Source: Anaeromyxobacter diazotrophicus (GTDB lineage: Bacteria > Myxococcota > Myxococcia > Myxococcales > Anaeromyxobacteraceae). Taken from it: 64,000 nt of DNA. The notes below the pieces were generated by a model. That model was given only the letters and a program-made list of their open reading frames with translations. It had not been told where the DNA came from and did not search any database. How positions within the stretch are numbered: position 1 is the stretch's first letter; each line of letters begins with the position of its first letter. Made by a program: the position numbers and the translations under genes. Below are positions 1 through 64,000 of this stretch, piece after piece. The DNA lies in assembly GCF_013340205.1 (NCBI RefSeq), contig NZ_BJTG01000007.1, positions 248,001 through 312,000 on the forward strand. The letters are read 5' to 3'.

Positions 1-452
1 GCGCCGAGCGCGCGCGCGAGGCCCGCCCCGCCGTCGTTGGTGGCGCTGCCGCCGATGCCGACGACCAGCTTGGAGAGCCCCGCGTCGAGGGCCGCGCGCA
101 CGAGCTCGCCCGTCCCGTAGGTGGTGGTGACGCGCGGGTCGCGCCGCTCCTTCGGCACGAGCGGCAGGCCGGAGGCGGCGGCCATCTCGATGACCGCCGT
201 CGCGCCGTCGCCGAGGACGCCCCAGCGCGCCCGCACCGGCTCCCCGAGCGGACCGCGGACGGTCCGCTCCTCGAGCCGGCCCTGGGTGGCGGTCACCAGC
301 GCCGCCACGGTCCCCTCGCCCCCGTCGGCGATGGGGACCTTGCGCACCTCGGCGTCCGCCCAGACGGCGCGGGCGCCGCGCTCCATCGCCTCCGCCACCG
401 CCAGGGCGGAGAGGCTGCCCTTGAACGAGTCGGGCGCGATGACGATCCGCAT
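1..452 (-). CDS. glxK: Glycerate kinase, N-terminal part (cut by window edge)
   Basis: Phosphorylates D-glycerate, feeding glyoxylate and hexarate breakdown into glycolysis; a cytosolic enzyme. About 150 N-terminal residues are visible, opening MRIVIAPDSFKGSLSALAVA, the hallmark start of the GlxK/GarK family. The family signature GIGGSATNDGGAGLARALGA is reached just before the window edge; the remaining residues lie outside. The ATG start at 452 opens the conserved motif directly. It lies 28 bp downstream of the lactate permease gene on the same strand, so the two probably form a transcription unit for small organic acid use. Whether 2- or 3-phosphoglycerate is the product cannot be told from the sequence. 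Confidence 0.92.
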   Translation of the reverse strand, partial: MRIVIAPDSFKGSLSALAVAEAMERGARAVWADAEVRKVPIADGGEGTVAALVTATQGRLEERTVRGPLGEPVRARWGVLGDGATAVIEMAAASGLPLVPKERRDPRVTTTYGTGELVRAALDAGLSKLVVGIGGSATNDGGAGLARALG

Positions 453-480
453 GGTCCGCCTCCAGGCGCGCCGGCGCGCG

Positions 481-2100
481 CTACGGCACGAGCTGCGGCG
501 CCGCGAAGGCGCAGAGCCACACCATCGCGGCGACCACCACCAGGTAGACCACGGTGTACTTGATGGTCTGCCGCATGATCCGGCCCTCCTGGTTGAGGAG
601 GCCCACCGCGGTGGCGGCGATGACGATGCTCTGCGGCGAGATCATCTTACCGGCCGGGCTGCCGGCGTTGCCGCCCGAGGCCATGAGGACGTCCGAGAGG
701 CCGAGCCCGTGCGCCGTGAGCTTCTGCAGGTTCCCGAAGAGCGCGTTGGAGGAGGTGTTGGACCCGGTGAGGAAGACGCCGATGGTGCCGAACACCGGCG
801 AGAGCACCGGGTAGACGTGCGCCGAGACCACGCTGACGATGCTGTTCGCCATCGTGTTCACCATCGAGATCTGCTTCACCCCGAGCGTGCCCCACACGGC
901 GAGCTTGGTCTTGGGGTCCACGATGGGCAGCGCCAGGTTCATCACCTCGGAGATGGAGAGGATCGAGGCGACGGCGATGAAGGACGGGATCATCTGCTTG
1001 AAGGTCTTCCCGAACTGCTCGCCGTAGCGGCGCATCGGGATGCCGAGGAAGGGGAACGCGAGCAGGCCCGCGATGAGCATGATGGTGCCGGGCGTCTGCA
1101 GCCAGGCGAACTTGTAGAGCTTGCCCGGGTTGTAGAGCTGCGCCTGCACCAGCATCCACTCGAAGCCCTTGGCGCTGCCGTTGAAGTAGCGCTTGGTGGC
1201 GTCGAGGTTCACCAGGATGACGAGCACCGCCAGGAGCAGGTACGGCAGCCAGGAGAGGAACAGCTCGCGGGGGTGGAACTCGCGCGGGCGGGACGTGGCC
1301 GCGCTCTCGCCCGGGAAGAGCCAGGGGTCCTTCTTCATGGCGCGGGAGAGGTAGAGCGCGGTGGCGGTGAGGCAGACGAGCGAGGCGATGACGTCGGTGA
1401 GCTCGGCGCCGACCCAGTTCGAGACCACGAGCTGGGTGGCGGCGAAGCTCAGGCCGGTGACCAGGACGGCCGGCAGCGCGCCCTTGAGGCCGCGCCCGCG
1501 CGACATGGCGAAGACGGTGAGGAAGGCCATGAGGAACGACATCGGGGCCATGAGGCGGCCCGACATGGCCGAGAGCTTCATGAGGTCGAGCTGGGTGGTG
1601 CCCGCCAGCGTGACGGTCGGGATGGCGAGCGAGCCGAACGGCACCGGCCCGGTGTTGGCGACGAGGCACACCAGCGCCGCCATCATCGGGTCGTAGCCGA
1701 GGCCGACCAGGATGCTGGCCGGGATCGCGACCGGCGCGCCGAAGCCGCAGATGCCCTCCAGGAAGGCGCCGAACCCGAAGCCGATGAGGAGCGCCTGCGC
1801 CCGCCGGTCGACGGTGAGGTTCGCCATGGCGCCCTGCATCTTGTCCATCCAGCCGGTCGCCTTGAGCGTGTTGTAGACGACCAGGGCGCCGAACGGGATG
1901 TACATGATCGGGAAGATCCCGAAGAGCGCGCCCTGCAGCGCCGCGAGCAGCGTCACCCCCAGCGGAAGCTGGAAGACCGCGATCGCGACGAGCACGGTGA
2001 CGACCCAGGCGATCGGGGCCACCTTGACCGCGGGCTTCATCAGGATGGGGAGGCCGACGAGCAGGACGAGGAGCGGCAGGGCGGCGGCGAATGCGGCCAT
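481..2100 (-). CDS. lldP: L-lactate permease (LctP family)
   Basis: Proton-coupled uptake of lactate (and often glycolate) across the inner membrane. The product is 539 residues, close to the usual 530-560 for the family, and is hydrophobic almost throughout, with a dozen or more predicted membrane segments. Family-like stretches include FLEGICGFGAPVAIPASIL in the first half and FLTGSNTSSNALFGNLQ near the C-terminus. The ATG at 2100 opens a hydrophobic N-terminus (MAAFAAALPLLVLLVG); the open frame extends further upstream but that part has no family-like character. A glycerate kinase gene follows at a short distance, consistent with a glycolate/lactate/glycerate module. Confidence 0.93.
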   Translation of the reverse strand: MAAFAAALPLLVLLVGLPILMKPAVKVAPIAWVVTVLVAIAVFQLPLGVTLLAALQGALFGIFPIMYIPFGALVVYNTLKATGWMDKMQGAMANLTVDRRAQALLIGFGFGAFLEGICGFGAPVAIPASILVGLGYDPMMAALVCLVANTGPVPFGSLAIPTVTLAGTTQLDLMKLSAMSGRLMAPMSFLMAFLTVFAMSRGRGLKGALPAVLVTGLSFAATQLVVSNWVGAELTDVIASLVCLTATALYLSRAMKKDPWLFPGESAATSRPREFHPRELFLSWLPYLLLAVLVILVNLDATKRYFNGSAKGFEWMLVQAQLYNPGKLYKFAWLQTPGTIMLIAGLLAFPFLGIPMRRYGEQFGKTFKQMIPSFIAVASILSISEVMNLALPIVDPKTKLAVWGTLGVKQISMVNTMANSIVSVVSAHVYPVLSPVFGTIGVFLTGSNTSSNALFGNLQKLTAHGLGLSDVLMASGGNAGSPAGKMISPQSIVIAATAVGLLNQEGRIMRQTIKYTVVYLVVVAAMVWLCAFAAPQLVP

Positions 2101-2267
2101 GGAGGAGCCTCTCTCTGGCGCGAGGAGCGCGCGTTGGAGCCCGGAGCGTAGCAGACGGCTCCGGCGCGTGGTGGTGCTGACATGCCCGCACACCGCGCGA
2201 CTTCTTGCCCCACGCCCGCGGGGCTGCCGCGCGGACCCGGACCAGCCTACGCTCGCGGCGCGGGGTC

Positions 2268-2510
2268 GTGACGGAGGGTGCCGTGGGGCCGAAAGACGTC
2301 CAGCTGCTGGGCCGGGTCGCGCTCGAGCGCGCGGTCCGGCTCGGCGATATCGCGCCGGAGGCCCCCGCGCCGGCCCCGGCCGCCGACGCGGACGTGCGGT
2401 GCCCCGGCTGCGGCGCGAGCCTGTGCGACGCGACCCGGCGCGCGCTGTTCGTCGGGATGGTGCTCCGGTGCGGCTGCGGAGAGAAGGCGCGCGTGGAGCG
2501 CGCCCCCTAG
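2268..2510 (+). CDS. Small zinc-ribbon-like protein
   Basis: An 80-residue protein of unknown function starting at a GTG. The C-terminal half carries two cysteine pairs, CPGCGASLC and LRCGCG, spaced like a treble-clef or zinc-ribbon knuckle, so zinc binding is likely. The N-terminal half (VGPKDVQLLGRVALERAV) has an amphipathic helical character. Starts upstream in the same frame (2205) give an arginine-rich extension that looks like readthrough of noncoding DNA, so the later GTG is preferred. It stands alone between the divergently transcribed lactate permease gene and a convergent membrane protein gene. No enzyme motif is visible. Confidence 0.5.
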   Translation: MTEGAVGPKDVQLLGRVALERAVRLGDIAPEAPAPAPAADADVRCPGCGASLCDATRRALFVGMVLRCGCGEKARVERAP

Positions 2511-2553
2511 AAAAAATCCAGGAGGCGCCGGCGTCCTGGCCGGCACCTCCTGG
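2511..2553 (-). terminator. Rho-independent terminator for the membrane protein gene
   Basis: A 14-bp stem (arms 2518-2531 and 2540-2553, one mismatch) is followed on the minus strand by a run of six U residues (aaaaaa at 2511-2516 on the plus strand). It sits 30 bp past the stop of the minus-strand gene at 2583 and directly abuts the stop codon of the convergent zinc-ribbon gene. This is the most canonical intrinsic terminator in the window. Confidence 0.75.
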
Positions 2554-2582
2554 TCCCCCGCAAAGCTGCCCGCGACCGCGCG

Positions 2583-3011
2583 CTACGCCCGCGCCGCCCG
2601 CCGCCGCGCGATCTCGCGCTCCACCTCCGCCAGCCGGTCCTCGGCGGAGGGGCGCCGGGCGCCGCCCTCGGCCCGCTCGGCGCGCGCGCCGGTGAGGTGC
2701 GCCTCGCCGGGGACCCACCCCGGCGCCATCGTGGCGGCGACGCCCTCGGCGGAGGCGCGGAAGCCGGCGGTGACCGGCCGCAGCGCGGCCGAGGCCGCCA
2801 GGTAGAAGCCGACGAAGGGCAGGAACATCAGGAAGGCGGCGCCCATGGCCGGGGCCACGACGAGCGCGAGCAGCAGCGGGATCCGCAGGTACCGCTCGCC
2901 GGGCTCGCCGGGGAGCGTCTCGCCGTCCACCGCGACCGGGTGGAGCGACCAGCGCTTCGCGCTGAAGTAGTAGCCCTTGCTCGCCGTCGCGCCCGCCTCG
3001 ATCCTCGTCAT
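2583..3011 (-). CDS. Small membrane protein of unknown function
   Basis: A 142-residue protein without recognised family. The first ~45 residues are soluble and contain a GYYFSAKRWSLHPVAVDGET stretch. One long or two closely spaced hydrophobic segments follow (LLLALVVAPAMGAAFLMFLPFVGFYLAA, about residues 47-75). The tail is Arg/Glu-rich and probably forms a coiled helix (EDRLAEVEREIARRRAARA). This suggests an inner-membrane anchor with a cytosolic helical tail. The start at 3011 is the first ATG of the conserved-looking part; the open frame continues upstream without plausible protein character. It is transcribed alone and ends at a canonical terminator. Confidence 0.6.
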   Translation of the reverse strand: MTRIEAGATASKGYYFSAKRWSLHPVAVDGETLPGEPGERYLRIPLLLALVVAPAMGAAFLMFLPFVGFYLAASAALRPVTAGFRASAEGVAATMAPGWVPGEAHLTGARAERAEGGARRPSAEDRLAEVEREIARRRAARA

Positions 3012-3315
3012 GACCCGTCCTCCTCGTCCCGGCGCCCCGTGCGCCCTGGGTTCAGCTCGACGATGACAGTGTCGCGCGTCCGCACCCGCCGCGAAATCGG
3101 TCCGATCACCCAGGGTGCGAGGAGAGTGTCCGGTCCGCGGCGGCGGCGATGGCCGAGCCGCGGGCGCGCGGAGTCCCGAGGCGGGCCTCGGGAGTTCACC
3201 CGAGGTCCCCGGGGACCGCCGCCGGACCGGCCCGAAAAACCGCGCTTGCGCTGGCAGTTGCGTGCAGTAAGGAGGGGAGCGCCGGCCGGCGCCCGGCCGC
3301 TCGCACGGAGGACAC

Positions 3316-4299
3316 ATGTTCAGGGCCATCCTGGTCGAGAAGACGGCGTCCGGCAGCGCCGCGCGGCTCACGGAGCTGGACGACGCGCAGCTCCCCGACG
3401 GCGACGTGACCGTGCGCGTGGAGTGGTCGACGCTCAACTACAAGGACGCGCTCGCCATCACCGGTCGTTCACCGGTGGTGAGGAAGTTCCCCATGGTGCC
3501 CGGCATCGACGTGGCCGGCACGGTGGAGGCGAGCCGCGCGCCGGGGTTCGCGCCGGGCGACGCCGTGGTGCTGAATGGCTGGGGCCTCGGCGAGACGCGC
3601 TTCGGCGGGCTGGCCGAGCGGGCGCGGGTGGAGGCCGAGCCGCTGGTGAAGGTGCCGCCGCCGTTCGGGACCCGCGAGGCGGCCGCCATCGGCACCGCCG
3701 GGTTCACCGCCATGCTCTCGGTGCTGGCGCTGGAGCGGCACGGGGTCACGCCGGACCAGGGCGAGGTGCTCGTCACCGGGGCCGCCGGCGGGGTGGGGAG
3801 CGTCGCCATCGCCTTGCTGGCGCGGCGCGGATTCGCGGTGGTCGCCTCGACCGGCCGGCCGGCCGAGGCCGACTACCTGCGCGGCCTCGGCGCCGCGCGC
3901 GTGATCGACCGCGCCGAGCTGGCGGCGCCGGGCAAGCCGCTCGGAGCCGAGCGCTGGGCGGGCGCCATCGACGCGGTCGGCAGCCACACGCTCGCCAACG
4001 CCTGCGCCCAGACCCGCGCCCACGGCGCGGTCGCCGCCTGCGGCCTGGCCGGCGGGATGGACTTCCCGGCCACAGTGGCGCCCTTCATCCTGCGCGGCGT
4101 CGCGCTGTACGGCATCGACAGCGTGCGCGCGCCGCCCCCCCTGCGGCGCCAGGCGTGGGCGCGGCTCGCGGCCGACCTCGACCCGGCCAAGCTCGCCGCG
4201 CTCACGACCGAGATCGGGCTGGCGGACGCGCTCGCCGCCGCGCCCGGGCTCCTCGCCGGCCAGGTGCGCGGCCGGATCGCGGTCGACGTGCGCCGTTGA
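3316..4299 (+). CDS. acuI: Acrylyl-CoA reductase / YhdH-type quinone oxidoreductase (MDR superfamily)
   Basis: NADPH-dependent medium-chain reductase of the YhdH/AcuI group, which reduces acrylyl-CoA to propionyl-CoA; family membership is clear but substrate is inferred. It has 327 residues, the usual family length. The N-terminus (MFRAILVEK) and [13 protein letters not shown] are typical of the group, [10 protein letters not shown] follows, and the Rossmann nucleotide-binding loop is [19 protein letters not shown] around residue 150. The zinc-binding residues of classical alcohol dehydrogenases are absent, as expected. It is preceded by a 300-bp spacer and followed after 80 bp by a Ser/Thr kinase gene, with no evident functional link. 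Confidence 0.85.
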
Positions 4300-4379
4300 C
4301 GCCCAGCGGTGCCGAATGGGCGCGGAGGTCGCACCCGCGCTCCTTGCGCCCGCGCGCACCCCAGCGGAAGCTGCTGCCG

Positions 4380-5423
4380 ATGGCGGTCCGAAAGGTGGGG
4401 TCGAGCCGCATCCTGCGCGAGATCGGGCGGGGCGGCATGAGCGTCGTGTACGAGGCCTACCAGGAGGGCCTCGACCGGCGCGTGGCGGTGAAGGCGTTCC
4501 AGCCGGGGCACACGCCGTCGAAGGACCTGGTCGAGCGGTTCCGGCGGGAGGGGCGGGCGTACGCCCAGATGCGCCACCCGGCGCTGCTCGCGGTGCACGA
4601 CCTGGTGGAGAAGGACGAGGGGCTCTTCCTCGTCACCGAGTTCGTGGACGGGGCCGATCTGCAGAAGCTGCTCTCCGCGGGGGGGGCGCTGCCGGTCGCG
4701 TGCGTGGCGGCCATCGGGGCGCGGATGGCGGACGCGCTCGAGTGCGTGCACGAGCACGCGCTCGTCCACCGCGACGTGAAGCCCTCGAACGTGATGCTGT
4801 CGCGGGCGGGCGAGGTGAAGCTCATGGACCTCGGCATCGCCAAGGATCCGCTCGCCTCGGAGATCACCCGCACCGGCGCGGTGGTGGGGACGCCGGCCTA
4901 CGTGTCGCCCGAGATGCTCGAGGGCGAGCAGGCCACCGAGCACAGCGACATCTGGTCGACCGGGGTGATGCTCTACGAGCTCGCCGCCGGGCGCCGGCCG
5001 TTCCAGGGCGACACGTTCGCCGAGCTCTTCGCGGCGGTGCGCAAGAAGCGCCTGCGCCCGGTGCGCGACGCCGCGCCCGAGGTGCCGCGGCGGCTGGCCC
5101 GCGCCATCGAGCGCTGCCTGGAGAAGCGCCCCTCGCGCCGCTGGCCGTCGGCCGGGGCGCTGGCCCGGGAGCTCGAGGCCTGCGCCGAGCGGCTGCTCGG
5201 CGGCGCGCCGGCCGAGGAGGTGCTGGCGGCGCTGCTCAGCGACCGGGGCCTCACCGAGGAGGCGCGCAGCGTGGCGGTGCGCTCCACGGTGCTGTCGCGG
5301 GCCTCGGTCGCGGACGCGCCGGCCGCCCCGAGCTCGCGCGGGCTGGCGCGCCTGGGGTGGGCGCTGGCCGCCGCGCTGGTGATCGCGGGCGCCTGCCTGG
5401 CCTGGGCCAGGCAGGCGCTCTGA
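4380..5423 (+). CDS. Membrane-anchored eukaryote-like Ser/Thr protein kinase
   Basis: A 347-residue Hanks-type kinase. The glycine loop is IGRGGMSVVYEAY (about residues 14-26), the invariant lysine lies in VAVKAF, the catalytic loop is HRDVKPSNV, the metal-binding motif reads DLG instead of DFG, and the APE motif reads SPE. The kinase domain ends near residue 265. A linker leads to a single C-terminal membrane helix (GWALAAALVIAGACLAWA), so the kinase faces the cytosol and has almost no outside domain, unlike PASTA-type kinases. The ATG at 4380 is the last one before the glycine loop. Such kinases are abundant in myxobacteria; the target is unknown. Confidence 0.9.
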   Translation: MAVRKVGSSRILREIGRGGMSVVYEAYQEGLDRRVAVKAFQPGHTPSKDLVERFRREGRAYAQMRHPALLAVHDLVEKDEGLFLVTEFVDGADLQKLLSAGGALPVACVAAIGARMADALECVHEHALVHRDVKPSNVMLSRAGEVKLMDLGIAKDPLASEITRTGAVVGTPAYVSPEMLEGEQATEHSDIWSTGVMLYELAAGRRPFQGDTFAELFAAVRKKRLRPVRDAAPEVPRRLARAIERCLEKRPSRRWPSAGALARELEACAERLLGGAPAEEVLAALLSDRGLTEEARSVAVRSTVLSRASVADAPAAPSSRGLARLGWALAAALVIAGACLAWARQAL

Positions 5424-5427
5424 CCGC

Positions 5428-6843
5428 CTAGAAGGCCCGCGGCGTCGCGTCCGGCGCCAGCGGCGAGCGGTACGGCTTGCCGCCGGTCGCCCGGTGGAAG
5501 TCCTCCGCGACCGCCTGGCACAGGGCGGGATCGCGGAGCAGGTCGACCGCGGAGGCGCCGAGGACCTTGGCCGCGACCAGCATGCCGCGCCGGCCGACCG
5601 GGTGGGCGGCGGCGGAGGTCTGCGCCCAGTGGTGCGCCGCGGTGCCGATGGGGCGCACCGCCACGCCGAGCTCGGCCAGCGGCGCGACCGCGCTCACCTC
5701 GCCGATGTCGGAGGAGGCGGTCCCGCCGACGCGCGGGGCGTAGGGCACGACGCCGGTCGAGAGCCCCTGCGGTTCGACGCCGACCTCGCGCTGCAGCGCC
5801 TGGGCCCAGCCGACGTCCGCGGCGTCGAAGGCCGGGGCCCCCACGCGCTCCAGCTCGCGGTGCAGGAGCTTGCCCAGCGCGTCGTTCGGGACCACGTCGC
5901 GGGCCGAGAAGAGGACGGTGACCTTGGCGCGCGTCCCGGTGGCGAGCGCGGCGCCGTCCGCGGCCTGGCGCAGCCGCCCCATGAGCTCCTCGACGCTCTC
6001 GCCCGTCGCGTCGCGCAGCCAGTACTGCCCGCGGGTGTAGTCGGGGATGATGTTGGCTTGGGCGCCGCCGTCCTTGACGACGCGGTGGATGCGGGCGGTC
6101 GGCTTCACGTGCTCGCGCATGAGCGCCATGGCGTGGTCGAACAGCGCCAGCGCGTCGAGCGAGCTGCGGCCGAGCCAGGGACTGGCCGAGGCGTGCGCCG
6201 ACTTCCCGAAGAACTCCACGTCCGCCGCGCTCACCGCCAGCCGCGTCCGGTTGACCACCCGGTTCTGGTCGTCGGGGTGCCAGGTCAGCACCGCCGCGCT
6301 CTTCGCGAACAGGCCGTCGCGCGCCATGAACGCCTTCCCGATGAACTGCTCCTCGGCCGGCGTCCCGAGCACCTGGATCGTGCCGGGGAGGTGCTGCGCC
6401 AGGCGGGCGCGGTTGGCCGCCGCCGCCCCGGCGACCGCGGCGGTGCCGAGCAGGTTGTGCCCGCAGGCGTGGCCGGGCGCTCCGGCCGCGATCGGCTGCT
6501 TCTTCGTGCTGCCCGCCACCTGCGACAGCGCGGGGAGCGCGTCGTACTCGGCGAGCAGCGTGACGACCGGCTCGCCCGAGCCGGCGGTGGCGACGAACGC
6601 GGTCGGCAGCCCCGGCACGCCGCGGGTCACCTTGAATCCCTCCTGCTCCAGCGCCGCCGCCAGCATCGCGGACGACCGCACCTCCTGCAGCCCGACCTCC
6701 GGCGCCTCCCAGATGCGCTGGGCCAGCGCCTCCCACTGGCCCCGCGTCTCGTCGAGGTAGGCGTCGGTCGGCGCCGCGCCGGCCGCGAAAGCGGCGGGTG
6801 CGCACAGCGCGGCCAGCACGGCCGCGATCCGTCTCGTCTTCAT
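5428..6843 (-). CDS. Secreted M20-family amidohydrolase (AbgB-like)
   Basis: A 471-residue metallo-amidohydrolase of the M20D type, related to p-aminobenzoyl-glutamate hydrolase subunit B and other carboxypeptidase-like enzymes. The N-terminus [20 protein letters not shown] is a Sec signal peptide, so the enzyme acts in the periplasm. Metal-site motifs are visible: [17 protein letters not shown] around residue 120 and [13 protein letters not shown] shortly after, with later [15 protein letters not shown] and a histidine pair in [17 protein letters not shown]. The ATG at 6843 starts the signal peptide and is preceded by a purine-rich ribosome site. It converges on the kinase gene, leaving only 4 bp between stops. 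The substrate is not determined. Confidence 0.85.
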
Positions 6844-7105
6844 GACCTTCTCCTTCAGGGTGGACGGCGGCGCGAGCCGTACGGAGACGCCGCCGGCGCG
6901 AGGGCATACCCCCGACGGGCTACCGGGGACAAGGGTCACCCGATCAGGTGATTGGGACACCTCGGGTCGGCGCGAACCCGCCGTCCCCGCGTGTCAAAGG
7001 CGCTACCCGCAAGGCGGGCCGAGCGGCACGGCCTTTGCGCAGGGGGCTCCCCGTCGCGCGACGGGAGCGCGACGAGCGGGCCGGCTCGGGCCCGAGGAGG
7101 ACCGC

Positions 7106-9235
7106 GTGATCAGGGGATGGTTGGCGACGTGGAGGCTTGGGCCGAAGATCGCGGCGTCCTTCGCGATCGCGATCGCGATCACGCTCGGGATCGGGCTCGC
7201 CTCGTACCTGTCCGCGCGCAGCATCGCGGCGCACCTGGCCGAGGTGGCCGGCGTGAGCTTCGCGGGCGCGCAGGCGCTCGGCGCGGTCGACGCCGCCCAC
7301 ATGACGGCGGACCGCGCCCTCGGGCGGCTCCTCCTGCCGCGCGCCGATCCCGAGCTCCGCAAGGCGGCGCGGGCCGAGCTCGAGGCGTCGCACCAGCGGC
7401 TCGACGAGGCCTGGAAGACCTTCGGGGAGCTGCCGCGCGACGCGGACCTCGAGGCCGAATGGCACCGCGCCGCGGCCCCGTGGGACGGCTGGCGCGTGAG
7501 CGCGCGCGCCCTGCTCGCCCGCATCGACGAGCACGATCGCGCCATCCTCGACCGCGGGCAGGACAGCCCGGAGGAGATCGCGACCGACCGCGCCGTGTGG
7601 CAGGCCTTCGCCGAGCTGCGGAAGGCCGACGAGGCGGCCTCGGCCGCGCTGGGCGCGCTGCTCCAGAACGAGCAGAAGGACGTGCAGGCGAGCCGCGACG
7701 CGGGCGAGCGCGCCGCCGCGGTCGGCATGCTGGTCATCGGGCTCTCGGTGCTCGCCGGCGCGGCGCTCTCGATCGCGCTCGCGGCGCTGCTCGCGCGGAG
7801 CATCGGCCGCACCGTCGCGACCCTCACCGGCGAGGCGCGCAAGGTCACCGGCGCCGTCGCGGCGGGGCGCCTCGACGAGCGCGGCACCCCCGAGGCGGTG
7901 GACGCCGAGTTCCGCGGCATCGTGGAGGGCATGAACGGGGCGGTGGACGCGACCGTGCGCGCCTACCGCGGGGCGAGCGCGTTCCTCCGCGCCTACGCCG
8001 CCGGCGAGCTCCCGGCGGTGGGCGCGGAGCAGCTCGCCGGGGAGTACGAGGCGCAGCGGCAGGACCTGCTGCGCCTCAAGGCGCAGACCGAGCGCCGCAA
8101 CGCCGAGATCGAGCGCCTGCTGGCGGCCGCCACGCGCGGCGAGCTGGCGGTGCGCGCCGACGCCGCGGGCGAGGCCGGGTTCAACCGGCGCCTGGTCGAG
8201 GGCATCAACGCGCTCCTCGACTCCATCCTCGGCCCGGTCAGCGCCGCGACCGAGGCGCTGGAGCAGCTCGCCGCGCGCGACCTGCGGGCCAGGGTCCACG
8301 GCGACTACCGGGGCGACCACGCCCGGCTGGTCGGCTCGCTCAACGCGATGTCCGACGCGCTGGAGCGCGCGATGCAGGAGGTGTCCGCCTCGGCCGGCGA
8401 GGTCTCGTCCGCCTCGGCGCAGATCGCCTCCTCCAGCCAGGCGGTGGCGTCGGGCGCGAGCGAGCAGGCCGCGAGCATCGAGGAGACCACCGCCTCGGTG
8501 GAGTCGGTGGCGGGGATGGCCCGGCGGTCCGCCGAGGCCGCCGCGCGCGCCAGCCAGCTCGCCGAGGGGGCGCGCGGGGCTGCCAGCGAGGGCGCCGGCG
8601 CCATCGGCGAGATGCAGCGGGTGATGGAGAACGTGCGCCGCGCGGCGGAGGGCACCTCCGCCATCATCAAGGACATCAACGAGATCGCGTTCCAGACGAA
8701 CCTCCTCGCGCTCAACGCGGCCGTCGAGGCGGCGCGCGCCGGCGAGGCGGGCCGCGGCTTCGCGGTGGTCGCCGAGGAGGTGCGCTCGCTGGCGCTCCGC
8801 TCCAAGGAGGCCGCCAACAAGACCGAGGCGCTCATCCGCGAGTCGGTGAAGCAGGCCGGCGCCGGGGAGCTCACCTCGCGGCAGGTGGCGGAGAAGCTCG
8901 CGGCCATCGTGCAGGGGGTGGGGCAGGTCTCCGGGCTCGTGGGCGAGATCGCGGTCGGCGCCCGCGAGCAGGCCGGCGCCATCGACCAGGTGACCCGCGC
9001 CATCGCCGACATGGACAAGGTCACCCAGCAGAACGCCGCCAGCGCCGAGGAGTCCTCCTCGGCGGTGAACGACCTGTCCGGGCGCGCGCAGCAGCTCGCC
9101 GCCACCGTCGCCTCCTTCCGCGTCGGCGAGACGCCCGGCGAGTCCGCCCGGGCGACCCCCGCCGCCGCCGCGCGCCAGCCGTGGGCGCACCCACCGCAGT
9201 CCCGCCGCAGCACCACCCTGGAGAACCACCGATGA
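7106..9235 (+). CDS. Methyl-accepting chemotaxis protein with periplasmic sensor
   Basis: A 709-residue chemoreceptor. A GTG start with a GAGGAGG site just upstream opens the protein. Membrane helix 1 is at about residues 14-36 ([21 protein letters not shown]), followed by a roughly 165-residue helical periplasmic domain resembling a four-helix bundle, and helix 2 at about 205-228. HAMP and further HAMP-like linkers follow to about residue 430. The signalling hairpin tip is [20 protein letters not shown] (about residue 526). The next gene, a solute-binding protein, starts inside this gene's stop codon (ATGA), suggesting the receptor reads ligand delivered by that protein. No CheR-docking pentapeptide is present at the C-terminus. 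Confidence 0.93.
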
Positions 9236-10185
9236 TCAAGCAGCTCGGCACCGCCCTCTGCCTCCTCGCCTCGCTGGCCGGCCCGGCCCGCGGCGAGGAC
9301 GTCGTGCGGCTCGGCAACCAGAAGTTCGTCATCTACGGCGCCGTCTCGTACATGAAGGAGCTGGCGCCCAAGTACGGCCTCAAGATCGAGGAGCGCATCT
9401 ACGACAAGGGCATCGACATGATCCCGGCGCTCAACGCGGGCGAGCTCGATCTCGCCGCCAGCGCCGCCGACGCCGCGGTGGTGGCCCGCGCGGGCGGCGC
9501 CAAGACGTTCGTGGTCGCCGGCTTCGCCAAGGGCAGCGCCCGCCTCCTCGCCCGCGCCGACCTGCCGCTCAAGAAGATCGCCGACCTCAAGGGCAAGAAG
9601 GTGGGCGTGGCGCGCGGCGGCGCGGTCGAGCTGCTCCTCGCCGCCGAGCTGGCGAAGCACGGCATGACTTGGTCCGACAAGCCCGGCCGCGACGTGACCG
9701 TCGTCTACATGCCCTACGGCGAGCTCAACGCCGGCCTCGAGGCGAAGAAGGTCGACGCCGTCATGCAGTCCGAGCCGTACGCGTCGCAGGCCATCCACAA
9801 GGGGTTCGGCAAGGAGATGCTGAAGCCCTACGACACCGAGCTCGGCGAGCCGGTGCGCGTCCTCGTCATGACCGAGGCGATGTACCAGACGAAGCCCGAG
9901 GTCGCGCTGCGCGTCATGAAGTGCTTCGTCGAGGCCACGCGCGCCTTCAAGAAGGACCGGAAGCTGGCGGAGCGGTTCATCCGCGAGGACCTGTTCAAGG
10001 GCCAGCTCACCGCGGAGGGCTTCCGCGACGCGATGGAGAACGCGGAGTTCACCTACGAGGTGTCGCCCCGCCACGTGCAGGTCACGACCGACCTCATGCT
10101 GAAGTACGGCATCGGCCGGATGGTGACGCCGCCGGCCGCCACCGAGTGGGTGAAGCTCGACCTGCTGGAGAAGGCGAAGGGGTAG
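9232..10185 (+). CDS. Periplasmic substrate-binding protein (NrtA/SsuA/TauA-like)
   Basis: A 317-residue solute-binding protein of the nitrate/sulfonate/taurine type (NMT1-like fold). The signal peptide is [21 protein letters not shown]. Family-like elements are [20 protein letters not shown], then [18 protein letters not shown] and the later [10 protein letters not shown]. No ABC permease or ATPase gene is adjacent. Instead it overlaps the stop of a chemoreceptor gene by ATGA, so it is probably a ligand-presenting partner of that receptor rather than part of an importer. An alternative is that it serves a transporter encoded elsewhere. Confidence 0.85.
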
Positions 10186-10210
10186 CGCCGCTCGGACCAC
10201 CGAGCCGTCC

Positions 10211-10243
10211 GGGGCCGGACTCCGCCGCGCGGAGCCCGGCCCC
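10211..10243. terminator. Bidirectional hairpin between convergent genes
   Basis: A 14-bp stem with one mismatch (arms 10211-10224 and 10230-10243, 5-nt loop) lies between the stops of the binding-protein gene and the convergent gene at 10261. No U-run follows on either side, so it may act with Rho or only block exonucleases. Confidence 0.5.
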
Positions 10244-10260
10244 GCTCGTCTCGGCCGCCG

Positions 10261-10758
10261 TCACCGCCGGCGCTGCGCGCGCTGCTGCTCCCAGACCGGC
10301 CGGTAGTCGTAGGTGGGGTAGAACTCGGTGCGGAAGGCGCCCCAGGCGCCGTTCTCGACGGCGAGGTTCACCTCGCGCAGCTTGTCCGGCGGGACGCGCA
10401 GCGTCACCACCTGGCCGATCCCCATCATCACGTACCAGGAGACCACCTCCACCCCGGGCGGGGGAAACCGCTCGTGGAAGCCGCTCCGGTCGAGCTGCGC
10501 GTTGATCTCCGGCAGCGGCTTCGACTGATCGTGACGGAGGAAGATGGTGAGGAGGATGGCGTTCTGCGGCCCGCTGGCGGCGCCGGCCGCGGGGGAGGCC
10601 GAGGGCGGGACGAGCGGCACCGCCTGGGGAGCGCGCGCGGGCGCGGGCGCCGGCGGGGAGCCCTGGGCGAAGGCCGGGGAGGCCGCCAGGGCGAGCCCGG
10701 CGGCGGCGAGGAGGGGCGCCGCGGCGGCGCGGCGTACGGCGGCGGGGTAGGTCGGCAT
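10261..10758 (-). CDS. Secreted protein of unknown function
   Basis: A 165-residue protein with an N-terminal signal peptide (AAAPLLAAAGLALAASPAFA, cleaved after about residue 31). A proline/alanine-rich linker of ~35 residues follows, then a conserved-looking ~90-residue domain: NAILLTIFLRHDQSKPLPEI, FHERFPPPGVEVVSWYVMMG and VVTLRVPPDKLREVNLAVE, ending in an Arg-rich tail. The compact alpha/beta pattern could be a small ferredoxin-like fold, but no family is recognised. It diverges from the pheA gene, with 79 bp between the two starts. Confidence 0.7.
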   Translation of the reverse strand: MPTYPAAVRRAAAAPLLAAAGLALAASPAFAQGSPPAPAPARAPQAVPLVPPSASPAAGAASGPQNAILLTIFLRHDQSKPLPEINAQLDRSGFHERFPPPGVEVVSWYVMMGIGQVVTLRVPPDKLREVNLAVENGAWGAFRTEFYPTYDYRPVWEQQRAQRRR

Positions 10759-10837
10759 CCCGGTCGCGATAACGACCGGCCCGCTCCGCCGCTCGCGCGA
10801 GGTGGAGTCCTCCCGCCGCGCCTGCTAGAACCGGAGC

Positions 10838-11656
10838 ATGCGCGTCGGCTACCTCGGCCCACCCGGCACCTTCAGCGAGGAGGCGCTCTCGCGCTGCGAC
10901 CTCGCCGGCGGCGCCGAGCGCCGCGACTACCCCAGCATCGCCGACACCTTCGAGGCGGTCGCGAAGGGTGAGGTGGACTGCGGGCTCCTCCCCATCGAGA
11001 ACTCGCTCGAGGGCAGCGTCTCGGCCACGCTCGACCTGCTCGTGCACCGGCCCGGGCTCCGCATCCGGCGCGAGGTGCTCCTGCCCATCCGGCAGAACCT
11101 GCTGGCGCGGCCCGGCGTCGCGTTCGGGGACGTGAAGCGGGTCCTCTCCATCCCCATCGCGGCGGCGCAGTGCCAGGCCTTCCTCCGCGCCAGGCTGCCC
11201 GGCGTGCCCCTCGAGCCGGCGCTCTCGACCGCCGAGGCGGCGCGGCTCGCCGCCGAGCGCCCCGACGCCGCCGCGGTCGCGTCGCGCGCCGCCGCCGAGC
11301 GGTACGGCCTGGCGCTGCTCGCCGAGGACATCCAGGACGGGGAGGGGAACACCACCCGCTTCGTGCTGGTGGCGCGCGAGGACGAGCGGCCGACCGGCCG
11401 CGACCGCACCAGCATCGCCTTCACCCTCGACCGCGACCGGCCGGGCGGCCTGTACGACGTCCTCGGGGTGTTCGCGCAGCGGCACATCAACCTGTCCAAG
11501 ATCGAGAGCCGCCCCAGCAAGCAGGCGCTCGGCCACTACGTCTTCTTCATCGACTTCGAGGGCCACCGCTCCGAGGCGGCCGGCGCCGAGGCCATCGCGG
11601 GGGTGCTGGAGCGGGTGCACGCGCTCCACCTGCTCGGCTCCTACCCGCGGGGCTAG
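10838..11656 (+). CDS. pheA: Prephenate dehydratase with ACT regulatory domain
   Basis: Converts prephenate to phenylpyruvate, the committed step to phenylalanine. It has 272 residues, typical of a monofunctional P-protein. The N-terminus VGYLGPPGTFSEEAL is the family signature, IENSLEGSVSATLDLL forms the next core motif, and GNTTRFVLVAR holds the catalytic TRF triplet around residue 175. The C-terminal ACT domain contains NLSKIESRPSK, the ESRP motif that binds phenylalanine for feedback inhibition. The start lies 7 bp after a TAGAAC element, implying a very short leader. The stop codon shares a CTAG with the convergent homocysteine methyltransferase gene. Confidence 0.95.
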   Translation: MRVGYLGPPGTFSEEALSRCDLAGGAERRDYPSIADTFEAVAKGEVDCGLLPIENSLEGSVSATLDLLVHRPGLRIRREVLLPIRQNLLARPGVAFGDVKRVLSIPIAAAQCQAFLRARLPGVPLEPALSTAEAARLAAERPDAAAVASRAAAERYGLALLAEDIQDGEGNTTRFVLVAREDERPTGRDRTSIAFTLDRDRPGGLYDVLGVFAQRHINLSKIESRPSKQALGHYVFFIDFEGHRSEAAGAEAIAGVLERVHALHLLGSYPRG

Positions 11657-12474
11657 GCCGGCGCGCCCTCGCCCCGGAGCCGGCGCGCGGCGGCGGCGAG
11701 GTGCCCGGGGGTCGCCCCGCAGCAGCCGCCCAGCCAGCCGGCGCCGGCGCGGTGCAGCTCGACGAGCCAGCCGGCGAAGGCGCCGGGGGAGACGAGCCGG
11801 CCCGGCAGGCCGGCCGAGGGCTTCGCCACGAGCGGGACCCCCACCTCGGCGCGGCAGTCGACGAGCAGCGGCGCGAGCGGGGCGAGGGGCAGGGCGCAGT
11901 TCACGCCCACCGCCGCGGCGCCCTCGCGCGCCAGGGCGAGGAGGCACTCGCGGGCGGGCTCGCCGGAGCCGGCGACGAGCGCCTCGGCCTCCTCGCGGAA
12001 CGCGAACGTCACGGCCGCCGGGAGGCCGGTCTCGCGGGCCGCCGCCAGGGCGGCGCGCGCCTCGGCGAGGTTCCACTGGCTCTCGGCCCACAGGAGCTCG
12101 GCCCCGGCGGCGGCGAGCGCCCGGAACGCCTCGCCGTAGCGCGCGCGGAGCTCCGCCGCGGGGGCGGCCTCGCGCTGGGTGGGGCCCACCGCGCCCGCCA
12201 CCCGCGCGCCCGGCGCGCCGCGCCGCGCGAGCGCCACCGCGCGCCCGGCCAGCTCCGCCACCGGCGCCGCCACGCCCGCGGCGCGCAGGCGCGGCGCCGC
12301 CAGGCTGAAGGTGCAGGTGAGCACGACCTCCGCCCCGGCCGCGGCGTGGGCGGCGTGCACCGCGGCGATCGCCTCCGGCCGCTCCTCGAGCCACGCCTCC
12401 GGCAGCGCCCCGGCGGGCAGGCCGGCGGCGAGGAGCTCGGTGCCCATGGCCCCGTCGAGGAGGAGCGGCCTCAC
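11653..12474 (-). CDS. Homocysteine S-methyltransferase
   Basis: Transfers a methyl group to homocysteine (from S-methylmethionine or another donor) to make methionine. The 273-residue barrel begins VRPLLLDGAMGTELLAAGLP. The zinc-binding cysteines are in GVNC (about residue 192) and GGCCGATPGHL near the C-terminus, as in MmuM and Pfam S-methyl_trans members. The start is a GTG overlapping the stop of the upstream nuclease gene (GTGA), indicating translational coupling. The protein is slightly shorter than the ~300 residues usual for the family but all metal ligands are present. Confidence 0.9.
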   Translation of the reverse strand: MRPLLLDGAMGTELLAAGLPAGALPEAWLEERPEAIAAVHAAHAAAGAEVVLTCTFSLAAPRLRAAGVAAPVAELAGRAVALARRGAPGARVAGAVGPTQREAAPAAELRARYGEAFRALAAAGAELLWAESQWNLAEARAALAAARETGLPAAVTFAFREEAEALVAGSGEPARECLLALAREGAAAVGVNCALPLAPLAPLLVDCRAEVGVPLVAKPSAGLPGRLVSPGAFAGWLVELHRAGAGWLGGCCGATPGHLAAAARRLRGEGAPA

Positions 12475-13862
12475 CCGAGCTCCACCTCCTCCCCGTGCCT
12501 CGGCACGGCCGCGCTCCAGCCGCGCGCCGCCAGCCGGTCGCGCACCGCCGCGAGCGGCGCCGGCTCGCCGTGCACGCAGTAGGTCCGGGCGGGCGGGCGC
12601 GGCAGGGTGTCGAGCCAGCGCGCCACCTCGTCCCGGTCGCCGTGCGCGGAGAGGCCGGTGAGCGTCGCCACGCGCGCCCGCACCGGCACGTCCAGCCCGT
12701 GCAGGCGCAGCGTGCGCGCGCCGTTCTGCAGGCTCCAGCCGCGGGTGCCCGGCGCCTGGTAGCCGGCGAGCAGCACGGTGGTGCGCTCGTCGGGCAGGCG
12801 GTGCTCGAGGTGGTGGAGGATGCGGCCACCGGTGGCCATGCCCGAGGCGGAGATGATGACGCACGGCCCCTCCACGCGGTGGATGGCCTTCGACTGCTCC
12901 GTGGCGCGGGCGAAGCGCAGGCGCGCCGGGCGGAGCGGGTCGACGCCCGCCGCGAGCAGCCGGCTCATCTCGTCGTCGTGGTCCTCGCGATGCGCCACGT
13001 ACATGGGCGTGGCGTCGACCGCCATGGGCGAGTCCATGAACACCGGCAGCTCCGGGATCTCGCCGGCCGCCTCGAGCGCCCGCAGCCGGAAGAGCAGCTC
13101 CTGGCTGCGCCCGACGGCGAAGGCGGGCACGAGGAGCGCGCCGCCGCGCGCGACCGCCTCGAGGACCGCCTGGCGCAGCTCGGCGCCGGCGTCGCCCTGG
13201 TGCAGCCGGTCGCCGTAGGTGCACTCGACGAGGAGGACGTCGGCCGCGGGCGCCGGTTCGGGGTCGGGCAGGATGGGCGCGCCGTAGCGCCCGAGGTCGC
13301 CCGAGAACAGGACCCGGCGCGCCGCGCCGCCCGGCCCCGCGAGCGCGAGCTCGACCGTGGCGCTGCCGAGGATGTGGCCGGCGCGGCGGAAGGTGAGGGT
13401 CACGCCCGGCAGGATCTCCCGCGGGACGCCGTAGGGCAGCGGCTGCAGCAGGCGCAGCGCCGCCACCGCCTCGCGCTCGGTGTAGAGCGGGCGCGCGTTC
13501 GGCGCGTGCTTCGAGTAGCCGCGCTGGTTCGCGAAGCGCGCCTCCTCCTCCTGCAGCTTCCCGGAGTCGGGCAGGAGCAGCGAGGCGAGGTCGCGGGTGG
13601 CGGGCGTGCAGTGGACCGGCCCTCGGTACCCTTCGCGCGCCAGCAGCGGCAGCGCGCCCGCGTGGTCGATGTGCGCGTGCGTCAGCACCACCGCCGCCAG
13701 CGTGGCGGGGGGGACGGGGAACGGCTCCCAGTTCCTGAGCCGGAGCTCCTTGCGGCCCTGGAACAGGCCCGCGTCGACCAGCACCGCCCCCGCGGGGGTG
13801 TTGACCAGGTAACGCGAGCCGGTGACGGTGCCGGCCGCGCCCAGGAAGCGCATGGACGCCAT
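12471..13862 (-). CDS. Metallo-beta-lactamase/beta-CASP RNA-processing exonuclease
   Basis: A 463-residue nuclease of the beta-CASP group (YSH1/CPSF-73-like), expected to cleave or trim RNA in the cytosol. The metal site HxHxDH is seen as LTHAHIDHAGALP (about residues 59-71). FSGDLGRYG supplies the aspartate of motif 4. The beta-CASP insertion includes VPAFAVGRSQELLFRL, and the C-terminal RMMBL-type region has LSAHGDRDEVARWL. It is co-transcribed with the homocysteine methyltransferase gene; no functional link is obvious. It diverges from the NUDIX gene with 63 bp between the starts, in which a TAGAAT element lies about 12 bp before this gene. Confidence 0.92.
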   Translation of the reverse strand: MASMRFLGAAGTVTGSRYLVNTPAGAVLVDAGLFQGRKELRLRNWEPFPVPPATLAAVVLTHAHIDHAGALPLLAREGYRGPVHCTPATRDLASLLLPDSGKLQEEEARFANQRGYSKHAPNARPLYTEREAVAALRLLQPLPYGVPREILPGVTLTFRRAGHILGSATVELALAGPGGAARRVLFSGDLGRYGAPILPDPEPAPAADVLLVECTYGDRLHQGDAGAELRQAVLEAVARGGALLVPAFAVGRSQELLFRLRALEAAGEIPELPVFMDSPMAVDATPMYVAHREDHDDEMSRLLAAGVDPLRPARLRFARATEQSKAIHRVEGPCVIISASGMATGGRILHHLEHRLPDERTTVLLAGYQAPGTRGWSLQNGARTLRLHGLDVPVRARVATLTGLSAHGDRDEVARWLDTLPRPPARTYCVHGEPAPLAAVRDRLAARGWSAAVPRHGEEVELG

Positions 13863-13925
13863 GGAGCCCGGATTCTACAATCCACGGACCACCGCCGCTC
13901 GGGGCGCGGCGCCAGGGAGAGGTCG

Positions 13926-14315
13926 ATGCGGCGCAAGATCCGGGTCGTCGGCGCGATGATCGAGCGCGACGGGAAGTACCTCATCACGCAGCGGCCCGCC
14001 CGCGCGTCGCTGCCGCTCCTGTGGGAGTTCCCGGGCGGGCGGGTCGAGCCCGGCGAGACGGACGAGGAGGCGCTGGCGCGCGAGCTCTCCGAGGAGATGG
14101 GGATCGAGGTCGCGGTCGGCCCGCGCGTCATCCACGTCGAGCACGCCTACGAGAGCTACGACATCGACTTCTGCGTCTACCGCTGCCGCCACGTGGACGG
14201 CGTCATCCAGCACCAGGGCGTGAACGACCACCGCTGGGTGAGTCCGCACGAGCTGGACGACTACGAGTTCCCCGCCGCCGACGAGAAGACCATCGCCAAG
14301 CTGCTGGGTTTGTAG
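13926..14315 (+). CDS. mutT: NUDIX hydrolase, MutT-like (8-oxo-dGTP diphosphatase candidate)
   Basis: A 129-residue NUDIX protein. The Nudix box GRVEPGETDEEALARELSEE is complete (residues about 38-60 with the following MGI), and the flanking strand PLLWEFPGG is typical of MutT, which hydrolyses 8-oxo-dGTP to keep the nucleotide pool clean. The C-terminal HRWVSPHELDDYEFPAAD also matches MutT proteins. The ATG at 13926 follows a GAGAGG site. It is a single gene divergent from the beta-CASP nuclease gene. A role on another nucleotide cannot be excluded. Confidence 0.87.
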   Translation: MRRKIRVVGAMIERDGKYLITQRPARASLPLLWEFPGGRVEPGETDEEALARELSEEMGIEVAVGPRVIHVEHAYESYDIDFCVYRCRHVDGVIQHQGVNDHRWVSPHELDDYEFPAADEKTIAKLLGL

Positions 14316-14450
14316 GCATTCCCCGGCCCGGGCCCGATCGGCAGCGGCCCCCGGCGCCTCCCCCGACTAGGCAGATCCGTCGCGCACCGCAGCGGGCCAG
14401 TTTGCCCGCCTGCCGGACGTGCACATGTTGCCGAAAAGGGGTGGCACCGC

Positions 14451-16505
14451 GTGGCCGATCACGAAAAGACGCCCAAGGGGCGCCCAGACAAGCCGGGCCG
14501 GCTGGCAGGCCGCTCGCCGTTCTCCTCGCCCGCGGCCTGGCTGGTGCTCATCGCGCTGGCGGTCTTCCTCTTCCGCGCCTTCCAGGACGTGGGGGTGCGG
14601 CGGATTGGCTACTCCCAGTGGAAGGAGATGCTGCGGAGCCAGTCGTTCGAGCGCGTCGTGGTCGGCCCGGACTGGGTGCGCGGCTATCCCAGGCCGGCCG
14701 AGGTGGCGGCCGAGAACGACCGCGACAAGGGCAAGGGCCAGGCGGGCCTGCCCTACGTCGCGACGCGCATGACGGGCGACGACGAGCTCATCAAGGACAT
14801 CGAGAAGTCGAAGGTCGAGTACGACGCGGTCTCCTCCTCCGGCATGGGCGACGTGTTCTGGGTGTGGGTGGCGCCCATCGCGCTCGGGCTCCTGTTCTGG
14901 GGCTGGGTGATGCGGCGGATGACCGGGCAGATGGGCCAGGGGCCGCCCGGCGTGATGACCTTCGGCAAGTCGAAGGCGCGCATCCACATGGAGCCGGACA
15001 CCGGCATCACGTTCAAGGACGTCGCCGGCATCGACGAGGCGGTCGAGGAGCTGCAGGAGATCGTCGAGTTCCTGAAGACGCCGGAGAAGTACCGGCGCCT
15101 CGGCGGGCGCATCCCCAAGGGCGTCCTGCTGGTCGGGCCGCCGGGCACCGGCAAGACGCTGCTCGCGCGCGCCACCGCGGGCGAGGCGGGCGTGCCCTTC
15201 TTCTCGCTCTCCGGCTCCGAGTTCGTCGAGATGTTCGTCGGCGTCGGCGCCGCGCGCGTCCGCGACCTGTTCCAGCAGGCGACGGCCAAGGCGCCCTGCA
15301 TCGTCTTCATCGACGAGCTCGACGCGCTCGGCAAGAGCCGCAACTCCGGCATCATGGGCGGGCACGACGAGCGCGAGCAGACGCTCAACCAGCTCCTCGC
15401 CGAGATGGACGGCTTCGACAACCGGGCCAGCCTCATCGTCATGGGGGCCACCAACCGCCCCGAGATCCTCGACCCGGCGCTCATGCGGCCCGGGCGCTTC
15501 GACCGGCAGGTCCTGGTCGACCGGCCCGACAAGCGCGGGCGCGAGAAGATCCTGCAGATCCACGCGCGGAACGTGAAGCTCGGGCCGGACGTCGACCTGC
15601 GCTCGGTCGCGGCGCGCACCCCCGGCTTCGCCGGCGCCGACCTCGCCAACGTGGTGAACGAGGCGGCCCTGCTGGCCGCCCGCCGGAACAAGTCGGCGGT
15701 GGGCCGCGCCGAGTTCGAGGAGGCCATCGAGCGGGTCGTGGCCGGCCTCGAGAAGAAGAGCCGGCGCATCAACGAGCGCGAGAAGGAGATCGTCGCCTTC
15801 CACGAGTCGGGCCACGCGCTCGTCTCGTGGCTGCTCCCCAACGCCGACCGGGTGACGAAGGTGTCCATCATCCCCCGCGGCCTGGGCGCGCTCGGCTACA
15901 CGCTCCAGCTGCCGATCGAGGACCGGTACCTCCTCACCCGCAGCGAGCTGCGCGACCGGATGGCCGGGCTCATGGGCGGCCGCGTCGCCGAGGAGGAGAT
16001 CTTCGGCGAGCCGTCCACCGGCGCCTCCAACGACCTGCAGCAGGCGACCGGCCTCGCGCGCATGATGGTGCGCGACTACGGCATGAGCAGCCTCGGGCCG
16101 GTGTCGCTCTCCGACGACCACGGCCCGACCTTCCTCGGCCTGAAGGGGCCCGAGTCGCGCAGCTACTCGGACCGGACCGCCCTCGAGATCGACCGCGAGG
16201 TGCAGGCGCTCGTGACCGAGGCGCAGGGGCGCGCCCGCGACGTGCTGCGCCGCCACCGCGACAAGCTCGACATGCTGGCGGCGCGGCTGCTCGCGGTCGA
16301 GGTGGTGGAGGAGGAGGAGATCGTGCGGCTGTGGGGCCCCAAGGTCGAGCGGCCGGGCGGGATCGACAGCCACGGCCACGAGGAGGCGCCGCCGGAGCAC
16401 CCGAGCCGGCCGGTCTCCGCGGCGGGCGGCGCGAGCCACGCGTGCGCGCCCTCCGCGCCCAAGGCGGTGGCGGGCACGCCGGATCCGGAGCGCGGCCCCA
16501 CGTGA
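14451..16505 (+). CDS. ftsH: ATP-dependent zinc metalloprotease FtsH
   Basis: Membrane-bound AAA protease that degrades misfolded membrane proteins and short-lived regulators. It has 684 residues. Membrane helices are at about 28-46 and 140-160, flanking a small periplasmic domain. Walker A is [14 protein letters not shown], Walker B is [11 protein letters not shown] and the second region of homology is RPGRFDRQV. The protease site is [10 protein letters not shown], an HExxH with serine in place of the usual alanine. The start is a GTG after AAAGGGGTGG. The gene ends with GTGA, overlapping a sigma region 1.1-like gene. The C-terminal 60 residues are low-complexity. Confidence 0.95.
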
Positions 16506-16729
16506 AGACGAGCCGCAGCCACCGCGCCCGCAAGGAGCTCTTCCAGCGGGGGATCCAGCAAGGCTGGCTCTCCGTGCAGGAGGTCGAGCGCGCGATGCCC
16601 GCCGGCTCGCTCACCGACGCCGAGCGGTGGCTGCTGTACTACAGCCTCCGCGCCTCGGGCGTGGAGATCCGGGGCCAGGACGGGGAGGCGGTGCGGGAGC
16701 CCGAGTTCCCGGCGCCCCCGGGAGACTGA
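16502..16729 (+). CDS. Stand-alone sigma-70 region 1.1-like protein
   Basis: A 75-residue protein translationally coupled to ftsH (GTG inside the ftsH stop). The stretch [20 protein letters not shown] followed by [21 protein letters not shown] aligns well by eye with region 1.1 of primary sigma factors (RGKEQGYLTYAEVNDHLP in E. coli RpoD). Region 1.1 is the autoinhibitory three-helix domain that occupies the RNA polymerase cleft. Here it occurs alone, without sigma regions 2-4. It could bind RNA polymerase or a sigma factor, or be a similar helical fold with another role. The family link is by eye and the function is inference. Confidence 0.65.
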
Positions 16730-16744
16730 CGCCCCCCTTCAGGT

Positions 16745-16772
16745 TTGACAGCGTCCCGCCTGTGGTTAGCTT
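16745..16772 (+). promoter_or_regulatory. Probable sigma-70 promoter of grpE
   Basis: A perfect -35 TTGACA (16745-16750) is followed after 16 bp by TAGCTT (16767-16772). The grpE ATG lies 18 bp further on, behind a GGAGGTAGGA ribosome site. The -10 box matches at only three positions, but the same TAnnnT form recurs before other genes in the window. Confidence 0.55.
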
Positions 16773-16789
16773 CGGCGCCGGAGGTAGGA

Positions 16790-17407
16790 ATGCCCGACGA
16801 GTCGAGCCGGCAAGGTCCGCGCCCTGAACCGCAGGTGAAGGTGAACGACCGCCGCCGCTTCACCCCCGACGGGGAGGCCGTGCCGGAGCAGGAGGTGACC
16901 TCCGCGCCGGAGGCCGCCCAGGGGGAGGCCGGCGGGCCCGACCCGCGCGACGCCACCCTCGCCCAGCAGTCCGCGCGGATCGACGAGCTCATGCGCGCCT
17001 ACGCCTCGCTGGTGGAGGACGGGAAGGCGGCGCGCGTCCGGCTCGAGCGGGAGAAGACGCGCGTGCTCGAGGCGGAGCGGGCGCAGGTGGCGCAGGTGCT
17101 CCTCGAGGCGGTGGACGAGCTGGAGCGCGCCCTGGGGGGGGCGGGGGACGCGACCGGGCCGCTCGTGGACGGGGTGCGGCTCACGCTCGCCTCGCTCGCC
17201 AAGAAGGTCTCGGAGCTGGGCGCGCAGCGGCTCTCGGTGGTGGGTCAGCGCTATGACCCGCACCTGGCCGAGGCGGTGGACGTCGTGCCGGTGGGCGATA
17301 GGTCGCAGGACGACGTCGTGGTGCAGGAGGTCCGCGCAGGTTATCGGATCGGCGAGAGGATTTTGCGGCCTGCCCGGGTGAGGGTGGGGCGCTTCACGCA
17401 GGCCTGA
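16790..17407 (+). CDS. grpE: Nucleotide exchange factor GrpE
   Basis: Cochaperone that releases ADP from DnaK. The 205-residue protein has an acidic, disordered N-terminus (about 1-60), a long coiled coil (IDELMRAYASLVEDGKAARV onward) and a C-terminal beta domain with VGQRYDPHLAEAVDVVPVGD and VVQEVRAGYRIGERILRPAR, the GrpE signature. The ATG at 16790 is chosen because GGAGGTAGGA precedes it; an upstream in-frame ATG at 16745 overlaps the promoter. No dnaK or dnaJ gene is adjacent. It is followed by htrA, another protein quality-control gene. Confidence 0.93.
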   Translation: MPDESSRQGPRPEPQVKVNDRRRFTPDGEAVPEQEVTSAPEAAQGEAGGPDPRDATLAQQSARIDELMRAYASLVEDGKAARVRLEREKTRVLEAERAQVAQVLLEAVDELERALGGAGDATGPLVDGVRLTLASLAKKVSELGAQRLSVVGQRYDPHLAEAVDVVPVGDRSQDDVVVQEVRAGYRIGERILRPARVRVGRFTQA

Positions 17408-17518
17408 GGCCCGGTCGCAGGACGGGCCGCGAGAGCTTTCACCCCGCACCCTCGGCCGCGCGCGGAAATAGATTCCGGGCGCGGCTGTATGGGGTGCATG
17501 ACCTTCTGGAGGAGCACG

Positions 17519-19090
17519 ATGCGGCGTCACACCGCGTTCACAGTCAGTTCCGTCGTCCTGGCCTTGGCCGTCGCGACCGCCTGCGGGATCGAGGGCCGCG
17601 CCGACGCCGGCCCCCCGCCCCAGGCGCCCACCTCGAAGGAGACCGGCAAGCAGCTCTGGCACGACTCGACCGGCCAGCCCCCGGTGAACGTGAGCGTGCC
17701 GTCGCAGAGCTCGCTCGCGCCCCTCATCAAGCAGCTCAAGCCGGCGGTGGTGAACATCTCCTCGACCACCGTCATGAAGAACCCGCACCGCGGCCTGCGG
17801 ATGCCGAACGGCGGCGGCGGGGGCGACGACGACGAGAACCAGCAGCTCTTCGAGAAGTTCTTCGGGCAGCGCGAGATGCCGGAGGAGCTCAAGGGCACGA
17901 GCCTCGGCTCCGGCTTCATCATCAACGACGACGGCTACGTCCTTACCAACAACCACGTGGTGAAGGACGCCACCGACATCAAGGTGCGCCTCTCCGACGG
18001 GCGGGAGTTCGAGGCCAAGATCGTGGGGCGCGACCCCGCCTCCGACGTGGCGCTCATCAAGCTCCAGCAGCTCAAGGGCAAGCTCCCCACCGTCGCGCTG
18101 GGCGACTCCGACGCGCTCGACCAGGGCGACTTCGTGCTCGCCATCGGCAGCCCGCTCGGCTTCCGCGAGTCGGTCACGTTCGGCATCGTCTCGGCCAAGG
18201 ACCGCAGCCTCACCGGCGGCGCCTTCGACGACTTCCTGCAGACCGACGCCGCCATCAACCAGGGCAACTCGGGCGGCCCGCTCTTCAACATGAAGGGCGA
18301 GGTGGTGGGCATCAACACCGCCATCATCTCCCCGCAGATCGGCTCCGGCATCGGCTTCGCGGTGCCCATCAACATGGCGAAGCAGCTCGTCCCGCAGCTC
18401 CTCACCGGCAAGGTCTCGCGCGGCTACCTGGGCGTGGCGGTGAGCGAGCTCACCCCCGATCTCGTCCAGGGCTTCGGGCTCAAGGAGGGGACGAAGGGCG
18501 CGCTGGTGCAGTCGGTGGTGCCGAAGGCGCCGGCGGACAAGGCGGGCGTGAAGCCCGGCGACGTGGTCGTGGCGGTGAACGGCAAGCCGGTCGACAGCCC
18601 GAGCCTGCTCACCCGCACCGTCTCCTCGGTGCAGCCCGGCGGCAAGGCCACGCTGACGGTGCTGCGCGGCAACGAGAAGAAGGACCTCACCATCACCGTG
18701 GCGCAGCGGCCGGACGAGGAGGCGCTGGCGCGCGGCGAGCTGGGCGGCGGCGAGGAGGGCGAGGGCGGGCCGGCCGCGCAGAAGCCGGGCGCCAACGACA
18801 AGCTCGGCATCCGCATCGCGCCGGTCCCGCCGCAGGTCGCCAGCGAGCTCAACGTGCAGCCGGATCAAGGCGTCCTGGTGGTGGCGGTGAACCCCAACGG
18901 CCCCGCCGGCTCGGCGGGGGTCCGCAAGAACGACGTCATCCTCGAGGTGAACCGCCAGCCGGTGAACAAGGTGGAGCAGGTGGTGGGCCTCATCCAGAAG
19001 ATGAAGCCCGGCCAGGTGGTGGTGCTGCGCGTCCAGCGCGGCCAGCAGGCGTCGTACCTGCCGGTGAAGCTCGGCGGCGAGAAGAAGTAG
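17519..19090 (+). CDS. degP: HtrA/DegP-family periplasmic serine protease (Do type)
   Basis: A 523-residue envelope protease/chaperone. The N-terminus MRRHTAFTVSSVVLALAVAT is a signal sequence ending ATACG, which could be a weak lipobox. The catalytic triad is His in VLTNNHVV, Asp in DPASDVALIKL and Ser in QGNSGGPLFN. Two PDZ domains follow (about residues 310-400 and 425-520), the second beginning LGIRIAPVPPQVASELNV. The ATG at 17519 is preferred over 17489 and 17498 because CTGGAGGAG lies directly upstream. A glycine-rich loop with GGGGGDDDENQQL sits near the N-terminus of the mature protein. It probably clears damaged envelope proteins. Confidence 0.94.
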   Translation: MRRHTAFTVSSVVLALAVATACGIEGRADAGPPPQAPTSKETGKQLWHDSTGQPPVNVSVPSQSSLAPLIKQLKPAVVNISSTTVMKNPHRGLRMPNGGGGGDDDENQQLFEKFFGQREMPEELKGTSLGSGFIINDDGYVLTNNHVVKDATDIKVRLSDGREFEAKIVGRDPASDVALIKLQQLKGKLPTVALGDSDALDQGDFVLAIGSPLGFRESVTFGIVSAKDRSLTGGAFDDFLQTDAAINQGNSGGPLFNMKGEVVGINTAIISPQIGSGIGFAVPINMAKQLVPQLLTGKVSRGYLGVAVSELTPDLVQGFGLKEGTKGALVQSVVPKAPADKAGVKPGDVVVAVNGKPVDSPSLLTRTVSSVQPGGKATLTVLRGNEKKDLTITVAQRPDEEALARGELGGGEEGEGGPAAQKPGANDKLGIRIAPVPPQVASELNVQPDQGVLVVAVNPNGPAGSAGVRKNDVILEVNRQPVNKVEQVVGLIQKMKPGQVVVLRVQRGQQASYLPVKLGGEKK

Positions 19091-19122
19091 CGCGGCTCGC
19101 CCGGCGGCGGGGTGCGAGGCCT

Positions 19123-19150
19123 CCGCCCCACGGACTCGACCGTGGGGCGG
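19123..19150. terminator. Hairpin after htrA
   Basis: A perfect 11-bp stem (arms 19123-19133 and 19140-19150, 6-nt loop) lies 32 bp past the htrA stop and just before the stop of the convergent gene. It is flanked by a second GC-rich complementary pair, so a larger structure is possible. There is no U-run. Confidence 0.5.
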
Positions 19151-19171
19151 GGCTCGTCCCCCGCCGCGCCT

Positions 19172-19786
19172 TTACCCGCTCAGCACCTTCGAGGCGATCT
19201 CCGCGCCGCTGCGCGAGTCGACCAGGCGGATGGCGAGGAAGCGGGCCTTCACGCCCTCGTAGAAGCCCGGCTCCCCCTTCCGCTTCAGCTTCCAGGCCCC
19301 CTCGGGCCGGAAGAGCACCTCCATCTGGAGGCGGCCGGTGCGGAGCGCGCTCTCCAGCTCGAGCTCGTCCATGCCGTCGGGCAGCGCGCCCTCGATCACG
19401 ATGAACTGGATGAGCGGCCGCCCGGCCGCGTCCTGGCGGCGCGGCTCCCCGTTCGTGAGCGCGATCCCGCCGCCGTCGATGAAGGGCGTCACCACGAAGC
19501 GGAAGCCCGAGCGGGTCCGCTGCGGGCGCACGAGGTCGAGCGTCTGCTCGGCCACGCTCGCCGCGTACACGTTGCCGTCGAGGCCCCGGCGCACCCGGCG
19601 GACGTTCTGCTCGCAGTCCGCCCGCGTGAACGCGTCCTTGCAGGAGCCGACGTACCGCTCCAGGAAGGGCCCCAGGCTGTCGAGGCGCGTGGCGTGCCCG
19701 CGCAGGGCCTCGAAGCGCCCGTCTGCGTGGGTCAGGGCCGGGAGGAGGAGGGCGAGGGGGAGGAGGGCCAGGCGAGCGAGGCGCAT
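19172..19786 (-). CDS. Secreted protein of unknown function
   Basis: A 204-residue protein with a clear signal peptide (MRLARLALLPLALLLPALTHA). The mature part contains a cysteine pair (YVGSCKDAFTRADCEQNVRR, possibly a disulfide) and two beta-rich stretches, FRFVVTPFIDGGGIALTNGE and PLIQFIVIEGALPDGMDELE, ending FLAIRLVDSRSGAEIASKVL. The domain looks like a small periplasmic beta sandwich, but no family is recognised. The ATG at 19786 starts the signal peptide; a longer in-frame start at 19825 adds 13 residues without signal character. It is transcribed alone. Confidence 0.72.
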   Translation of the reverse strand: MRLARLALLPLALLLPALTHADGRFEALRGHATRLDSLGPFLERYVGSCKDAFTRADCEQNVRRVRRGLDGNVYAASVAEQTLDLVRPQRTRSGFRFVVTPFIDGGGIALTNGEPRRQDAAGRPLIQFIVIEGALPDGMDELELESALRTGRLQMEVLFRPEGAWKLKRKGEPGFYEGVKARFLAIRLVDSRSGAEIASKVLSG

Positions 19787-19932
19787 GTGCCGCGCATCAT
19801 GGACACCTGCGGCCGGGCGCATCAACGACGGGCTTGGAGGCTTCCGTCGGATGAGGTGAGGAACTATCTCCCGCCGCCGCCGGGCGCGCCCGCCTGCGCG
19901 GTCCCGAGTTTGGGTCGGGTAAGGTCGCTTTT

Positions 19933-19961
19933 TTGACTACATTCCCACACCACCCTAATGT
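19933..19961 (+). promoter_or_regulatory. Sigma-70-type promoter of the PilZ gene
   Basis: TTGACT (19933-19938), a 17-bp spacer and TAATGT (19956-19961). It follows a T-rich run that stands out in this GC-rich DNA. The PilZ start codon is 25 bp downstream, leaving room for the CAGGAGGG ribosome site. Confidence 0.65.
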
Positions 19962-19985
19962 CCGCCTCGGGGAGCAGGAGGGCGG

Positions 19986-20348
19986 ATGGCGCGAGCCAGG
20001 GCGGTGGAGCGGAGCGAGGCGCAGGAGCGGCGTGCGGCGCCGCGGCTCGACAAGGTGTTCCCGGTCTTCATCGAGGGGGAGCGCGGCGGCGCCCTGGGCG
20101 TCGCGCGCAACATCTCGCAGGGCGGGCTGTTCGTGGAGACCCGCGCCCCCGAGCCGCTCGGCAGCCAGGTCCGCGTGAGCTTTCCGTCGAGCGCGGGCGA
20201 GATGACCGCGGTCGCCGAGGTGCGCTACGTCTGCCACCTGCTCGCCCGCGCCGCCTCCGGCGCCGAGCGCCCCGCCGCGGTGCGAGGCATGGGCCTGCGC
20301 TTCCTCTACTTCGACGCCGGCGGCGCTCCGCCGCCGGTGGTCCACTGA
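19986..20348 (+). CDS. PilZ-domain protein (c-di-GMP binding candidate)
   Basis: A single-domain PilZ protein of 120 residues, a likely c-di-GMP effector. The N-terminal arginine cluster ERRAAPRLDKVFPVF corresponds to the RxxxR motif, and ARNISQGGLFVETRAP to the (D/N)xSxxG motif; together these bind the dinucleotide in characterised PilZ proteins. The remaining strands VRVSFPSSAGEMTAVAEVRY complete the barrel. No enzymatic or receiver domain is fused, so it must act through a partner, for example in motility or surface polymer control. A strong promoter lies directly upstream and the gene appears monocistronic. Confidence 0.85.
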   Translation: MARARAVERSEAQERRAAPRLDKVFPVFIEGERGGALGVARNISQGGLFVETRAPEPLGSQVRVSFPSSAGEMTAVAEVRYVCHLLARAASGAERPAAVRGMGLRFLYFDAGGAPPPVVH

Positions 20349-20410
20349 GCGACGCCGGCGCGGCGCGGCGGCGCTGGCGCCCACCCGCGGCCACGTGCTA
20401 CGCGAGCGGG

Positions 20411-21193
20411 ATGCTCGCCATCGAGACGCGCGGGCTCACCCGGCTCTTCGACGGCAAGCCCGCCGTGCAGGAGCTGGCCCTGGCGGTGCCGGCCGGCGCG
20501 TTCTACGGCTTCCTGGGCCCGAACGGCGCCGGGAAGAGCACCACCATGCGGCTGCTCACCGGGCTGCTCGCGCCGACCTCGGGCGAGGCGCGCGTGCTCG
20601 GGCTCGACGTGGCCGCGAGCCCGCTGGCGGTGAAGGCGCAGCTCGGGGTGGTCCCGGACGGCCTGTCCCTGTTCGAGCGGCTCACCGGCGAGGAGCAGCT
20701 GCGCATCCACGGGCAGCTCTACGGCCTCCCCCGCCGCGAGGCCGCGCGCCGCGCCGCCGAGCTGCTCGAGGCGCTGGAGCTGGCGGGCGACGCCGGCAAG
20801 GTGGTGCAGGCCTACAGCCACGGCATGAAGAAGAAGCTCGCCCTCGGCTGCGCGCTCATCCACGGCCCGCGGCTGCTCTTCCTCGACGAGCCGTTCGAGG
20901 GCATCGACGCGGTGGCGGTGAGCGGCATCCGGCGGCTGCTGCAGGACCTGGTCAGCCGGCGCGCGCTCACCATCTTCCTCACCAGCCACGTCCTCGAGGT
21001 GGTGGAGCGCCTCGTCACGCACGTCGGGATCATCCACCGGGGGCGGCTGGTGGTGCAGGGGACGCTGGAGGAGGTCCGCGCGACCGGCACCCTCGAGGAG
21101 ACGTTCATCCGCGCCGTCGGCGAGGCGCGGCCGGCGCCCCCGCCGCTCTCCTGGCTGGCCGGGCCGGGCGGGGCAGGGGACGGCGGGGCGTGA
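20411..21193 (+). CDS. ABC transporter ATP-binding protein
   Basis: A 260-residue ATPase of the ABC-2/exporter class. Walker A is GPNGAGKST (about residues 36-44), the signature is the variant YSHGMKKKLALG, Walker B is LLFLDEPFEGID and the switch histidine is in LTSHVLEVVE. The order and variant signature match ATPases of multidrug or polymer ABC-2 exporters. The next gene, a large permease, starts within the stop codon (GTGA), so the pair forms one transporter. The substrate is unknown. Confidence 0.92.
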   Translation: MLAIETRGLTRLFDGKPAVQELALAVPAGAFYGFLGPNGAGKSTTMRLLTGLLAPTSGEARVLGLDVAASPLAVKAQLGVVPDGLSLFERLTGEEQLRIHGQLYGLPRREAARRAAELLEALELAGDAGKVVQAYSHGMKKKLALGCALIHGPRLLFLDEPFEGIDAVAVSGIRRLLQDLVSRRALTIFLTSHVLEVVERLVTHVGIIHRGRLVVQGTLEEVRATGTLEETFIRAVGEARPAPPPLSWLAGPGGAGDGGA

Positions 21194-22794
21194 GCGCGCG
21201 CCTGGCGGATCTGGTCGAGCTGCGCCTGCGGCTCGGCCTGCGCCGGCTGCGAGGGCGCGGGGGCGCGGCCGAGGGGGCGGCGCAGCTGGTGCTCTTCGCG
21301 CTGGCGATCCCGGCGGCCCTGGCGCTGGCGGCCGCGCTCGGATTCGGGAGCTGGCGCGCCGCGCGCGCCGGCAGCGGCGAGAGCGCGATCGCGCTGGGGG
21401 CCATCCTGTTCGGCCTCTGGCAGAGCTGGACCGCGGTGGGCGTGACGGTGAACGAGCGCGACGCCCTCGACCTGCGGCGGATGCTCGTCTACCCGGTGGC
21501 GCCGGGCCGGGTCTACGCGCTCGGGCTCACGGCGAGCCTGGTGGGCGATCCGCTCGCGCTCACCTGGCTCGTGCTGCTGGCGGGCGTCGTCGCGGGCGCG
21601 GCGGTGGCGCGCCCCGGCGCCTGGCTCCTCCTGCTGGTCCTGGCGCTGCTCCTGTTCGCCGCTGCCACGACGGCGCTGGTGGCGCTCCTGCAGGAGCTCC
21701 TGGCGCGGCTCGCCCGCCGCCGCTTCGCCCGCGAGGCCGCGCTCGCGGCCGGGCTGGCGGGCTGGCTCGCCTTCGCGCTCTCGGGGGCCCGCGGCGCGGG
21801 GGCGCTCCGGACCGCCTTCCCGGCGGCGGTGCGGCTGCGCTGGGTGCTGTTCCCGCCGGCGCTGGCCCACGCCGGCGTGGCGCACCTCTTCGCCGGGAGG
21901 CCGGCGCGCGCGCTGCCGTGGCTCGCGCTGCTGGCGCTGGCCGCGGCCGTCACCGGCTGGCTCGCCTACCGGGTGGCGCTCGGCGACGCCCAGGCGGGCG
22001 GCGAGGCTGCGCTGGCCGCGCCGCGCCGCGGCCGGCCGGCCGCGCCGCTCTTCCCGGAGCGGCTCGGGCCGCTCTTCGAGAAGGAGGCCCGGCAGCTCGC
22101 GCGGCACCCGGCGGTGCGCGTCTTCGCGCTGGCGCTGCCGGCGCTGGCGGCGCTCGTCGGGTGGAAGGCGCCGGTGCACCTCCCGGGCGACCTCGCGCCG
22201 CTCTCCCAGGCGCTGCCGCTCTTCTTCCTGGCGGTGTACGTGCACCTCGGGCTGCAGGCGTTCTGGGTGAACCCGCTCGCCTGGGAGCGCGGCGGCGCGC
22301 GCGCGTTCTACCTGGCGCCGGTGGTGCCGGACGAGGTGCTCGCGGCCAAGAACCTGGCGCTCGCCGCGTGCGCCACGCTCGTCTTCCTCGCCGCCGAGAC
22401 CGCCTACGCCGCCGCCGCCGGCTGGCCCGAGCCGTGGGCGGTGGCGGGCGCGCTGGCGCTCGAGCTGGGCCTCGCGCCGGTGCTGTACGGGCTCGGGAAC
22501 GTCATCGGCATCCTGTGGCCGCGTGCGGCGCCGGTGGGGGCGCAGCGGTCCGGGGCGCTCTCCCCGCTGGCGGCGCTGGCGGGGATGGTCATCGCCTCCG
22601 GCGCGACGCTGCTCTTCGCGATCCCGGTCCTGGTGGCGATCGCGCTCGACCGGCTCTGGCTGGCGCCGGCCGCGTGGGCAGCGCTGGCGGCCGGCGGCGC
22701 CATCGCCTGGCGGCTCGCGCTCCCCGCCGCCGGCCGCCTCCTGTGGCGCCGCCGCGAGGCGGTGCTGGCGGCGGTGACCGGCGACGAGGTGTGA
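21190..22794 (+). CDS. ABC transporter permease, ABC-2 type
   Basis: A 534-residue integral membrane protein with around twelve hydrophobic segments in two groups separated by a hydrophilic stretch near residue 285 (LFPERLGPLFEKEARQLARH). It starts at a GTG inside the stop of the ATPase gene, so the two are co-translated. No substrate-binding motif is visible. The architecture, with a single large permease and one ATPase, fits a dimeric exporter. It is the last gene before the convergent glutamate dehydrogenase gene. Confidence 0.85.
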   Translation: MSARLADLVELRLRLGLRRLRGRGGAAEGAAQLVLFALAIPAALALAAALGFGSWRAARAGSGESAIALGAILFGLWQSWTAVGVTVNERDALDLRRMLVYPVAPGRVYALGLTASLVGDPLALTWLVLLAGVVAGAAVARPGAWLLLLVLALLLFAAATTALVALLQELLARLARRRFAREAALAAGLAGWLAFALSGARGAGALRTAFPAAVRLRWVLFPPALAHAGVAHLFAGRPARALPWLALLALAAAVTGWLAYRVALGDAQAGGEAALAAPRRGRPAAPLFPERLGPLFEKEARQLARHPAVRVFALALPALAALVGWKAPVHLPGDLAPLSQALPLFFLAVYVHLGLQAFWVNPLAWERGGARAFYLAPVVPDEVLAAKNLALAACATLVFLAAETAYAAAAGWPEPWAVAGALALELGLAPVLYGLGNVIGILWPRAAPVGAQRSGALSPLAALAGMVIASGATLLFAIPVLVAIALDRLWLAPAAWAALAAGGAIAWRLALPAAGRLLWRRREAVLAAVTGDEV

Positions 22795-22803
22795 GGCGCG
22801 GCG

Positions 22804-24345
22804 CTACTGGCTGAACCCCTCCAGCAGGTAGTGCGCCTCGATCCGCTTCAGCGCCAGCACCATGGCCGCGGTCCGCATGTCGACCTCCTTCCCGATGCAG
22901 TAGGGGCGGGAGTCGTGGGCGGGGGTCTTGGTGGGCCGATCGCGCGACACGTCGCGGATGATGGCGTAGTTCGACTTGATGGCGCGCTCGAGCCGGGTGT
23001 TCACCTCCTGCTCGGTCCAGTGCTCCATGCGCTGGTTCTGGAGCCACTCGTAATACGAGACCGTGACGCCGCCGGCGTTGGCGATGATGTCCGGGATGAG
23101 GTCGATCTTGCGGCCGGCGAGGACGCGCTCGCCGTCGGGCGTGGTGGGGCCGTTGGCGCCCTCCACCACCAGCTTGACGCGCAGGGTCTCCGCGACGTTC
23201 CCGTCGATCTCGCCGCCCAGCGCCGCCGGGATCGCGATGTCGGCGTCCACCTTCCAGAAGTCGGCCTTGGAGATGGCCGCCGCGCCGGGGAAGCCGAGCA
23301 CCGTCTTCTTGAGGTTGTCCGGGTTCTGGTGGACGTACTGGACGAGCGCGTCCACGTCGAGGCCCTCGTCGCTGTGGATGGTGCCGTTCGCGTCGTTCAC
23401 CGCCACGATCTTGGCGCCCATCCCGTACAGGATCTCGGCCGCGGCGGAGCCCACGTTGCCGAAGCCCTGCACCAGCACCCGGGCCCCGCGCAGCGAGAAC
23501 TCGCGGTCGCGCGCCCACTCCTCGATGCAGTAGACCACCCCCTGGCCGGTCGCCTTGAGCCGGCCCTCGGAGCCGCCGATGCGCACGTCCTTGCCGGTGA
23601 CGACGCCGCGGAAGGCGTGGGGCGTCCGCTGACCGTCGGTGAACTGGCGCATCATGATGGCCATGATGGCGCCGTTGGTGTTCACGTCCGGCGCCGGGAT
23701 GTCGAGGAACGGGCCCATCAGGTTCTTCAGCTTGTACATGTAACGCAGGGTGAGGTGCTCCATCTCCTCGCGCGAGTACGCCTGGGGGTCGATGCGGATG
23801 CCGCCCTTGGCGCCGCCGAACGGGATGTCGGCGATGGCGGTCTTCCAGGTCATCTCCGCCGCCAGCGTCTTGAAGAGGTCGAGCGAGACGTCCTTGTGGA
23901 AGCGGATGCCGCCCTTGTACGGGCCGCGGACCTGGTTGTGCTGGATCCGGTACGCCTTGAACTTGCGCGGCTCGCCCTTGACCATCTTGAAGAGCCCGCG
24001 CTTGGGGATGCGGATGACGCCCTCGCGCACGGTGATGTCGGCGTCCAGCAGGGCGCGCCGGTGCAGCACGAAGTCGCCGTTGGCGAGCGGCTCGAGCGCC
24101 ACCCCCGCCTTCATCGACGAGGCGGGCAGGTCCTTGAACGGGCCGGCCTCCTCGTCGTCGAGCGGCACCAGCCGGTCCCGCAGGTCGAGCGACACGTAGA
24201 AGATGTGCTCGAAGTCCGGCTCCTCCAGCTCGAGCCGCACGCGCGGGTGCATGTCGATGAGATCGGCCGCCCGATGGAACGTCTCGAGCTGCTCCGTGTA
24301 GATGGTCGACTTCTTGGGAGAGGAGTCCTTGCGCATCACTCGCAT
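22804..24345 (-). CDS. gdhA: Glu/Leu/Phe/Val dehydrogenase, long N-terminal form
   Basis: Oxidative deamination of glutamate (or a related amino acid) with NAD(P). The catalytic lysine region is AIADIPFGGAKGGIRIDP, the substrate-entry motif GPYKGGIRFHKDV lies just before it, and the nucleotide fold is VLVQGFGNVGSAAAEIL. The 513 residues exceed the usual 410-450: about 100 extra N-terminal residues (from MRVMRKDSSPKKSTIYTEQL to the IPKRGLF region) precede the standard domain. The ATG at 24345 has GAGGA at a good distance; open frame further upstream looks noncoding. A conserved family signature, EGANGPTTPDGERVL, lies near residue 390. Confidence 0.9.
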   Translation of the reverse strand: MRVMRKDSSPKKSTIYTEQLETFHRAADLIDMHPRVRLELEEPDFEHIFYVSLDLRDRLVPLDDEEAGPFKDLPASSMKAGVALEPLANGDFVLHRRALLDADITVREGVIRIPKRGLFKMVKGEPRKFKAYRIQHNQVRGPYKGGIRFHKDVSLDLFKTLAAEMTWKTAIADIPFGGAKGGIRIDPQAYSREEMEHLTLRYMYKLKNLMGPFLDIPAPDVNTNGAIMAIMMRQFTDGQRTPHAFRGVVTGKDVRIGGSEGRLKATGQGVVYCIEEWARDREFSLRGARVLVQGFGNVGSAAAEILYGMGAKIVAVNDANGTIHSDEGLDVDALVQYVHQNPDNLKKTVLGFPGAAAISKADFWKVDADIAIPAALGGEIDGNVAETLRVKLVVEGANGPTTPDGERVLAGRKIDLIPDIIANAGGVTVSYYEWLQNQRMEHWTEQEVNTRLERAIKSNYAIIRDVSRDRPTKTPAHDSRPYCIGKEVDMRTAAMVLALKRIEAHYLLEGFSQ

Positions 24346-24793
24346 GTCGGTCCTCGGCAGAGGCGGGAGGGGAGGCGGGTTGCCAGCTGCGCCGAAGCTA
24401 TGCCCGTTTCCACGGCGAGTCCATTGCTTGGAGAGAATGAAAGTAATGTAAGGATGTCGAAGGGTTGTGCCATCCTGCAGCCTGGCGTGGACGGCGCGGA
24501 GACGTGGGTGCTCGATCCGTAGGCAGACTTTGGCCACCCCCCCAAGAGTCCAGGGGCACCCCGGGTGTGCGACGATCAGCCACGGTGGCGGGCCGTGTTT
24601 TCCAGCAAATCGGCGCAAGCCGCCATCGGCTCGCCGTCGCGGGTCCGCAGGGGAGGGTGAGCGCCGCCTCAGCGCGCCATCCGGCTGGAGTCATCCATCG
24701 CGCTCTCATTGCGGCGTTCGCCGCGTTCACGCTCTGCGGCATGACGTTTGCTCTTCCGAACGAACGCATCCGCGGGGGCGGAAAGGACAGCTG
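24346..24793. other. Intergenic region between gdhA and the chemosensory operon
   Basis: About 450 bp without a supported gene. Near 24435-24475 it holds the AT-richest stretch nearby (aagtaatgtaaggatgtcg on the plus strand), the likely promoter zone of the dehydrogenase gene. Open frames crossing it continue into neighbouring genes in other frames and have no protein-like character. The promoter of the downstream operon must lie within the last 200 bp, but no single box pair is convincing. Confidence 0.4.
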
Positions 24794-25159
24794 GTGACTC
24801 GCAAGAAGGTCCTGCTCGTCGACGACTCGAGCACGGTCATCTTGATGGAGAAGATGATCCTGTCGAAGAGCCCCTACGAGCTCCTGACGGCGAAGGACGG
24901 GCAGGAGGGCGTCGAGATGGCGCTCGCGGAGAAGCCCGACCTCATCCTGATGGACGTGATGATGCCGCGCCTCACGGGGCTCGAGGCCTGCAAGCAGCTC
25001 CGGGCCAAGGGCCACCGCGCGCCCGTCATCCTCGTCACGACGCGCGGCGAGGAGCAGAGCGTCAAGAACGGATACGACGCCGGCTGCAACGACTACGTGA
25101 CCAAGCCCATCAACGGAGCGGAGCTCCTCTCCAAGGTCCGCGGCTACCTCGGCGCGTAG
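24794..25159 (+). CDS. cheY: CheY-like single-domain response regulator
   Basis: A 121-residue receiver domain. The acidic pair DD is at residues 10-11 (LLVDDSST), the phosphoacceptor is Asp54 (LILMDVMMP), the switch Thr is in ILVTTRG and the lysine in DYVTKPIN. It begins at a GTG and opens the chemosensory operon, so it is the probable output or an intermediate of the CheA encoded three genes on. FliM-binding surface residues cannot be judged, so motor control versus another output stays open. Confidence 0.9.
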   Translation: MTRKKVLLVDDSSTVILMEKMILSKSPYELLTAKDGQEGVEMALAEKPDLILMDVMMPRLTGLEACKQLRAKGHRAPVILVTTRGEEQSVKNGYDAGCNDYVTKPINGAELLSKVRGYLGA

Positions 25160-25169
25160 AGGTCTACCG

Positions 25170-25727
25170 ATGACGACTGAGCGAGGGCGGCGCGCCGAGG
25201 GCGTGGGCCGCGAGGAGGAGGCTCTGCGCGAGCGCCTGGCCGGCCTGGAGCAGCAGGTCGTGGAGCTCGGCAACGCCTGCGTGGTCATGGAGCGCGTCCA
25301 CGGCGCGCTCGACCGCGGCGCGGTGTTGCTCGCCATCCAGGACGTCGTCATCAACGTGATCGGCTCGGAGGAGCTCGCGATCTTCGAGGTCGCGGACGGT
25401 GGCCGGCTGCTCCGCCCCGTGCAGAGCTTCGGCGTCGAGCCGCGCGAGCTGGCGGTGGGAGCTGGCCCGGTCGGGCGCGCTGCCTCGGAGCGGAGGGCGT
25501 GGACGATCCTCGACGGCGCGCCGCCCGAGGAGGAGCCCCGGCTGACCGCCGTCGCGCCGCTCAGCGCCGGCCCGCACCTGACGGGCGTGGTCGCGATCTG
25601 GCGGATGCTCGCGCACAAGCCGGTCTTCGGCGAGGCGGACCGCGCGGTGCTCGAGCTCCTCTCACGCCACGGCGGCGCCGCCCTGCACCTCACCTCGCCG
25701 CACGCCGGCCGCCGCGCGGCGGCCTGA
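25170..25727 (+). CDS. GAF-domain protein of the chemosensory operon
   Basis: A 185-residue cytosolic protein. The first ~45 residues form a likely coiled coil (EEEALRERLAGLEQQVVELG), and the rest resembles a GAF domain: LLAIQDVVINVIGSEELAIF, VGRAASERRAWTILDG and LTAVAPLSAGPHLTGVVAIW. GAF domains bind small molecules or mediate dimerisation. It lies 10 bp after the receiver gene and 14 bp before cheA, so it is probably a component or modulator of this signalling array. Its ligand is unknown and no cofactor cysteine is evident. Confidence 0.75.
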   Translation: MTTERGRRAEGVGREEEALRERLAGLEQQVVELGNACVVMERVHGALDRGAVLLAIQDVVINVIGSEELAIFEVADGGRLLRPVQSFGVEPRELAVGAGPVGRAASERRAWTILDGAPPEEEPRLTAVAPLSAGPHLTGVVAIWRMLAHKPVFGEADRAVLELLSRHGGAALHLTSPHAGRRAAA

Positions 25728-25741
25728 GGCCGGAGCCCCGC

Positions 25742-27406
25742 ATGGACCAGCAGATCGACCCGGGGGACGAGATCGAGATCGACCGCGAGGTGCTCGTCCA
25801 GGCCTTCGTGACCGAGGCGGGCGAGGTCCTCGCCCAGATGGAGCAGCTCGCGCTGGCGCTGGAGAGCCGGCCGGAGGACGACGAGACCATCCACTCGCTG
25901 TTCCGCGCGGCGCACACGCTCAAGGGCTCGGGCTCGCTGGTCGGGTTCGACGCCGTCCGGGAGCTGGCGCACGCCACCGAGGACCTGCTCGACAAGGTGC
26001 GCTCCCGCGCGCTGCGCGTGAGCGACGGGCTGGTGAGCCTGCTCCTGCGGTCGGTCGACCTGCTCCGCGTCGCCGTCGCGGAGGGCGCCGCGGGCAGGAC
26101 CGCCGCCTCGCCCGAGACGACCTCGCTGGGTGAGCGGCTCCGCCGAGCCTCGGGAGGCGAGGGCGCCGAGTCCGGGCTGGCCCCCGCCGAGGCGGGCACC
26201 GCCGCGGGCGCCGGCGCGGCGGCCGCCCGCCCGCCGCGCACCCTGCGGGTCGAGGTCGGCAAGCTCGACCGCATGATCGACCTCTCCGGCGAGATCGCCA
26301 TCTCGCGCGGCCGGCTGGCGGACATGCTGGAGCGGCGCCGCACGCTCTCGATCGAGGAGATCCTCGAGGCGCATCGCGAGGCCGACCGCCTCTACCTGGA
26401 CCTGCAGGACCTCATCATGCAGGCGCGGATGGTGCCGCTCGGCCCCACGTTCCAGCAGCACTTCCGGACCGTGCGCGACCTCGCGACGGCTCAGGGCAAG
26501 CAGGTCCGGCTGACGCTGGAGGGCGAGGACGTGGAGGTCGACACGGCCGTCGTCGAGCACATCCGCGACCCGCTCGTCCACATGGTCCGCAACGCGGTCG
26601 ATCACGGCATCGAGGCGCCCGCCGATCGGACCGCGCGCGGCAAGGATCCCTGCGGGCGACTCACGCTCCGGGCCTTTCACGAGGGGGCGCTCGTCGTGGT
26701 GCAGCTGGCGGACGACGGCGCCGGCCTCGACCGCGACCGGATCGTCCGGCGCGCGGTGGAGCGGGGCCTGGTGACCGCGGGCGCCGCGCTCACGGACCAG
26801 GAGGTCTACGGGCTCATCTTCGAGCCGGGCTTCAGCACGCGCGACGAGGTCACCGAGGTCTCCGGCCGCGGGGTCGGCATGGACGTCGTGCGCCGGAACG
26901 TCGACGCGCTGCGCGGCTCCGTGTCCGTGGACAGCGTGGCGGGCCAGGGCACCACCGTCACGCTGCGCTTCCCGCTCACGCTCGCCATCATCCAGGGCTT
27001 CCGCGTGGTGGTCGGAGGGGACGTCTACATCCTGCCGCTGGATGCGGTCGCCGAGTGCGTCGAGCTCCCGGCGGGCGCCGATGGAGGGCGTACCGGCGTG
27101 CTGAACCTGCGCGGGCGGCCCCTGCCCTACCTCCGTCTCCGCCGCTACTTCGAGCTCGCCGGGGAGCCACCCGCCCGCGAGAACGTGGTGGTGGTCGAGC
27201 ACGAGGGAGCGGCCGTGGGGCTCGCCGTCGACGCGCTGCTCGGCGAGAGCCAGACGGTGATCAAGCCGCTCGGCCGGATGCTCCAGGGCGTGCGCGGCGT
27301 CTCGGGCTCGGCGGTGCTGGGGGACGGCCGCGTCGCGCTCATCCTCGACATCCCCGGGCTGCTCCGGGACGCGCTCGGCCGGGGGCATGGAGCGCTGCTC
27401 AGCTGA
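25742..27406 (+). CDS. cheA: Chemotaxis histidine kinase CheA (no P2 domain)
   Basis: A 554-residue CheA. P1 carries the phosphorylated His58 in RAAHTLKGSGSLVGF. A ~45-residue Ala/Gly-rich linker replaces the P2 response-regulator docking domain. P3 dimerisation starts near residue 160 (LRVEVGKLDRMIDLSGEIAI). P4 has N box HMVRNAVDHGIE, G1 DDGAGLD and G2 GRGVGMDVVRRNV. P5, CheW-like, spans about 420-554 (FRVVVGGDVYILPLDAVAEC). Its neighbours supply receptor, coupling protein, methyltransferase and methylesterase, so the pathway is complete. Confidence 0.95.
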   Translation: MDQQIDPGDEIEIDREVLVQAFVTEAGEVLAQMEQLALALESRPEDDETIHSLFRAAHTLKGSGSLVGFDAVRELAHATEDLLDKVRSRALRVSDGLVSLLLRSVDLLRVAVAEGAAGRTAASPETTSLGERLRRASGGEGAESGLAPAEAGTAAGAGAAAARPPRTLRVEVGKLDRMIDLSGEIAISRGRLADMLERRRTLSIEEILEAHREADRLYLDLQDLIMQARMVPLGPTFQQHFRTVRDLATAQGKQVRLTLEGEDVEVDTAVVEHIRDPLVHMVRNAVDHGIEAPADRTARGKDPCGRLTLRAFHEGALVVVQLADDGAGLDRDRIVRRAVERGLVTAGAALTDQEVYGLIFEPGFSTRDEVTEVSGRGVGMDVVRRNVDALRGSVSVDSVAGQGTTVTLRFPLTLAIIQGFRVVVGGDVYILPLDAVAECVELPAGADGGRTGVLNLRGRPLPYLRLRRYFELAGEPPARENVVVVEHEGAAVGLAVDALLGESQTVIKPLGRMLQGVRGVSGSAVLGDGRVALILDIPGLLRDALGRGHGALLS

Positions 27407-27466
27407 CGAGATCGCAAGGACCGGCCCGCCTCGGCGCGGGCCCATCACGACGGAGAGGGTCGACAC

Positions 27467-29164
27467 ATGAACGGGTTCCGCAACATGGGCGTGAGGGCGC
27501 GGCTGCTGGTGGCGTTCGGGGCGGTGATGCTGCTCACCGGCGGGCTGGGTGCCTTCGCCGTGGTGCAGCTCTCGAAGGTGAACGCCGCGACCGAGGACAT
27601 CGCCACGAACTGGCTCCCGAGCATCAAGTACCTCGGCCAGATCGACGACCGCATCAACACCATCCGGCGCTACGAGCTCGGGCACGTGCTCGCCACCGAT
27701 CCGGCGGTCTTCGACCGGTACGAGCAGAAGATCGAGTCGCTCGGGCGCGAGCTCGCCGAGGCGGAGAAGGCGTACGAGCCGCTCCTCTCGTCGGCCGAGG
27801 AGAAGGCGGCGTACCGGACCTTCCGCGACGAGTGGGACCACTATCTGACCGAGCAGCGCCAGGTGCTCGCGCTCTCGCACGCCGGCAAGCAGGTGGAGGC
27901 GCGCAACCTGACGAGCTCGACCTCGCTCAAGCTCCACAACGACGCCATCGCCACGCTCGCTGGCCTCATCGCCCAGAACGTGGCCGGGGCGCAGCGCGCC
28001 CACGAGGCGGCGGCGGAGGCTTACCGGGTCTCGCGCCTCTGGGTGATCGGGATCATCGCGGCGGCCGTGGCGCTGAGCGTGTTCATCGCCGTGGCCATCT
28101 CCGGGGCGCTCGTGCGCCAGCTCGGAGGCGAGCCCGACTATGCCGCGGGGATCGCGAAGAAGGTGGCGGAGGGCGACCTCACCGTCCGCGTGGCGCTCCG
28201 GCCGGGGGACGAGAGCAGCCTGCTGCACGCCATGAAGGGCATGGTGGAGAAGCTCACCGAGATCATCGCCGAGGTGCGCGGCGGCGCGGCGGCCCTCTCT
28301 TCCGCCGCCGAGCAGGTCTCGTCCACCTCCCAGAGCGTGTCCCAGGGCACGAGCGAGCAGGCGGCCTCGGTCGAGGAGACCACCTCGTCGCTGGAGCAGA
28401 TGAGCGCCTCGATCACCCAGAACGCCGAGAACAGCCGCCAGACCGAGCAGATGGCGGTGGCGGGGGCGAAGAACGCCGAGGAGAGCGGCAAGGCGGTGGG
28501 CGAGACGGTGACGGCCATGAAGGAGATCGCCGAGAAGATCTCGATCATCGAGGAGATCGCCTACCAGACGAACCTGCTCGCGCTCAACGCGGCCATCGAG
28601 GCCGCCCGGGCCGGAGAGCACGGCAAGGGCTTCGCCGTCGTGGCCACCGAGGTCCGCAAGCTGGCGGAGCGGAGCCAGAAGGCGGCCGGCGAGATCGGCG
28701 GCCTCGCCAGCCAGTCGGTCAAGGTGGCGGAGCGGTCCGGGCAGCTGCTGCTCGAGCTCGTGCCGGCCATCAAGAAGACCGCGGACCTGGTGCAGGAGGT
28801 GGCCGCCGCCAGCCAGGAGCAGTCGACCGGCGTCGCCCAGATCAACAAGGCCATGGCGAACGTCGACCAGGTCACGCAGCGCAACGCCTCCGCTTCGGAG
28901 GAGCTCGCCTCGACCGCGGAGGAGATGAATGCCCAGGCGGAGTCGCTCCAGCAGCTCATGGGCTTCTTCCGCGTGGACGGCGCCGAGGCGCAGGCGGAGC
29001 GGGCCGCCCCGCGGGCCGCGGCCCGCGCCGCCGCGCGCCCGGCGCTCGCGCTGCAGCCGGCGGCGGCCGCCGCCGACCCCGGCCTTCACCCCGCCGCGCT
29101 CCGCAACGGCAAGGCGAACGGCGTGAACGGCGCGCACCCCGACCGAGAGTACAAGCGGTTCTAG
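27467..29164 (+). CDS. Methyl-accepting chemotaxis protein with CheR-docking tail
   Basis: A 565-residue receptor. Membrane helix 1 spans about 12-35 and helix 2 about 190-212, enclosing a ~155-residue helical periplasmic sensor of four-helix-bundle type ([20 protein letters not shown]). HAMP follows ([20 protein letters not shown]), and the hairpin tip is [20 protein letters not shown] (about residue 365). A flexible Ala-rich tail of about 60 residues ends in EYKRF, which fits the x-aromatic-x-x-aromatic pattern of the pentapeptide that tethers CheR. It lies between cheA and cheW in the operon and is probably its dedicated receptor. Confidence 0.93.
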
Positions 29165-29172
29165 GAGGGGAC

Positions 29173-29730
29173 ATGAGCGCCAGCGACGCCACCCAGCGCA
29201 ACCAGTACCTCTCCTTCACGCTCGCCGGGAGCGACTACGCGGTCGGCATCCTCCAGGTACGGGAGATCCTGCAGTACGAAACCGTCACGCGCGTGCCCTC
29301 CGTGCCTCCCTCGATCCGCGGCGTCATCAACCTCCGCGGCGCGGTGGTCCCCGTCCTGGATCTCGCGCTCAAGTTCGGGCTGGAGGCGACGCCGGTGACC
29401 AAGCGCACCTGCGTCCTCATCGTCGACGCGTCGGTAGGGGGCGAGTCGACCGTCGTCGGCGTCATGGCGGACGCCGTGCGCGAGGTGCTCGAGCTGGGCG
29501 GCGACGAGGTCGAGCCCCCGCCCTCCTTCGGGACCCAGGTCCGCGTCGACTACCTCGTCGGCATGGGCAAGGCGGGCAAGGGCTTCGTGCTCCTCCTCGA
29601 CCTCGACCGCGTCATCTCCGCCGGAGAGCGGGAGCTGGCGGCGCAGCTCGGCGGCGAGGGCGGCGCGCCCGCCGGGGCGCTCGCCGCGGGCGGCTCGGCG
29701 CCGGCCGCGGGGGAGGCCCTCGTGCCATGA
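29173..29730 (+). CDS. cheW: Chemotaxis coupling protein CheW
   Basis: A 185-residue scaffold linking receptors to CheA. The CheW core runs from about residue 11 to 155: [40 protein letters not shown] and [20 protein letters not shown] are the diagnostic stretches. The last ~25 residues are an Ala/Gly-rich tail absent from classical CheW. The ATG follows TAGGAGGGG, a strong ribosome site that includes the stop of the receptor gene. The stop codon overlaps the cheR start (ATGA). Confidence 0.94.
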
Positions 29731-30632
29731 GGCGCGAGGAGGCCGGAGCGGCCGCGCCGACGCTGGCGCCCGAGCGCGCCATCGCGGCCCGCGACTTCGC
29801 CAAGTTCCAGGCGCTCATCCACCGGGAGGCCGGGATCTGGCTCGCCCCCGAGAAGCAGATGCTGCTCGTCGGCCGCCTGGGGCGCAGGGTGAGGGAGCTC
29901 GGCCTCGGGTCGTTCGACGCCTACTACCAGCGCGTCGAGGCCGACCCGGACGAGCGGGTCCGGATGCTCGACCACATCACCACCAACGAGACGCACTTCT
30001 TCCGCGAGCCGCGACACTTCGAGCTCCTGGAGGAGCAGGTGTTCCCCCGTTGGATCGCCGAGGCCGCCCGCGGAGCCAGGCCGCGGCGGGCCAGGGTCTG
30101 GAGCGCCGCCTGCTCCACCGGCGAGGAGCCGTACTCGCTCGCGATGGCGCTCCTGCGCGCGTTTCCGCCCGGCTCGGGGTGGGAGCTCGAGATCCTCGCC
30201 ACCGATCTCTCGACGCGCGTCCTCGAGCGCGCCCGCGCCGCGGTGTGGCCGCTCGAGAAGTCGCGCGAGATCCCGGTCGACCACCTCAAGGCTTACATGT
30301 GGAAGGGCACCGGCACGCAGGAGGGGCTCATGAAGGCGGGCCCCGAGCTGCGCGCGCTGGTGCGCTTCGCGCGCCTCAACCTGGTCGACGAGGTCGACGC
30401 GTCCACCGGCCGATTCGATCTGATCTTCTGCCGCAACGTGCTCATCTACTTCGACGCGCCGACCAAGCAGCGCGTCGTCGCGCGGCTGCTCCGGCACCTC
30501 GCGACCGATGGCCAGCTGTTCCTCGGGCACGCCGAGAGCCTGTCCGGGATGGGGCTCCCGGTCCGGAGCGAGGTGCCGACCGTGTACAGCCACGCCGCCC
30601 GGGGCGACGCGGGCGCGCGGAGCTCGCCGTGA
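29727..30632 (+). CDS. cheR: Chemotaxis protein methyltransferase CheR
   Basis: Methylates receptor glutamates using S-adenosylmethionine. It has 301 residues: an N-terminal helical domain (about 20-95) with [20 protein letters not shown], and a SAM-binding domain with [17 protein letters not shown] and [14 protein letters not shown]. No TPR extension is present. It overlaps cheW (ATGA) and cheB (TGATG) at its two ends. The receptor encoded two genes upstream ends in a putative CheR-docking pentapeptide, which would bring the enzyme to the array. Confidence 0.95.
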
Positions 30633-31714
30633 TGACCTCCCCTTCGCGTCCGGCCTCCCCGGCCCCGCCGCGCGTCCTGGTGGTGGACGACTCGGCCGTC
30701 GTCCGGCAGGTCCTGACCGCGATCCTGTCCAGCGCCGGGATGCAGGTCGAGGTGGCGGGCGATCCGCTCATCGCCATGGAGCGCATGGCCCGGCAGCGCC
30801 CCGACGCCGTGGTCCTCGACATCGAGATGCCGCGCATGGACGGCCTCACCTTCCTGCGGCGCCTCATGAGCGCGGACGAGCCGGTCCCGGCGCTCATCTG
30901 CTCGAGCCTGGCTGGGCCCGGAACCGAGGTGGCGCTGCAGGCGCTCGACGAGGGCGCGGTGGGGATCGTCGAGAAGCCGCGCCTCGGGGTGAAGGGGTTC
31001 CTGCAGGACTCCGCGCGCCAGCTCATCGAGGCGGTGCGGGGTGCCCTGCACGCCCGCGTGCGGACGCGCGCCGCGCGCCCGGAGCCGCGGCACGACGCCG
31101 GCGCTGTGCTGCCGCCGCCGGCGAAGGCCGTAAGGCTCGCCACCACGACGAGCAAGGTCGTGGCGGTCGGTGCGTCCACCGGGGGCACCGAGGCGCTCCG
31201 CGAGCTGCTCATGGCCCTGCCTCCCGACGCCCCCGGGATCGCCATCGTCCAGCACATGCCGGAGGCGTTCACCGGGCCGTTCGCCCGGCGGCTCCACGGG
31301 CTGTGTCGCATCGAGGTGAAGGAGGCGCAGCAGGGGGACCGCCTCTGCTCCGGCCGCGCGCTCGTCGCGCCGGGCAATCACCACCTGGCGGTCCGCCGGA
31401 GCGGGGCGCACTACTTCGCCGAGGTGCTCGAGGGGCCGCCGGTCTCGCGACATCGCCCGAGCGTGGACGTCCTCTTCCGCTCCACCGCACAGGCGGCGGG
31501 CGCGAACGCCGTGGGGGTCATCCTCACCGGCATGGGCGACGACGGCGCGCAGGGACTCCTCGAGCTGCGCCAGGCGGGCGCCCACACCATCGCGCAGGAC
31601 GAGGCGACGTCAGTCGTGTTCGGGATGCCGCGGATGGCGATCGAGGCGGGCGCCGCCAGCGAGGTGCTGCCGCTTCCCGCCATCGCGGCGGCGATGTTGA
31701 GGAGAGCGTCGTGA
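30632..31714 (+). CDS. cheB: Chemotaxis methylesterase/deamidase CheB
   Basis: Removes methyl groups from receptors after activation by phosphorylation. It has 360 residues. The receiver domain (about 13-135) carries [13 protein letters not shown] and the phospho-Asp in [13 protein letters not shown] ~30-residue linker leads to the esterase domain with the catalytic Ser in [11 protein letters not shown], His in VQHMPEAFT and Asp in MGDDGAQG. The start overlaps the cheR stop. The receiver contains [20 protein letters not shown], close to the usual CheB form. Confidence 0.95.
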
Positions 31715-31736
31715 AAGCACACCGAGGAGGAGCCCC

Positions 31737-33410
31737 ATGTTCGCGCGCCTGAGCGGCTGGAGCATCTCCGCCCGCCTGCGGCTCACCTGCGCGCTCGCGA
31801 GCGGCGCCATCGCTGGCGCCGGGTTCCTGGCGTGGCGCGCGCTGCGCGACACCGGGGCGCCGGGCGCGAGCGCGATCGGGCTCGGGCTCGCCGGGGTCGC
31901 CCTCGCGGTCGCCCTGGCGCAGGGGTGCGTCGTGCACCGCAGCTTCGCCCGCGAGCTGCGGGGCACGGCGCGGGAGATGGAGGCGCTGCGGCAGGCGACC
32001 CTCGAGGGCCGGGTGGACGCCCGTTGCGACGCGAGCCGCACCGCGCCGGAGCTGCGGCCGGTGTTCGAGGCCGTCAACGAGACGCTCGACGCCTTCGTGG
32101 CGCCGATCCTGGTCGCGGCGGAGTGCGTCGAGCGGATCGCGCGCGGCGACATCCCCGGCGAGCTCACCGAGCCGTACCGCGGCGAGTTCGAGCAGCTCCG
32201 GCTGAACCTCAACCGCTGCATCGCCGCAGTCCACGCGCTCGTGGAGGACACCGACGTCCTGGGACGCGCCGCGGTGGCCGGCCGGCTCGACACGCGGGCC
32301 GAGGTGGCGAGGCACCACGGCGACTTCCGCCGCATCCTCGACGGCGTGAACCAGGCGCTGGAGGCGTTCGCGGCCCCCGTCACCGAGGCGGCGGGGGTAC
32401 TCGAGCGCCTCGCCGCGCGCGACCTGCGAGCGCGCATCGACGGTGAGTACCAGGGCGACCACGCCAAGATGAAGCATGCCGTCAACGAGACGGCGCGGGC
32501 GCTGCACGACTCCCTGGCCCAGGTGGCGCGCTCGGTGGAGGAGGTGTCCGGGGGGGCCGCCCGCATCGCCTCGTCCTCCCAGGCGGTCGCGGACGGCGCG
32601 GCGCAGCAGGCCCAGGCGCTCGAGGCGAGCACCGCCAGGCTCGACGAGGTGGCGGGCATGACGCGGGCCTCCGCGGACAGCGCTCACGAGGCGACGGTCG
32701 CGGTGGAGCGGGCGCGCCGCGCCGCGGGGGAGGGGGGCGAGGCCACGCAGCAGATGACCGGCGCGATGGCCCGCATCAAGGCGGCCGCCGAGGGCACCTC
32801 GCAGATCATCCGGGAGGTGAACGAGATCGCGTTCCAGACGAACCTGCTCGCGCTCAACGCAGCGGTCGAGGCGGCCCGGGCCGGCGAGGCCGGCCGCAGC
32901 TTCGCCGTGGTGGCCGAGGAGGTGAGGTCGCTCGCCCTGCGCTCCAAGCAGGCCGCCGCGCGCACGGAGTCGCTCATCGCGGAGTCGGTGCGGGAGGCGG
33001 CGCAGGGCGAGCTCACCAGCCGGCGCGTCGACGAGCAACTCCAGGACATCGCCGGGGCGGTCGAGGCCGTCACCGCGCACGTCGCCGACATCGCCGCGCG
33101 AGCGCGCCAGCAGGCGACCGGCATCGAGGAGGTGCACCGCTCGGTGGCGCAGGTGGGCGACGTCACGCAGCGGACCGCTGCGCTCTCGGGGGAATCCTCC
33201 TCGATCGCCGCGGAGCTGTCGGGCAAGGCTCAGGAGCTGTCGGCCATGGTCGGCACGTTCGCGCTCGCCGAGGCCGCCCCCGCCCTGCGACCCGCGGGGT
33301 CGCGTCAGCGCGCGCCCGCGCCGCCGGCGACCGCCGGCAGCTCCGACTGCTCCACGGCGAGCATCGCCTCCACGAGCGGCGCCAGGGCGGCGTCCTCGAG
33401 CCCGGGGTAG
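31737..33410 (+). CDS. Methyl-accepting chemotaxis protein with minimal outer loop
   Basis: A 557-residue receptor. Two membrane helices (about 12-33 and 44-64) are separated by only ~10 residues, so it has no periplasmic sensor domain. A long stretch with at least two HAMP-like repeats (for example [20 protein letters not shown] and [20 protein letters not shown]) leads to the signalling hairpin tip [20 protein letters not shown] (about residue 363). The last ~45 residues are low-complexity and lie antisense to a convergent gene, so the original stop may have been lost. It probably senses membrane or cytosolic state, or relays signals from partners, and is the last gene of the che operon. 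Confidence 0.9.
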
Positions 33411-33598
33411 CGCTCGACCAGCGCCGCCGCGATGGGAAGCCGCAGGTCGGCCCACGGGGCGCCCGCGCGCTGCAGCGCGAGCGCGGCGCGCGCCATGGCG
33501 GCCTGCCAGCGCGGGGAGGTCCGCAGGCGGCGCGGGCCGCGCTGGAGCAGCCCGTCCTCGACGAGCCGCTCCAGGGCGGCGGGATCCGCTTCAGGCAT
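33305..33598 (-). CDS. Small protein of unknown function
   Basis: A 97-residue mostly helical protein ([39 protein letters not shown]). No family is recognised; the first helices resemble a small winged-helix, which is a guess. Its start overlaps the stop of the AhpD-like gene by 8 bp, so it is translated with it. Its 3' third overlaps the convergent receptor gene by 106 bp, one of the longest convergent overlaps in the window. Confidence 0.6.
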
Positions 33599-34049
33599 GG
33601 AGGTTCGGCGACGGCTGCGAGGGCTGCGGCGACGAGGCGCCCGCGGCGTGGCTGCGGACGTAGGAGATGGCGTCGAGCGTCTCCCGGCGGAACGCGTCGT
33701 AGTCGGTCTGCATCGCGTTCATGAACGTGCTCGCGCTCATGGTGTGCGCCGCCATCATGGCCGCCTCGGCGATCTCCTCGTCGGTGGCGCCGAACAGCTT
33801 CGCCGCCTCGGTGTGGAACAGGGCGCAGTACCGGCACCGGGTGGCGCCCGAGACGCCGAGGCCGATGAGCTCCTTGTACTTGTTGGGGATGCGCGTCTCG
33901 CCGAGCTGGAAGTCGCGCATGGTCGTCCAGAAGCCCGCCAGGGCGGACTCCGGCAGCTCGTCCACCCAGCTCGGGACGTTCCCGAACATCTGCTCGATCT
34001 CGCCGCGGATCCTGCGGGTCTCCTGCTTCGACGTGTCGACGACGGCCAT
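33591..34049 (-). CDS. AhpD-like carboxymuconolactone decarboxylase family protein
   Basis: A 152-residue alpha-helical protein. The redox motif CRYCALFHTEAAKLFGATDE (CxxC followed by His four residues on) is the AhpD signature, pointing to a peroxidatic or thiol-exchange role rather than decarboxylation. LPESALAGFWTTMRDFQLGE and ELIGLGVSGATR are also family-like. The ATG at 34049 is preferred: the 25 upstream residues in the open frame look like noncoding sequence, and GGGGAGGAGCG precedes it. It is co-transcribed with the small gene at 33305. Confidence 0.85.
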   Translation of the reverse strand: MAVVDTSKQETRRIRGEIEQMFGNVPSWVDELPESALAGFWTTMRDFQLGETRIPNKYKELIGLGVSGATRCRYCALFHTEAAKLFGATDEEIAEAAMMAAHTMSASTFMNAMQTDYDAFRRETLDAISYVRSHAAGASSPQPSQPSPNLHA

Positions 34050-34243
34050 GGCTCGCTCCTCCCCGCCCTGGAGAGAAGGCGCGGGCGGGAAGCCTTCGGG
34101 TAGCGGCGCCCCGCGCCCCCGCAACCGCGGATCGGCGTCAGCGTCCGTTGGCCCCCAGCGGCGCGGGCTGGTGGGGCGAGCGCGAGCGGCCGGGAATGGA
34201 GCGCGCCCGCGCCGTCGCGCCGCCGTTCTGCTAAGGAGGGCGC

Positions 34244-34909
34244 ATGCCTGACGACGAACCGGCGCTCGCCGCCCAGCGCCAGCACTGGGAGCGGACGTTC
34301 GCGGCGCGGGCCGGGATGTTCGGCTCGGACGCCAGCGCCCCCGCGCGCGCCGCCGCGCTGGCGTTCAGGGAGGCGGGGCTGCGGACGGTGCTCGAGCTCG
34401 GCGGCGGGCAGGGGCGGGACTCGGTCTTCCTCGCCGCCTCGGGCTTCGAGGTCCACGCGCTCGACTACGCGCAGGCGGGCGTGGCTGCCATCCAGCGAGC
34501 GGCCGAGGCCGCGGGGGTGGCGCGCCGGCTCACCGCGGCGCAGCACGACGTCCGCGAGCCGTTGCCCGCTGCGGACGGCGCGTTCGACGCCTGCTACGCG
34601 CACATGCTCTTCTGCATGGCGCTCACGACGAGGGAGCTGCTCGCGCTCTCGCGGGAGGTCCTGCGCGTGCTCCGGCCGGGCGGGCTGTGCGTCTACACGG
34701 TCCGGAACACCTCCGACCCGGACTTCGGGCGCGGGGTGCACCGGGGCGAGGCGCTGTACGAGAACCAGGGCTTCATCGTGCACTTCTTCGACCGCGCGAA
34801 GGTGGAGCGGCTCGCGGCCGGGTACGAGCTCCTGGGCGTGGAGGAGTTCGAGGAGGGGGCGCTCCCGCGGCGGCTCTTCCGCGTCACGCTGCGCATGCCC
34901 CTGCGGTAG
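34244..34909 (+). CDS. SAM-dependent methyltransferase
   Basis: A 221-residue class I methyltransferase. Motif I is VLELGGGQGRDSVFLA (about residue 46), the motif II acid is in VHALDYAQAGV, and motif III/post region is FDACYAHMLFCMAL then VLRPGGLCVYTVRN. The N-terminus AAQRQHWERTFAARAGMFG resembles methyltransferases acting on small molecules, including some tellurite- or thiol-detoxifying ones. The substrate cannot be named. The start lies 12 bp after a TGCTAAGGAGGG sequence that holds the ribosome site. It is followed after 9 bp by a YceI gene. Confidence 0.85.
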   Translation: MPDDEPALAAQRQHWERTFAARAGMFGSDASAPARAAALAFREAGLRTVLELGGGQGRDSVFLAASGFEVHALDYAQAGVAAIQRAAEAAGVARRLTAAQHDVREPLPAADGAFDACYAHMLFCMALTTRELLALSREVLRVLRPGGLCVYTVRNTSDPDFGRGVHRGEALYENQGFIVHFFDRAKVERLAAGYELLGVEEFEEGALPRRLFRVTLRMPLR

Positions 34910-34918
34910 GCTCTGCCC

Positions 34919-35449
34919 GTGGCGACCTACGGCCCCGACGCAGCGCGGTGCGTGGTGCTGACCTTCCGCGAGGGCGTGCTGGCCGGCGTCGGGCACGACC
35001 TCGCGCTGCGCGTCACGCGGCTCGAGGTGACGGTCGAGGGAGAGACCGTCTCGGCTCGCGTCGACGCGAGCTCGCTCCGGGTGGTGACCGCGATGCACGA
35101 GGGCCGCCCGGCGCCGAACGAGCTCCGCGCGGGCGACAAGGCGGACATCGAGGCGACGATCCGGAGATCGGTGCTGCGCGCCGACCGCTTCCCCGAGATC
35201 CGCTTCAGCTCGACCGCGGTGGCGAAGCGGGGCGACGGCTACGAGCTCACGGGCCAGCTCGCGATCGCGGGCGTCACGCGCGAGGTGACGCTGCCGGTGC
35301 AGCGCGAGGGGGACCGGCTGGTGACGGAGGTGCGGCTCCACCAGCCCGACTTCGGCATCCGGCCGCACCGGGCGCTCATGGGCACCCTGCGGGTCAGGGC
35401 GGACGTGGTGGTGCGCGCGTCGGTGCCGTGCCCGAAGGCCGCCGGGTGA
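34919..35449 (+). CDS. YceI-family lipocalin-like protein
   Basis: A 176-residue YceI-like protein, a beta-barrel fold that binds isoprenoid-type lipids in characterised members. LAGVGHDLALRVTRLEVTVE, RADRFPEIRFSSTAVAKR and YELTGQLAIAGVTREVTLPV are the diagnostic stretches. The usual signal peptide is absent, so this copy is probably cytosolic. It starts at a GTG 9 bp after the methyltransferase gene and is likely co-transcribed with it. Confidence 0.85.
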   Translation: MATYGPDAARCVVLTFREGVLAGVGHDLALRVTRLEVTVEGETVSARVDASSLRVVTAMHEGRPAPNELRAGDKADIEATIRRSVLRADRFPEIRFSSTAVAKRGDGYELTGQLAIAGVTREVTLPVQREGDRLVTEVRLHQPDFGIRPHRALMGTLRVRADVVVRASVPCPKAAG

Positions 35450-35456
35450 CGCGCTC

Positions 35457-35508
35457 GACCCCTCGCCCTCTCCGGCCGGGGAGGGTCGCGGGGGTGGGTC
35501 TCCCCTGA
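35457..35508. repeat. GC-rich palindromic intergenic element, possible dispersed repeat
   Basis: The sequence after the YceI gene can fold on itself (ctccggccggggag core at about 35469-35482, with gaccc/gggtc outer arms). It resembles the palindromic intergenic repeats that occur in many copies in high-GC Proteobacteria. Only one copy is in this window, so its repeat nature cannot be shown here. It may also act as the terminator of the upstream pair. Confidence 0.35.
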
Positions 35509-35543
35509 GGCCAGCCGCTCGCCAGCCTCGCCGGCGCGGCGGC

Positions 35544-37934
35544 ATGACGCAGGGTATGATTCGCGGTCGAGCTCTCTTCCGAAAGGCGCGGGCCCTCATG
35601 TCCATCGGCGACTTCGCGGCGAAGACGGCGGGGCGAGAGCTCGCCACGAGCGCGGACGCCCAGGGTCTGGTGGGGGCGGTCCTCGACACGGTCGCGAGCC
35701 TGGTGGTCGTCCTCGACCGCGAGGGGCGGATCGTCCGCTTCAACCGTGCGTGCGAGCTCGCCACCGGGTTCACCGCCGCGGAGGTGGTCGGGAGGTCGGT
35801 GTTCGAGCTGCTCGTCCCCGCCGACGAGCTCGGCGACGTGCGGCCGGTCTTCGAGCGGCTCGAGCGCGGGGAGTTCCCGAGCCGCCACCAGAACCGCTGG
35901 CGGACGAAGGACGGCGGCGCGCGCCTCTTCGACTGGGCGAACACCTGCGTCCTCGACGAGCGCGGCCAAGTGGAGCTCGTCATCGGCACCGCCACCGACG
36001 TGACGGAGCGCGACCGGGCGGAGCGGGCGCTCCGCGACAGCGAGGAGCGGGCGCGCCGCCGCTCGGCGGAGCTGGAGGCGGTGCTCGACGCGGTCCCGGC
36101 GGCCGTCTTCATCACGCGCGACCGGGAGGCGCGCAGCATGGAGGGGAACGGCTTCTGCCTGGAGCTTCTGCGCCTCCCCCCCGGGAGGAACCTCTCGGCC
36201 TCCGCCCCCGGCGGCGAGCGGCCCCGCGGCTTCCGCGCCATGCGCGGCGGGCAGGACCTCCCGCCCGAGCAGCTCCCGGTCCAGATCGCCGCCGCGACCG
36301 GCAGCGAGGTGCGCCAGTGCGAGTACGACCTCGTGTTCTCGGACGGCGAGGTCCGGCACATGCTCGGGAACGCGACGCCGCTGCGGGAGCCCGACGGGCG
36401 GCTCCGCGGCGCGGTGGGTGCGTTCCTGGACATCACCGAGCTCAAGCGCTCGGAGCAGGCGCTGCGCGGCAGCGAGGCGCGCCTCCGCGCGCTGGCGGAC
36501 TCCATGCCCCAGCTCGCGTGGACCGCGCGGCCCGACGGCTACATCGACTGGTACAACCGCCGCTGGTACGCGTACACCGGGACCACGCCGGAGCGGATGG
36601 AGGGCTGGGGCTGGCAGGAGGTGCACGACCCCGCGTCCCTGCCCGCCGTGCTGCGCCGCTGGCGGGAGTCCGTCGCCACCGGGAGCCCGTTCGAGATGGA
36701 GTTCCCGCTGCGCGGCGCGGACGGGAGGTTCCGGCGCTTCCTGACGCGCGTGTACCCGCTCAGGGACGAGGGCGGCGCGGTCGTGCAGTGGTTCGGCACC
36801 AACACCGACGTGACGGAGCTGGTGGAGGCGCAGGAGGCGCTCCGGGAGGCCGACCGCCGCAAGGACGACTTCCTCGGCATGCTGTCGCACGAGCTGCGCA
36901 ACCCGCTCGCGCCCATCCGGAACTCGATCTACATCCTGCGCCACGCCGAGGCGAGCAGCGAGCAGGCGGCGCGCGCCCAGCGCGTCATCGAGCGCCAGGC
37001 CGAGCACCTGACGCGCCTCGTGGACGACCTGCTCGACGTGACGCGGATCGCGCGCGGCAAGACCGAGCTGCGGCGCTCGCGCTTCGACCTGCTCGACGTG
37101 GTGCTGCGCGCGGCGGACGACTTCCGGGCCATGCTGGACGAGCGGGGCGTGGCGCTGCGGGTGGAGCTCCCGTCCGCAGGGCTGCCGGTGGACGCGGACG
37201 AGACCCGCCTGACGCAGGTGGTGGGGAACCTCCTGCACAACGCCGCCAAGTTCACGCGCCGCGGCGACCAGGTCACGCTGGCGGTCCGCGCCGCCGGGGG
37301 CGAGGCCGAGATCGCGGTCCGCGACACCGGGGTCGGCATCGACGCGGCGCTCCTGCCGAACGTGTTCCAGCCGTTCGTCCAGGGGGCGCGCACGCTGGCG
37401 CGCACCGAGGGCGGCCTCGGGCTCGGCCTGGCGCTCGTGAAGGGGCTCGTCGACCTGCACGGGGGGTCCGTGCGCGTCGAGAGCGCCGGGGAGGGCCAGG
37501 GCGCGGAGTTCACCGTCCGCCTGCCGCTCGCCGTCCCGGGCGCCGCCCGGCCGGAGCCGCGCGCCGGGGCGGGGCCGGGCGGCGCGCGGCGTCGGGTGCT
37601 GGTGGTGGACGACAACGCCGACGCCGCCGACTCGCTCGCCGAGCTCACCCGGATGCTCGGACACGAGGTGGCGGTCGTCTACGACGGCCCGAGCGCCGTC
37701 GCGCGCGCGCGGGCGGAGCCCTTCGACGTGATCCTGTGCGATCTCGGGCTGCCTGGGATGAGCGGCTACGAGGTGGCGAAGGCGATCCGGGCGGGCGGCG
37801 CCCCGGGGCTCCGGATGGTGGCGCTGAGCGGCTACGCCCAGCCCGAGGACCGGAGGGCGGCCCTCGACGCCGGCTTCGAGCGCCACCTGGCGAAGCCGGC
37901 CTGCCCGGACGACATCGCGCGGGTGCTGGGGTAG
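35544..37934 (+). CDS. PAS-domain hybrid histidine kinase with C-terminal receiver
   Basis: A 796-residue cytosolic sensor kinase. Three PAS domains are recognisable: about 43-160 (LDTVASLVVVLDREGRIVRF), 180-300 (LDAVPAAVFITRDREARSME) and 315-435 (LADSMPQLAWTARPDGYIDW). The phosphorylated His is in FLGMLSHELRNPLAPIRN (about residue 450). The ATP-binding domain has VVGNLLHNAAKFT, DTGVGID and GGLGLGLALVKGL. The C-terminal receiver (about 675-796) has VLVVDDNADAADSL and the phospho-Asp in VILCDLGLPGM. No membrane helix is present. No partner regulator is adjacent, and start choice among three nearby ATGs is uncertain. Confidence 0.93.
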   Translation: MTQGMIRGRALFRKARALMSIGDFAAKTAGRELATSADAQGLVGAVLDTVASLVVVLDREGRIVRFNRACELATGFTAAEVVGRSVFELLVPADELGDVRPVFERLERGEFPSRHQNRWRTKDGGARLFDWANTCVLDERGQVELVIGTATDVTERDRAERALRDSEERARRRSAELEAVLDAVPAAVFITRDREARSMEGNGFCLELLRLPPGRNLSASAPGGERPRGFRAMRGGQDLPPEQLPVQIAAATGSEVRQCEYDLVFSDGEVRHMLGNATPLREPDGRLRGAVGAFLDITELKRSEQALRGSEARLRALADSMPQLAWTARPDGYIDWYNRRWYAYTGTTPERMEGWGWQEVHDPASLPAVLRRWRESVATGSPFEMEFPLRGADGRFRRFLTRVYPLRDEGGAVVQWFGTNTDVTELVEAQEALREADRRKDDFLGMLSHELRNPLAPIRNSIYILRHAEASSEQAARAQRVIERQAEHLTRLVDDLLDVTRIARGKTELRRSRFDLLDVVLRAADDFRAMLDERGVALRVELPSAGLPVDADETRLTQVVGNLLHNAAKFTRRGDQVTLAVRAAGGEAEIAVRDTGVGIDAALLPNVFQPFVQGARTLARTEGGLGLGLALVKGLVDLHGGSVRVESAGEGQGAEFTVRLPLAVPGAARPEPRAGAGPGGARRRVLVVDDNADAADSLAELTRMLGHEVAVVYDGPSAVARARAEPFDVILCDLGLPGMSGYEVAKAIRAGGAPGLRMVALSGYAQPEDRRAALDAGFERHLAKPACPDDIARVLG

Positions 37935-37978
37935 GGCGGGGCGCCCCGGCGACCTCGCGGGAGGAGAGAGCGCACCCC

Positions 37979-39691
37979 TCAGACCCTTCCGCGCGCCGGC
38001 CGCTCGGGAGCGCCAGGCCCGTAGAGCCGCGCCCGGACGGCGTCGCGCTGGTCCGCCAGCGCCGCACCGTCGGCCAGCTCGCCGGCCGTCATGGCCTCCA
38101 CGAGCGCCACGCCGATCTCCGCCTCGCCCGCCGCGACGACGTTGGCGCCCGCGCGCTTGAGCCCCGGCGCGTCGCGCAGGTGCGTGCAGCGCGCGAAGAC
38201 GCGCAGCTCCGGGTTCAGGGCGCGCGCCTGCCGGATGATCTCCGCCGCATCTTCCACGTCGGCGCTCAGGACGAGGTTGCCTGCCGTGGCGATCCCCGCC
38301 TCCTCGAGCGTCCCCGGCCGCAGCACGTCGCCGTAGAGGGCGTTCACCCCGTCGGCCTTCAGCGCGCGCACGACGTCGAGGTTGAGCTCGACCACGGTCA
38401 CCGCCGCGCCGCGGTCCACGAGGAGCCGGTGGACGACCCTGCCCACCGGACCGTAACCGACCAGGATGCTCCGGTTGGGCTCGAGCGGCCGCCGCTCGCC
38501 GGTCGACACCGGCGCCAGCGCCGGAGCGGACGGCGTGAGCCCACGCGCCCACCGGTAGAGGGCGGGGTTGAGGGAGATCGAGACGAGCGAGGTCGCGACC
38601 AGCGCGTTCCAGCCCGCGTCGTCGAGGAGGCCGAGCTGCCGCGCGACCGTGCCGAGGATGAAGCTGAACTCGCCCACCTGCGAGAAGGCGGCGCCCACCG
38701 GTACGGCCGTCGCGAGCGGGACGCCGAGGAGCCGGACGGTGCCGACGGCGATGAGCGGCTTGCCGACGACCACCACCGCGAGCACGGCCGCGGTCAGGAG
38801 AGGGGCCTGCACGAGGCTCCTGGGGTCGAAGAGCATGCCCACCGAGACGAAGAAGAGCACGGCGAACGCGTCGCGCATCGGCACCGCGTCGCCCGCGGCG
38901 CGCGCCGCGAACTCGGAGCGGCCCACCGCGAGCCCCGCGAGGAACGCGCCCAGCGCGATCGACACGCCGAAGAGCTCGGCCGATCCGACCGCGATGCCGA
39001 CCGCCAGCACCAGCACGCCCAGGGTGAAGAGCTCCCGGACGTGCGTCTTCGCGATCCGCTCGAGCGCCCAGGGGATCACCCACTTCCCGAGGACGACGAC
39101 CACCGCGACCAGCGCGAGGACCTTCAGCCCGGCGAGCGCGAGCGCAGGGCCGGGGTCGTGCTCGGCCCCTCCAGGCCCGAACAGGATGGGCAAGAGCAGC
39201 AGCAGCGCGACCGTCAGGAGGTCCTCCACGACGGTCCAGCCAATGGCGATGTGGCCGATGGTCGCGTGCAGGTCGTGGCGGTCGGCCAGCACCAGCGCCA
39301 TCACCACCGTGCTCGCCACCGAGACCCCCATGCCAAGGATGAGCCCCGACGTCCAGCTCCAGCCCAGCGGCCTCACGAGCACCGCCAGCAAGAACGTGGA
39401 CGCCGTGCACTGGACGACGGCCCCGGGGAGGGCCACCCGCCACACCGCGACGAGCTCGCGCAGGTGAAAGCGCAGCCCGACCCCGAAGAGGAGCAGGATG
39501 ACGCCGATCTCCGCGAACTGTTCAGCGACGGCGCGGTTCGCCACGAAGCCGGGCGTGAACGGCCCCACGAGCACGCCCGCGAGCAAGTAGCCGACGATGG
39601 GAGAGAGCTTCAGGCGGTGGGCGAGGTAGCCGAGCACCAAGGCCCCTGCCAGCCCGCCGGCGAAGGTCAGGAGGATGCCGCCGTCGTGCAT
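37979..39691 (-). CDS. Kef/YbaL-type cation:proton antiporter with RCK domain
   Basis: A 570-residue monovalent cation:proton antiporter-2 family protein. The N-terminal ~390 residues hold about twelve membrane helices, starting MHDGGILLTFAGGLAGALVL, with GYLLAGVLVGPFTPGFV and LVATSLVSISLNPALYRWAR typical of KefB/YbaL. The C-terminal TrkA-N (RCK) domain begins RSILVGYGPVGRVVHRLLVD, an NAD-binding Rossmann motif that gates such proteins. Likely role: potassium or proton homeostasis under stress. It is monocistronic. Confidence 0.92.
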   Translation of the reverse strand: MHDGGILLTFAGGLAGALVLGYLAHRLKLSPIVGYLLAGVLVGPFTPGFVANRAVAEQFAEIGVILLLFGVGLRFHLRELVAVWRVALPGAVVQCTASTFLLAVLVRPLGWSWTSGLILGMGVSVASTVVMALVLADRHDLHATIGHIAIGWTVVEDLLTVALLLLLPILFGPGGAEHDPGPALALAGLKVLALVAVVVVLGKWVIPWALERIAKTHVRELFTLGVLVLAVGIAVGSAELFGVSIALGAFLAGLAVGRSEFAARAAGDAVPMRDAFAVLFFVSVGMLFDPRSLVQAPLLTAAVLAVVVVGKPLIAVGTVRLLGVPLATAVPVGAAFSQVGEFSFILGTVARQLGLLDDAGWNALVATSLVSISLNPALYRWARGLTPSAPALAPVSTGERRPLEPNRSILVGYGPVGRVVHRLLVDRGAAVTVVELNLDVVRALKADGVNALYGDVLRPGTLEEAGIATAGNLVLSADVEDAAEIIRQARALNPELRVFARCTHLRDAPGLKRAGANVVAAGEAEIGVALVEAMTAGELADGAALADQRDAVRARLYGPGAPERPARGRV

Positions 39692-39831
39692 CGGTCGACC
39701 CCCGGTGTGGATGAGCGTCCGCCACCGCCCATGTTACGCGGCCGCGGCCCGCGGGCCACCGCGCGCGCTTGCCCCCCAGGGGCCCGACCGGGATACGTGG
39801 GGTCTCCCGCCCCGACAGGTGGGCGCATCCG

Positions 39832-40341
39832 CTAACCCCGGCCCCGGCGCGGCGGCGCGAGCCGCGCGGCGAGCGGACGAGGGTCGGTCACCTTCTCCGA
39901 GAAGACGTAGGTCTCGTCGCGCGAGACCAGCTCGTGCAGGGCCCAGCCCGCCGAGGACCGGCGGAGCTGCATGCAGTGGACGACGGTCCACGTGTCCACC
40001 CCGTCGACCGCGTCGCTGGTGCTGATCACCACGGCGACGTCCGCCACGAGGTGGACGGTCCTGGCTCGCTCGGTGAGCCGCGCGGGCGCCGCGCGCCGTT
40101 CGGCGCCGCCCGCACCCGCGCCTGGCGCGGCCACGCCGGGAGGGCGCCACCGGCAGCCGGTGAGGTCGAGCCGCGCCTCGGTGAGGAGGCTCGAGGGCGT
40201 ACCTCCGCCGGCGCCGGCCCCGGAGAGCTCCGCGTAGACGGCTCGCACGAAGCGGTCCAGCGCGAGGAGCTCCTGCGTGGCGCTCCGCTCGAGCTCGATC
40301 GGCGTCGGTCGCGAGCGCGGGGCGTCATCGTCCATCGGCAT
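39832..40341 (-). CDS. Protein of unknown function
   Basis: A 169-residue soluble protein with no recognised family. The N-terminal third is helical (TPIELERSATQELLALDRFV) and the C-terminal half has beta strands: RTVHLVADVAVVISTSDAVD and DTWTVVHCMQLRRSSAGWAL, followed by HELVSRDETYVFSEKVTD. That pattern would suit a SnoaL/NTF2-like cone fold, but this is a guess. It stands alone between the antiporter gene and a 490-bp spacer. Confidence 0.6.
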   Translation of the reverse strand: MPMDDDAPRSRPTPIELERSATQELLALDRFVRAVYAELSGAGAGGGTPSSLLTEARLDLTGCRWRPPGVAAPGAGAGGAERRAAPARLTERARTVHLVADVAVVISTSDAVDGVDTWTVVHCMQLRRSSAGWALHELVSRDETYVFSEKVTDPRPLAARLAPPRRGRG

Positions 40342-40829
40342 GGGGGCTGGCTCCTCAGGACGCAGGCCCGTCGGGCGGCGGCGGAGGGCGCGCGATGCGC
40401 TCGCCTGCGACGGACACTCCTCAACGTACCAAGGAAACCGTCGGAGTGGCCACCGCGCGCTCGGGGCCTCGGAGCGGGGCTGGCGCGGCCGCGGGTCGGA
40501 TCCGCGGCTGGACTTCGCGCGCCCGCGTTCCTAAGTTGGGATCGTCGCGATGCGTGCTTCGCGGCAAGAGAGATCATGTCGCTGCTTCCGACCTCCATCT
40601 CCCGAATCGCCGGCGCCCGGGCCCTGGCCCGGCGTGCCGTGCCTCGCGTGCTCGGCCGGTGTTGCGACTGCCCCGGTCGCCGCGCCGCGGCCTGCTGACG
40701 GTTCGGCCCGGCGCTCTCCACCCCCAGCGATCTTCTCGATGAACCACGCCGTGGCGAGCGCCGCGCGCGGCCTTCGCTGCCGTGCGCCACGCCGTGGCGC
40801 GCGAAGCGCCTCACCAGGAGACGAGTCCC
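40342..40829. other. Intergenic region without a supported gene
   Basis: About 490 bp. Longer open frames here are Arg/Ala-rich and run through in several frames at once, as expected for GC-rich noncoding DNA. A 40-codon frame at 40576-40698 ([20 protein letters not shown], ending in a CCDCPG cysteine cluster) is the only one with some protein-like order; it lacks a ribosome site. No promoter box pair or terminator is convincing. Confidence 0.35.
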
Positions 40830-41273
40830 ATGTACGCATCCACCGTGAAGAAGCTCCACGACCTCTCGGCCATCCACCTCGGCGAGGGCGACCTCGAACG
40901 CCTGCGGGAGGTGGTCGACCGCCATGCGGCCGGCCGGGACGCGGCCGCCGCCGCGCAGCTCGAGGCCGAGCTCGACCGGGCGGTCATCCTGCCCGCCGGC
41001 GCCCTGCCGCGCGACCTCGTCGCGATGGGCTCGCGCGTCGTGTTCGAGGACGAGACGGGCAAGCGCCGGGACGTCCAGCTCGTCTACCCGTGGGAGGCCG
41101 ATCCGCCCCGCGGCAGGATCTCCGTCCTCGCCCCGGTGGGTGCGGCGCTGCTCGGCCTCTCGGTGGGGCAGAGCATCGACTGGCCTCTCCCGGGCGGGAG
41201 GAACGCCGCCCTCACCATCGTCGCGGTGGCGCAGGACGGCGGCTCGAACGACATGAATCCACTCGCAGACTGA
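40830..41273 (+). CDS. rnk: Rnk/GreA C-terminal-domain nucleoside diphosphate kinase regulator
   Basis: A 147-residue protein of the Rnk type: a short helical N-terminus (LERLREVVDRHAAGRDAAAA) and a GreA/GreB C-terminal FKBP-like domain (about 60-140) with MGSRVVFEDETGKRRDVQLV and ISVLAPVGAALLGLSVGQSI then WPLPGG. Rnk proteins bind RNA polymerase and compete with Gre factors. The ATG at 40830 follows CAGGAGACG; an earlier in-frame ATG at 40782 lacks such a site. It is followed 13 bp later by a small basic protein gene. Confidence 0.85.
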   Translation: MYASTVKKLHDLSAIHLGEGDLERLREVVDRHAAGRDAAAAAQLEAELDRAVILPAGALPRDLVAMGSRVVFEDETGKRRDVQLVYPWEADPPRGRISVLAPVGAALLGLSVGQSIDWPLPGGRNAALTIVAVAQDGGSNDMNPLAD

Positions 41274-41286
41274 ACGGGAGGAGCGA

Positions 41287-41601
41287 ATGGCCACGAAGGC
41301 AGAGGAACACCGCTACTGGACCGAGCGGTCCGGCCCGAAGAAGGCGAAGAGCCCGCCGCGCCCGCGCCGCGACGTGGGCGTCGACACCGCGAAGCCGGGC
41401 GTGAGCGCCACCGACCGCAAGGCGGGGCCGCGGAAGGCTTCGCCGAAGGCGGCGAAGAAGGCGGCCTACGCCCTGGAGCGCAGCGAAGGGCGGCCTTCGC
41501 GCCGCTCCACGCGGCGGGCGGCGAACCGGCAGCGCACCGACTCGCAGATGCGGGTGAAGCAGCGCACGACGGGGATGCGGCCCTCGCAGGCGGGCGTCTG
41601 A
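41287..41601 (+). CDS. Small highly basic protein of unknown function
   Basis: A 104-residue, Lys/Arg-rich, apparently disordered protein (KKAKSPPRPRRDVGVDTAKP, ASPKAAKKAAYALERSEGRP, SRRSTRRAANRQRTDSQMRV). The composition suggests nucleic-acid binding or ribosome association. The ATG is preceded by GGGAGGAGCG, an excellent ribosome site. It is probably co-transcribed with the Rnk-like gene. It could be a stress-associated small protein, but nothing in the sequence proves a function. Confidence 0.6.
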   Translation: MATKAEEHRYWTERSGPKKAKSPPRPRRDVGVDTAKPGVSATDRKAGPRKASPKAAKKAAYALERSEGRPSRRSTRRAANRQRTDSQMRVKQRTTGMRPSQAGV

Positions 41602-41619
41602 CGGGGCGGGGTCCGGGCG

Positions 41620-41664
41620 CCGCCCCAGCTCCCGCGCCGCGGTGCCGCGGCGGGAGCGGGGCGG
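41620..41664. terminator. Hairpin between convergent genes
   Basis: Arms at 41620-41635 and 41650-41664 pair over 15 bp with one bulged base; the inner part (gccgcggt / gccgcggc) can extend the stem. It lies between the stop of the basic protein gene and that of the convergent dehydrogenase gene. No U-run follows. Confidence 0.5.
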
Positions 41665-41676
41665 GGGCGGTGCGGG

Positions 41677-42582
41677 TCAGCCGCGCGGCTCGGCCGGCGG
41701 CAGCGGCGGCGCGCCCGCCTCCTCCTCCGCGAGGTGGCCGAAGGCCGCCCAGTCGAGGCCGCCGTAGCCTCGCGCCAGCGCCGCCAGCATGCGATCGCGC
41801 ACCAGGCTCGCCAGCGGCAGCGGCACCTGGTGGCGCTCTCCGGCCTGGAGGAAGAGCCGGTTGTCCTTGGCGCCGAGGGGTAGGGTGAAGCCGGGCGGCG
41901 CGAAGCGCCCCTCGAGCAGGGCGCGACCGTAGGTCCGGTAGGCCGGGGCGGCGAAGAGCGTCTCGGTCAGCACCTCGAGGAAGCGCGCGCGGTCGACGCC
42001 CGCCTTCCCCACCAGGGCGAGCGCCTCGGCCAGCGCCTCGATGGCCGCGGTGAGCATGAAGTTGCCGGCGAGCTTGACCAGCGCCGCCTGCGCCGGGTCC
42101 TCGCCCACCGGGAAGACGCGCTGGCCGACCGCGTCGAGCAGCGGCCGGGCGCGCTCGAGCGCGGCCTTCGGCCCGGCGGCCACCACGTTGAGCTTGCCGG
42201 CGGCGGCGACGTCGGGGCGCCCGAAGACCGGCGCCGCCAGGAAGTCCTGCCCAGCCGCGGCGTGCTCGCGCGCCAGCCGCGTCACCGTCTCCGGCGCGAG
42301 CGTGCTCAGGGAGACGTGGAGCCCGCCCCGGGGCAACCCGGCGCGGAGCCCGTCCGGCCCCCCCTCGACCGCCTCCACCGCGCGGTCGTCGGAGAGCATG
42401 GTGAGGACGACCCCGGCCCGCGCCGCCTCCGCGGGCGTGGCGGCGACCGCCGCCCCCGCGCCCCGCAGCGCCTCCGCCCGCTCGCGCGTCCGGTTCCAGG
42501 CCACGACCTCGTGTCCGCCGCGGAGCAGGCTCTCCGCCATCCCGCGCCCCATGGAACCCAGCCCGATGAACCCGACGCGCAT
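41677..42582 (-). CDS. NAD(P)-dependent beta-hydroxyacid dehydrogenase (3-hydroxyisobutyrate dehydrogenase-like)
   Basis: A 301-residue oxidoreductase. The N-terminal Rossmann motif is VGFIGLGSMGRGMAESLL, FLAAPVFGRPDVAAAGKLNV holds the substrate-binding region (usually DAPVSGG), and the catalytic lysine is in LVKLAGNFMLTAAIEALAEA. The C-terminal helical domain contains LPLGAKDNRLFLQAG, including the conserved KD. The family reduces or oxidises small beta-hydroxyacids such as glyoxylate/glycerate, 3-hydroxyisobutyrate and succinic semialdehyde. The ATG at 42582 directly starts the Rossmann motif. Exact substrate unknown. Confidence 0.88.
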   Translation of the reverse strand: MRVGFIGLGSMGRGMAESLLRGGHEVVAWNRTRERAEALRGAGAAVAATPAEAARAGVVLTMLSDDRAVEAVEGGPDGLRAGLPRGGLHVSLSTLAPETVTRLAREHAAAGQDFLAAPVFGRPDVAAAGKLNVVAAGPKAALERARPLLDAVGQRVFPVGEDPAQAALVKLAGNFMLTAAIEALAEALALVGKAGVDRARFLEVLTETLFAAPAYRTYGRALLEGRFAPPGFTLPLGAKDNRLFLQAGERHQVPLPLASLVRDRMLAALARGYGGLDWAAFGHLAEEEAGAPPLPPAEPRG

Positions 42583-42703
42583 CGTCGCCTCCCGTGCCGG
42601 GAACCTAGGGCGGCGCGCGCGGCGGGGCACGGTGCGGTGGTGAGGGGAGGCAGCGCGTCCGGGGCGGGCCCCGCCTGCGTCCCGCCGCGACCGGCGCGCA
42701 GGC

Positions 42704-43474
42704 TCAGAGGCCCATGCCCCCGGAGACCTCGATCCGCTGGCCGTTGATCCACGCGCCCTCGGGCGAGAGCAGGAGCGCCACCGCCCCGCCGATGTCGTCC
42801 GGCAGCCCGACGCGGCCGAGCGCGGTCACCGAGGCGACCATCCGGTTCACCTCGGGATCGTCGCGCACCCTCCCGCCGCTGAAGTCCGTCGCGATGGCGC
42901 CGGGCGCGATCACGTTGGCGGTGATCCGGCGCGGGCCGAGCTCCTTCGCCATGTAGCGCGTGAGGACCTCCACGGCGGCCTTCATCGCGCCGTAGGCGGC
43001 GGAGCCGGGAAACGTCATGCGCGTCAGCCCGCTCGAGACGTTGAGGATGCGCCCGCCGTCCGCGATCAGCGGCAGCAGACGCTGCGTGAGCAGGAAGGGC
43101 GCCTTGAAGTGGACGCCGTAGATCGCGTCGAGCTGCGCCGGCGTCGTCTCCGCGAGGCCGGCGTGCAGCGAGGTGCCGGCGTTGTTCACGAGGAAGTCGA
43201 ACCGCGGCCGCTCCCAGGTCCGCTCGAGCTGCGCCGACACCTCGTTCGCGAACGCGTCGAACGAGGCGCCGTCGGAGACGTCGAGCGGGAGCGCCACCGC
43301 CTCGCGGCCGAGGGCGCGGATCCGGTCGCGGACCTCGCCCGCCTGGCCGGCCGCGGCGCGATAGGTGAGGATGACGTCGACCCCTCGCTCCGCGAGGTGC
43401 AACGCCATGCTGCGGCCGAGGCCGCGGCTGCCGCCCGTGATGAGCGCGATCGGGGTCTGTCCGGAGGCTGCCAT
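42704..43474 (-). CDS. Short-chain dehydrogenase/reductase
   Basis: A 256-residue classical SDR. The cofactor motif TGGSRGLGRSMALHLAERG favours NADP, NNAG is present in FDFLVNNAGTSLHAG, and the catalytic tetrad includes Ser in ILNVSSGLTRM and Tyr/Lys in AAYGAMKAAVEVL. The C-terminus ends WINGQRIEVSGGMGL, typical of 3-ketoacyl-ACP reductase-like members. It diverges from a LysR regulator gene with a 117-bp shared promoter region, so it is the likely target of that regulator. Substrate unknown. Confidence 0.9.
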   Translation of the reverse strand: MAASGQTPIALITGGSRGLGRSMALHLAERGVDVILTYRAAAGQAGEVRDRIRALGREAVALPLDVSDGASFDAFANEVSAQLERTWERPRFDFLVNNAGTSLHAGLAETTPAQLDAIYGVHFKAPFLLTQRLLPLIADGGRILNVSSGLTRMTFPGSAAYGAMKAAVEVLTRYMAKELGPRRITANVIAPGAIATDFSGGRVRDDPEVNRMVASVTALGRVGLPDDIGGAVALLLSPEGAWINGQRIEVSGGMGL

Positions 43475-43591
43475 CGAGGTTTCTCCCGTGGGGGTGTCGT
43501 TCAGCTCGTGCTGACGATAGGATCCCAGGGACGCGCGGCGGTAGCCCGCCAGGGCTCGACACACCGTTCGCAAAAGGAGAACGATGTCGCG

Positions 43592-44485
43592 ATGACGATC
43601 GACGGGCTGCGGATGTTCGTGAAGGTCGCGGAGCTGGGGAGCTTCACGCGGGCGGCCGAGCAGCTCGGCCTCTCCAAGGCCCGCGTCTCGACCGCGGTCC
43701 AGGGGCTGGAGAGCGAGCTGGGGACCCGGCTCCTGCAGCGCTCGACGCGCGCCGTGCGCCTCACGGCGAGCGGGGAGGAGCTCCTCGCGCGGGCGCGTCA
43801 GCTCGTGCTGGACGCGGAGGGCCTCGCCGCGATGTTCCAGACGCCGAGCACGCTGCGGGGTCGGGTGCGCGTGGACATGCCGCAGAGCCTCGCGCGCTCG
43901 CTGCTCATCCCGAGGCTGCCCGAGCTGCTCGACGGCCACCCGCACCTCGAGGTGCAGCTCAGCACGACCGACCGCCGGGTGGACGTCATCCGCGAGGGCT
44001 TCGACCTGGTGCTGCGCGTCGGCAAGCTTGACCCGTCCGGCCTCGTCGCCCGGCGCCTCGGCGAGCTGCAGATGATGAACTGCGCCAGCCCCGGCTATCT
44101 GAAGAGGTACGGCACGCCCCGCTCGCTCGAAGACCTCGACCGGCACCTCCTGGTGCACTACGCGTCGCGGTTCGGCACGGACGCGCCGGGCTTCGAGTAC
44201 CGCGACGGCCGGGTCTACCGCGAGCGGCCGATGCGGAGCGTGGTCACCGTCAACAGCACCGACTCGTACCACGCGGCGTGCGTCGCCGGCCTCGGCATCA
44301 TCCAGGCGCCGCGGGCGGGGATGCTGGCGGGCCTCGCCGCCGGTGACCTCGTCGAGGTCCTGCCGCAGCACACCTGCGAGCCGCTGCCGGTCTCGCTCGT
44401 CCATCCTCACGGGCGCAACGTCCCGCGCCACGTGCGCGTGGTGATGAGCTGGATCACGGAGGTGCTGAGGGGGCGGTACGGGTGA
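43592..44485 (+). CDS. LysR-family transcriptional regulator
   Basis: A 297-residue LysR protein. The winged HTH is residues about 3-62 (FVKVAELGSFTRAAEQLGLS followed by KARVSTAVQGLESELG), and the periplasmic-binding-like effector domain spans about 90-295 (GRVRVDMPQSLARSLLIPRL). It is of the CrgA/DsdC-like type common next to SDR genes. The ATG at 43592 follows AAAAGGAGA. The divergent arrangement with the SDR gene is the classical LysR-target layout. Its stop lies at the left boundary of the accessory island. Confidence 0.9.
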   Translation: MTIDGLRMFVKVAELGSFTRAAEQLGLSKARVSTAVQGLESELGTRLLQRSTRAVRLTASGEELLARARQLVLDAEGLAAMFQTPSTLRGRVRVDMPQSLARSLLIPRLPELLDGHPHLEVQLSTTDRRVDVIREGFDLVLRVGKLDPSGLVARRLGELQMMNCASPGYLKRYGTPRSLEDLDRHLLVHYASRFGTDAPGFEYRDGRVYRERPMRSVVTVNSTDSYHAACVAGLGIIQAPRAGMLAGLAAGDLVEVLPQHTCEPLPVSLVHPHGRNVPRHVRVVMSWITEVLRGRYG

Positions 44486-45174
44486 GGTCAGGTCGCCGGG
44501 GCGCGCGCAGGCGCGGTCGCCGGGACCGGCGGCTCGCTCGGCCGGTGGACGGGCGGTGGCAGTCGCTGTGGAAGGCGACCATGCGGCTCGGGGGTATCTT
44601 CGGCCCCGCCACGCGGGTCCTGCTGCTGACTGGTGACCGCCGCAACGAGGCGGCGTTCCTCCGTTGGGACGAGTTGGACGGTGACTGGGCCGCGATGCCT
44701 GGGTCGCGCATGAAGAACGGCCGCGACTTCCGGGCTCCGCTCTCCGCCGCCGCCAAGGGGCTAGTGGACGCCCAGCCCAAGCTCGGCGCGTACGTGTTCA
44801 CCACGAACGGCAAGGCGCCGATCTCGGGGTGGGGCAAGGCCAAGGAACGGATCGACAAGCTCATGTCCGAGGAACTCGGCGAGCCGGTTACGGGGTGGCG
44901 GTTCCACGACTTGCGGCGGACGATGGCCACAGGCATCGCGATGCTCGGCTACCGCCGTGAAGTCATCGACCGGATCCTCGCGCACGTGCCGCAGAAATCG
45001 GACGTGACGAGCTCCGTCTACAACCGCTTCATGTACGACGGCGAGGCGATGGAGGCGGTTCAGCGGTGGGCGGGCTACGTTCTGCGCCTCGTGTCGGGCC
45101 TGCATGTGGTTCCGCAAGTGCCGGCGGCGAACGAGCCGCCTGTCGTCGAGGACTCGGACCAACCCGTCGCGTAG
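44482..45174 (+). pseudogene. Truncated tyrosine recombinase (P4-type integrase, catalytic part)
   Basis: The frame encodes the catalytic domain of a P4-like integrase. Motifs are Arg I in LLLTGDRRNEAAFLRW, the lysine strand in MKNGRDFRAPLS, the HxxR box in FHDLRRTMATG, the second His in ILAHVPQKSD, and the nucleophile region VYNRFMYDGEAMEAVQRWAG. The N-terminal arm-binding and core-binding domains (usually ~200 residues) are missing: homology begins around 44550, right after the LysR stop. All catalytic residues remain but the protein is probably inactive as a site-specific recombinase. It marks the left edge of an island whose right edge is a tRNA gene. Confidence 0.8.
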
Positions 45175-45509
45175 TTGCTTGTCTTGCGTGTGCTCTGACG
45201 CTGTTTCAACTAGCGCGTGAGTAGCGCACCAACGAGCGCAGGCCCCGTCTCGGAGCCTGACTTGTCGCCTCGCGCCTCAAGCGAATGTCAGACGCCGAGG
45301 CGATAATCCCGACGGCGTGGTGTGTCCTTCACCCGCGCATCCATGATCATCCCGTTCAGCTGCGCTCCCTCCATCTGCGCCCAGCGTTGTGAGCACGTAT
45401 TAAACCGACCTAAGTCCAGGCGGTCTCTCAAGTACAGTAAAAATGCGGTAAATGAGAAGCGTGGTTGTATGGTGTTCAACCTCGGTTTCGTGGGTGCCGA
45501 GGCCGCGAC
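45175..45509. other. Intergenic spacer upstream of the HTH operon
   Basis: About 335 bp without a supported gene. GC content drops clearly around 45390-45480 (acagtaaaaatgcggtaaat), which fits foreign DNA. Short frames present here (for example 45322-45513) have cysteine-rich, disordered translations and no ribosome site. Confidence 0.4.
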
Positions 45510-45538
45510 TTGACGAGCGCGTTTCGCGCCGCTAGCGT
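45510..45538 (+). promoter_or_regulatory. Probable promoter of the five-gene HTH operon
   Basis: TTGACG (45510-45515), a 17-bp spacer and TAGCGT (45533-45538). Transcription would begin about 10 bp before the first ATG at 45556, just enough to include its GGAGGAG ribosome site (45547-45553). With four DNA-binding products in the operon, autoregulation is plausible, but no clear operator palindrome is visible. Confidence 0.5.
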
Positions 45539-45555
45539 CTTCGGGCGGAGGAGCC

Positions 45556-45774
45556 ATGGAAGAGCTTGTCAAGTACGCGAAGGCGATTCTTGCGCTGCAG
45601 CTCCAGCGGCCGGTGGTGCCGGCAAACGGCGAAGCTGGAACCGCTGTTAAGCCCGAGGTCCTCCTCGCGGGACTGGGGTTCACGCACAAGGAGATCGGCG
45701 ATCTCCTCGGCAAGAGCCCGAACGCCGTCAACATGGTGGTCAAGAAGGCCCGAAAGAAGGGGAGCAAGACATGA
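45556..45774 (+). CDS. Mini-HTH protein 1 of the five-gene operon
   Basis: A 72-residue protein. An N-terminal amphipathic helix (MEELVKYAKAILALQLQ) is followed by a helix-turn-helix, GLGFTHKEIGDLLGKSPNAV, and a basic end (VVKKARKKGSKT). The HTH resembles sigma-70 region 4 or Trp-repressor-like DNA-binding helices. It is the first of four such small genes in a row, each with the same helix-HTH-basic tail order, suggesting duplication and divergence. The N-terminal helices may mediate assembly. The stop overlaps the next start (ATGA). No known family is recognised. Confidence 0.75.
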   Translation: MEELVKYAKAILALQLQRPVVPANGEAGTAVKPEVLLAGLGFTHKEIGDLLGKSPNAVNMVVKKARKKGSKT

Positions 45775-45977
45775 AAGAGACGGTGCAGGCCATCAATGAC
45801 CTGACGCGTGTGGTCATCGCGCTGAGTGGGAAGTTTGAGTCCAGGGCCGACGCGATTCGCAAGTTGAGCGACCTCGGCATCCCCCCGACTCGCATCGCGG
45901 CGATCCTCGCGATGGAGCCCAAGGACGTGACCTCGGTCATCTCCAAGGCGAAGAAGACCAAGACGAACGGAAAGTAG
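45771..45977 (+). CDS. Mini-HTH protein 2 of the five-gene operon
   Basis: A 68-residue protein with the same plan as its neighbours: helix (VQAINDLTRVVIALSGKF), HTH (DLGIPPTRIAAILAMEPKDV) and a Lys-rich tail (SKAKKTKTNGK). The position of the glycine before the HTH, the Ile-Ala of the first helix and the proline before the recognition helix match protein 1, although overall identity is low. It is translationally coupled to gene 1 and ends 2 bp before gene 3. Confidence 0.75.
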   Translation: MKETVQAINDLTRVVIALSGKFESRADAIRKLSDLGIPPTRIAAILAMEPKDVTSVISKAKKTKTNGK

Positions 45978-45979
45978 AC

Positions 45980-46213
45980 ATGGCCAAGAAGGACGCGACC
46001 ACGTACGACCTGCTCGTACAGATGAAGCTTACGAACCGGCTCCTTGCGGCTCCGCTGAAGCAGACAATGGGGCAGAAGGAGTTGGTCCGCCTGCTGTCGA
46101 CGACCGGAGCGACGGCACAGGACATCGCAGACGTGCTCGACACGACGCCAGCTACCGTCGCGACGACGCTTCAGCGACTGAAAAGGAACGGCAAGAAGGG
46201 ATCAGACGAGTAG
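45980..46213 (+). CDS. Mini-HTH protein 3 of the five-gene operon
   Basis: A 77-residue protein: a longer N-terminal region with an amphipathic helix (YDLLVQMKLTNRLLAAPLKQ), then the HTH TTGATAQDIADVLDTTPATV and a basic tail (LQRLKRNGKKGSDE). The HTH aligns without gaps with proteins 1 and 2. It begins 2 bp after the stop of gene 2. The extra residues before the HTH (MGQKELVRLLS) form an additional short helix. Confidence 0.75.
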   Translation: MAKKDATTYDLLVQMKLTNRLLAAPLKQTMGQKELVRLLSTTGATAQDIADVLDTTPATVATTLQRLKRNGKKGSDE

Positions 46214-46252
46214 CTTAGGCCCACGACAGTGGTACCTGGCGGGAGGGGAACG

Positions 46253-46453
46253 ATGGGTGAGGACGAATTGAAGAAGGTCGCTGCGGAACTGGCGAGCATC
46301 AAGAAGTTGCTCGTGCTGGCCCTCACGGAGGGCACGCAGAAGAAGATGTCACAGGATGCGGTGGCCAGGGCGCTCGGGGTCGACCAGGCGAGCGTGAGCA
46401 GAATGCTCAACGGGCCGAAGAAGAAGGATGCGGCGACGAAGCGGCCGCGGTAG
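46253..46453 (+). CDS. Mini-HTH protein 4 of the five-gene operon
   Basis: A 66-residue protein: N-terminal helix (LKKVAAELASIKKLLVLALT) and an HTH with KKMSQDAVARALGVDQASV, then a basic tail (LNGPKKKDAATKRPR). It is the most diverged of the four: the glycine before the HTH is replaced and the recognition helix (QASVSRML) is of Xre/sigma-4 type. The ATG at 46253 is chosen because GGGAGGGGAA precedes it; an in-frame start at 46229 has none. A 39-bp gap separates it from gene 3. Confidence 0.75.
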   Translation: MGEDELKKVAAELASIKKLLVLALTEGTQKKMSQDAVARALGVDQASVSRMLNGPKKKDAATKRPR

Positions 46454-46468
46454 CGCCCCGGAGGAGTT

Positions 46469-47359
46469 GTGACCGTTGCGGTTTCAGACTCGAGGTCGAA
46501 CGGCCCCGAACAGATCGTTCACGCCGCCGAGTGTATTGGCAAGGCGAAGCAGCGTCGCGCCGTCTTCGTCGCGATCTATCACGGCAAGAAGCAGCTGAAG
46601 ACTGTCGGGGAGATCTCGGACGCGACGGGGCTCTCGCGGAAGCGAGTGCTAGAAGAGGGCCGTAAGCTCGCGACCAAGGGGATCGTTGCTCAGGACAAGG
46701 TCGACGGAGAGATCGGGTACCGAAAGGATGACTTCTACCACGCGAACAAGGCGAAGATTCTGGCGCTGGCTTCTGATCCGGCGAAGCGCGCGAAGGTCCC
46801 GACAAAGCGGAATCCGTCTCGCTCCGCCGACGGCGGCCTGACGGTCAAGATCAAGCTGCCGCGCGGCGTTCGCTTCGAGCAGCCGAAGTTCATCACGATC
46901 GACGAGATCGACTCTTTCGAGAGGGTCCGGAAGGTTCTTCCGGCGGGGAACCTTGCCGCGACTGTGTCCGAGAAGGCCTTCAAGCAAGGTTTACTGAAGA
47001 TCCTGCGGCAGGGCGGTGCGTTCAAGGACTGGGGCGGCGAGGCGAACGATGTGTTCACTGGCAGGCTCGTGTACCGGGGCCGGCGCTACCGGGCCGCGTT
47101 CGCCCTGAAGGGACCCGGACTGAAAGCGAAGCTAACGCCCGCGCGCATGGGCAAGAACGGCGATCAGATCCAGCGGTTGTTCTCCTCTCCCGCCGACTTC
47201 TTCTTCGTCCAGCACTGGCAGGCGATCGATGAGTCGGTGGTGGCGCTGATGGAGGCCCTTGCCACCAAGGCCTCCATCGGCGGGAGCCGCGTGTACTTTG
47301 GGACGATCGACGGCCAGGACTCGCAGCGCCTCTACGCCGCGTATCGGAACCTCTTCTAG
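46469..47359 (+). CDS. Winged-helix protein with nuclease-like C-terminal domain, last gene of the HTH operon
   Basis: A 296-residue protein starting at a GTG behind GGAGGAG. Residues about 10-105 form a winged helix (AVFVAIYHGKKQLKTVGEIS, ATGLSRKRVLEEGRKLATKG). A Lys/Arg linker leads to a second domain (about 125-296) with GGEANDVFTGRLVYRG, then AAFALKGPG, KNGDQIQRLF, FFFVQHWQAIDESVVALMEA and VYFGTIDGQDSQRLYAAYR. The Asp-containing turn, the strand ending in a lysine and the later Gln/Asp helix are arranged like a PD-(D/E)XK nuclease core, but the acid normally two residues before the Lys is Ala, so this is tentative. Its four small HTH neighbours suggest a multi-subunit DNA-binding complex with this as effector. 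No described system is recognised. Confidence 0.75.
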   Translation: MTVAVSDSRSNGPEQIVHAAECIGKAKQRRAVFVAIYHGKKQLKTVGEISDATGLSRKRVLEEGRKLATKGIVAQDKVDGEIGYRKDDFYHANKAKILALASDPAKRAKVPTKRNPSRSADGGLTVKIKLPRGVRFEQPKFITIDEIDSFERVRKVLPAGNLAATVSEKAFKQGLLKILRQGGAFKDWGGEANDVFTGRLVYRGRRYRAAFALKGPGLKAKLTPARMGKNGDQIQRLFSSPADFFFVQHWQAIDESVVALMEALATKASIGGSRVYFGTIDGQDSQRLYAAYRNLF

Positions 47360-47605
47360 GTTGTCGTCTTCTTCGCCTTGAGGAACCGCTGGACCTGGGT
47401 CTTCGCGGTGTAGAACGCGATCCCGCGCCGGATGCACTCGTCCACGATCTCCTTGTGCGTGGCCTGCGGGTTCGCCGCCCGCATCTCGTCCGCGATGGCC
47501 CAGACCGCCTTGGTGGGCTTCTCGACGGTGGACTTGCTCGGCCGGACGTTCGAACCCCGTGGCGCGGTAGGGGCGGGCGCCGGGGCCGGCTCCGGCTTGA
47601 CTTCG
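47356..47605 (-). pseudogene. 3' part of a gene split by the IS21 element
   Basis: Read on the minus strand, this encodes a Pro/Ala linker (VKPEPAPAPTAPRGSNVRPS) and a C-terminal domain, EKPTKAVWAIADEMRAANPQ then KEIVDECIRRGIAFYTAKTQ and VQRFLKAKKTTT. There is no start codon; the frame runs back to the IS21 left end. Removing the element and one copy of the 6-bp duplication joins it in frame to the fragment at 51816-52083 (GQPVPEV joined to VKPEP). The domain looks like a small DNA-binding helical unit; its family is not recognised. Its stop shares a CTAG with the convergent last gene of the HTH operon. Confidence 0.75.
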
Positions 47606-47624
47606 TGTCAATGACACACCCAAC

Positions 47625-47657
47625 TGATCCACTCCGAGGGCTTCCATACTGATCCAC
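47625..47657. repeat. Left-end terminal repeats of the IS21 element (2 copies)
   Basis: TGATCCAC at 47625-47632 and 47650-47657, a 25-bp period. They are inverted relative to the right-end copies and are the probable transposase binding sites. Confidence 0.8.
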
Positions 47658-47888
47658 CCCGCGCCAGCGGACCCGCGCCACCCGAAGGCGGGCGGCCGAG
47701 AGGAAGGGCGGGGTACGAGGTCAGGGCCGATGGGCCGTGCGACAAGCGGGGTAGAGAAAGCGAAGGTCGTGAGCTGCGGGACGCCTAGAGAGAGCTAGAG
47801 GCGCCGCGCAGCGCGTCGCAAGCAGCCGCTTGCGCGTTCTACCTCGACCGAGAGGCCGACCCCCGATGTCGAACCGCCGCCGATGTCT
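47658..47888. other. Noncoding left arm of the IS21 element
   Basis: About 230 bp between the left terminal repeats and the stop of the passenger membrane protein gene. No gene is supported. It contains cctagagagagctagaggc-type short palindromes near 47785-47805, possibly the passenger operon's terminator. Confidence 0.35.
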
Positions 47889-48722
47889 CTACACGCGCGC
47901 GCGCCAGGTGGACTCTGCCTCGACGCGGTTCGGCAGCTTCGGCGACGTGCCCTCGGTCAAGTTGGCGTAGAGCGCGGCGTCGAAGACCTGATCCACGACC
48001 AGAAAGAACGCTCCGATGGGCGCGAACGCGAGTTGGAGCAGCAGAATCCAGCTCTGCGGCCATCGTGACGGGTCCGCCGATCCCGTGCCGCGGGCCATGA
48101 GCGCGAACGCGAGCGCGCCGCACAGACCACAAGCGAGGACAAAACAGGCGCCCGTCACGAAAAGCCCGGTGAGCCGCCGGGCCCAACACCGCCGAACGAG
48201 CGCCCATGCGCGCCGCACGGCACCAACACCTGTCGCAGGCTCTCGCGCCAGCACCGGGATTCCGAGGTAGAGCGAGAAGCTCCAGGCCCCCGAGAGGGCG
48301 AAGCTGAGCGCCCACGACCACACGCCGATAGCGCCCAGCAGGAACGTGCCCGCCGCGAACAGTGCCGAGAAGACGAGGATGGACCTCCAGCGCGGTCGGA
48401 TCGTTGCCACGATGGCGTTGGGCGACGGCGAGCGTCCTTGCAGGACGAACAGCGCCGCGCGCGTCAGGGCAACGAGCAACCACACGTCGAGGAAAAGCGC
48501 GAGCGCGCCGAGCGCGCCCGCCTGCACGGCGTGGGCTCGCGCGTGCGCGAACGTTTCGGCGAGCGAGCTGGGTTGCTGTCGAGGGTCGTAGCCGTCCGCG
48601 CCGGAGCCGAGGAAGTTCACCGAGACGAGCAGCGCACCCCAGAGCCACAGACCCGGGCTCCGCCACGCCTTCACGAACGCGAGCCGCACGAGGACGAAAG
48701 TCCCAACCCGCTCCACTCTCAT
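47889..48722 (-). CDS. Passenger membrane protein of unknown function
   Basis: A 277-residue integral membrane protein with about six hydrophobic segments: near residue 30 (LWLWGALLVSVNFLG), 75-95 (AGALGALALFLDVWLLVALT), 120-165 (ILVFSALFAAGTFLLGAIGV plus the next segment), 200-220 and 235-260. No transport or enzymatic motif is seen; the topology resembles DUF4013-like or ABC-associated permeases. Its ATG overlaps the stop of the GntR gene (ATGA), so both are made together. YtrA-type regulators normally control ABC transporter operons, which suggests an envelope-related role, but no ATPase is present. Confidence 0.75.
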   Translation of the reverse strand: MRVERVGTFVLVRLAFVKAWRSPGLWLWGALLVSVNFLGSGADGYDPRQQPSSLAETFAHARAHAVQAGALGALALFLDVWLLVALTRAALFVLQGRSPSPNAIVATIRPRWRSILVFSALFAAGTFLLGAIGVWSWALSFALSGAWSFSLYLGIPVLAREPATGVGAVRRAWALVRRCWARRLTGLFVTGACFVLACGLCGALAFALMARGTGSADPSRWPQSWILLLQLAFAPIGAFFLVVDQVFDAALYANLTEGTSPKLPNRVEAESTWRARV

Positions 48723-49087
48723 CGGATCTCCCGCCGCAGGAAGAGCATGACCTCCGCCTGCGAGAAGCCCTCCCGCTCGCACTCGCGGAACATCCGTCCG
48801 AGCGCCTTCCGCAAGACGCCGTCCTTGTGGACGAGGGGCCCTGCGCGCTCCACGGGGAAGGTTCCTCGGCCACGCTCCGAGACGACCAGCGCCGCGTGCT
48901 CCAGCTCGCGGTACGCCCGGACTATCGTGTTCGGGTTCACGTCCAGCTCGCGCGCGAGCGCGTGGATTGTCGGGAGCTGCTCACCCGGGGCGATCTCCCC
49001 GGTCGCGAGCGCCGCCGCCACGGCGTCGAAGATCTGGCGGAACACGGGAACCCCCGACCCGTAATCGAGCTGAACGCGCAGCGGCAT
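48719..49087 (-). CDS. GntR-family regulator, YtrA subgroup
   Basis: A 122-residue regulator. The winged HTH spans about 10-78: VPVFRQIFDAVAAALATGEI, PGEQLPTIHALARELDVNPN and TIVRAYRELE are textbook GntR/YtrA. The short C-terminal helix pair (DGVLRKALGRMFRECEREGF) replaces the large effector domain of other GntR proteins. It precedes and overlaps the membrane protein gene. A palindrome over its own -10 box suggests autorepression. It is carried as cargo in the IS21 element. Confidence 0.88.
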   Translation of the reverse strand: MPLRVQLDYGSGVPVFRQIFDAVAAALATGEIAPGEQLPTIHALARELDVNPNTIVRAYRELEHAALVVSERGRGTFPVERAGPLVHKDGVLRKALGRMFRECEREGFSQAEVMLFLRREIR

Positions 49088-49090
49088 CGG

Positions 49091-49108
49091 ACTAGCTAAA
49101 TAACTAGT
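49091..49108. promoter_or_regulatory. Palindromic operator candidate for the GntR regulator
   Basis: actagctaaataactagt is an 18-bp near-perfect palindrome (ACTAG arms plus matching TA steps) centred on the -10 box of the GntR promoter. A second gctagc lies 12 bp upstream. Position and symmetry fit a YtrA-type autoregulatory site; binding is inferred. Confidence 0.6.
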
Positions 49109-49125
49109 ATGCTAGCAAACGTCAA
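49097..49125 (-). promoter_or_regulatory. Promoter of the passenger GntR-membrane protein pair
   Basis: On the minus strand: TTGACG (49125-49120), a 17-bp spacer and TATTTA (49102-49097). The expected start point is about 3 bp before the GntR ATG at 49087, so the mRNA would be nearly leaderless. This is one of the strongest box pairs in the window. Confidence 0.7.
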
Positions 49126-49216
49126 GAGGGCTGGACGGCTGCGCGTGAGCGCACACCCATTGTGGCCGGACAAATCAGGTCGATGATCCGTCGACGGGCA
49201 ATAGCCTACCGAATCG

Positions 49217-49998
49217 TCAGCCCTCCGCGTGCGTATCGTTCCCGCCCCTCTTATCGGCGGCCCGCTTGCGCGTCGCGCGGGTCCGGTAGCTCTCGCCGGT
49301 GATGACGACCTGATGAGCGTCGTGAGCGAGGCGGTCGAGAGCGGCGCTGGCGAGAAGCGGCTCGCCGAAGGCGTCGGGCCACTCGGCGAAAGCGCGGTTC
49401 GAGGTCACGATCATCGAGCCCTTCTCGTAGCGCTCCGCGATGAGCTCGTAGAGGTCCTCGGGCGCCGGCGGGCGCAGCGGCTTGAGCCCGAAGTCGTCGA
49501 GGATGAGCAGGTGCGGTCGGGCGAAACCAGCAAGGCGGCGCTCGTAGGTCCCGTCGGCGCGGCCCGCCGCGAGCTGTGCCAGGACGCGAGCGGCTGGCAT
49601 GAAGAGCACGTCGTAGCCGCGGCGGCACGCCTCGTGGCCAAGCGCCTGGGCGAGGTGGCTCTTCCCCACGCCCGCGGGCCCGACGAAGAAGACGTTCTCA
49701 TGTCGCTCGACGAAGCGGCACGTCGCGAGGTCGGCGATCTCCTTCTGAGACAGCTTGGGGCATGCGGCGTAGTCGAAGGTCTCCAGCGTCTTCTGTGGGT
49801 CGAGGCGGCGCGGCGGAGCCGCATCTTCAGCTTGTGCTGGGCACGCCGCTCCACTTCGTCCTCGACGAGCTGGGCCAGGAACTCCACGTACGAGAGCTTT
49901 GATTCGATGGCGCCGCGGTTGCGGAGCTCGAGCGTCTCCAGGATTCCGCTGAGGCGCAGGCTTTTTAGCATCGGGGTGAGCTGGTGAGCGAGGTCCAT
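49217..49998 (-). pseudogene. istB: IstB-like ATPase of the IS21 element, frameshifted
   Basis: Helper ATPase of IS21 transposition. The N-terminal part (from 49998: MDLAHQLTPMLKSLRLSGIL, then EFLAQLVEDEVERRAQHKLK) is in one frame, and the rest (LDPQKTLETFDYAACPKLSQ, Walker A FVGPAGVGKSHLAQAL, Walker B LLILDDFGLKPL) is in another. The switch occurs near 49807, where the family sequence RRAAFDPQKTLETFD would be restored by one extra base, so one base appears lost. No long IstB product can be made unless ribosomes shift. The 5' end overlaps istA by 34 bp. Confidence 0.85.
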
Positions 49999-51569
49999 GC
50001 TTTCTCTCCTTCGGTGGTGGTCGGATCGGCCGGGGTGAAGAGGTCGAAGAAGGTCCGAGCGTAGATGGGCGCGGGGAGCGAGTCGGGCGTAGGAGCGCGC
50101 TCGCCGGGCAGCGGCTCACGGTCCAGGCCGCGGAGCAGGATGCGCTGCACCGTCTTCGAGTAGATGGCGTCGCACACGACGGCGCGGTGACAGGCCGCTT
50201 CGAGCCGCGCCTCGCCGTAGGTGTCGGTAAGCCGCAGCGTGGCCTGGGCGCCACGCAGCCGGTCCAGCACCTCGTCACCGAGGAGCCGCTCTATGAAGGT
50301 GGATGTCGCGGGCCCGATCTGCGCCGCCCGCTCGCGACACCATGTTGGCGTCTGCATGAGGTAGCGCAGCTTCTTCGGCGGTAGGTGCGCAGGGTTGGTG
50401 ACCCGCTGCCCGGGGCGGAACGCCCGGCCGTGGGTGGCCACCAGCTGGTGACCGCGGAAGAGCTGTACGACGCGGGACGTGGCGCGCAGCCAGAGCCGCT
50501 CGCCGATGAGTGGATGCGGCGCCGAGTAGTAGCCCTTGGCGAAGACGACGTGGCAGTCGGGGTGGAGCTTCGCCTGCTTCCACTCGACCAGGTCAAAGTG
50601 CGCCGTCGGCAGCGGCAGGAGCGCGGCACGCTCGCGCTGCTCGAAGACCTGGAACGGGACCTCGTGCGTGGTGCCGTGGATGCGGCGGCCGGCGTGCTCG
50701 AGCACCCATTCGAGGGCCTCCTCGTTGCCCTCCTCTAGCGAGCGAATGGTGCGTCCGGCGAGAAAGCTGCGCTTCACGTACTGGACGTCGCGCTCGACCT
50801 TGCCCTTGTGCTCAGGGGAGCGCGGCACGCACGGCGAGATGATGAAGCCGTAGTGCTCGCCGCACTCGCGGTAGGAGCGCTGGACTTCGGGATCGGTGAC
50901 CGACGCCTTGATGATGCCGGCCTTGAGGTTGTCGAGGACGATCTTGCGGGGCACACCGCCGAAGAAGGCGAAGGCGTTGCGGTGTAGCGCGAGCCAGGTG
51001 CCGACGGTCTGGTCCTGCACCAGCTCCACGTACTGGTGGCGGCTGTGCGAGAGCGTCATCACGAAGACCCAGGTCTTCGCGGGCGGCTCGCCCGGCGCGC
51101 GCGGGACGAGACCGGCGTAGCCGAAGTCGACCTGCGCCTCCTCGCCCGGCCCCACCTCGAGCCGGACCACGGCGCGCCGCGGCCGCTCGTCCACGTAGCG
51201 GCGCACGAAGCGCCGGAACGCCGTGTAGCTCGCGCGTTGATCCGGGTGCGCGGTCGAGAACCGCTCCCAGGCGACCTTGACCTGCAGACCCGCACCGACG
51301 AGCTCGGCGATCTCGTCGCGGTAAGGCATGAGCCGCGGCGGCTGCGCCATCGGCTCGGTCCGGGCCAGCCGCACCTCCAGCTCGCCGGCGCTCGGCAGGG
51401 CCGCTGCGTCGCCCGCGAGCAGGCCCTCCGCATCCAACCAGGCCACGTACTCGCGCACCGTGTTGCGGCTGACGCCGAGTCCCTTGGCGACCGCTCGGGC
51501 GCTCTCGCCGAGCCGCAGGCGCCGCAGCATCTCGCGCACGTCCAGCACCGCGCATCTCCTCCCTGCCAT
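49965..51569 (-). CDS. istA: IstA transposase of the IS21 element
   Basis: A 534-residue DDE transposase. The N-terminal HTH is MLRRLRLGESARAVAKGLGV then SRNTVREYVAWLDAEGLLAG. The integrase core has its first Asp in EAQVDFGYAGLV, the second in KIVLDNLKAGIIKA and the Glu in SPEHKGKVERDVQYVKRSFL. A C-terminal beta domain (YYSAPHPLIGERLWLRATSR) follows. The ATG at 51569 fits GGGAGGAGATG-like spacing poorly, but upstream frame looks noncoding. The gene appears intact, whereas its partner istB is frameshifted. Confidence 0.92.
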   Translation of the reverse strand: MAGRRCAVLDVREMLRRLRLGESARAVAKGLGVSRNTVREYVAWLDAEGLLAGDAAALPSAGELEVRLARTEPMAQPPRLMPYRDEIAELVGAGLQVKVAWERFSTAHPDQRASYTAFRRFVRRYVDERPRRAVVRLEVGPGEEAQVDFGYAGLVPRAPGEPPAKTWVFVMTLSHSRHQYVELVQDQTVGTWLALHRNAFAFFGGVPRKIVLDNLKAGIIKASVTDPEVQRSYRECGEHYGFIISPCVPRSPEHKGKVERDVQYVKRSFLAGRTIRSLEEGNEEALEWVLEHAGRRIHGTTHEVPFQVFEQRERAALLPLPTAHFDLVEWKQAKLHPDCHVVFAKGYYSAPHPLIGERLWLRATSRVVQLFRGHQLVATHGRAFRPGQRVTNPAHLPPKKLRYLMQTPTWCRERAAQIGPATSTFIERLLGDEVLDRLRGAQATLRLTDTYGEARLEAACHRAVVCDAIYSKTVQRILLRGLDREPLPGERAPTPDSLPAPIYARTFFDLFTPADPTTTEGEKAWTSLTSSPRC

Positions 51570-51693
51570 GCGTGCCTCCGGGGCAAAGCCCCGGCGTCGC
51601 ACGCGACCCTGACCGCCCCCCGAAGGACGCACATCTCTCGCTCCGCGCGCCTCGCGGCGGCGGCCTCCTCGTCGTCCTGTCGGGAGCTGCGGG

Positions 51694-51796
51694 GTGGATC
51701 AGCTGCCCCGCCCCTGGGGTGGATCAGTATGGGTGATCATGGGTGGATCACCTTGCCCGCCCCCGGTGGATCAGCTTGGGCGCTCCTTGTGGATCA
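51694..51796. repeat. Right-end terminal repeats of the IS21 element (5 copies)
   Basis: GTGGATCA occurs at 51694, 51719, 51743, 51766 and 51789, spaced 23-25 bp, the inverse of the two TGATCCAC copies at the left end. They are the expected IstA binding sites; the last copy is followed by 15 bp and the terminal GACA. Confidence 0.85.
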
Positions 51797-51815
51797 ACTA
51801 CCGCGCCCCGCGACA

Positions 51816-52083
51816 ACTTCGGGCACCGGCTGCCCCGGAGGCGCCGCCACCGCCGGCTCGGCCGAAGTGGCGGGAGGGGCGGCGGCCGCAGTGGACACAG
51901 GGGGCGCCGCGGGCGCAGTGGCCACAGGTGCAGGGGCGGCCTTCGGCTTCCACTCCCAGTGGCTCCTGGCTCCTGCCCTCGCCGTCGTCCACCCGGAACG
52001 CCTCGAACTGCCCCTCCGGCTAGCCCGGCCTTCTTCGCCGCCCTGACCGGCGATGCCCTGAGCTCGTACGTCTTCGCCGCCAT
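51816..52083 (-). pseudogene. 5' part of the gene split by the IS21 element, also frameshifted
   Basis: An ATG at 52083 opens MAAKTYELRASPVRAAKKAG in one frame. A second frame then carries QFEAFRVDDGEGRS, and a third HWEWKPKAAPAPVATAPAAP up to GQPVPEV at the element boundary. The switch between the last two coincides with a direct duplication of 7 bp (aggagccaggagcc on the minus strand), whose removal would restore one frame. The gene was therefore probably decaying before or besides the IS21 insertion. It joins in frame with the remnant at 47356-47605. Confidence 0.6.
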
Positions 52084-52369
52084 GGTCTGCTCCCGGTTCG
52101 GTCCGGCGGTCCATTCGCCGCGACCATCCACGACCATAGTCACGCATCGTGAACGTGCTGGCTCCCGCCGAGCTCGAGATCAAGAGGGTCTGCCCGAGGC
52201 GGCGAAGCGGCAGTGCGCGAGTAGGTGGGGGCCGGGTGGGTGCTGGGTCGGGACAGCGCGAAATGGTAGATTCCCGTGTCGGCACGGGGTCGTACCGACA
52301 CTCATGGTTGGTGGGTTGGTTAGGTGGGTGGGCCCGTGGGTAGACCAAACCGCCCGGAGTAGATCAAAC
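52084..52369. other. Spacer between the split gene and the IS3 elements
   Basis: About 285 bp without a supported gene. It contains an inverted repeat, gtgtcgg (52276-52282) and ccgacac (52295-52301), with a 12-nt loop, possibly an operator or terminator. A lower-GC, G/T-rich stretch (ggttggtgggttggttaggt) lies just before the IS3 left end. Confidence 0.45.
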
Positions 52370-52385
52370 TGACCTGCCCCCGACT

Positions 52386-53171
52386 TCAGACGGCTAGCTG
52401 TGCCAGTCCGGTCGTACTGCTAGCGAACTGCATTGGCGTCATATTGTCCAGCGAGCTGTGCGGGCGGACCTCGTTGTAGTCGATCCGGTATGCCTCGATC
52501 TTCCTGCGCGCGTCGTCCAGGTGCAGGAACCAGTTCTCGTTCAGGCACTCGTCTCTGAATTTGCCATTGAAGCTCTCGATGTGCCCGTTCTCGGTCGGCT
52601 TGCCGGGGCAGATGAAGTCGAGCTTGATGCCGCGTTCGTACGCCCACGCGTCGACCAAGTGGCTCGTGAACTCGGTCCCGTTGTCGACGCGGATCACCTC
52701 GGGCTGGCCGTGCACCTCGACCAGCCGCTCGAGGACGCGCACGACGCGGGCAGCCGGCAGCGAGTGGTCGACCTCGATGGCGAGGCACTCGCGGGTGAAC
52801 GTGTCGACGAGGTTGAGGGTCCTGAACTGGTGCCCGTTCGCCAGCGAGTCCTGGGTGAAGTCCATCGTCCACTGCTGGCGCGGGCGCACCGTCGGCGGCG
52901 GCAGCACCCGGACCGACGCCGCGATGCGCTTCCGCTTCTTCCGCCTGACTGCCAAGCCTTCCGCGCGGTACAGCCTGAAGACGAGCTTGTGGTTCACCTC
53001 GTGCCCGTCACGCTGCAGGAGGACGTGGAGGCGCCGATAGCCCCAGCGTGGCCGCTGGGCCGCGAACGTCCGCAGCTTCTCCCGGAGCTCTAGCCGCTCC
53101 GGGCGCCGTGCGCGGTAGTAGTACGTCGCCGGCGCGAGCCCGACGACGCGGCAGGCCCTACCATTGTTTTC
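52386..53171 (-). CDS. IS3 OrfB transposase (copy 1)
   Basis: DDE integrase-type transposase of the IS407 group. The frame runs without stop from about 53171, where it would be entered by a -1 shift from orfA (GGAAAAC slip site), to the TGA at 52386. Motifs include RWGYRRLHVLLQRDGHEVN, first Asp in WTMDFTQDSLANG, second in VIRVDNGTEFTSHL and Glu in GHIESFNGKFRDECL, so all three acids are present. It has no own ATG near the 5' end, as expected for an OrfAB fusion product. Confidence 0.85.
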   Translation of the reverse strand, partial: ENNGRACRVVGLAPATYYYRARRPERLELREKLRTFAAQRPRWGYRRLHVLLQRDGHEVNHKLVFRLYRAEGLAVRRKKRKRIAASVRVLPPPTVRPRQQWTMDFTQDSLANGHQFRTLNLVDTFTRECLAIEVDHSLPAARVVRVLERLVEVHGQPEVIRVDNGTEFTSHLVDAWAYERGIKLDFICPGKPTENGHIESFNGKFRDECLNENWFLHLDDARRKIEAYRIDYNEVRPHSSLDNMTPMQFASSTTGLAQLAV

Positions 53172-53423
53172 CGAGAAGGTGCTTCAGCCCTTGGATGTCC
53201 AGGGCCTGGTCGGCGACCATCGTCTTCAGCCGCCGGTTCTCATCTCGAGCGCCTTGAGCCGCTTGGCGTCGCTGACCTCCAGGCCGCCGTACTTCGACTT
53301 CCACCGGTAGAAGGTCGTCTCGGTGACTCCCATCTTCCGGATCACGTCCTGGACCATGGCGCCTGCGTCGACTTCCTGCAGGGCCCGGATGATCTGCTCC
53401 TCGGTGAATTTGCTCTTCCGCAT
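53158..53423 (-). pseudogene. IS3 OrfA (copy 1), frameshifted
   Basis: HTH protein of the IS3 transposase, MRKSKFTEEQIIRALQEVDA then KMGVTETTFYRWKSKYGGLE. After RLKALE the frame is lost: inserting one base restores the usual DENRRLKTMVADQALDIQGL coiled-coil and the slip site for OrfAB. The intact frame now stops at 53226. The gene reads leftwards from the start at 53423, 16 bp from the nested second copy, which separates it from its terminal inverted repeat. Confidence 0.8.
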
Positions 53424-53518
53424 CCGTCCTCCACAGTCATGACCTGCCCCCCGAAAACTGGACGGAAATGAGCTTTAGAACTTCGCTTGGCTGAGTCCCT
53501 CAGAAAAGGGAGTCGCCG

Positions 53519-53785
53519 ATGCGGAAGTCGAGGTTCGCGGAGGAGCAGATCTCGAACGCGCTGCGGCAGGTGGATGCCGGTGTGCCGGTCGCGGAGCTCT
53601 GCAGGAAGCTAGGGATCAGCGAGCCGACCTACTACGCCTGGAAGAAGAAGTACGCTGGGATGGGCGTCGCCGAGATGCGGCGCGTGAAGCAGCTCGAGGA
53701 CGAGAACCGGCGGCTGAAGCAGCTCGTCGCCGACCTCACGCTCGACAAGCACATGCTGCAGGAGGTCCTCACCCGAAAGATATGA
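53519..53785 (+). CDS. IS3 OrfA (copy 2)
   Basis: An 88-residue HTH protein: MRKSRFAEEQISNALRQVDA, KLGISEPTYYAWKKKYAGMG and the leucine-zipper tail DENRRLKQLVADLTLDKHML. It binds the element ends together with OrfB. The stop overlaps the orfB start (ATGA). It is intact and diverged from the copy 1 OrfA, so the two elements are relatives rather than recent duplicates. Confidence 0.9.
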   Translation: MRKSRFAEEQISNALRQVDAGVPVAELCRKLGISEPTYYAWKKKYAGMGVAEMRRVKQLEDENRRLKQLVADLTLDKHMLQEVLTRKI

Positions 53786-54620
53786 AGCCCGCGGCCGGGC
53801 GGCGCCGGGTCGAGTACCTGGTGCAGCGCTTCGGCGTCAGCACGACCCGAGCCTGCGGGCTCGTGAAGCTGGGTAGGTCGACCTGGTACTGGCGGAGCAA
53901 GGCGAAGGACACGACGGCGCTCCGGATGCGCCTGCGCGAGGTCGCGGAGGCGCGCCGGCGGTTCGGGTACCGCCGGCTCCATACCATGCTGCGGCGCGAG
54001 GGCTGGACCGTGAACCAAAAACGCGTGTACCGGCTGTACCGCATGGAAGGCCTGGGGGTCCGGACGAAGAAGCGGAAGAAGAGAGCCAGCCACCTCCGCG
54101 TGATCTTGCCGGCGCCGACGTCCCCGAACGAGCGGTGGAGCATGGACTTCATGCGCGACACCCTCGACGACGGGCGGCCGTTCCGGATCCTCACCGTCGT
54201 CGACACCTTCACCCGGGAGTGCCCGTTGCTCGCAGCCGACTTCTCGCTCACCGGCACGCGCGTCGCGGACCTCCTCGACGTACTCGCAAGCCAGCGCGGC
54301 TACCCGAAGGCGATCACGGTCGACAACGGTACTCGAAGGCGATGGACTCGTGGGCCTACCGCCGCGGCGTGCAGCTGCAATTCATCCGGCCGGGTAAGCC
54401 CATCGAGAACGCGTTCATCGAGAGCTTCAACGGTCGCCTGCGGGACGAGCTGTTGAACGGTGAGCTCTTTATCGGGTTACTTGATGCCCGCCAGAAGCTC
54501 GAGACCTGGCGGCGGGACTACAACCAGAACAGGCCTCACGGCTCGCTTGGCGACCTGACGCCGAACGAGTTCGCCAATCAGGTCAGGACGGAGACTCATG
54601 CTTTAGGTGAAGTTTCCTAA
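53782..54620 (+). pseudogene. IS3 OrfB transposase (copy 2), deleted and frameshifted
   Basis: The integrase-type transposase starts MKPAAGRRRVEYLVQRFGVS; the first Asp is in [13 protein letters not shown] and the second in AITVDNGT. There the frame breaks (about 54330) and resumes in another frame with [20 protein letters not shown] and [18 protein letters not shown], which holds the Glu. The family sequence VDNGTEFYSKAMD implies loss of about 10 bases including the EF residues. The product cannot be a functional transposase without help in trans. Confidence 0.85.
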
Positions 54621-54706
54621 GGTGAAGTTCCGTCCAGCTTCTGGGGGCAGGTCAAGTCAGTAGAGGACTGGCACTCAGATCCGTCTAGTTTTCGGGGGGC
54701 AGGTCA

Positions 54707-54780
54707 CGAACGTGATCGCGAAGATGGATACGGACCACTCGCCGGCTGAGTGCCGAACGTTCGAACTTAAGGAGTACTAA
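54707..54780 (+). pseudogene. 3' remnant of an unknown gene truncated by the IS3 element
   Basis: Directly after the IS3 right end a frame of about 23 codons runs to a TAA at 54778-54780 (NVIAKMDTDHSPAECRTFEL then KEY). It looks like the last residues of a gene whose 5' part was lost. The translation is too short to identify. Confidence 0.35.
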
Positions 54781-54831
54781 GGGCCGCCCGGTACACCCCG
54801 GGGGTCACCCCCGGCGCGCCGCAGAACGAAG

Positions 54832-54859
54832 AGGGGGTCACGGTATCCCGTAACCCCCT
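54832..54859 (-). terminator. Hairpin downstream of tRNA-Thr
   Basis: A 12-bp stem with one G-U-type mismatch (arms 54832-54843 and 54848-54859) and a 4-nt loop lies 17 bp past the tRNA 3' end on its strand. A second compact hairpin (cccgggggtcacccccgg, about 54797-54814) follows. Either can terminate the tRNA transcript or serve as a processing barrier. Confidence 0.5.
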
Positions 54860-54876
54860 GGCGTTATGTTGGATTT

Positions 54877-54952
<76 letters not shown>

Positions 54953-54963
54953 GAAGCGGGCGC

Positions 54964-54992
54964 TTTTTAGCATCGGGGAGCCCGGGTCGCAA
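54964..54992 (-). promoter_or_regulatory. Promoter of tRNA-Thr
   Basis: On the minus strand: TTGCGA (54992-54987), a 17-bp spacer and TAAAAA (54969-54964), followed by a GC-rich discriminator (GCGCCCGC) typical of stable-RNA promoters under stringent control. The tRNA 5' end is 12 bp downstream of the -10 box. Confidence 0.65.
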
Positions 54993-55058
54993 GCGGGTCG
55001 GCGCGGTCGTGGGGGGCTCGGGGGCTCCGCTTGCCGCAGCGAGTCACTATCGTTCGGC

Positions 55059-55370
55059 ATGGCCAACGTCCGACGGTTCGACTCGAAGGCGGCGCTGGGG
55101 CAGCAGCGCGCGGAGCTGCGCCGCAGCGCGCGGGGGAAGGTCCACATCGGCGACGACACCGGCTCCGCGGCCGGCCGGGCGGCCGAGCGGGCGAAGGTGC
55201 ATCAGCTCCAGGAGGCGGAGCACGAGCGGCGGGAGGCGGCGCGGCCGGAGCCGCTCTCGGCCATCGTCGCCGACCTCGTCACCGACAGCCTGAAGCTCGC
55301 CCGCACGCTCGTCAGCGCGCCCTTCCGCATGGCCGCGGCCCTGCGCGGGCGGCGCGAGGCGCACGCCTAG
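55059..55370 (+). CDS. Small helical protein of unknown function
   Basis: A 103-residue, charged protein (MANVRRFDSKAALGQQRAEL, AAERAKVHQLQEAEHERREA). The C-terminal third is more hydrophobic (SAIVADLVTDSLKLARTLVS then APFRMAAALRGRR) and could be a membrane-associated amphipathic helix. The ATG at 55059 is chosen because the upstream part of the open frame overlaps the tRNA promoter. The stop shares a CTAG with the convergent outer-membrane protein gene. No family is recognised. Confidence 0.55.
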   Translation: MANVRRFDSKAALGQQRAELRRSARGKVHIGDDTGSAAGRAAERAKVHQLQEAEHERREAARPEPLSAIVADLVTDSLKLARTLVSAPFRMAAALRGRREAHA

Positions 55371-58300
55371 AGGCTGGGCCCGAGGGTCAGGTACACCTGC
55401 GTCCCCGCCAGCCCGTCCGACGGCGCGCCCGCGGCGAGCAGCCGGCCGAGCCCGCGGGCGACGCCGAGGCGCAGGTCGGTGCGCAGGTAGTAGCCGAGCA
55501 CCACCTCGGCCCGCAGCTCGCCGCCCGCGCCGAACCGGAGGTCGCGGAGCGCTCCGAAGCCCGCGCCGCCGCTGGGCGGGGCGGGGACCGCGTTCCCGGC
55601 GTCGACGAAGAGCGCGCCGTGCAGCCGGCGCAGCTGGAGCGGCCAGGCGGCGTGCCCGTGCTCCAGGGTCGCGAGCGGGAAGCGCAGCTCCAGGTTGGCG
55701 TTCTCGACCGTCGATCCCACCAGCACGCCCCCGGGGTAGCCGCGCAGGGTGTCGCCGGGCACGACCACGCCGCCCAGGATGGGCTGCAGGGCGAGGCCGA
55801 CCACGTCGGGCGAGGGCACCCCGCCGAGCGTGAACGGCTGGCGCCCGCCGACGGTGCCGCGCGCGATCCCGAGCGCGCCGCGCACCGCCAGCGCGACGTG
55901 TCCTCCCAGCCCGAGGTACTGCGTGAGGGAGGCGTGCGCGCTGGCGTAGGTGAAGCTGCCGCCGAGCGCCTGGTCCGCGCCGCGCAGGGTCAGGCTCGCG
56001 AGGCGACCCTCCTCGGGCGAGATGGAGCTCACGAAGCGGCGGGCGTCGGTGGCGACGAGGCGCGCCGACCACTCGCTGGCGGTGCCGTCGCGGTAGGCGG
56101 CGACGCCGGCCTCGTCGAGGACGGGGGTCCCGCCCAGCGCGCGCAGCCGGCGGGCGCGCCAGCCGAGCGTGAGCGCGGCGGCGCGGTCGAGGTGGGTGTC
56201 CGTGAAGGTGAGCCCGGCCGAGAGCGGGACCCAGTCCTCCTCGAGCAGCTCGCGCAGGCCGGGGGTGGTGCCGACGTAGCGCGAGGAGCCGAGGGTGAGC
56301 CGCGGGTAGAGCCAGCTCCCCACGTAGGCGACGTCGTAGCCCGCCTCCCGGCTCGAGAAGCCGTACCACCCCTGCGCGACGTAGACGTGGCGCAGGAGCA
56401 CGTCGGAGCCGCCGGTCAGGACCCCGAGCGTGCTGCCGCCGCCGTCGATCCCGAGCACGGGCAGCCAGAAGGTGGGCCAGGCGGTGTCGAGCGCGCGGTA
56501 GGGCCGGTCCGGGAGCGGCGCGGGCGCGGCGGCGGAGGGCGCCTCCGGCCCGCGCAGCGGCCGCGGGCGCGCCGGCGCCGGGTCGCGCCAGGTGGAGCGG
56601 TCGAGCGGGATGGAGGCGAGGTCGTAGCCGCGCCGGGAGTAGGAGACGAAGGCGAGCGTCGCCCCGTCCGGCGAGGGCTGCGGCTCGAACGCGCCCAGCT
56701 CGACGTTCGTCACCTGCCAGAGCCTGCCCGGGACGCGCCGCCGCCCCGGCGCGGTCGCCGTCGAGTCCACATCCGCGGTCGCCGTCGAGGTCGCGGTCGC
56801 GGTCGCAGTCGCGGTCGAGGTCGCGGTCGGGGTCGCGGTCGGGGTCGCGGTCGGGGTCGCGGTCGGGGTCGCGGTCGAGGTCGAGGTCGAGGTCGCCCCG
56901 AGCTCGAACGCATACACGTCGTAAACCCCGCTCCGCTCCGACGCGAAGTACAGGATCCCCCCATCCGCCGCCCACGCCGGCCCGAGGTCGATCGCGTCGT
57001 CGTCCGTCACGAACGCGAGCTCCCCGTCCTCCCACACCGCCACGTCGCGCCGTCCCGCCTCGGCGAGCTCGAACGCGATCCGCCGTCCGTCGGGGGAGAT
57101 GCGGGGCGCCCCCACCTGCACCCCCGGCCGCTGGAAGATCGTCTCCGCCGGCCCGCCGGAGAGCCGCCGGCGCCGGAGCGCCATCTCGCCGCCGGGCAGG
57201 TGGACCGCGTAGACGAGCGTGTCCCCGTCCGGCCCCAGGTCCGGGTCGGTGGCCCGCTCGCCGTCGCCGAGCGCGCGCCACCGGCCGGTCGTGAGGTCCA
57301 CCAGCCGCAGGTCGTCGTAGGTGGCGAACTCGCGCCAGACGTCGGTCGCCGCCACCACCGCCTCGCGCGCGGAGCGCACCGCGAGCGTCCCGTTCCCCTC
57401 CACGTGGGCGAGTCGCCCCGCGTCGCGCCCGTCGCGGCTCACGAGGCGCAGCCCGGGCCGCTCCTCGGTCCCGGCGTCGAAGTAGACGAGGCCGCTGCCG
57501 TCGGGGAGCCAGCGCGGGTGGAGCACCGTCGAGCCGCGCCGGGTGAGCGGCGCGGGCGCTGTCACCGGCGCGCGGCGCACCTCGGCCAGCTCGGCCAGCG
57601 CCTGCGCGCGCAGCGCCTCGCCGAAGGCGGCCCAGAGCGCGGGGAGGTCCGCCCCGAAGTGACGCTCGAACAGCGTGTCGAACCGGTAGGGCCAGAGCTG
57701 CGAGCCCTGGTCCTTCACGAAGGCGGCGATCGCCGCCGGTCCGGAGCGCTCGCGCAGGAACGCGAAGAAGCGGCCGCCGAGCAGGTAGGCGAGGTTCCCC
57801 CGCGGCCAGAGGAACGGCTGCGCCACCGCCTGCTCCAGGCGCGGGAAGGGGCCCTCGAGCGCCAGCGCGCGGGCGTACATGTCGAAGATGGCGTTCGCGT
57901 TCCGCCCGCCGTCGGCGCCGCCCTCGGCGTCCGCCTCGTGCAGCACCGCGAGCCCCTCCACGAGCAGCGACGGGGCGAACCCCGAGGGCGCCCACAGCTT
58001 GCCGAAGACCTCGTTCAAGGCGCGCGGGAGCCCCTCGATGGTGTCGAGGTGCAGGATGTGGACGTACTCGTGGGTGACGAGCGCCTCGACCCAGTCGCGC
58101 TCGTCGTCGAGCTCCGAGCGCGGCGCGGGCGGGACCGCGTAGAGGCGGATGGTCGCGTAGGGCAGCGGCGTCGCCGAGCCGTTCGCGTCGTCCGCGTCGT
58201 CGGAGAGGACGATCTCCGTCCCGCCGCGCGGCGCCGCGGCGAGCGCCGGCACGAGCAGGGCGTGGGCGCGCTCGGCCGCCGCCGCCACCCGCTGGGCCAG

Positions 58301-58468
58301 CGCCTCCTCGCCCTGGTGGAAGTGGACGCGGAAGTGCTCGGTGGCGATCGTGCGAAAGCGCAAGCCGGGGGCGTAGGGCTGGGCGGCGGCGGGCGCGGCG
58401 AGCGCCAGCGCGAGCAGCCCCGGCGCGAGCCGGGCGAGGGCGAGGGCGCGCGGGCGGGCGAGGCTCAC
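55367..58468 (-). CDS. Secreted HExxH peptidase / TolB-like propeller / outer-membrane beta-barrel fusion
   Basis: A 1033-residue protein with a signal peptide (ARLAPGLLALALAAPAAAQP). Residues about 35-270 form a peptidase MA-like gluzincin domain: HExxH in LVTHEYVHILHLD and the third ligand Glu in LLVEGLAVLHEADAE. Residues about 300-620 hold WD40/TolB-type propeller repeats (HPRWLPDGSGLVYFD, APRISPDGRRIAFELAEAG, PQPSPDGATLAFVSYS), interrupted by a Thr/Ala/Pro repeat. The C-terminal ~380 residues resemble an Omp85/surface-antigen barrel with alternating strands (LGGHVALAVRGALGIARGTV) ending in YLTLGPSL. It probably sits in the outer membrane with the protease and propeller in the periplasm or outside. 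It is coupled to the hydrolase gene by GTGA. Confidence 0.85.
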   Translation of the reverse strand: MSLARPRALALARLAPGLLALALAAPAAAQPYAPGLRFRTIATEHFRVHFHQGEEALAQRVAAAAERAHALLVPALAAAPRGGTEIVLSDDADDANGSATPLPYATIRLYAVPPAPRSELDDERDWVEALVTHEYVHILHLDTIEGLPRALNEVFGKLWAPSGFAPSLLVEGLAVLHEADAEGGADGGRNANAIFDMYARALALEGPFPRLEQAVAQPFLWPRGNLAYLLGGRFFAFLRERSGPAAIAAFVKDQGSQLWPYRFDTLFERHFGADLPALWAAFGEALRAQALAELAEVRRAPVTAPAPLTRRGSTVLHPRWLPDGSGLVYFDAGTEERPGLRLVSRDGRDAGRLAHVEGNGTLAVRSAREAVVAATDVWREFATYDDLRLVDLTTGRWRALGDGERATDPDLGPDGDTLVYAVHLPGGEMALRRRRLSGGPAETIFQRPGVQVGAPRISPDGRRIAFELAEAGRRDVAVWEDGELAFVTDDDAIDLGPAWAADGGILYFASERSGVYDVYAFELGATSTSTSTATPTATPTATPTATPTATSTATATATATSTATADVDSTATAPGRRRVPGRLWQVTNVELGAFEPQPSPDGATLAFVSYSRRGYDLASIPLDRSTWRDPAPARPRPLRGPEAPSAAAPAPLPDRPYRALDTAWPTFWLPVLGIDGGGSTLGVLTGGSDVLLRHVYVAQGWYGFSSREAGYDVAYVGSWLYPRLTLGSSRYVGTTPGLRELLEEDWVPLSAGLTFTDTHLDRAAALTLGWRARRLRALGGTPVLDEAGVAAYRDGTASEWSARLVATDARRFVSSISPEEGRLASLTLRGADQALGGSFTYASAHASLTQYLGLGGHVALAVRGALGIARGTVGGRQPFTLGGVPSPDVVGLALQPILGGVVVPGDTLRGYPGGVLVGSTVENANLELRFPLATLEHGHAAWPLQLRRLHGALFVDAGNAVPAPPSGGAGFGALRDLRFGAGGELRAEVVLGYYLRTDLRLGVARGLGRLLAAGAPSDGLAGTQVYLTLGPSL
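56776..56895. repeat. Degenerate hexanucleotide tandem repeat within the outer-membrane protein gene
   Basis: About 20 copies of ggtcgN (ggtcgc, ggtcgg, ggtcga alternating) on the plus strand. Read in the gene they encode a T-A/T-P/T-S low-complexity loop between two propeller segments. Since the unit is 6 bp, length changes stay in frame. Confidence 0.85.
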
Positions 58469-59361
58469 GGCGGCGACGGCACGCGCCGGGCGCGGCGGCG
58501 GGCGGGGGCGGCGTGCTCGGCGAGGAACCGCTCCACCCGCTCGCCGACCAGCTCCGGGCGCTCGAGCGGCCCGGTGTGGGTGGCGTCCGGCAGGACGAGC
58601 AGCTCGCTCCCGGGGATGGCGGCGTGCATGGCCCGCGAGCGCTCGAGCGGGGTCCAGGTGTCGCGCTCGCCCGCCACGATGAGCGTCGGGACGTCCACCG
58701 CCGGCAGGTGCGGCGTCGCGTCGTGCCGGCCGGCGCTCGCGAGCATGCGCACGAACACCTGCGGGTCGATCCCGGCCACGTCGTCCAGGTACCGCTGCAG
58801 ATCGGCGCGGGGGAGGAGGTGCCGGTTCACCTCGAACCAGCGGCCGAGCTCGAGCGCCACCGGGGTCGGCACGAGGTGCTCGAACACCCAGCGCGCCTCG
58901 GCGGGCCGCTCCACCACGAGCTGCTTCAGGAGCGGGAAGACCGCCTCCAGGAGCGGCCGCCCGTGCCAGGTGTGGAGCGGCCGGCCCGGGGAGCCGCACA
59001 GGAGGACGAGGCCGCGCACGCGGCGCGGGGCGCGCCGGTGCGCCTCCAGGCACACCTGCACGCCCACCGAGTGGCCGGCCAGCACCGCCGACGGCAGCCG
59101 GGCCGCGTCCATCACCGCGAGCAGGTCGTCCACCGCGTCGCCGAGCGTGGTGCGCGCGAGGTCCCTCGGCCGCTCGGTCCGGCCGTGACCCCGGTAATTC
59201 CAGTGCGCCACGCGGCGGTGCGCCGCGAGCCGGGGGTAGAGGTCGCGCCAGATGAAGCCGGCGCAGGCGATCCCGTCCACCAGCACCACCGGCGGCGCGC
59301 CCCGCCCGGCGGCGCGCCACCAGATGCGGGTCCCGTCGGCGGCCGTCGCGAAGCTCTCCAC
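58465..59361 (-). CDS. Alpha/beta-hydrolase
   Basis: A 298-residue hydrolase. The oxyanion region is VVLVDGIACAGFIWRDLYPR, the nucleophile elbow is LAGHSVGVQVCLEA (Ser), the Asp is in LIVAGERDTWTPLERS and the His in DATHTGPLERPEL. A helical cap lies between the strands after the elbow. The GTG at 59361 with GAGGAGAG upstream is preferred; an ATG at 59439 adds a 26-residue basic extension that overlaps the divergent gene's start. It is translationally coupled to the outer-membrane fusion gene. Esterase, lipase or thioesterase activity cannot be told apart. Confidence 0.87.
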   Translation of the reverse strand: MESFATAADGTRIWWRAAGRGAPPVVLVDGIACAGFIWRDLYPRLAAHRRVAHWNYRGHGRTERPRDLARTTLGDAVDDLLAVMDAARLPSAVLAGHSVGVQVCLEAHRRAPRRVRGLVLLCGSPGRPLHTWHGRPLLEAVFPLLKQLVVERPAEARWVFEHLVPTPVALELGRWFEVNRHLLPRADLQRYLDDVAGIDPQVFVRMLASAGRHDATPHLPAVDVPTLIVAGERDTWTPLERSRAMHAAIPGSELLVLPDATHTGPLERPELVGERVERFLAEHAAPARRRARRVPSPP

Positions 59362-59437
59362 GAACTCTCCTCGCCGCGTGCTCCCGGGGGCGCGGGATGT
59401 TAGGACAGGGGGCCGGGCGCGGCAATCGGAGAGAGGC

Positions 59438-60412
59438 ATGGCGGAGGCGAGTCACCACCACGCGGCACACGGGCACGACCACGCGCACGTCGCGCACGCC
59501 CACGCCCACCACCACGCGGCGCACGGCCCGTCGGAGGCCGGCAGCGCGCGCCGGCTGGCGGTCTCGCTCGGCGTCGCCTCCGTCATCATGGCGGCCGAGG
59601 CGCTCGGCGGGTGGCTCTCGGGCTCCCTGGCGCTCATCTCCGACGCCGGCCACATGCTCACCGACGTGGCGGCGCTGGCGCTGGCGCTCCTGGCGGTGCA
59701 GTTCGGCGCGCGCCCGGCCGACCAGAAACGCACCTTCGGCTTCCGCCGCCTGGAGGTGCTGGCGGCCCAGATCAACGTGGCGACGCTGCTCGGGCTCACC
59801 GCCTGGATCGGCTGGGAGGCGCTCGACCGCCTGCGGCACCCGCACCCGCCGATCGGGTTCGCGCTCATGGCCGGCACCGCCACGGTGGGCGTGCTCGGCA
59901 ACAGCGTCATCCTGGTCTGGCTGCGCGGCGACCACAACCTCAACACCCGCTCCGCCTTCCTGCACGTGCTCGGCGACGCGGTGGCCTCGCTGGCGGTGCT
60001 GGTGGGCGCAGGGGCGATGTGGCTCCGGCCGGACCTCGCCTGGATCGACCCTGTGCTGTCGCTCGCCATCGCGCTCCTCATCCTGTGGGGCGCGGTCAGG
60101 CTGGTGGTCGAGATCTCGGACATCCTCATGGAGGCGGTGCCGCGGCACCTCGACGTCGAGGAGATCACCGAGGTGATGTCCACCGCCGAGGAGGGCGTGG
60201 TGGCGGTCCACGACCTCCACGTCTGGACCATCTCGAGCGGCCTCTACGCGCTCTCGGCGCACCTCGTCATCCACGTGGACGCGGTGGGGCGGAACGACGC
60301 CATCCTGACCTCGGTGAAGGCGGTGCTGCGCCGCAGGTTCGGGATCGACCACACCACCCTGCAGATCGAGTCGGTGGACTACGCACACGTGGACGACGTG
60401 CACCAGCATTAG
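59438..60412 (+). CDS. czcD: Cation diffusion facilitator (CzcD/ZitB-like zinc exporter)
   Basis: A 324-residue divalent-metal:proton antiporter. The N-terminus is strikingly His-rich (HHHAAHGHDHAHVAHAHAHH), a metal-sensing or buffering tail. Six membrane helices follow, with metal-site motifs LISDAGHMLTDVAALALALL and SAFLHVLGDAVASLAVLVG. The C-terminal cytosolic domain (VEISDILMEAVPRHLDVEEI and HDLHVWTISSG) is the ferredoxin-like dimerisation unit of CDF proteins. Likely substrates are zinc, cobalt or cadmium. Confidence 0.93.
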   Translation: MAEASHHHAAHGHDHAHVAHAHAHHHAAHGPSEAGSARRLAVSLGVASVIMAAEALGGWLSGSLALISDAGHMLTDVAALALALLAVQFGARPADQKRTFGFRRLEVLAAQINVATLLGLTAWIGWEALDRLRHPHPPIGFALMAGTATVGVLGNSVILVWLRGDHNLNTRSAFLHVLGDAVASLAVLVGAGAMWLRPDLAWIDPVLSLAIALLILWGAVRLVVEISDILMEAVPRHLDVEEITEVMSTAEEGVVAVHDLHVWTISSGLYALSAHLVIHVDAVGRNDAILTSVKAVLRRRFGIDHTTLQIESVDYAHVDDVHQH

Positions 60413-60541
60413 AGCGGGGCGTGCCGCCCCCGCCCCATCCAGCGAAGCTGGCTGAGGCCCCACTCGGCTGCGGGGGCCACCTCCCGCTCGGACGTTTCGG
60501 CTCGCGGCGAGAGCGCGCGGACGCCGTGCTATACCCATCCC

Positions 60542-61483
60542 GTGCGCTCCCTCTTCGCGCTCCGCCCCGTCGCGGCCGTGCACCGGCTGCCACCCCGCAG
60601 CCAGGCGTGCCCGCTCTCGCTCCGCGACATCCTGCGCGGCCTGGCGGGGCGCGCGCGGGGGTTGCCGCTCTTCGTGGCGCCGGTCCCGGCCGTCGCCCGG
60701 GCGGCGCTGGTGGCGGCGCAGGAGGCGCGGGCGGTGGTGGGGGTGGCGCTCGCCGCCGGCGCCGCGCCGGAGCCCTGGTTCGAGGCGCTCGCGCGCGCCG
60801 CCGACGAGCTCGCGCCGCGCCTGCCCTTCTTCGCCTCGGCCGAGGTGGTGGTCGAGGACGGCGAGGAGGGGCTGGAGCGCGCCCACGCCGGCGCGCACCG
60901 CCTGGTCGAGGCGGGCGTGACGCACCTCGCGGTGGACGTGGCCGCGGTCGCGCCGGCGCGCCGAGCCCAGGCGGCGGCGCGGGTGGCCGGGGTCGCCGCC
61001 GAGCGCGAGCTGGCGGTGGAGTGCGTGATCGCGCCCGACGCGCTCGACCCGGCCGCGGCCACCGCCTTCCTGGAGGAGTTCGAGGGGTGGGGCGTTCGCG
61101 CCGACCTGGTCGGCCTCCGCTGCGCCGACGCGGCGCTCCCCGGCGAGGCGCAGCGGCAGCGCGGCGCGATGGACGCCCTCGCGGGCGCGCTCGATCGCCC
61201 GGTGCTGCGGCGCGGGGGCCTCGGCTCCGGCGCCGCGGGGGCGTTTCGCGGCGGGCGGCTGCGCCTGTGCGAGGACGGCGGGGCGGCGCTCGCCGCGGGC
61301 TGGCGCGCCCTGCCGGCCGTGCTGCGCGAGCGCGGGCCCGGCCGCGGCGAGCAGCTCCTCGCCGCCTCAGACGCCGAGCGCATCGAGGCGCTCGCCTACT
61401 CCGAGGCGGCCGCGCTCATCGAGGCGCTGGGCGCCGAGGGCACCGCCCCCGAGCTGGTGGCGGCGCTCGGGGTGCGCCGGTGA
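60542..61483 (+). CDS. Protein of unknown function, possibly barrel-fold
   Basis: A 313-residue Ala-rich soluble protein. Repeating beta-alpha segments (VGVALAAGAAPEPWFEALAR, THLAVDVAAVAPARRAQAAA, AVECVIAPDALDPAAATAFL, VLRRGGLGSGAAGAFRGGRL) give the rhythm of a TIM barrel, perhaps aldolase-like, but no catalytic motif is recognised. The start is a GTG preceded by an extended -10-like TGCTATACC at 10 bp distance. It overlaps rsmD by GTGA, so the two are co-translated, which hints at an RNA or translation link without proving one. Confidence 0.65.
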   Translation: MRSLFALRPVAAVHRLPPRSQACPLSLRDILRGLAGRARGLPLFVAPVPAVARAALVAAQEARAVVGVALAAGAAPEPWFEALARAADELAPRLPFFASAEVVVEDGEEGLERAHAGAHRLVEAGVTHLAVDVAAVAPARRAQAAARVAGVAAERELAVECVIAPDALDPAAATAFLEEFEGWGVRADLVGLRCADAALPGEAQRQRGAMDALAGALDRPVLRRGGLGSGAAGAFRGGRLRLCEDGGAALAAGWRALPAVLRERGPGRGEQLLAASDAERIEALAYSEAAALIEALGAEGTAPELVAALGVRR

Positions 61484-62016
61484 GGATCGTGGCGGGCGCC
61501 GCGCGGGGCCGCGCGCTGCGCGCGCCGGCCGGCGCCGGGACGCGCCCCACGAGCGACAAGGTGCGCGGGGCCGTCTTCAACCTGCTCGGGCAGTTCTTCG
61601 ACGGCGGCGCGGTGCTCGACCTGTACGCGGGCAGCGGGGCGCTGGCGCTGGAGGCGCTCTCGCGCGGCTGCACCCGCGCCGTGTGCGTCGAGCAGGAGCG
61701 CGCCGCCGCCGCCGCCATCGCCCGCAACGCCGAGGCGTGCGGCTTCGCCGGACAGGTGGAGGTGCGGCGCGAGCCGGTGATGGCCGCGCTCCCCCGGCTG
61801 CCGCGCGGCGCCTTCGCGCTCGCCTTCCTCGACCCACCGTACGCGACCGGGCCCGAGGAGGCGCTGGCGGCGCTCGGGCCGCTGCTCGCGCCGGGCGGGG
61901 TGGCGGTGGCCGAGCACGACGCGCGCCGCCCGCCCGCCGAGCGGTACGCTGCGCTCGCGCTGGCCGACCGGCGCGCTTACGGCGACACCGGCATCTCGAT
62001 CTACCGGGCCAGCTAG
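61480..62016 (+). CDS. rsmD: 16S rRNA (guanine966-N2)-methyltransferase RsmD
   Basis: Methylates G966 of 16S rRNA in the assembled 30S subunit. It has 178 residues, the normal size. VRIVAGAARGRALRAPAGAG and TSDKVRGAVFNLL are the conserved N-terminal elements, VLDLYAGSGALALEALSRGC is SAM motif I and AFLDPPYATG the catalytic DPPY box. The start is a GTG in the stop of the preceding gene. It lies two genes upstream of coaD, a pairing seen in many bacteria. Confidence 0.93.
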   Translation: MRIVAGAARGRALRAPAGAGTRPTSDKVRGAVFNLLGQFFDGGAVLDLYAGSGALALEALSRGCTRAVCVEQERAAAAAIARNAEACGFAGQVEVRREPVMAALPRLPRGAFALAFLDPPYATGPEEALAALGPLLAPGGVAVAEHDARRPPAERYAALALADRRAYGDTGISIYRAS

Positions 62017-62038
62017 CCGACCCGCGCAGGAGGTCCGC

Positions 62039-62824
62039 ATGGAGCAGCCGAAGAGCACCTTGAGCCGCCCGAGCCGGGCGCCGGGGATCGTCCTCCTCGT
62101 GGCCGTGATCGCCGGGGCGGGCGCCCTGGGCTGGTGGCTGCGCTCGCGGCAGCCGCCCCCGCCGCCCGGCGCGCCGGCCGCCGCGCCCGCGCCGTCCGCG
62201 GCCGCCCCGGACGCGGGTCCCGACGCCCCCCCGCCCAGCCCGGCCGACCAGCGCGCGCTCGTCGAGGCCATGTCGGGGAACGCGCTCTTCCGGCGCTGGG
62301 TCGGGGAGGGCGACCTCCTCCGCCGCTGGGTGGTGGTGACGGACAACCTGGCCGAGGGCGTGTCGCCGCGCGCGCAGCTCGGGGCGCTCGCGCCGGAGCG
62401 GCCCTTCTCGGTGCTGGAGCAGGGCGGCGAGACGGTCATCGCGCCCGCCGCCTACCACCGGTACGACGACGTGGGGGACGTGGTGGCCTCCCTCGACGCG
62501 GCCGCGGCGGCGCGCTGCTACCGCGCCCTGCACGGCATGCTGGCGGCGGGCTACCGGGCGCTCGGCTATCCCGGCGCCGATCTCGACGCGGTCACCGCGC
62601 GCGCGCTGCGGCGCCTCGCCGACGCGCCCGCGAAGGACGGGCCGATCGCCGTCCGCAAGGAGGAGGGCGCCTACGTGTTCGCGGACGAGCGGCTGGAGGC
62701 GCTCGGGCCGGTCGAGAAGCACCTCCTGCGCATGGGGCCGCGGAACGCCAGGATCGTGCAGGCGAAGGCGCGCGAGCTGCTGGTCGCGCTCGGGATGAGC
62801 GCCTCGGGGAACGCGCCGCGGTAG
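62039..62824 (+). CDS. DUF3014-family membrane-anchored protein
   Basis: A 261-residue protein with one N-terminal membrane helix (APGIVLLVAVIAGAGALGWW) and a ~50-residue Pro/Ala linker. The conserved domain (about 70-255) contains VVVTDNLAEGVSPRAQLGAL, YHRYDDVGDVVASLDAAAAA and MGPRNARIVQAKARELLVAL, which I recognise as DUF3014. It is anchored in the inner membrane with the domain in the periplasm. Function is unknown. It is placed between rsmD and coaD at short distances, probably in the same unit. Confidence 0.8.
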   Translation: MEQPKSTLSRPSRAPGIVLLVAVIAGAGALGWWLRSRQPPPPPGAPAAAPAPSAAAPDAGPDAPPPSPADQRALVEAMSGNALFRRWVGEGDLLRRWVVVTDNLAEGVSPRAQLGALAPERPFSVLEQGGETVIAPAAYHRYDDVGDVVASLDAAAAARCYRALHGMLAAGYRALGYPGADLDAVTARALRRLADAPAKDGPIAVRKEEGAYVFADERLEALGPVEKHLLRMGPRNARIVQAKARELLVALGMSASGNAPR

Positions 62825-62875
62825 GGTGACGGTTACGCTGGCTTCACGACCCGTCCCGCGTCAGGATGCCCGGTC

Positions 62876-63370
62876 ATGCCCCGCCTCGCCATCTACCCCG
62901 GCTCGTTCGACCCCCTCACGCACGGCCACCTCTCGCTCATTCACCGCGGGCTCAAGATCTTCGACGGCCTGGTGGTGGCGGTGGCGAACAACCCCGACAA
63001 GCACCCGCTCTTCACCTTCCAGGAGCGGATGGAGCTCATCCGCGCCGCGGTGGGCGCGGACGCGCGCGTCGAGGTGGACAGCTTCGACGGCCTGCTCGTC
63101 GACTACGCCAAGAAGCGCGGCGTCCACACCGTGCTGCGCGGGCTGCGCGCCGTCTCCGACTTCGAGTACGAGTTCCAGCTCGCCAACATGAACCGCAAGC
63201 TCGACCCCGAGTTCGACAGCGTGTTCGTCATGACGGGCGAGGACTACTTCTACGTCTCGGCGCGGCTCGTCCGCGAGGTGGCGCGCTTCGGCGGGGACGT
63301 GTCGGCGCTCGTCCCGCCCAACGTGCTCGCCGCGCTCGACCGGAAGTTCAAGAAGGCGGGCGGCCGGTAG
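62876..63370 (+). CDS. coaD: Phosphopantetheine adenylyltransferase
   Basis: Transfers AMP from ATP to 4'-phosphopantetheine, the penultimate step in coenzyme A synthesis. It has 164 residues, the standard length. The nucleotidyltransferase motif is [16 protein letters not shown] (T/HxGH), with [20 protein letters not shown], and [20 protein letters not shown] is the substrate-binding signature. The ISSTxxR motif of most CoaD proteins reads [17 protein letters not shown] here, a variant worth noting. The ATG follows a short spacer after the DUF3014 gene. Confidence 0.95.
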
Positions 63371-63374
63371 GGCC

Positions 63375-63402
63375 TTGTCGTTTCGAGCCGATCCGGTACG
63401 CT
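63375..63402 (+). promoter_or_regulatory. Possible promoter of the aminotransferase gene
   Basis: TTGTCG (63375-63380), a 16-bp spacer and TACGCT (63397-63402), beginning just after the coaD stop. The aminotransferase ATG is 58 bp further. Match to the consensus is moderate. Confidence 0.35.
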
Positions 63403-63460
63403 CCTCCGCCGACCTCCCACCACCCCGCCGCGCGCCTCCGGCGCGCAGGAGCCGCACGCG

Positions 63461-64000
63461 ATGAGCCGCCCCGCCCTCCACCCGCTCGCGAAGGCCGCCA
63501 ACGACGCCCTCGCCAAGGACTGCCCGGTCCTGCTCGAGCTGCTCTCCGAGCGCGGCAAGCGCTTCTTCTTCCCGGCCAAGGGCATCCTGGCCCAGGGCGC
63601 CGAGGCGAAGCAGAAGGCGAAGACGGCCAACGCGACGGTCGGCATCGCCACCGAGAACGGCGCGCCGATGCACCTCGCCTGCATCAGCCGCTACTACCAG
63701 GGGCTCACGCCGGCCGAGGTGTTCGACTACACGCCCAGCTACGGCAAGCCCGAGCTGCGCACGCTGTGGGCGAAGAAGCAGCGCGCCGAGGCGCCGGCGC
63801 TGGGCGACCACCCGCTCTCGAACCCGGTGGTCACGAACGCGCTCACCCACGGCCTGGGCCTCGTGGGCGACCTCTTCCTCGACCCGGGCGACCAGGTCCT
63901 CACGCCCGACCTCATGTGGGAGAACTACAACCTCTCCTGGGAGACGCGGCTCGAGGCCGAGTTCAACTACTTCCCCTTCTTCGACGAGAAGCTGACCGGC
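63461..64000 (+). CDS. Class I/II-fold PLP-dependent aminotransferase, N-terminal part (cut by window edge)
   Basis: The first 180 residues of an aminotransferase; the PLP lysine lies beyond the window. HPLAKAANDALAKDCPVLLE opens the protein. A conserved entry loop is at YTPSYGKPELRTLWAKKQRA, followed by PVVTNALTHGLGLVGDLFLD and DPGDQVLTPDLMWENYNLSW, matching the fold I cofactor-binding strand and the aromatic that stacks on PLP (Trp/Tyr region). The unusual early stretch FFFPAKGILAQGAEAKQKAK departs from aspartate aminotransferase and points to a less-studied subgroup. Substrate unknown. Confidence 0.82.
   Translation, partial: MSRPALHPLAKAANDALAKDCPVLLELLSERGKRFFFPAKGILAQGAEAKQKAKTANATVGIATENGAPMHLACISRYYQGLTPAEVFDYTPSYGKPELRTLWAKKQRAEAPALGDHPLSNPVVTNALTHGLGLVGDLFLDPGDQVLTPDLMWENYNLSWETRLEAEFNYFPFFDEKLTG

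Follow-up and report, generated by a model that had tools for sequence, protein, structure and literature searches.

In the archaeon Halobacterium salinarum, the BasB/BasT and CosB/CosT pairs each consist of a periplasmic binding protein and a transducer, and their interaction has been demonstrated. Kokoeva in 2002 is said to have placed the genes of each pair side by side and outside importers. BasB and CosB belong to binding-protein families other than the one treated below. As given in excerpts of PMC3579733, BasB, CosB and the putative OE2170R and OE2196F co-purified as a group with the transducers Htr3 (BasT), Htr5 (CosT), Htr6 and Htr18 or Htr2. The same make-up was found in Anaeromyxobacter diazotrophicus, in a stretch of 64,000 nucleotides (hereafter the window) in which a chemoreceptor gene runs directly into a solute-binding protein (SBP) gene. 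BasB/BasT and CosB/CosT are the nearest working precedent for the window pair, in which contact between the two proteins is a prediction.

Most known cases of indirect sensing in bacterial chemotaxis involve binding proteins owned by importers. The LuxP/LuxQ and TorT/TorS genes are adjacent, and these systems resemble the window pair in joining a receptor to a dedicated binding protein encoded next door; their output, however, is a kinase, whereas that of the window pair is a methyl-accepting chemotaxis protein (MCP). Both are given as complexes in the available part of PMC6321045. Escherichia coli Tar and Tsr with the sugar, dipeptide and AI-2 binding proteins, and PstS-CtpL of Pseudomonas aeruginosa, likewise sense indirectly (PMC9602780 and PMC6321045, both in extract). 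Tar and Tsr share a four-helix fold with the window receptor in the fold search, whereas the binding proteins of all these systems belong to importers and that of the window has no importer gene near it. The extract of PMC9602780 describes SBP activation of receptors as a general, widespread mechanism that draws on at least 13 SBP families, and according to the accessible text of PMC11113362, gene linkage to the SBP holds for 10 of the 11 SBP-activated kinases characterised. The kind of system is already known; what is new here is the variety of partners within one genome and the presence of a matched importer paralogue. A literature search, with subscription journals largely outside it, recognised no description of such pairs in Anaeromyxobacter-like bacteria.

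The chemoreceptor gene and the overlapping binding-protein gene

The chemoreceptor gene occupies window positions 7106-9235 on the forward strand, with a GTG start at 7106 and a TGA stop at 9233-9235, and encodes 709 amino acids; an RBS-like AGGAGG lies at 7095-7100, 5 bases upstream of the GTG. Pfam detected an MCP signalling domain (MCPsignal, PF00015; residues 483-640, 8552-9025; E 2.9e-40, 138.4 bits against a curated cut-off of 34.6), two stretches of HAMP_2 (the best at residues 359-420, 8180-8365; E 4e-20, 72 bits against 24.3) and a four-helix-bundle sensory region (4HB_MCP_1; residues 11-140, 7136-7525; E 4.9e-7, 29.9 bits against 27), all passing their cut-offs. With a signalling domain, a HAMP linker and a periplasmic sensory domain, the product has the domain make-up of an MCP.

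A single-sequence model of the sensory domain was all helix at moderate confidence (pLDDT 75.4, pTM 0.54), with the bundle extending to about residue 205. In the fold search nothing reached E 0.001, and the top solved match was 4k0d, the periplasmic domain of kinase Adeh_2942 (E 1.8e-3 / 2.3e-3; TM by target up to 0.82); Vc1313, Tsr, PcaY_PP and MCP2201 came lower in the list, mixed with unrelated helical proteins. A PDB sequence search with the N-terminal 265 residues returned nothing. The nearest relative found of the sensory domain, at 38% identity, lies in region L115 of genome G001, and no binding-protein gene adjoins it. This region (contig C112, 8444-14637) holds two divergent MCP genes near ABC genes that by eye resemble a metal importer. 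Within the A. diazotrophicus genome, the receptor of locus L126 and the unpaired receptor of L120 were also related to the window sensory domain, although neither has a four-helix-bundle Pfam match.

The binding-protein gene (9232-10185, forward strand, 317 amino acids) begins inside the receptor's stop codon, its ATG at 9232-9234 forming an ATGA overlap at 9232-9235, and an RBS-like GGAG lies at 9220-9223 within the receptor's last codons. The overlap and this site agree with the translational coupling proposed by the first-pass annotation. Its wording "genetically fused" needs correction, as these are two reading frames overlapping by 4 bases. Upstream of the pair lies a divergent M20-type peptidase gene and downstream a convergent ORF lacking a Pfam match; a promoter and terminator scan of 6850-10350, poorly informative at this G+C, returned none. 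Elsewhere in the window, a chemosensory cluster at 25499-33410 comprises CheA, MCP, CheW, CheR and one more MCP, the CheA, CheW and CheR genes lying at 25.5-30.6 kb.

The binding protein has an N-terminus that by eye looks like a signal peptide, and it matched NMT1_2 (residues 38-243, 9343-9960; E 3.3e-19, 70.1 bits against a cut-off of 24.7) and NMT1 (E 3.2e-13, 50.5 bits against 20.5), passing both cut-offs. Its model was confident (pLDDT 90.6) and had SsuA, TauA, NrtA and CmpA as fold neighbours, with Z about 29-30 to SsuA 3ksx and 2x26, NrtA 2g29 and TauA 6ssy, at an identity of only 16-23% in these fold alignments. Profile scores and modelled fold together place it among NMT1-like proteins of the SsuA fold, in line with the NrtA/TauA type named earlier. 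Unlike SsuA, TauA and NrtA themselves, it scored below the curated NCBIfam SsuA cut-off (TIGR01728; 128.4 against 163.5 bits) and has no adjoining permease or ATPase gene.

Four-helix bundles such as Tsr and PcaY_PP, which appear among the fold neighbours here, bind ligands directly, and the window receptor might do the same while the binding protein serves another receptor or sensor. We regard this as very improbable, since nothing in the translational overlap points to a partner encoded far away. Most likely, the binding protein is used for indirect sensing.

Orphan status, importer relatives and divergence

The genome (4.83 Mb, 17 contigs, the window lying on contig C7) contains 20 matches to the permease domain BPD_transp_1, none of them on C7. 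When the window was compared with the ATPase of related importers, the sole match, at 20417-21136, was 30% identical and 10 kb away; thus, the earlier observation that no permease or ATPase gene is nearby was confirmed. The binding-protein gene lacks the permease and ATPase genes that stand alongside an ABC-importer subunit, and the pair has the gene order of a BasB/BasT-like unit, namely, adjacent genes and no importer genes. Three PF13379 genes were found in the genome. The first is the window copy, the second (C1:638302) lies beside a permease match (C1:637688), and the third, in locus L064 on contig C3, is a paralogue 62% identical to the window binding protein and stands in a cluster of a TrpB-like enzyme, SBP, permease and ATPase.

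Relatives were sampled in 60 genomes including A. diazotrophicus itself (E 1e-10) and in a search of 195 genomes of the phylum (E 1e-30). Among the 60, 21 genomes matched the binding protein (its own and 20 others), and the phylum search gave the same 21; four weak SBP matches (25-30% identity, L027-L030) were left out of the counts. A scan of named genomes yielded 423 relatives, of which the nearest 80 were used in counts, and three plasmid loci were added, a plasmid hit (H4) being left out. A homologous permease adjoins the SBP in 21 of 22 related loci, a set that counts in the paralogue of L064 (the exception is L082), in 79 of the nearest 80 of the 423 named relatives and in 3 of 3 plasmid loci; the remaining named locus, L145, has no homologous permease and has a 35%-identical ATPase match nearby. 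In total, 103 of 105 relatives (22 related, the nearest 80 of 423 named and 3 plasmid) stand beside a permease, so the window copy is a departure. The window binding protein is derived, as its sequence relatives indicate, from an ABC-transporter family. The first-pass annotation had counted as evidence against the pair any relatives in which the binding protein is parted from the receptor and joined to an ABC operon. This holds for the family, yet the pair stands, because the genome has both the ABC-linked copy of L064 and the receptor-linked copy.

The varied genes beside these importers indicate no single ligand. A TrpB-like gene was present in 14 of the 22 related loci within the fetched stretches, not always adjacent, and downstream of the importer two gene clusters were present, one in 45 and the other in 43 of the nearest 80 of the 423 named relatives. 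One member of each cluster was identified, a dCache (Cache-type) histidine kinase and a sigma-54 response regulator, which may regulate this importer family (L135-L214). A small ORF that by eye resembled a muconate isomerase was matched by no NCBIfam model at E 1e-10. The suggestion that the ligand is an anion or sulfonate tied to respiration is therefore not borne out, the protein falling short of the SsuA cut-off and its importer relatives having TrpB-like or kinase and sigma-54 regulator genes as neighbours.

An MCP gene was adjacent in none of the nearest 80 of the 423 named loci (in L209, one lies about 5.7 kb off), and the phylum search detected the window pair in none of its 194 other genomes, one genus mate among them. 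The conservation of the pair raised in the first-pass annotation was thus not found; the one other receptor-linked family member has a different receptor. This is L082, in the related genome G021, where an SBP gene on the minus strand (10220-9249; 51% identity to the window binding protein) precedes an MCP gene (GTG at 9217) by 31 bases. In the L082 MCP, HAMP and signalling domains were recognised but no sensory domain. A 763-codon open frame had suggested an SBP-MCP fusion there, which was rejected, as the SBP gene stops at 9249 and a separate MCP gene begins at 9217. Because the L082 receptor is another one and the gene order is reversed, with the SBP first, the window pair and L082 are most simply viewed as two independent couplings, although the tree does not discriminate here.

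In a maximum-likelihood tree of 106 proteins, the longest end branches were those of L082 (1.78) and the window copy (0.93), against 0.41 for the next and a median of 0.038; the window copy had no firm place in this tree. Conservation was judged on the 71 columns in which at least 99% of 104 transporter-family copies (21 from related loci, 80 from named genomes and 3 from plasmids) agree. The window copy departs from 10 of these columns and L082 from 16, compared with a maximum of 3 and a median of 0 in a leave-one-out control over the 104 copies. Six departures (sites 33, 34, 153, 164, 168 and 250) are common to both (overlap P 0.007). A33 and H34, invariant in the 104 copies, are V and I in the window copy and V and Q in L082; one of the two patterns used to scan for relatives spans sites 31-38, but V and I are permitted there. 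In the binding-protein model, sites 33 and 34 open helix 33-48 right after strand 23-30, which in the SsuA-type fold we take to face the ligand cleft. Any one of three causes, namely, an altered pocket, freedom from the constraints of a transporter and plain relaxation, would explain the divergence, and relaxed constraint alone could account for part of it.

A binding protein could also serve the receptor and the C3 importer at once, as maltose-binding protein serves Tar and its importer, and both the window copy's 62% identity to the C3 paralogue and the presence of the importer genes in the genome (L064) fit such dual use. We consider it unlikely, given that the importer has its own binding protein beside the permease and that the window copy breaks the transporter-conserved columns listed above. 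The pairing with a receptor, one of several such pairs in the genome, suggests that the window binding protein, kin to a subunit of an importer still encoded here, now functions in sensing rather than uptake.

Other receptor/binding-protein pairs

The genome has 30 MCPsignal matches, and receptor neighbours were checked at 29 of them (28 by script and L225 by hand, leaving out L226). A same-strand binding-protein gene adjoins 8 of the 30 receptor genes (29 neighbourhoods examined), two cases being weak or damaged, so the window pair is not the singular arrangement that it had been taken for. In L129 (contig C9, 7296-10387), an MCP gene overlaps by ATGA (offset -4) with a gene for an NMT1/THI5-like binding protein of the NMT1 family. 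Peripla_BP_6 partners occur in L119 (offset +21) and, upstream by about 40 bases, in L127 (contig C1, 8231-11663), where an apparent frameshift, either a broken gene or an assembly error, separates the sensory and signalling parts of the MCP. A PstS-like PBP_like_2 gene lies upstream in L121 (at 75), and a short one in L225 (at 7), the latter below cut-off (22.8 and 24.3 bits against 27). L225 (contig C16, 6661-9891) holds the short PstS-like protein, the MCP and an ORF that by eye is porin-like and overlaps the MCP stop. Free-standing sCache_2 proteins are the partners in L126 (8466-11035; offset -4, ATGA overlap; no haem motif CxxCH in the locus) and L132 (7117-9814; upstream by about 70). 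Secretion of the paired binding proteins was judged by eye from their N-termini. A rough Poisson estimate from 27 binding-protein genes, with gene number and strand factor assumed and a tally made partly after the fact, gave about 0.3 pairs by chance against 8 seen.

The genome contains four sCache_2 matches. Two are free-standing and both belong to receptor pairs (L126 and L132), and the remaining two lie inside the receptors L128 and L219, which have no such partner. According to the available portion of PMC12889525, fusion to a signalling module is the state of more than 90% of the Cache family, which makes free-standing sCache partners unusual. Two further receptor loci had other neighbours: in L123 (contig C2, 8360-12138), an OprB-type porin gene starts within the stop of the MCP gene, and in L122 (contig C1, 4166-11685), an MCP gene is flanked on one side by a nickel hydrogenase large-subunit gene and on the other by an ORF that by eye resembles a hydrogenase maturation protease.

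Pairing did not follow the presence of a four-helix bundle. Pfam was run on 21 of the 30 receptors, the L127 N-terminus lying outside the frame scanned, and at a limit of E 0.01, 4HB_MCP_1 or TarH was matched in 13 of the 21, in several of them with a score under the curated cut-off. Four of these 13 are paired (the window receptor and L129 above the cut-off, L119 and L121 below), as are three of the eight lacking a bundle match (L126, L127 and L132), indicating that pairing is not tied to the four-helix bundle; a common bundle rule was accordingly discarded. The nine bundle receptors without a partner indicate that the bundle alone calls for none.

Some pair types recur in other genera, whereas the window pair does not. 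The PstS-like pair was tracked in 60 genomes, giving 31 matches, 30 of them as loci with 1.5-kb flanks and one without a locus. A downstream same-strand MCP match was present at 6 of the 30 loci, in five genomes (L239 in A. diazotrophicus, L240 in G003, L244 in G010, L243 and L266 in G048 and L258 in G044); in L243, L266 and L258, the MCP match starts 0.7-1.2 kb away, and intervening genes were not called. No MCP match lay within the 1.5-kb flanks of L241 and L242, whose PstS-like proteins are 54-57% identical. A Peripla_BP_6/MCP pair was also found in G003 (L232, offset -4) and a free-standing, secreted-looking sCache_2 beside an MCP in G019 (L237, offset +82). The NMT1 pair of L129 had no match outside its own genome among 31 searched.

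These comparisons bear on whether the window pair is a relic or accident, a duplicated binding-protein gene that came to lie behind a receptor and has no sensing role. The long branch of the window copy and the occurrence of the pair in one genome of the 195 searched would fit this, and adjacency is no proof of interaction or function; a study of sensor kinases and SBPs (PMC11113362) found no interaction between neighbours. Such an origin is nevertheless quite unlikely, considering the intact frame and confident fold, the exact ATGA overlap with its RBS-like site, the seven more pairs in the genome and the second receptor-linked family member in L082.

Proposed sensing route and its implications

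The window pair is thus probably a dedicated indirect-sensing unit, in which a paralogue of an importer's binding subunit has given up transport and is now produced along with a chemoreceptor. In the periplasm, the binding protein, presumably secreted, would capture a small ligand, perhaps another one than the importer takes up. Once loaded, it would dock on the receptor's periplasmic four-helix bundle, and the docked receptor would signal through its HAMP domains to CheA and alter CheA activity. Against this reading count the lack of conservation of the pair in the phylum genomes searched, the closest receptor relative found, which stands without a binding protein, and the nine unpaired bundle receptors of the genome.

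A wider reading, which we offer tentatively and hold to be possible but doubtful, is that the receptors of this lineage, several of them with four-helix bundles, form a modular array and dock co-made binding proteins that have no part in transport, come from unrelated families (NMT1_2, NMT1, Peripla_BP_6, PstS-like and free-standing sCache) and give the receptors their specificity, new senses arising when an importer's binding protein is copied beside a receptor. The window pair and, with another receptor, L082 appear to exemplify such copying. The finding that receptors with a bundle match are paired no more often than the rest (4 of 13 and 3 of 8) lowers the odds of this reading. One genome carries up to eight receptor/binding-protein pairs drawn from several families, one of which has a matched control in the importer paralogue. 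Together, the eight pairs and this paralogue make it testable how an importer subunit turns into a dedicated sensor and how receptors may recognise partners of very different fold.
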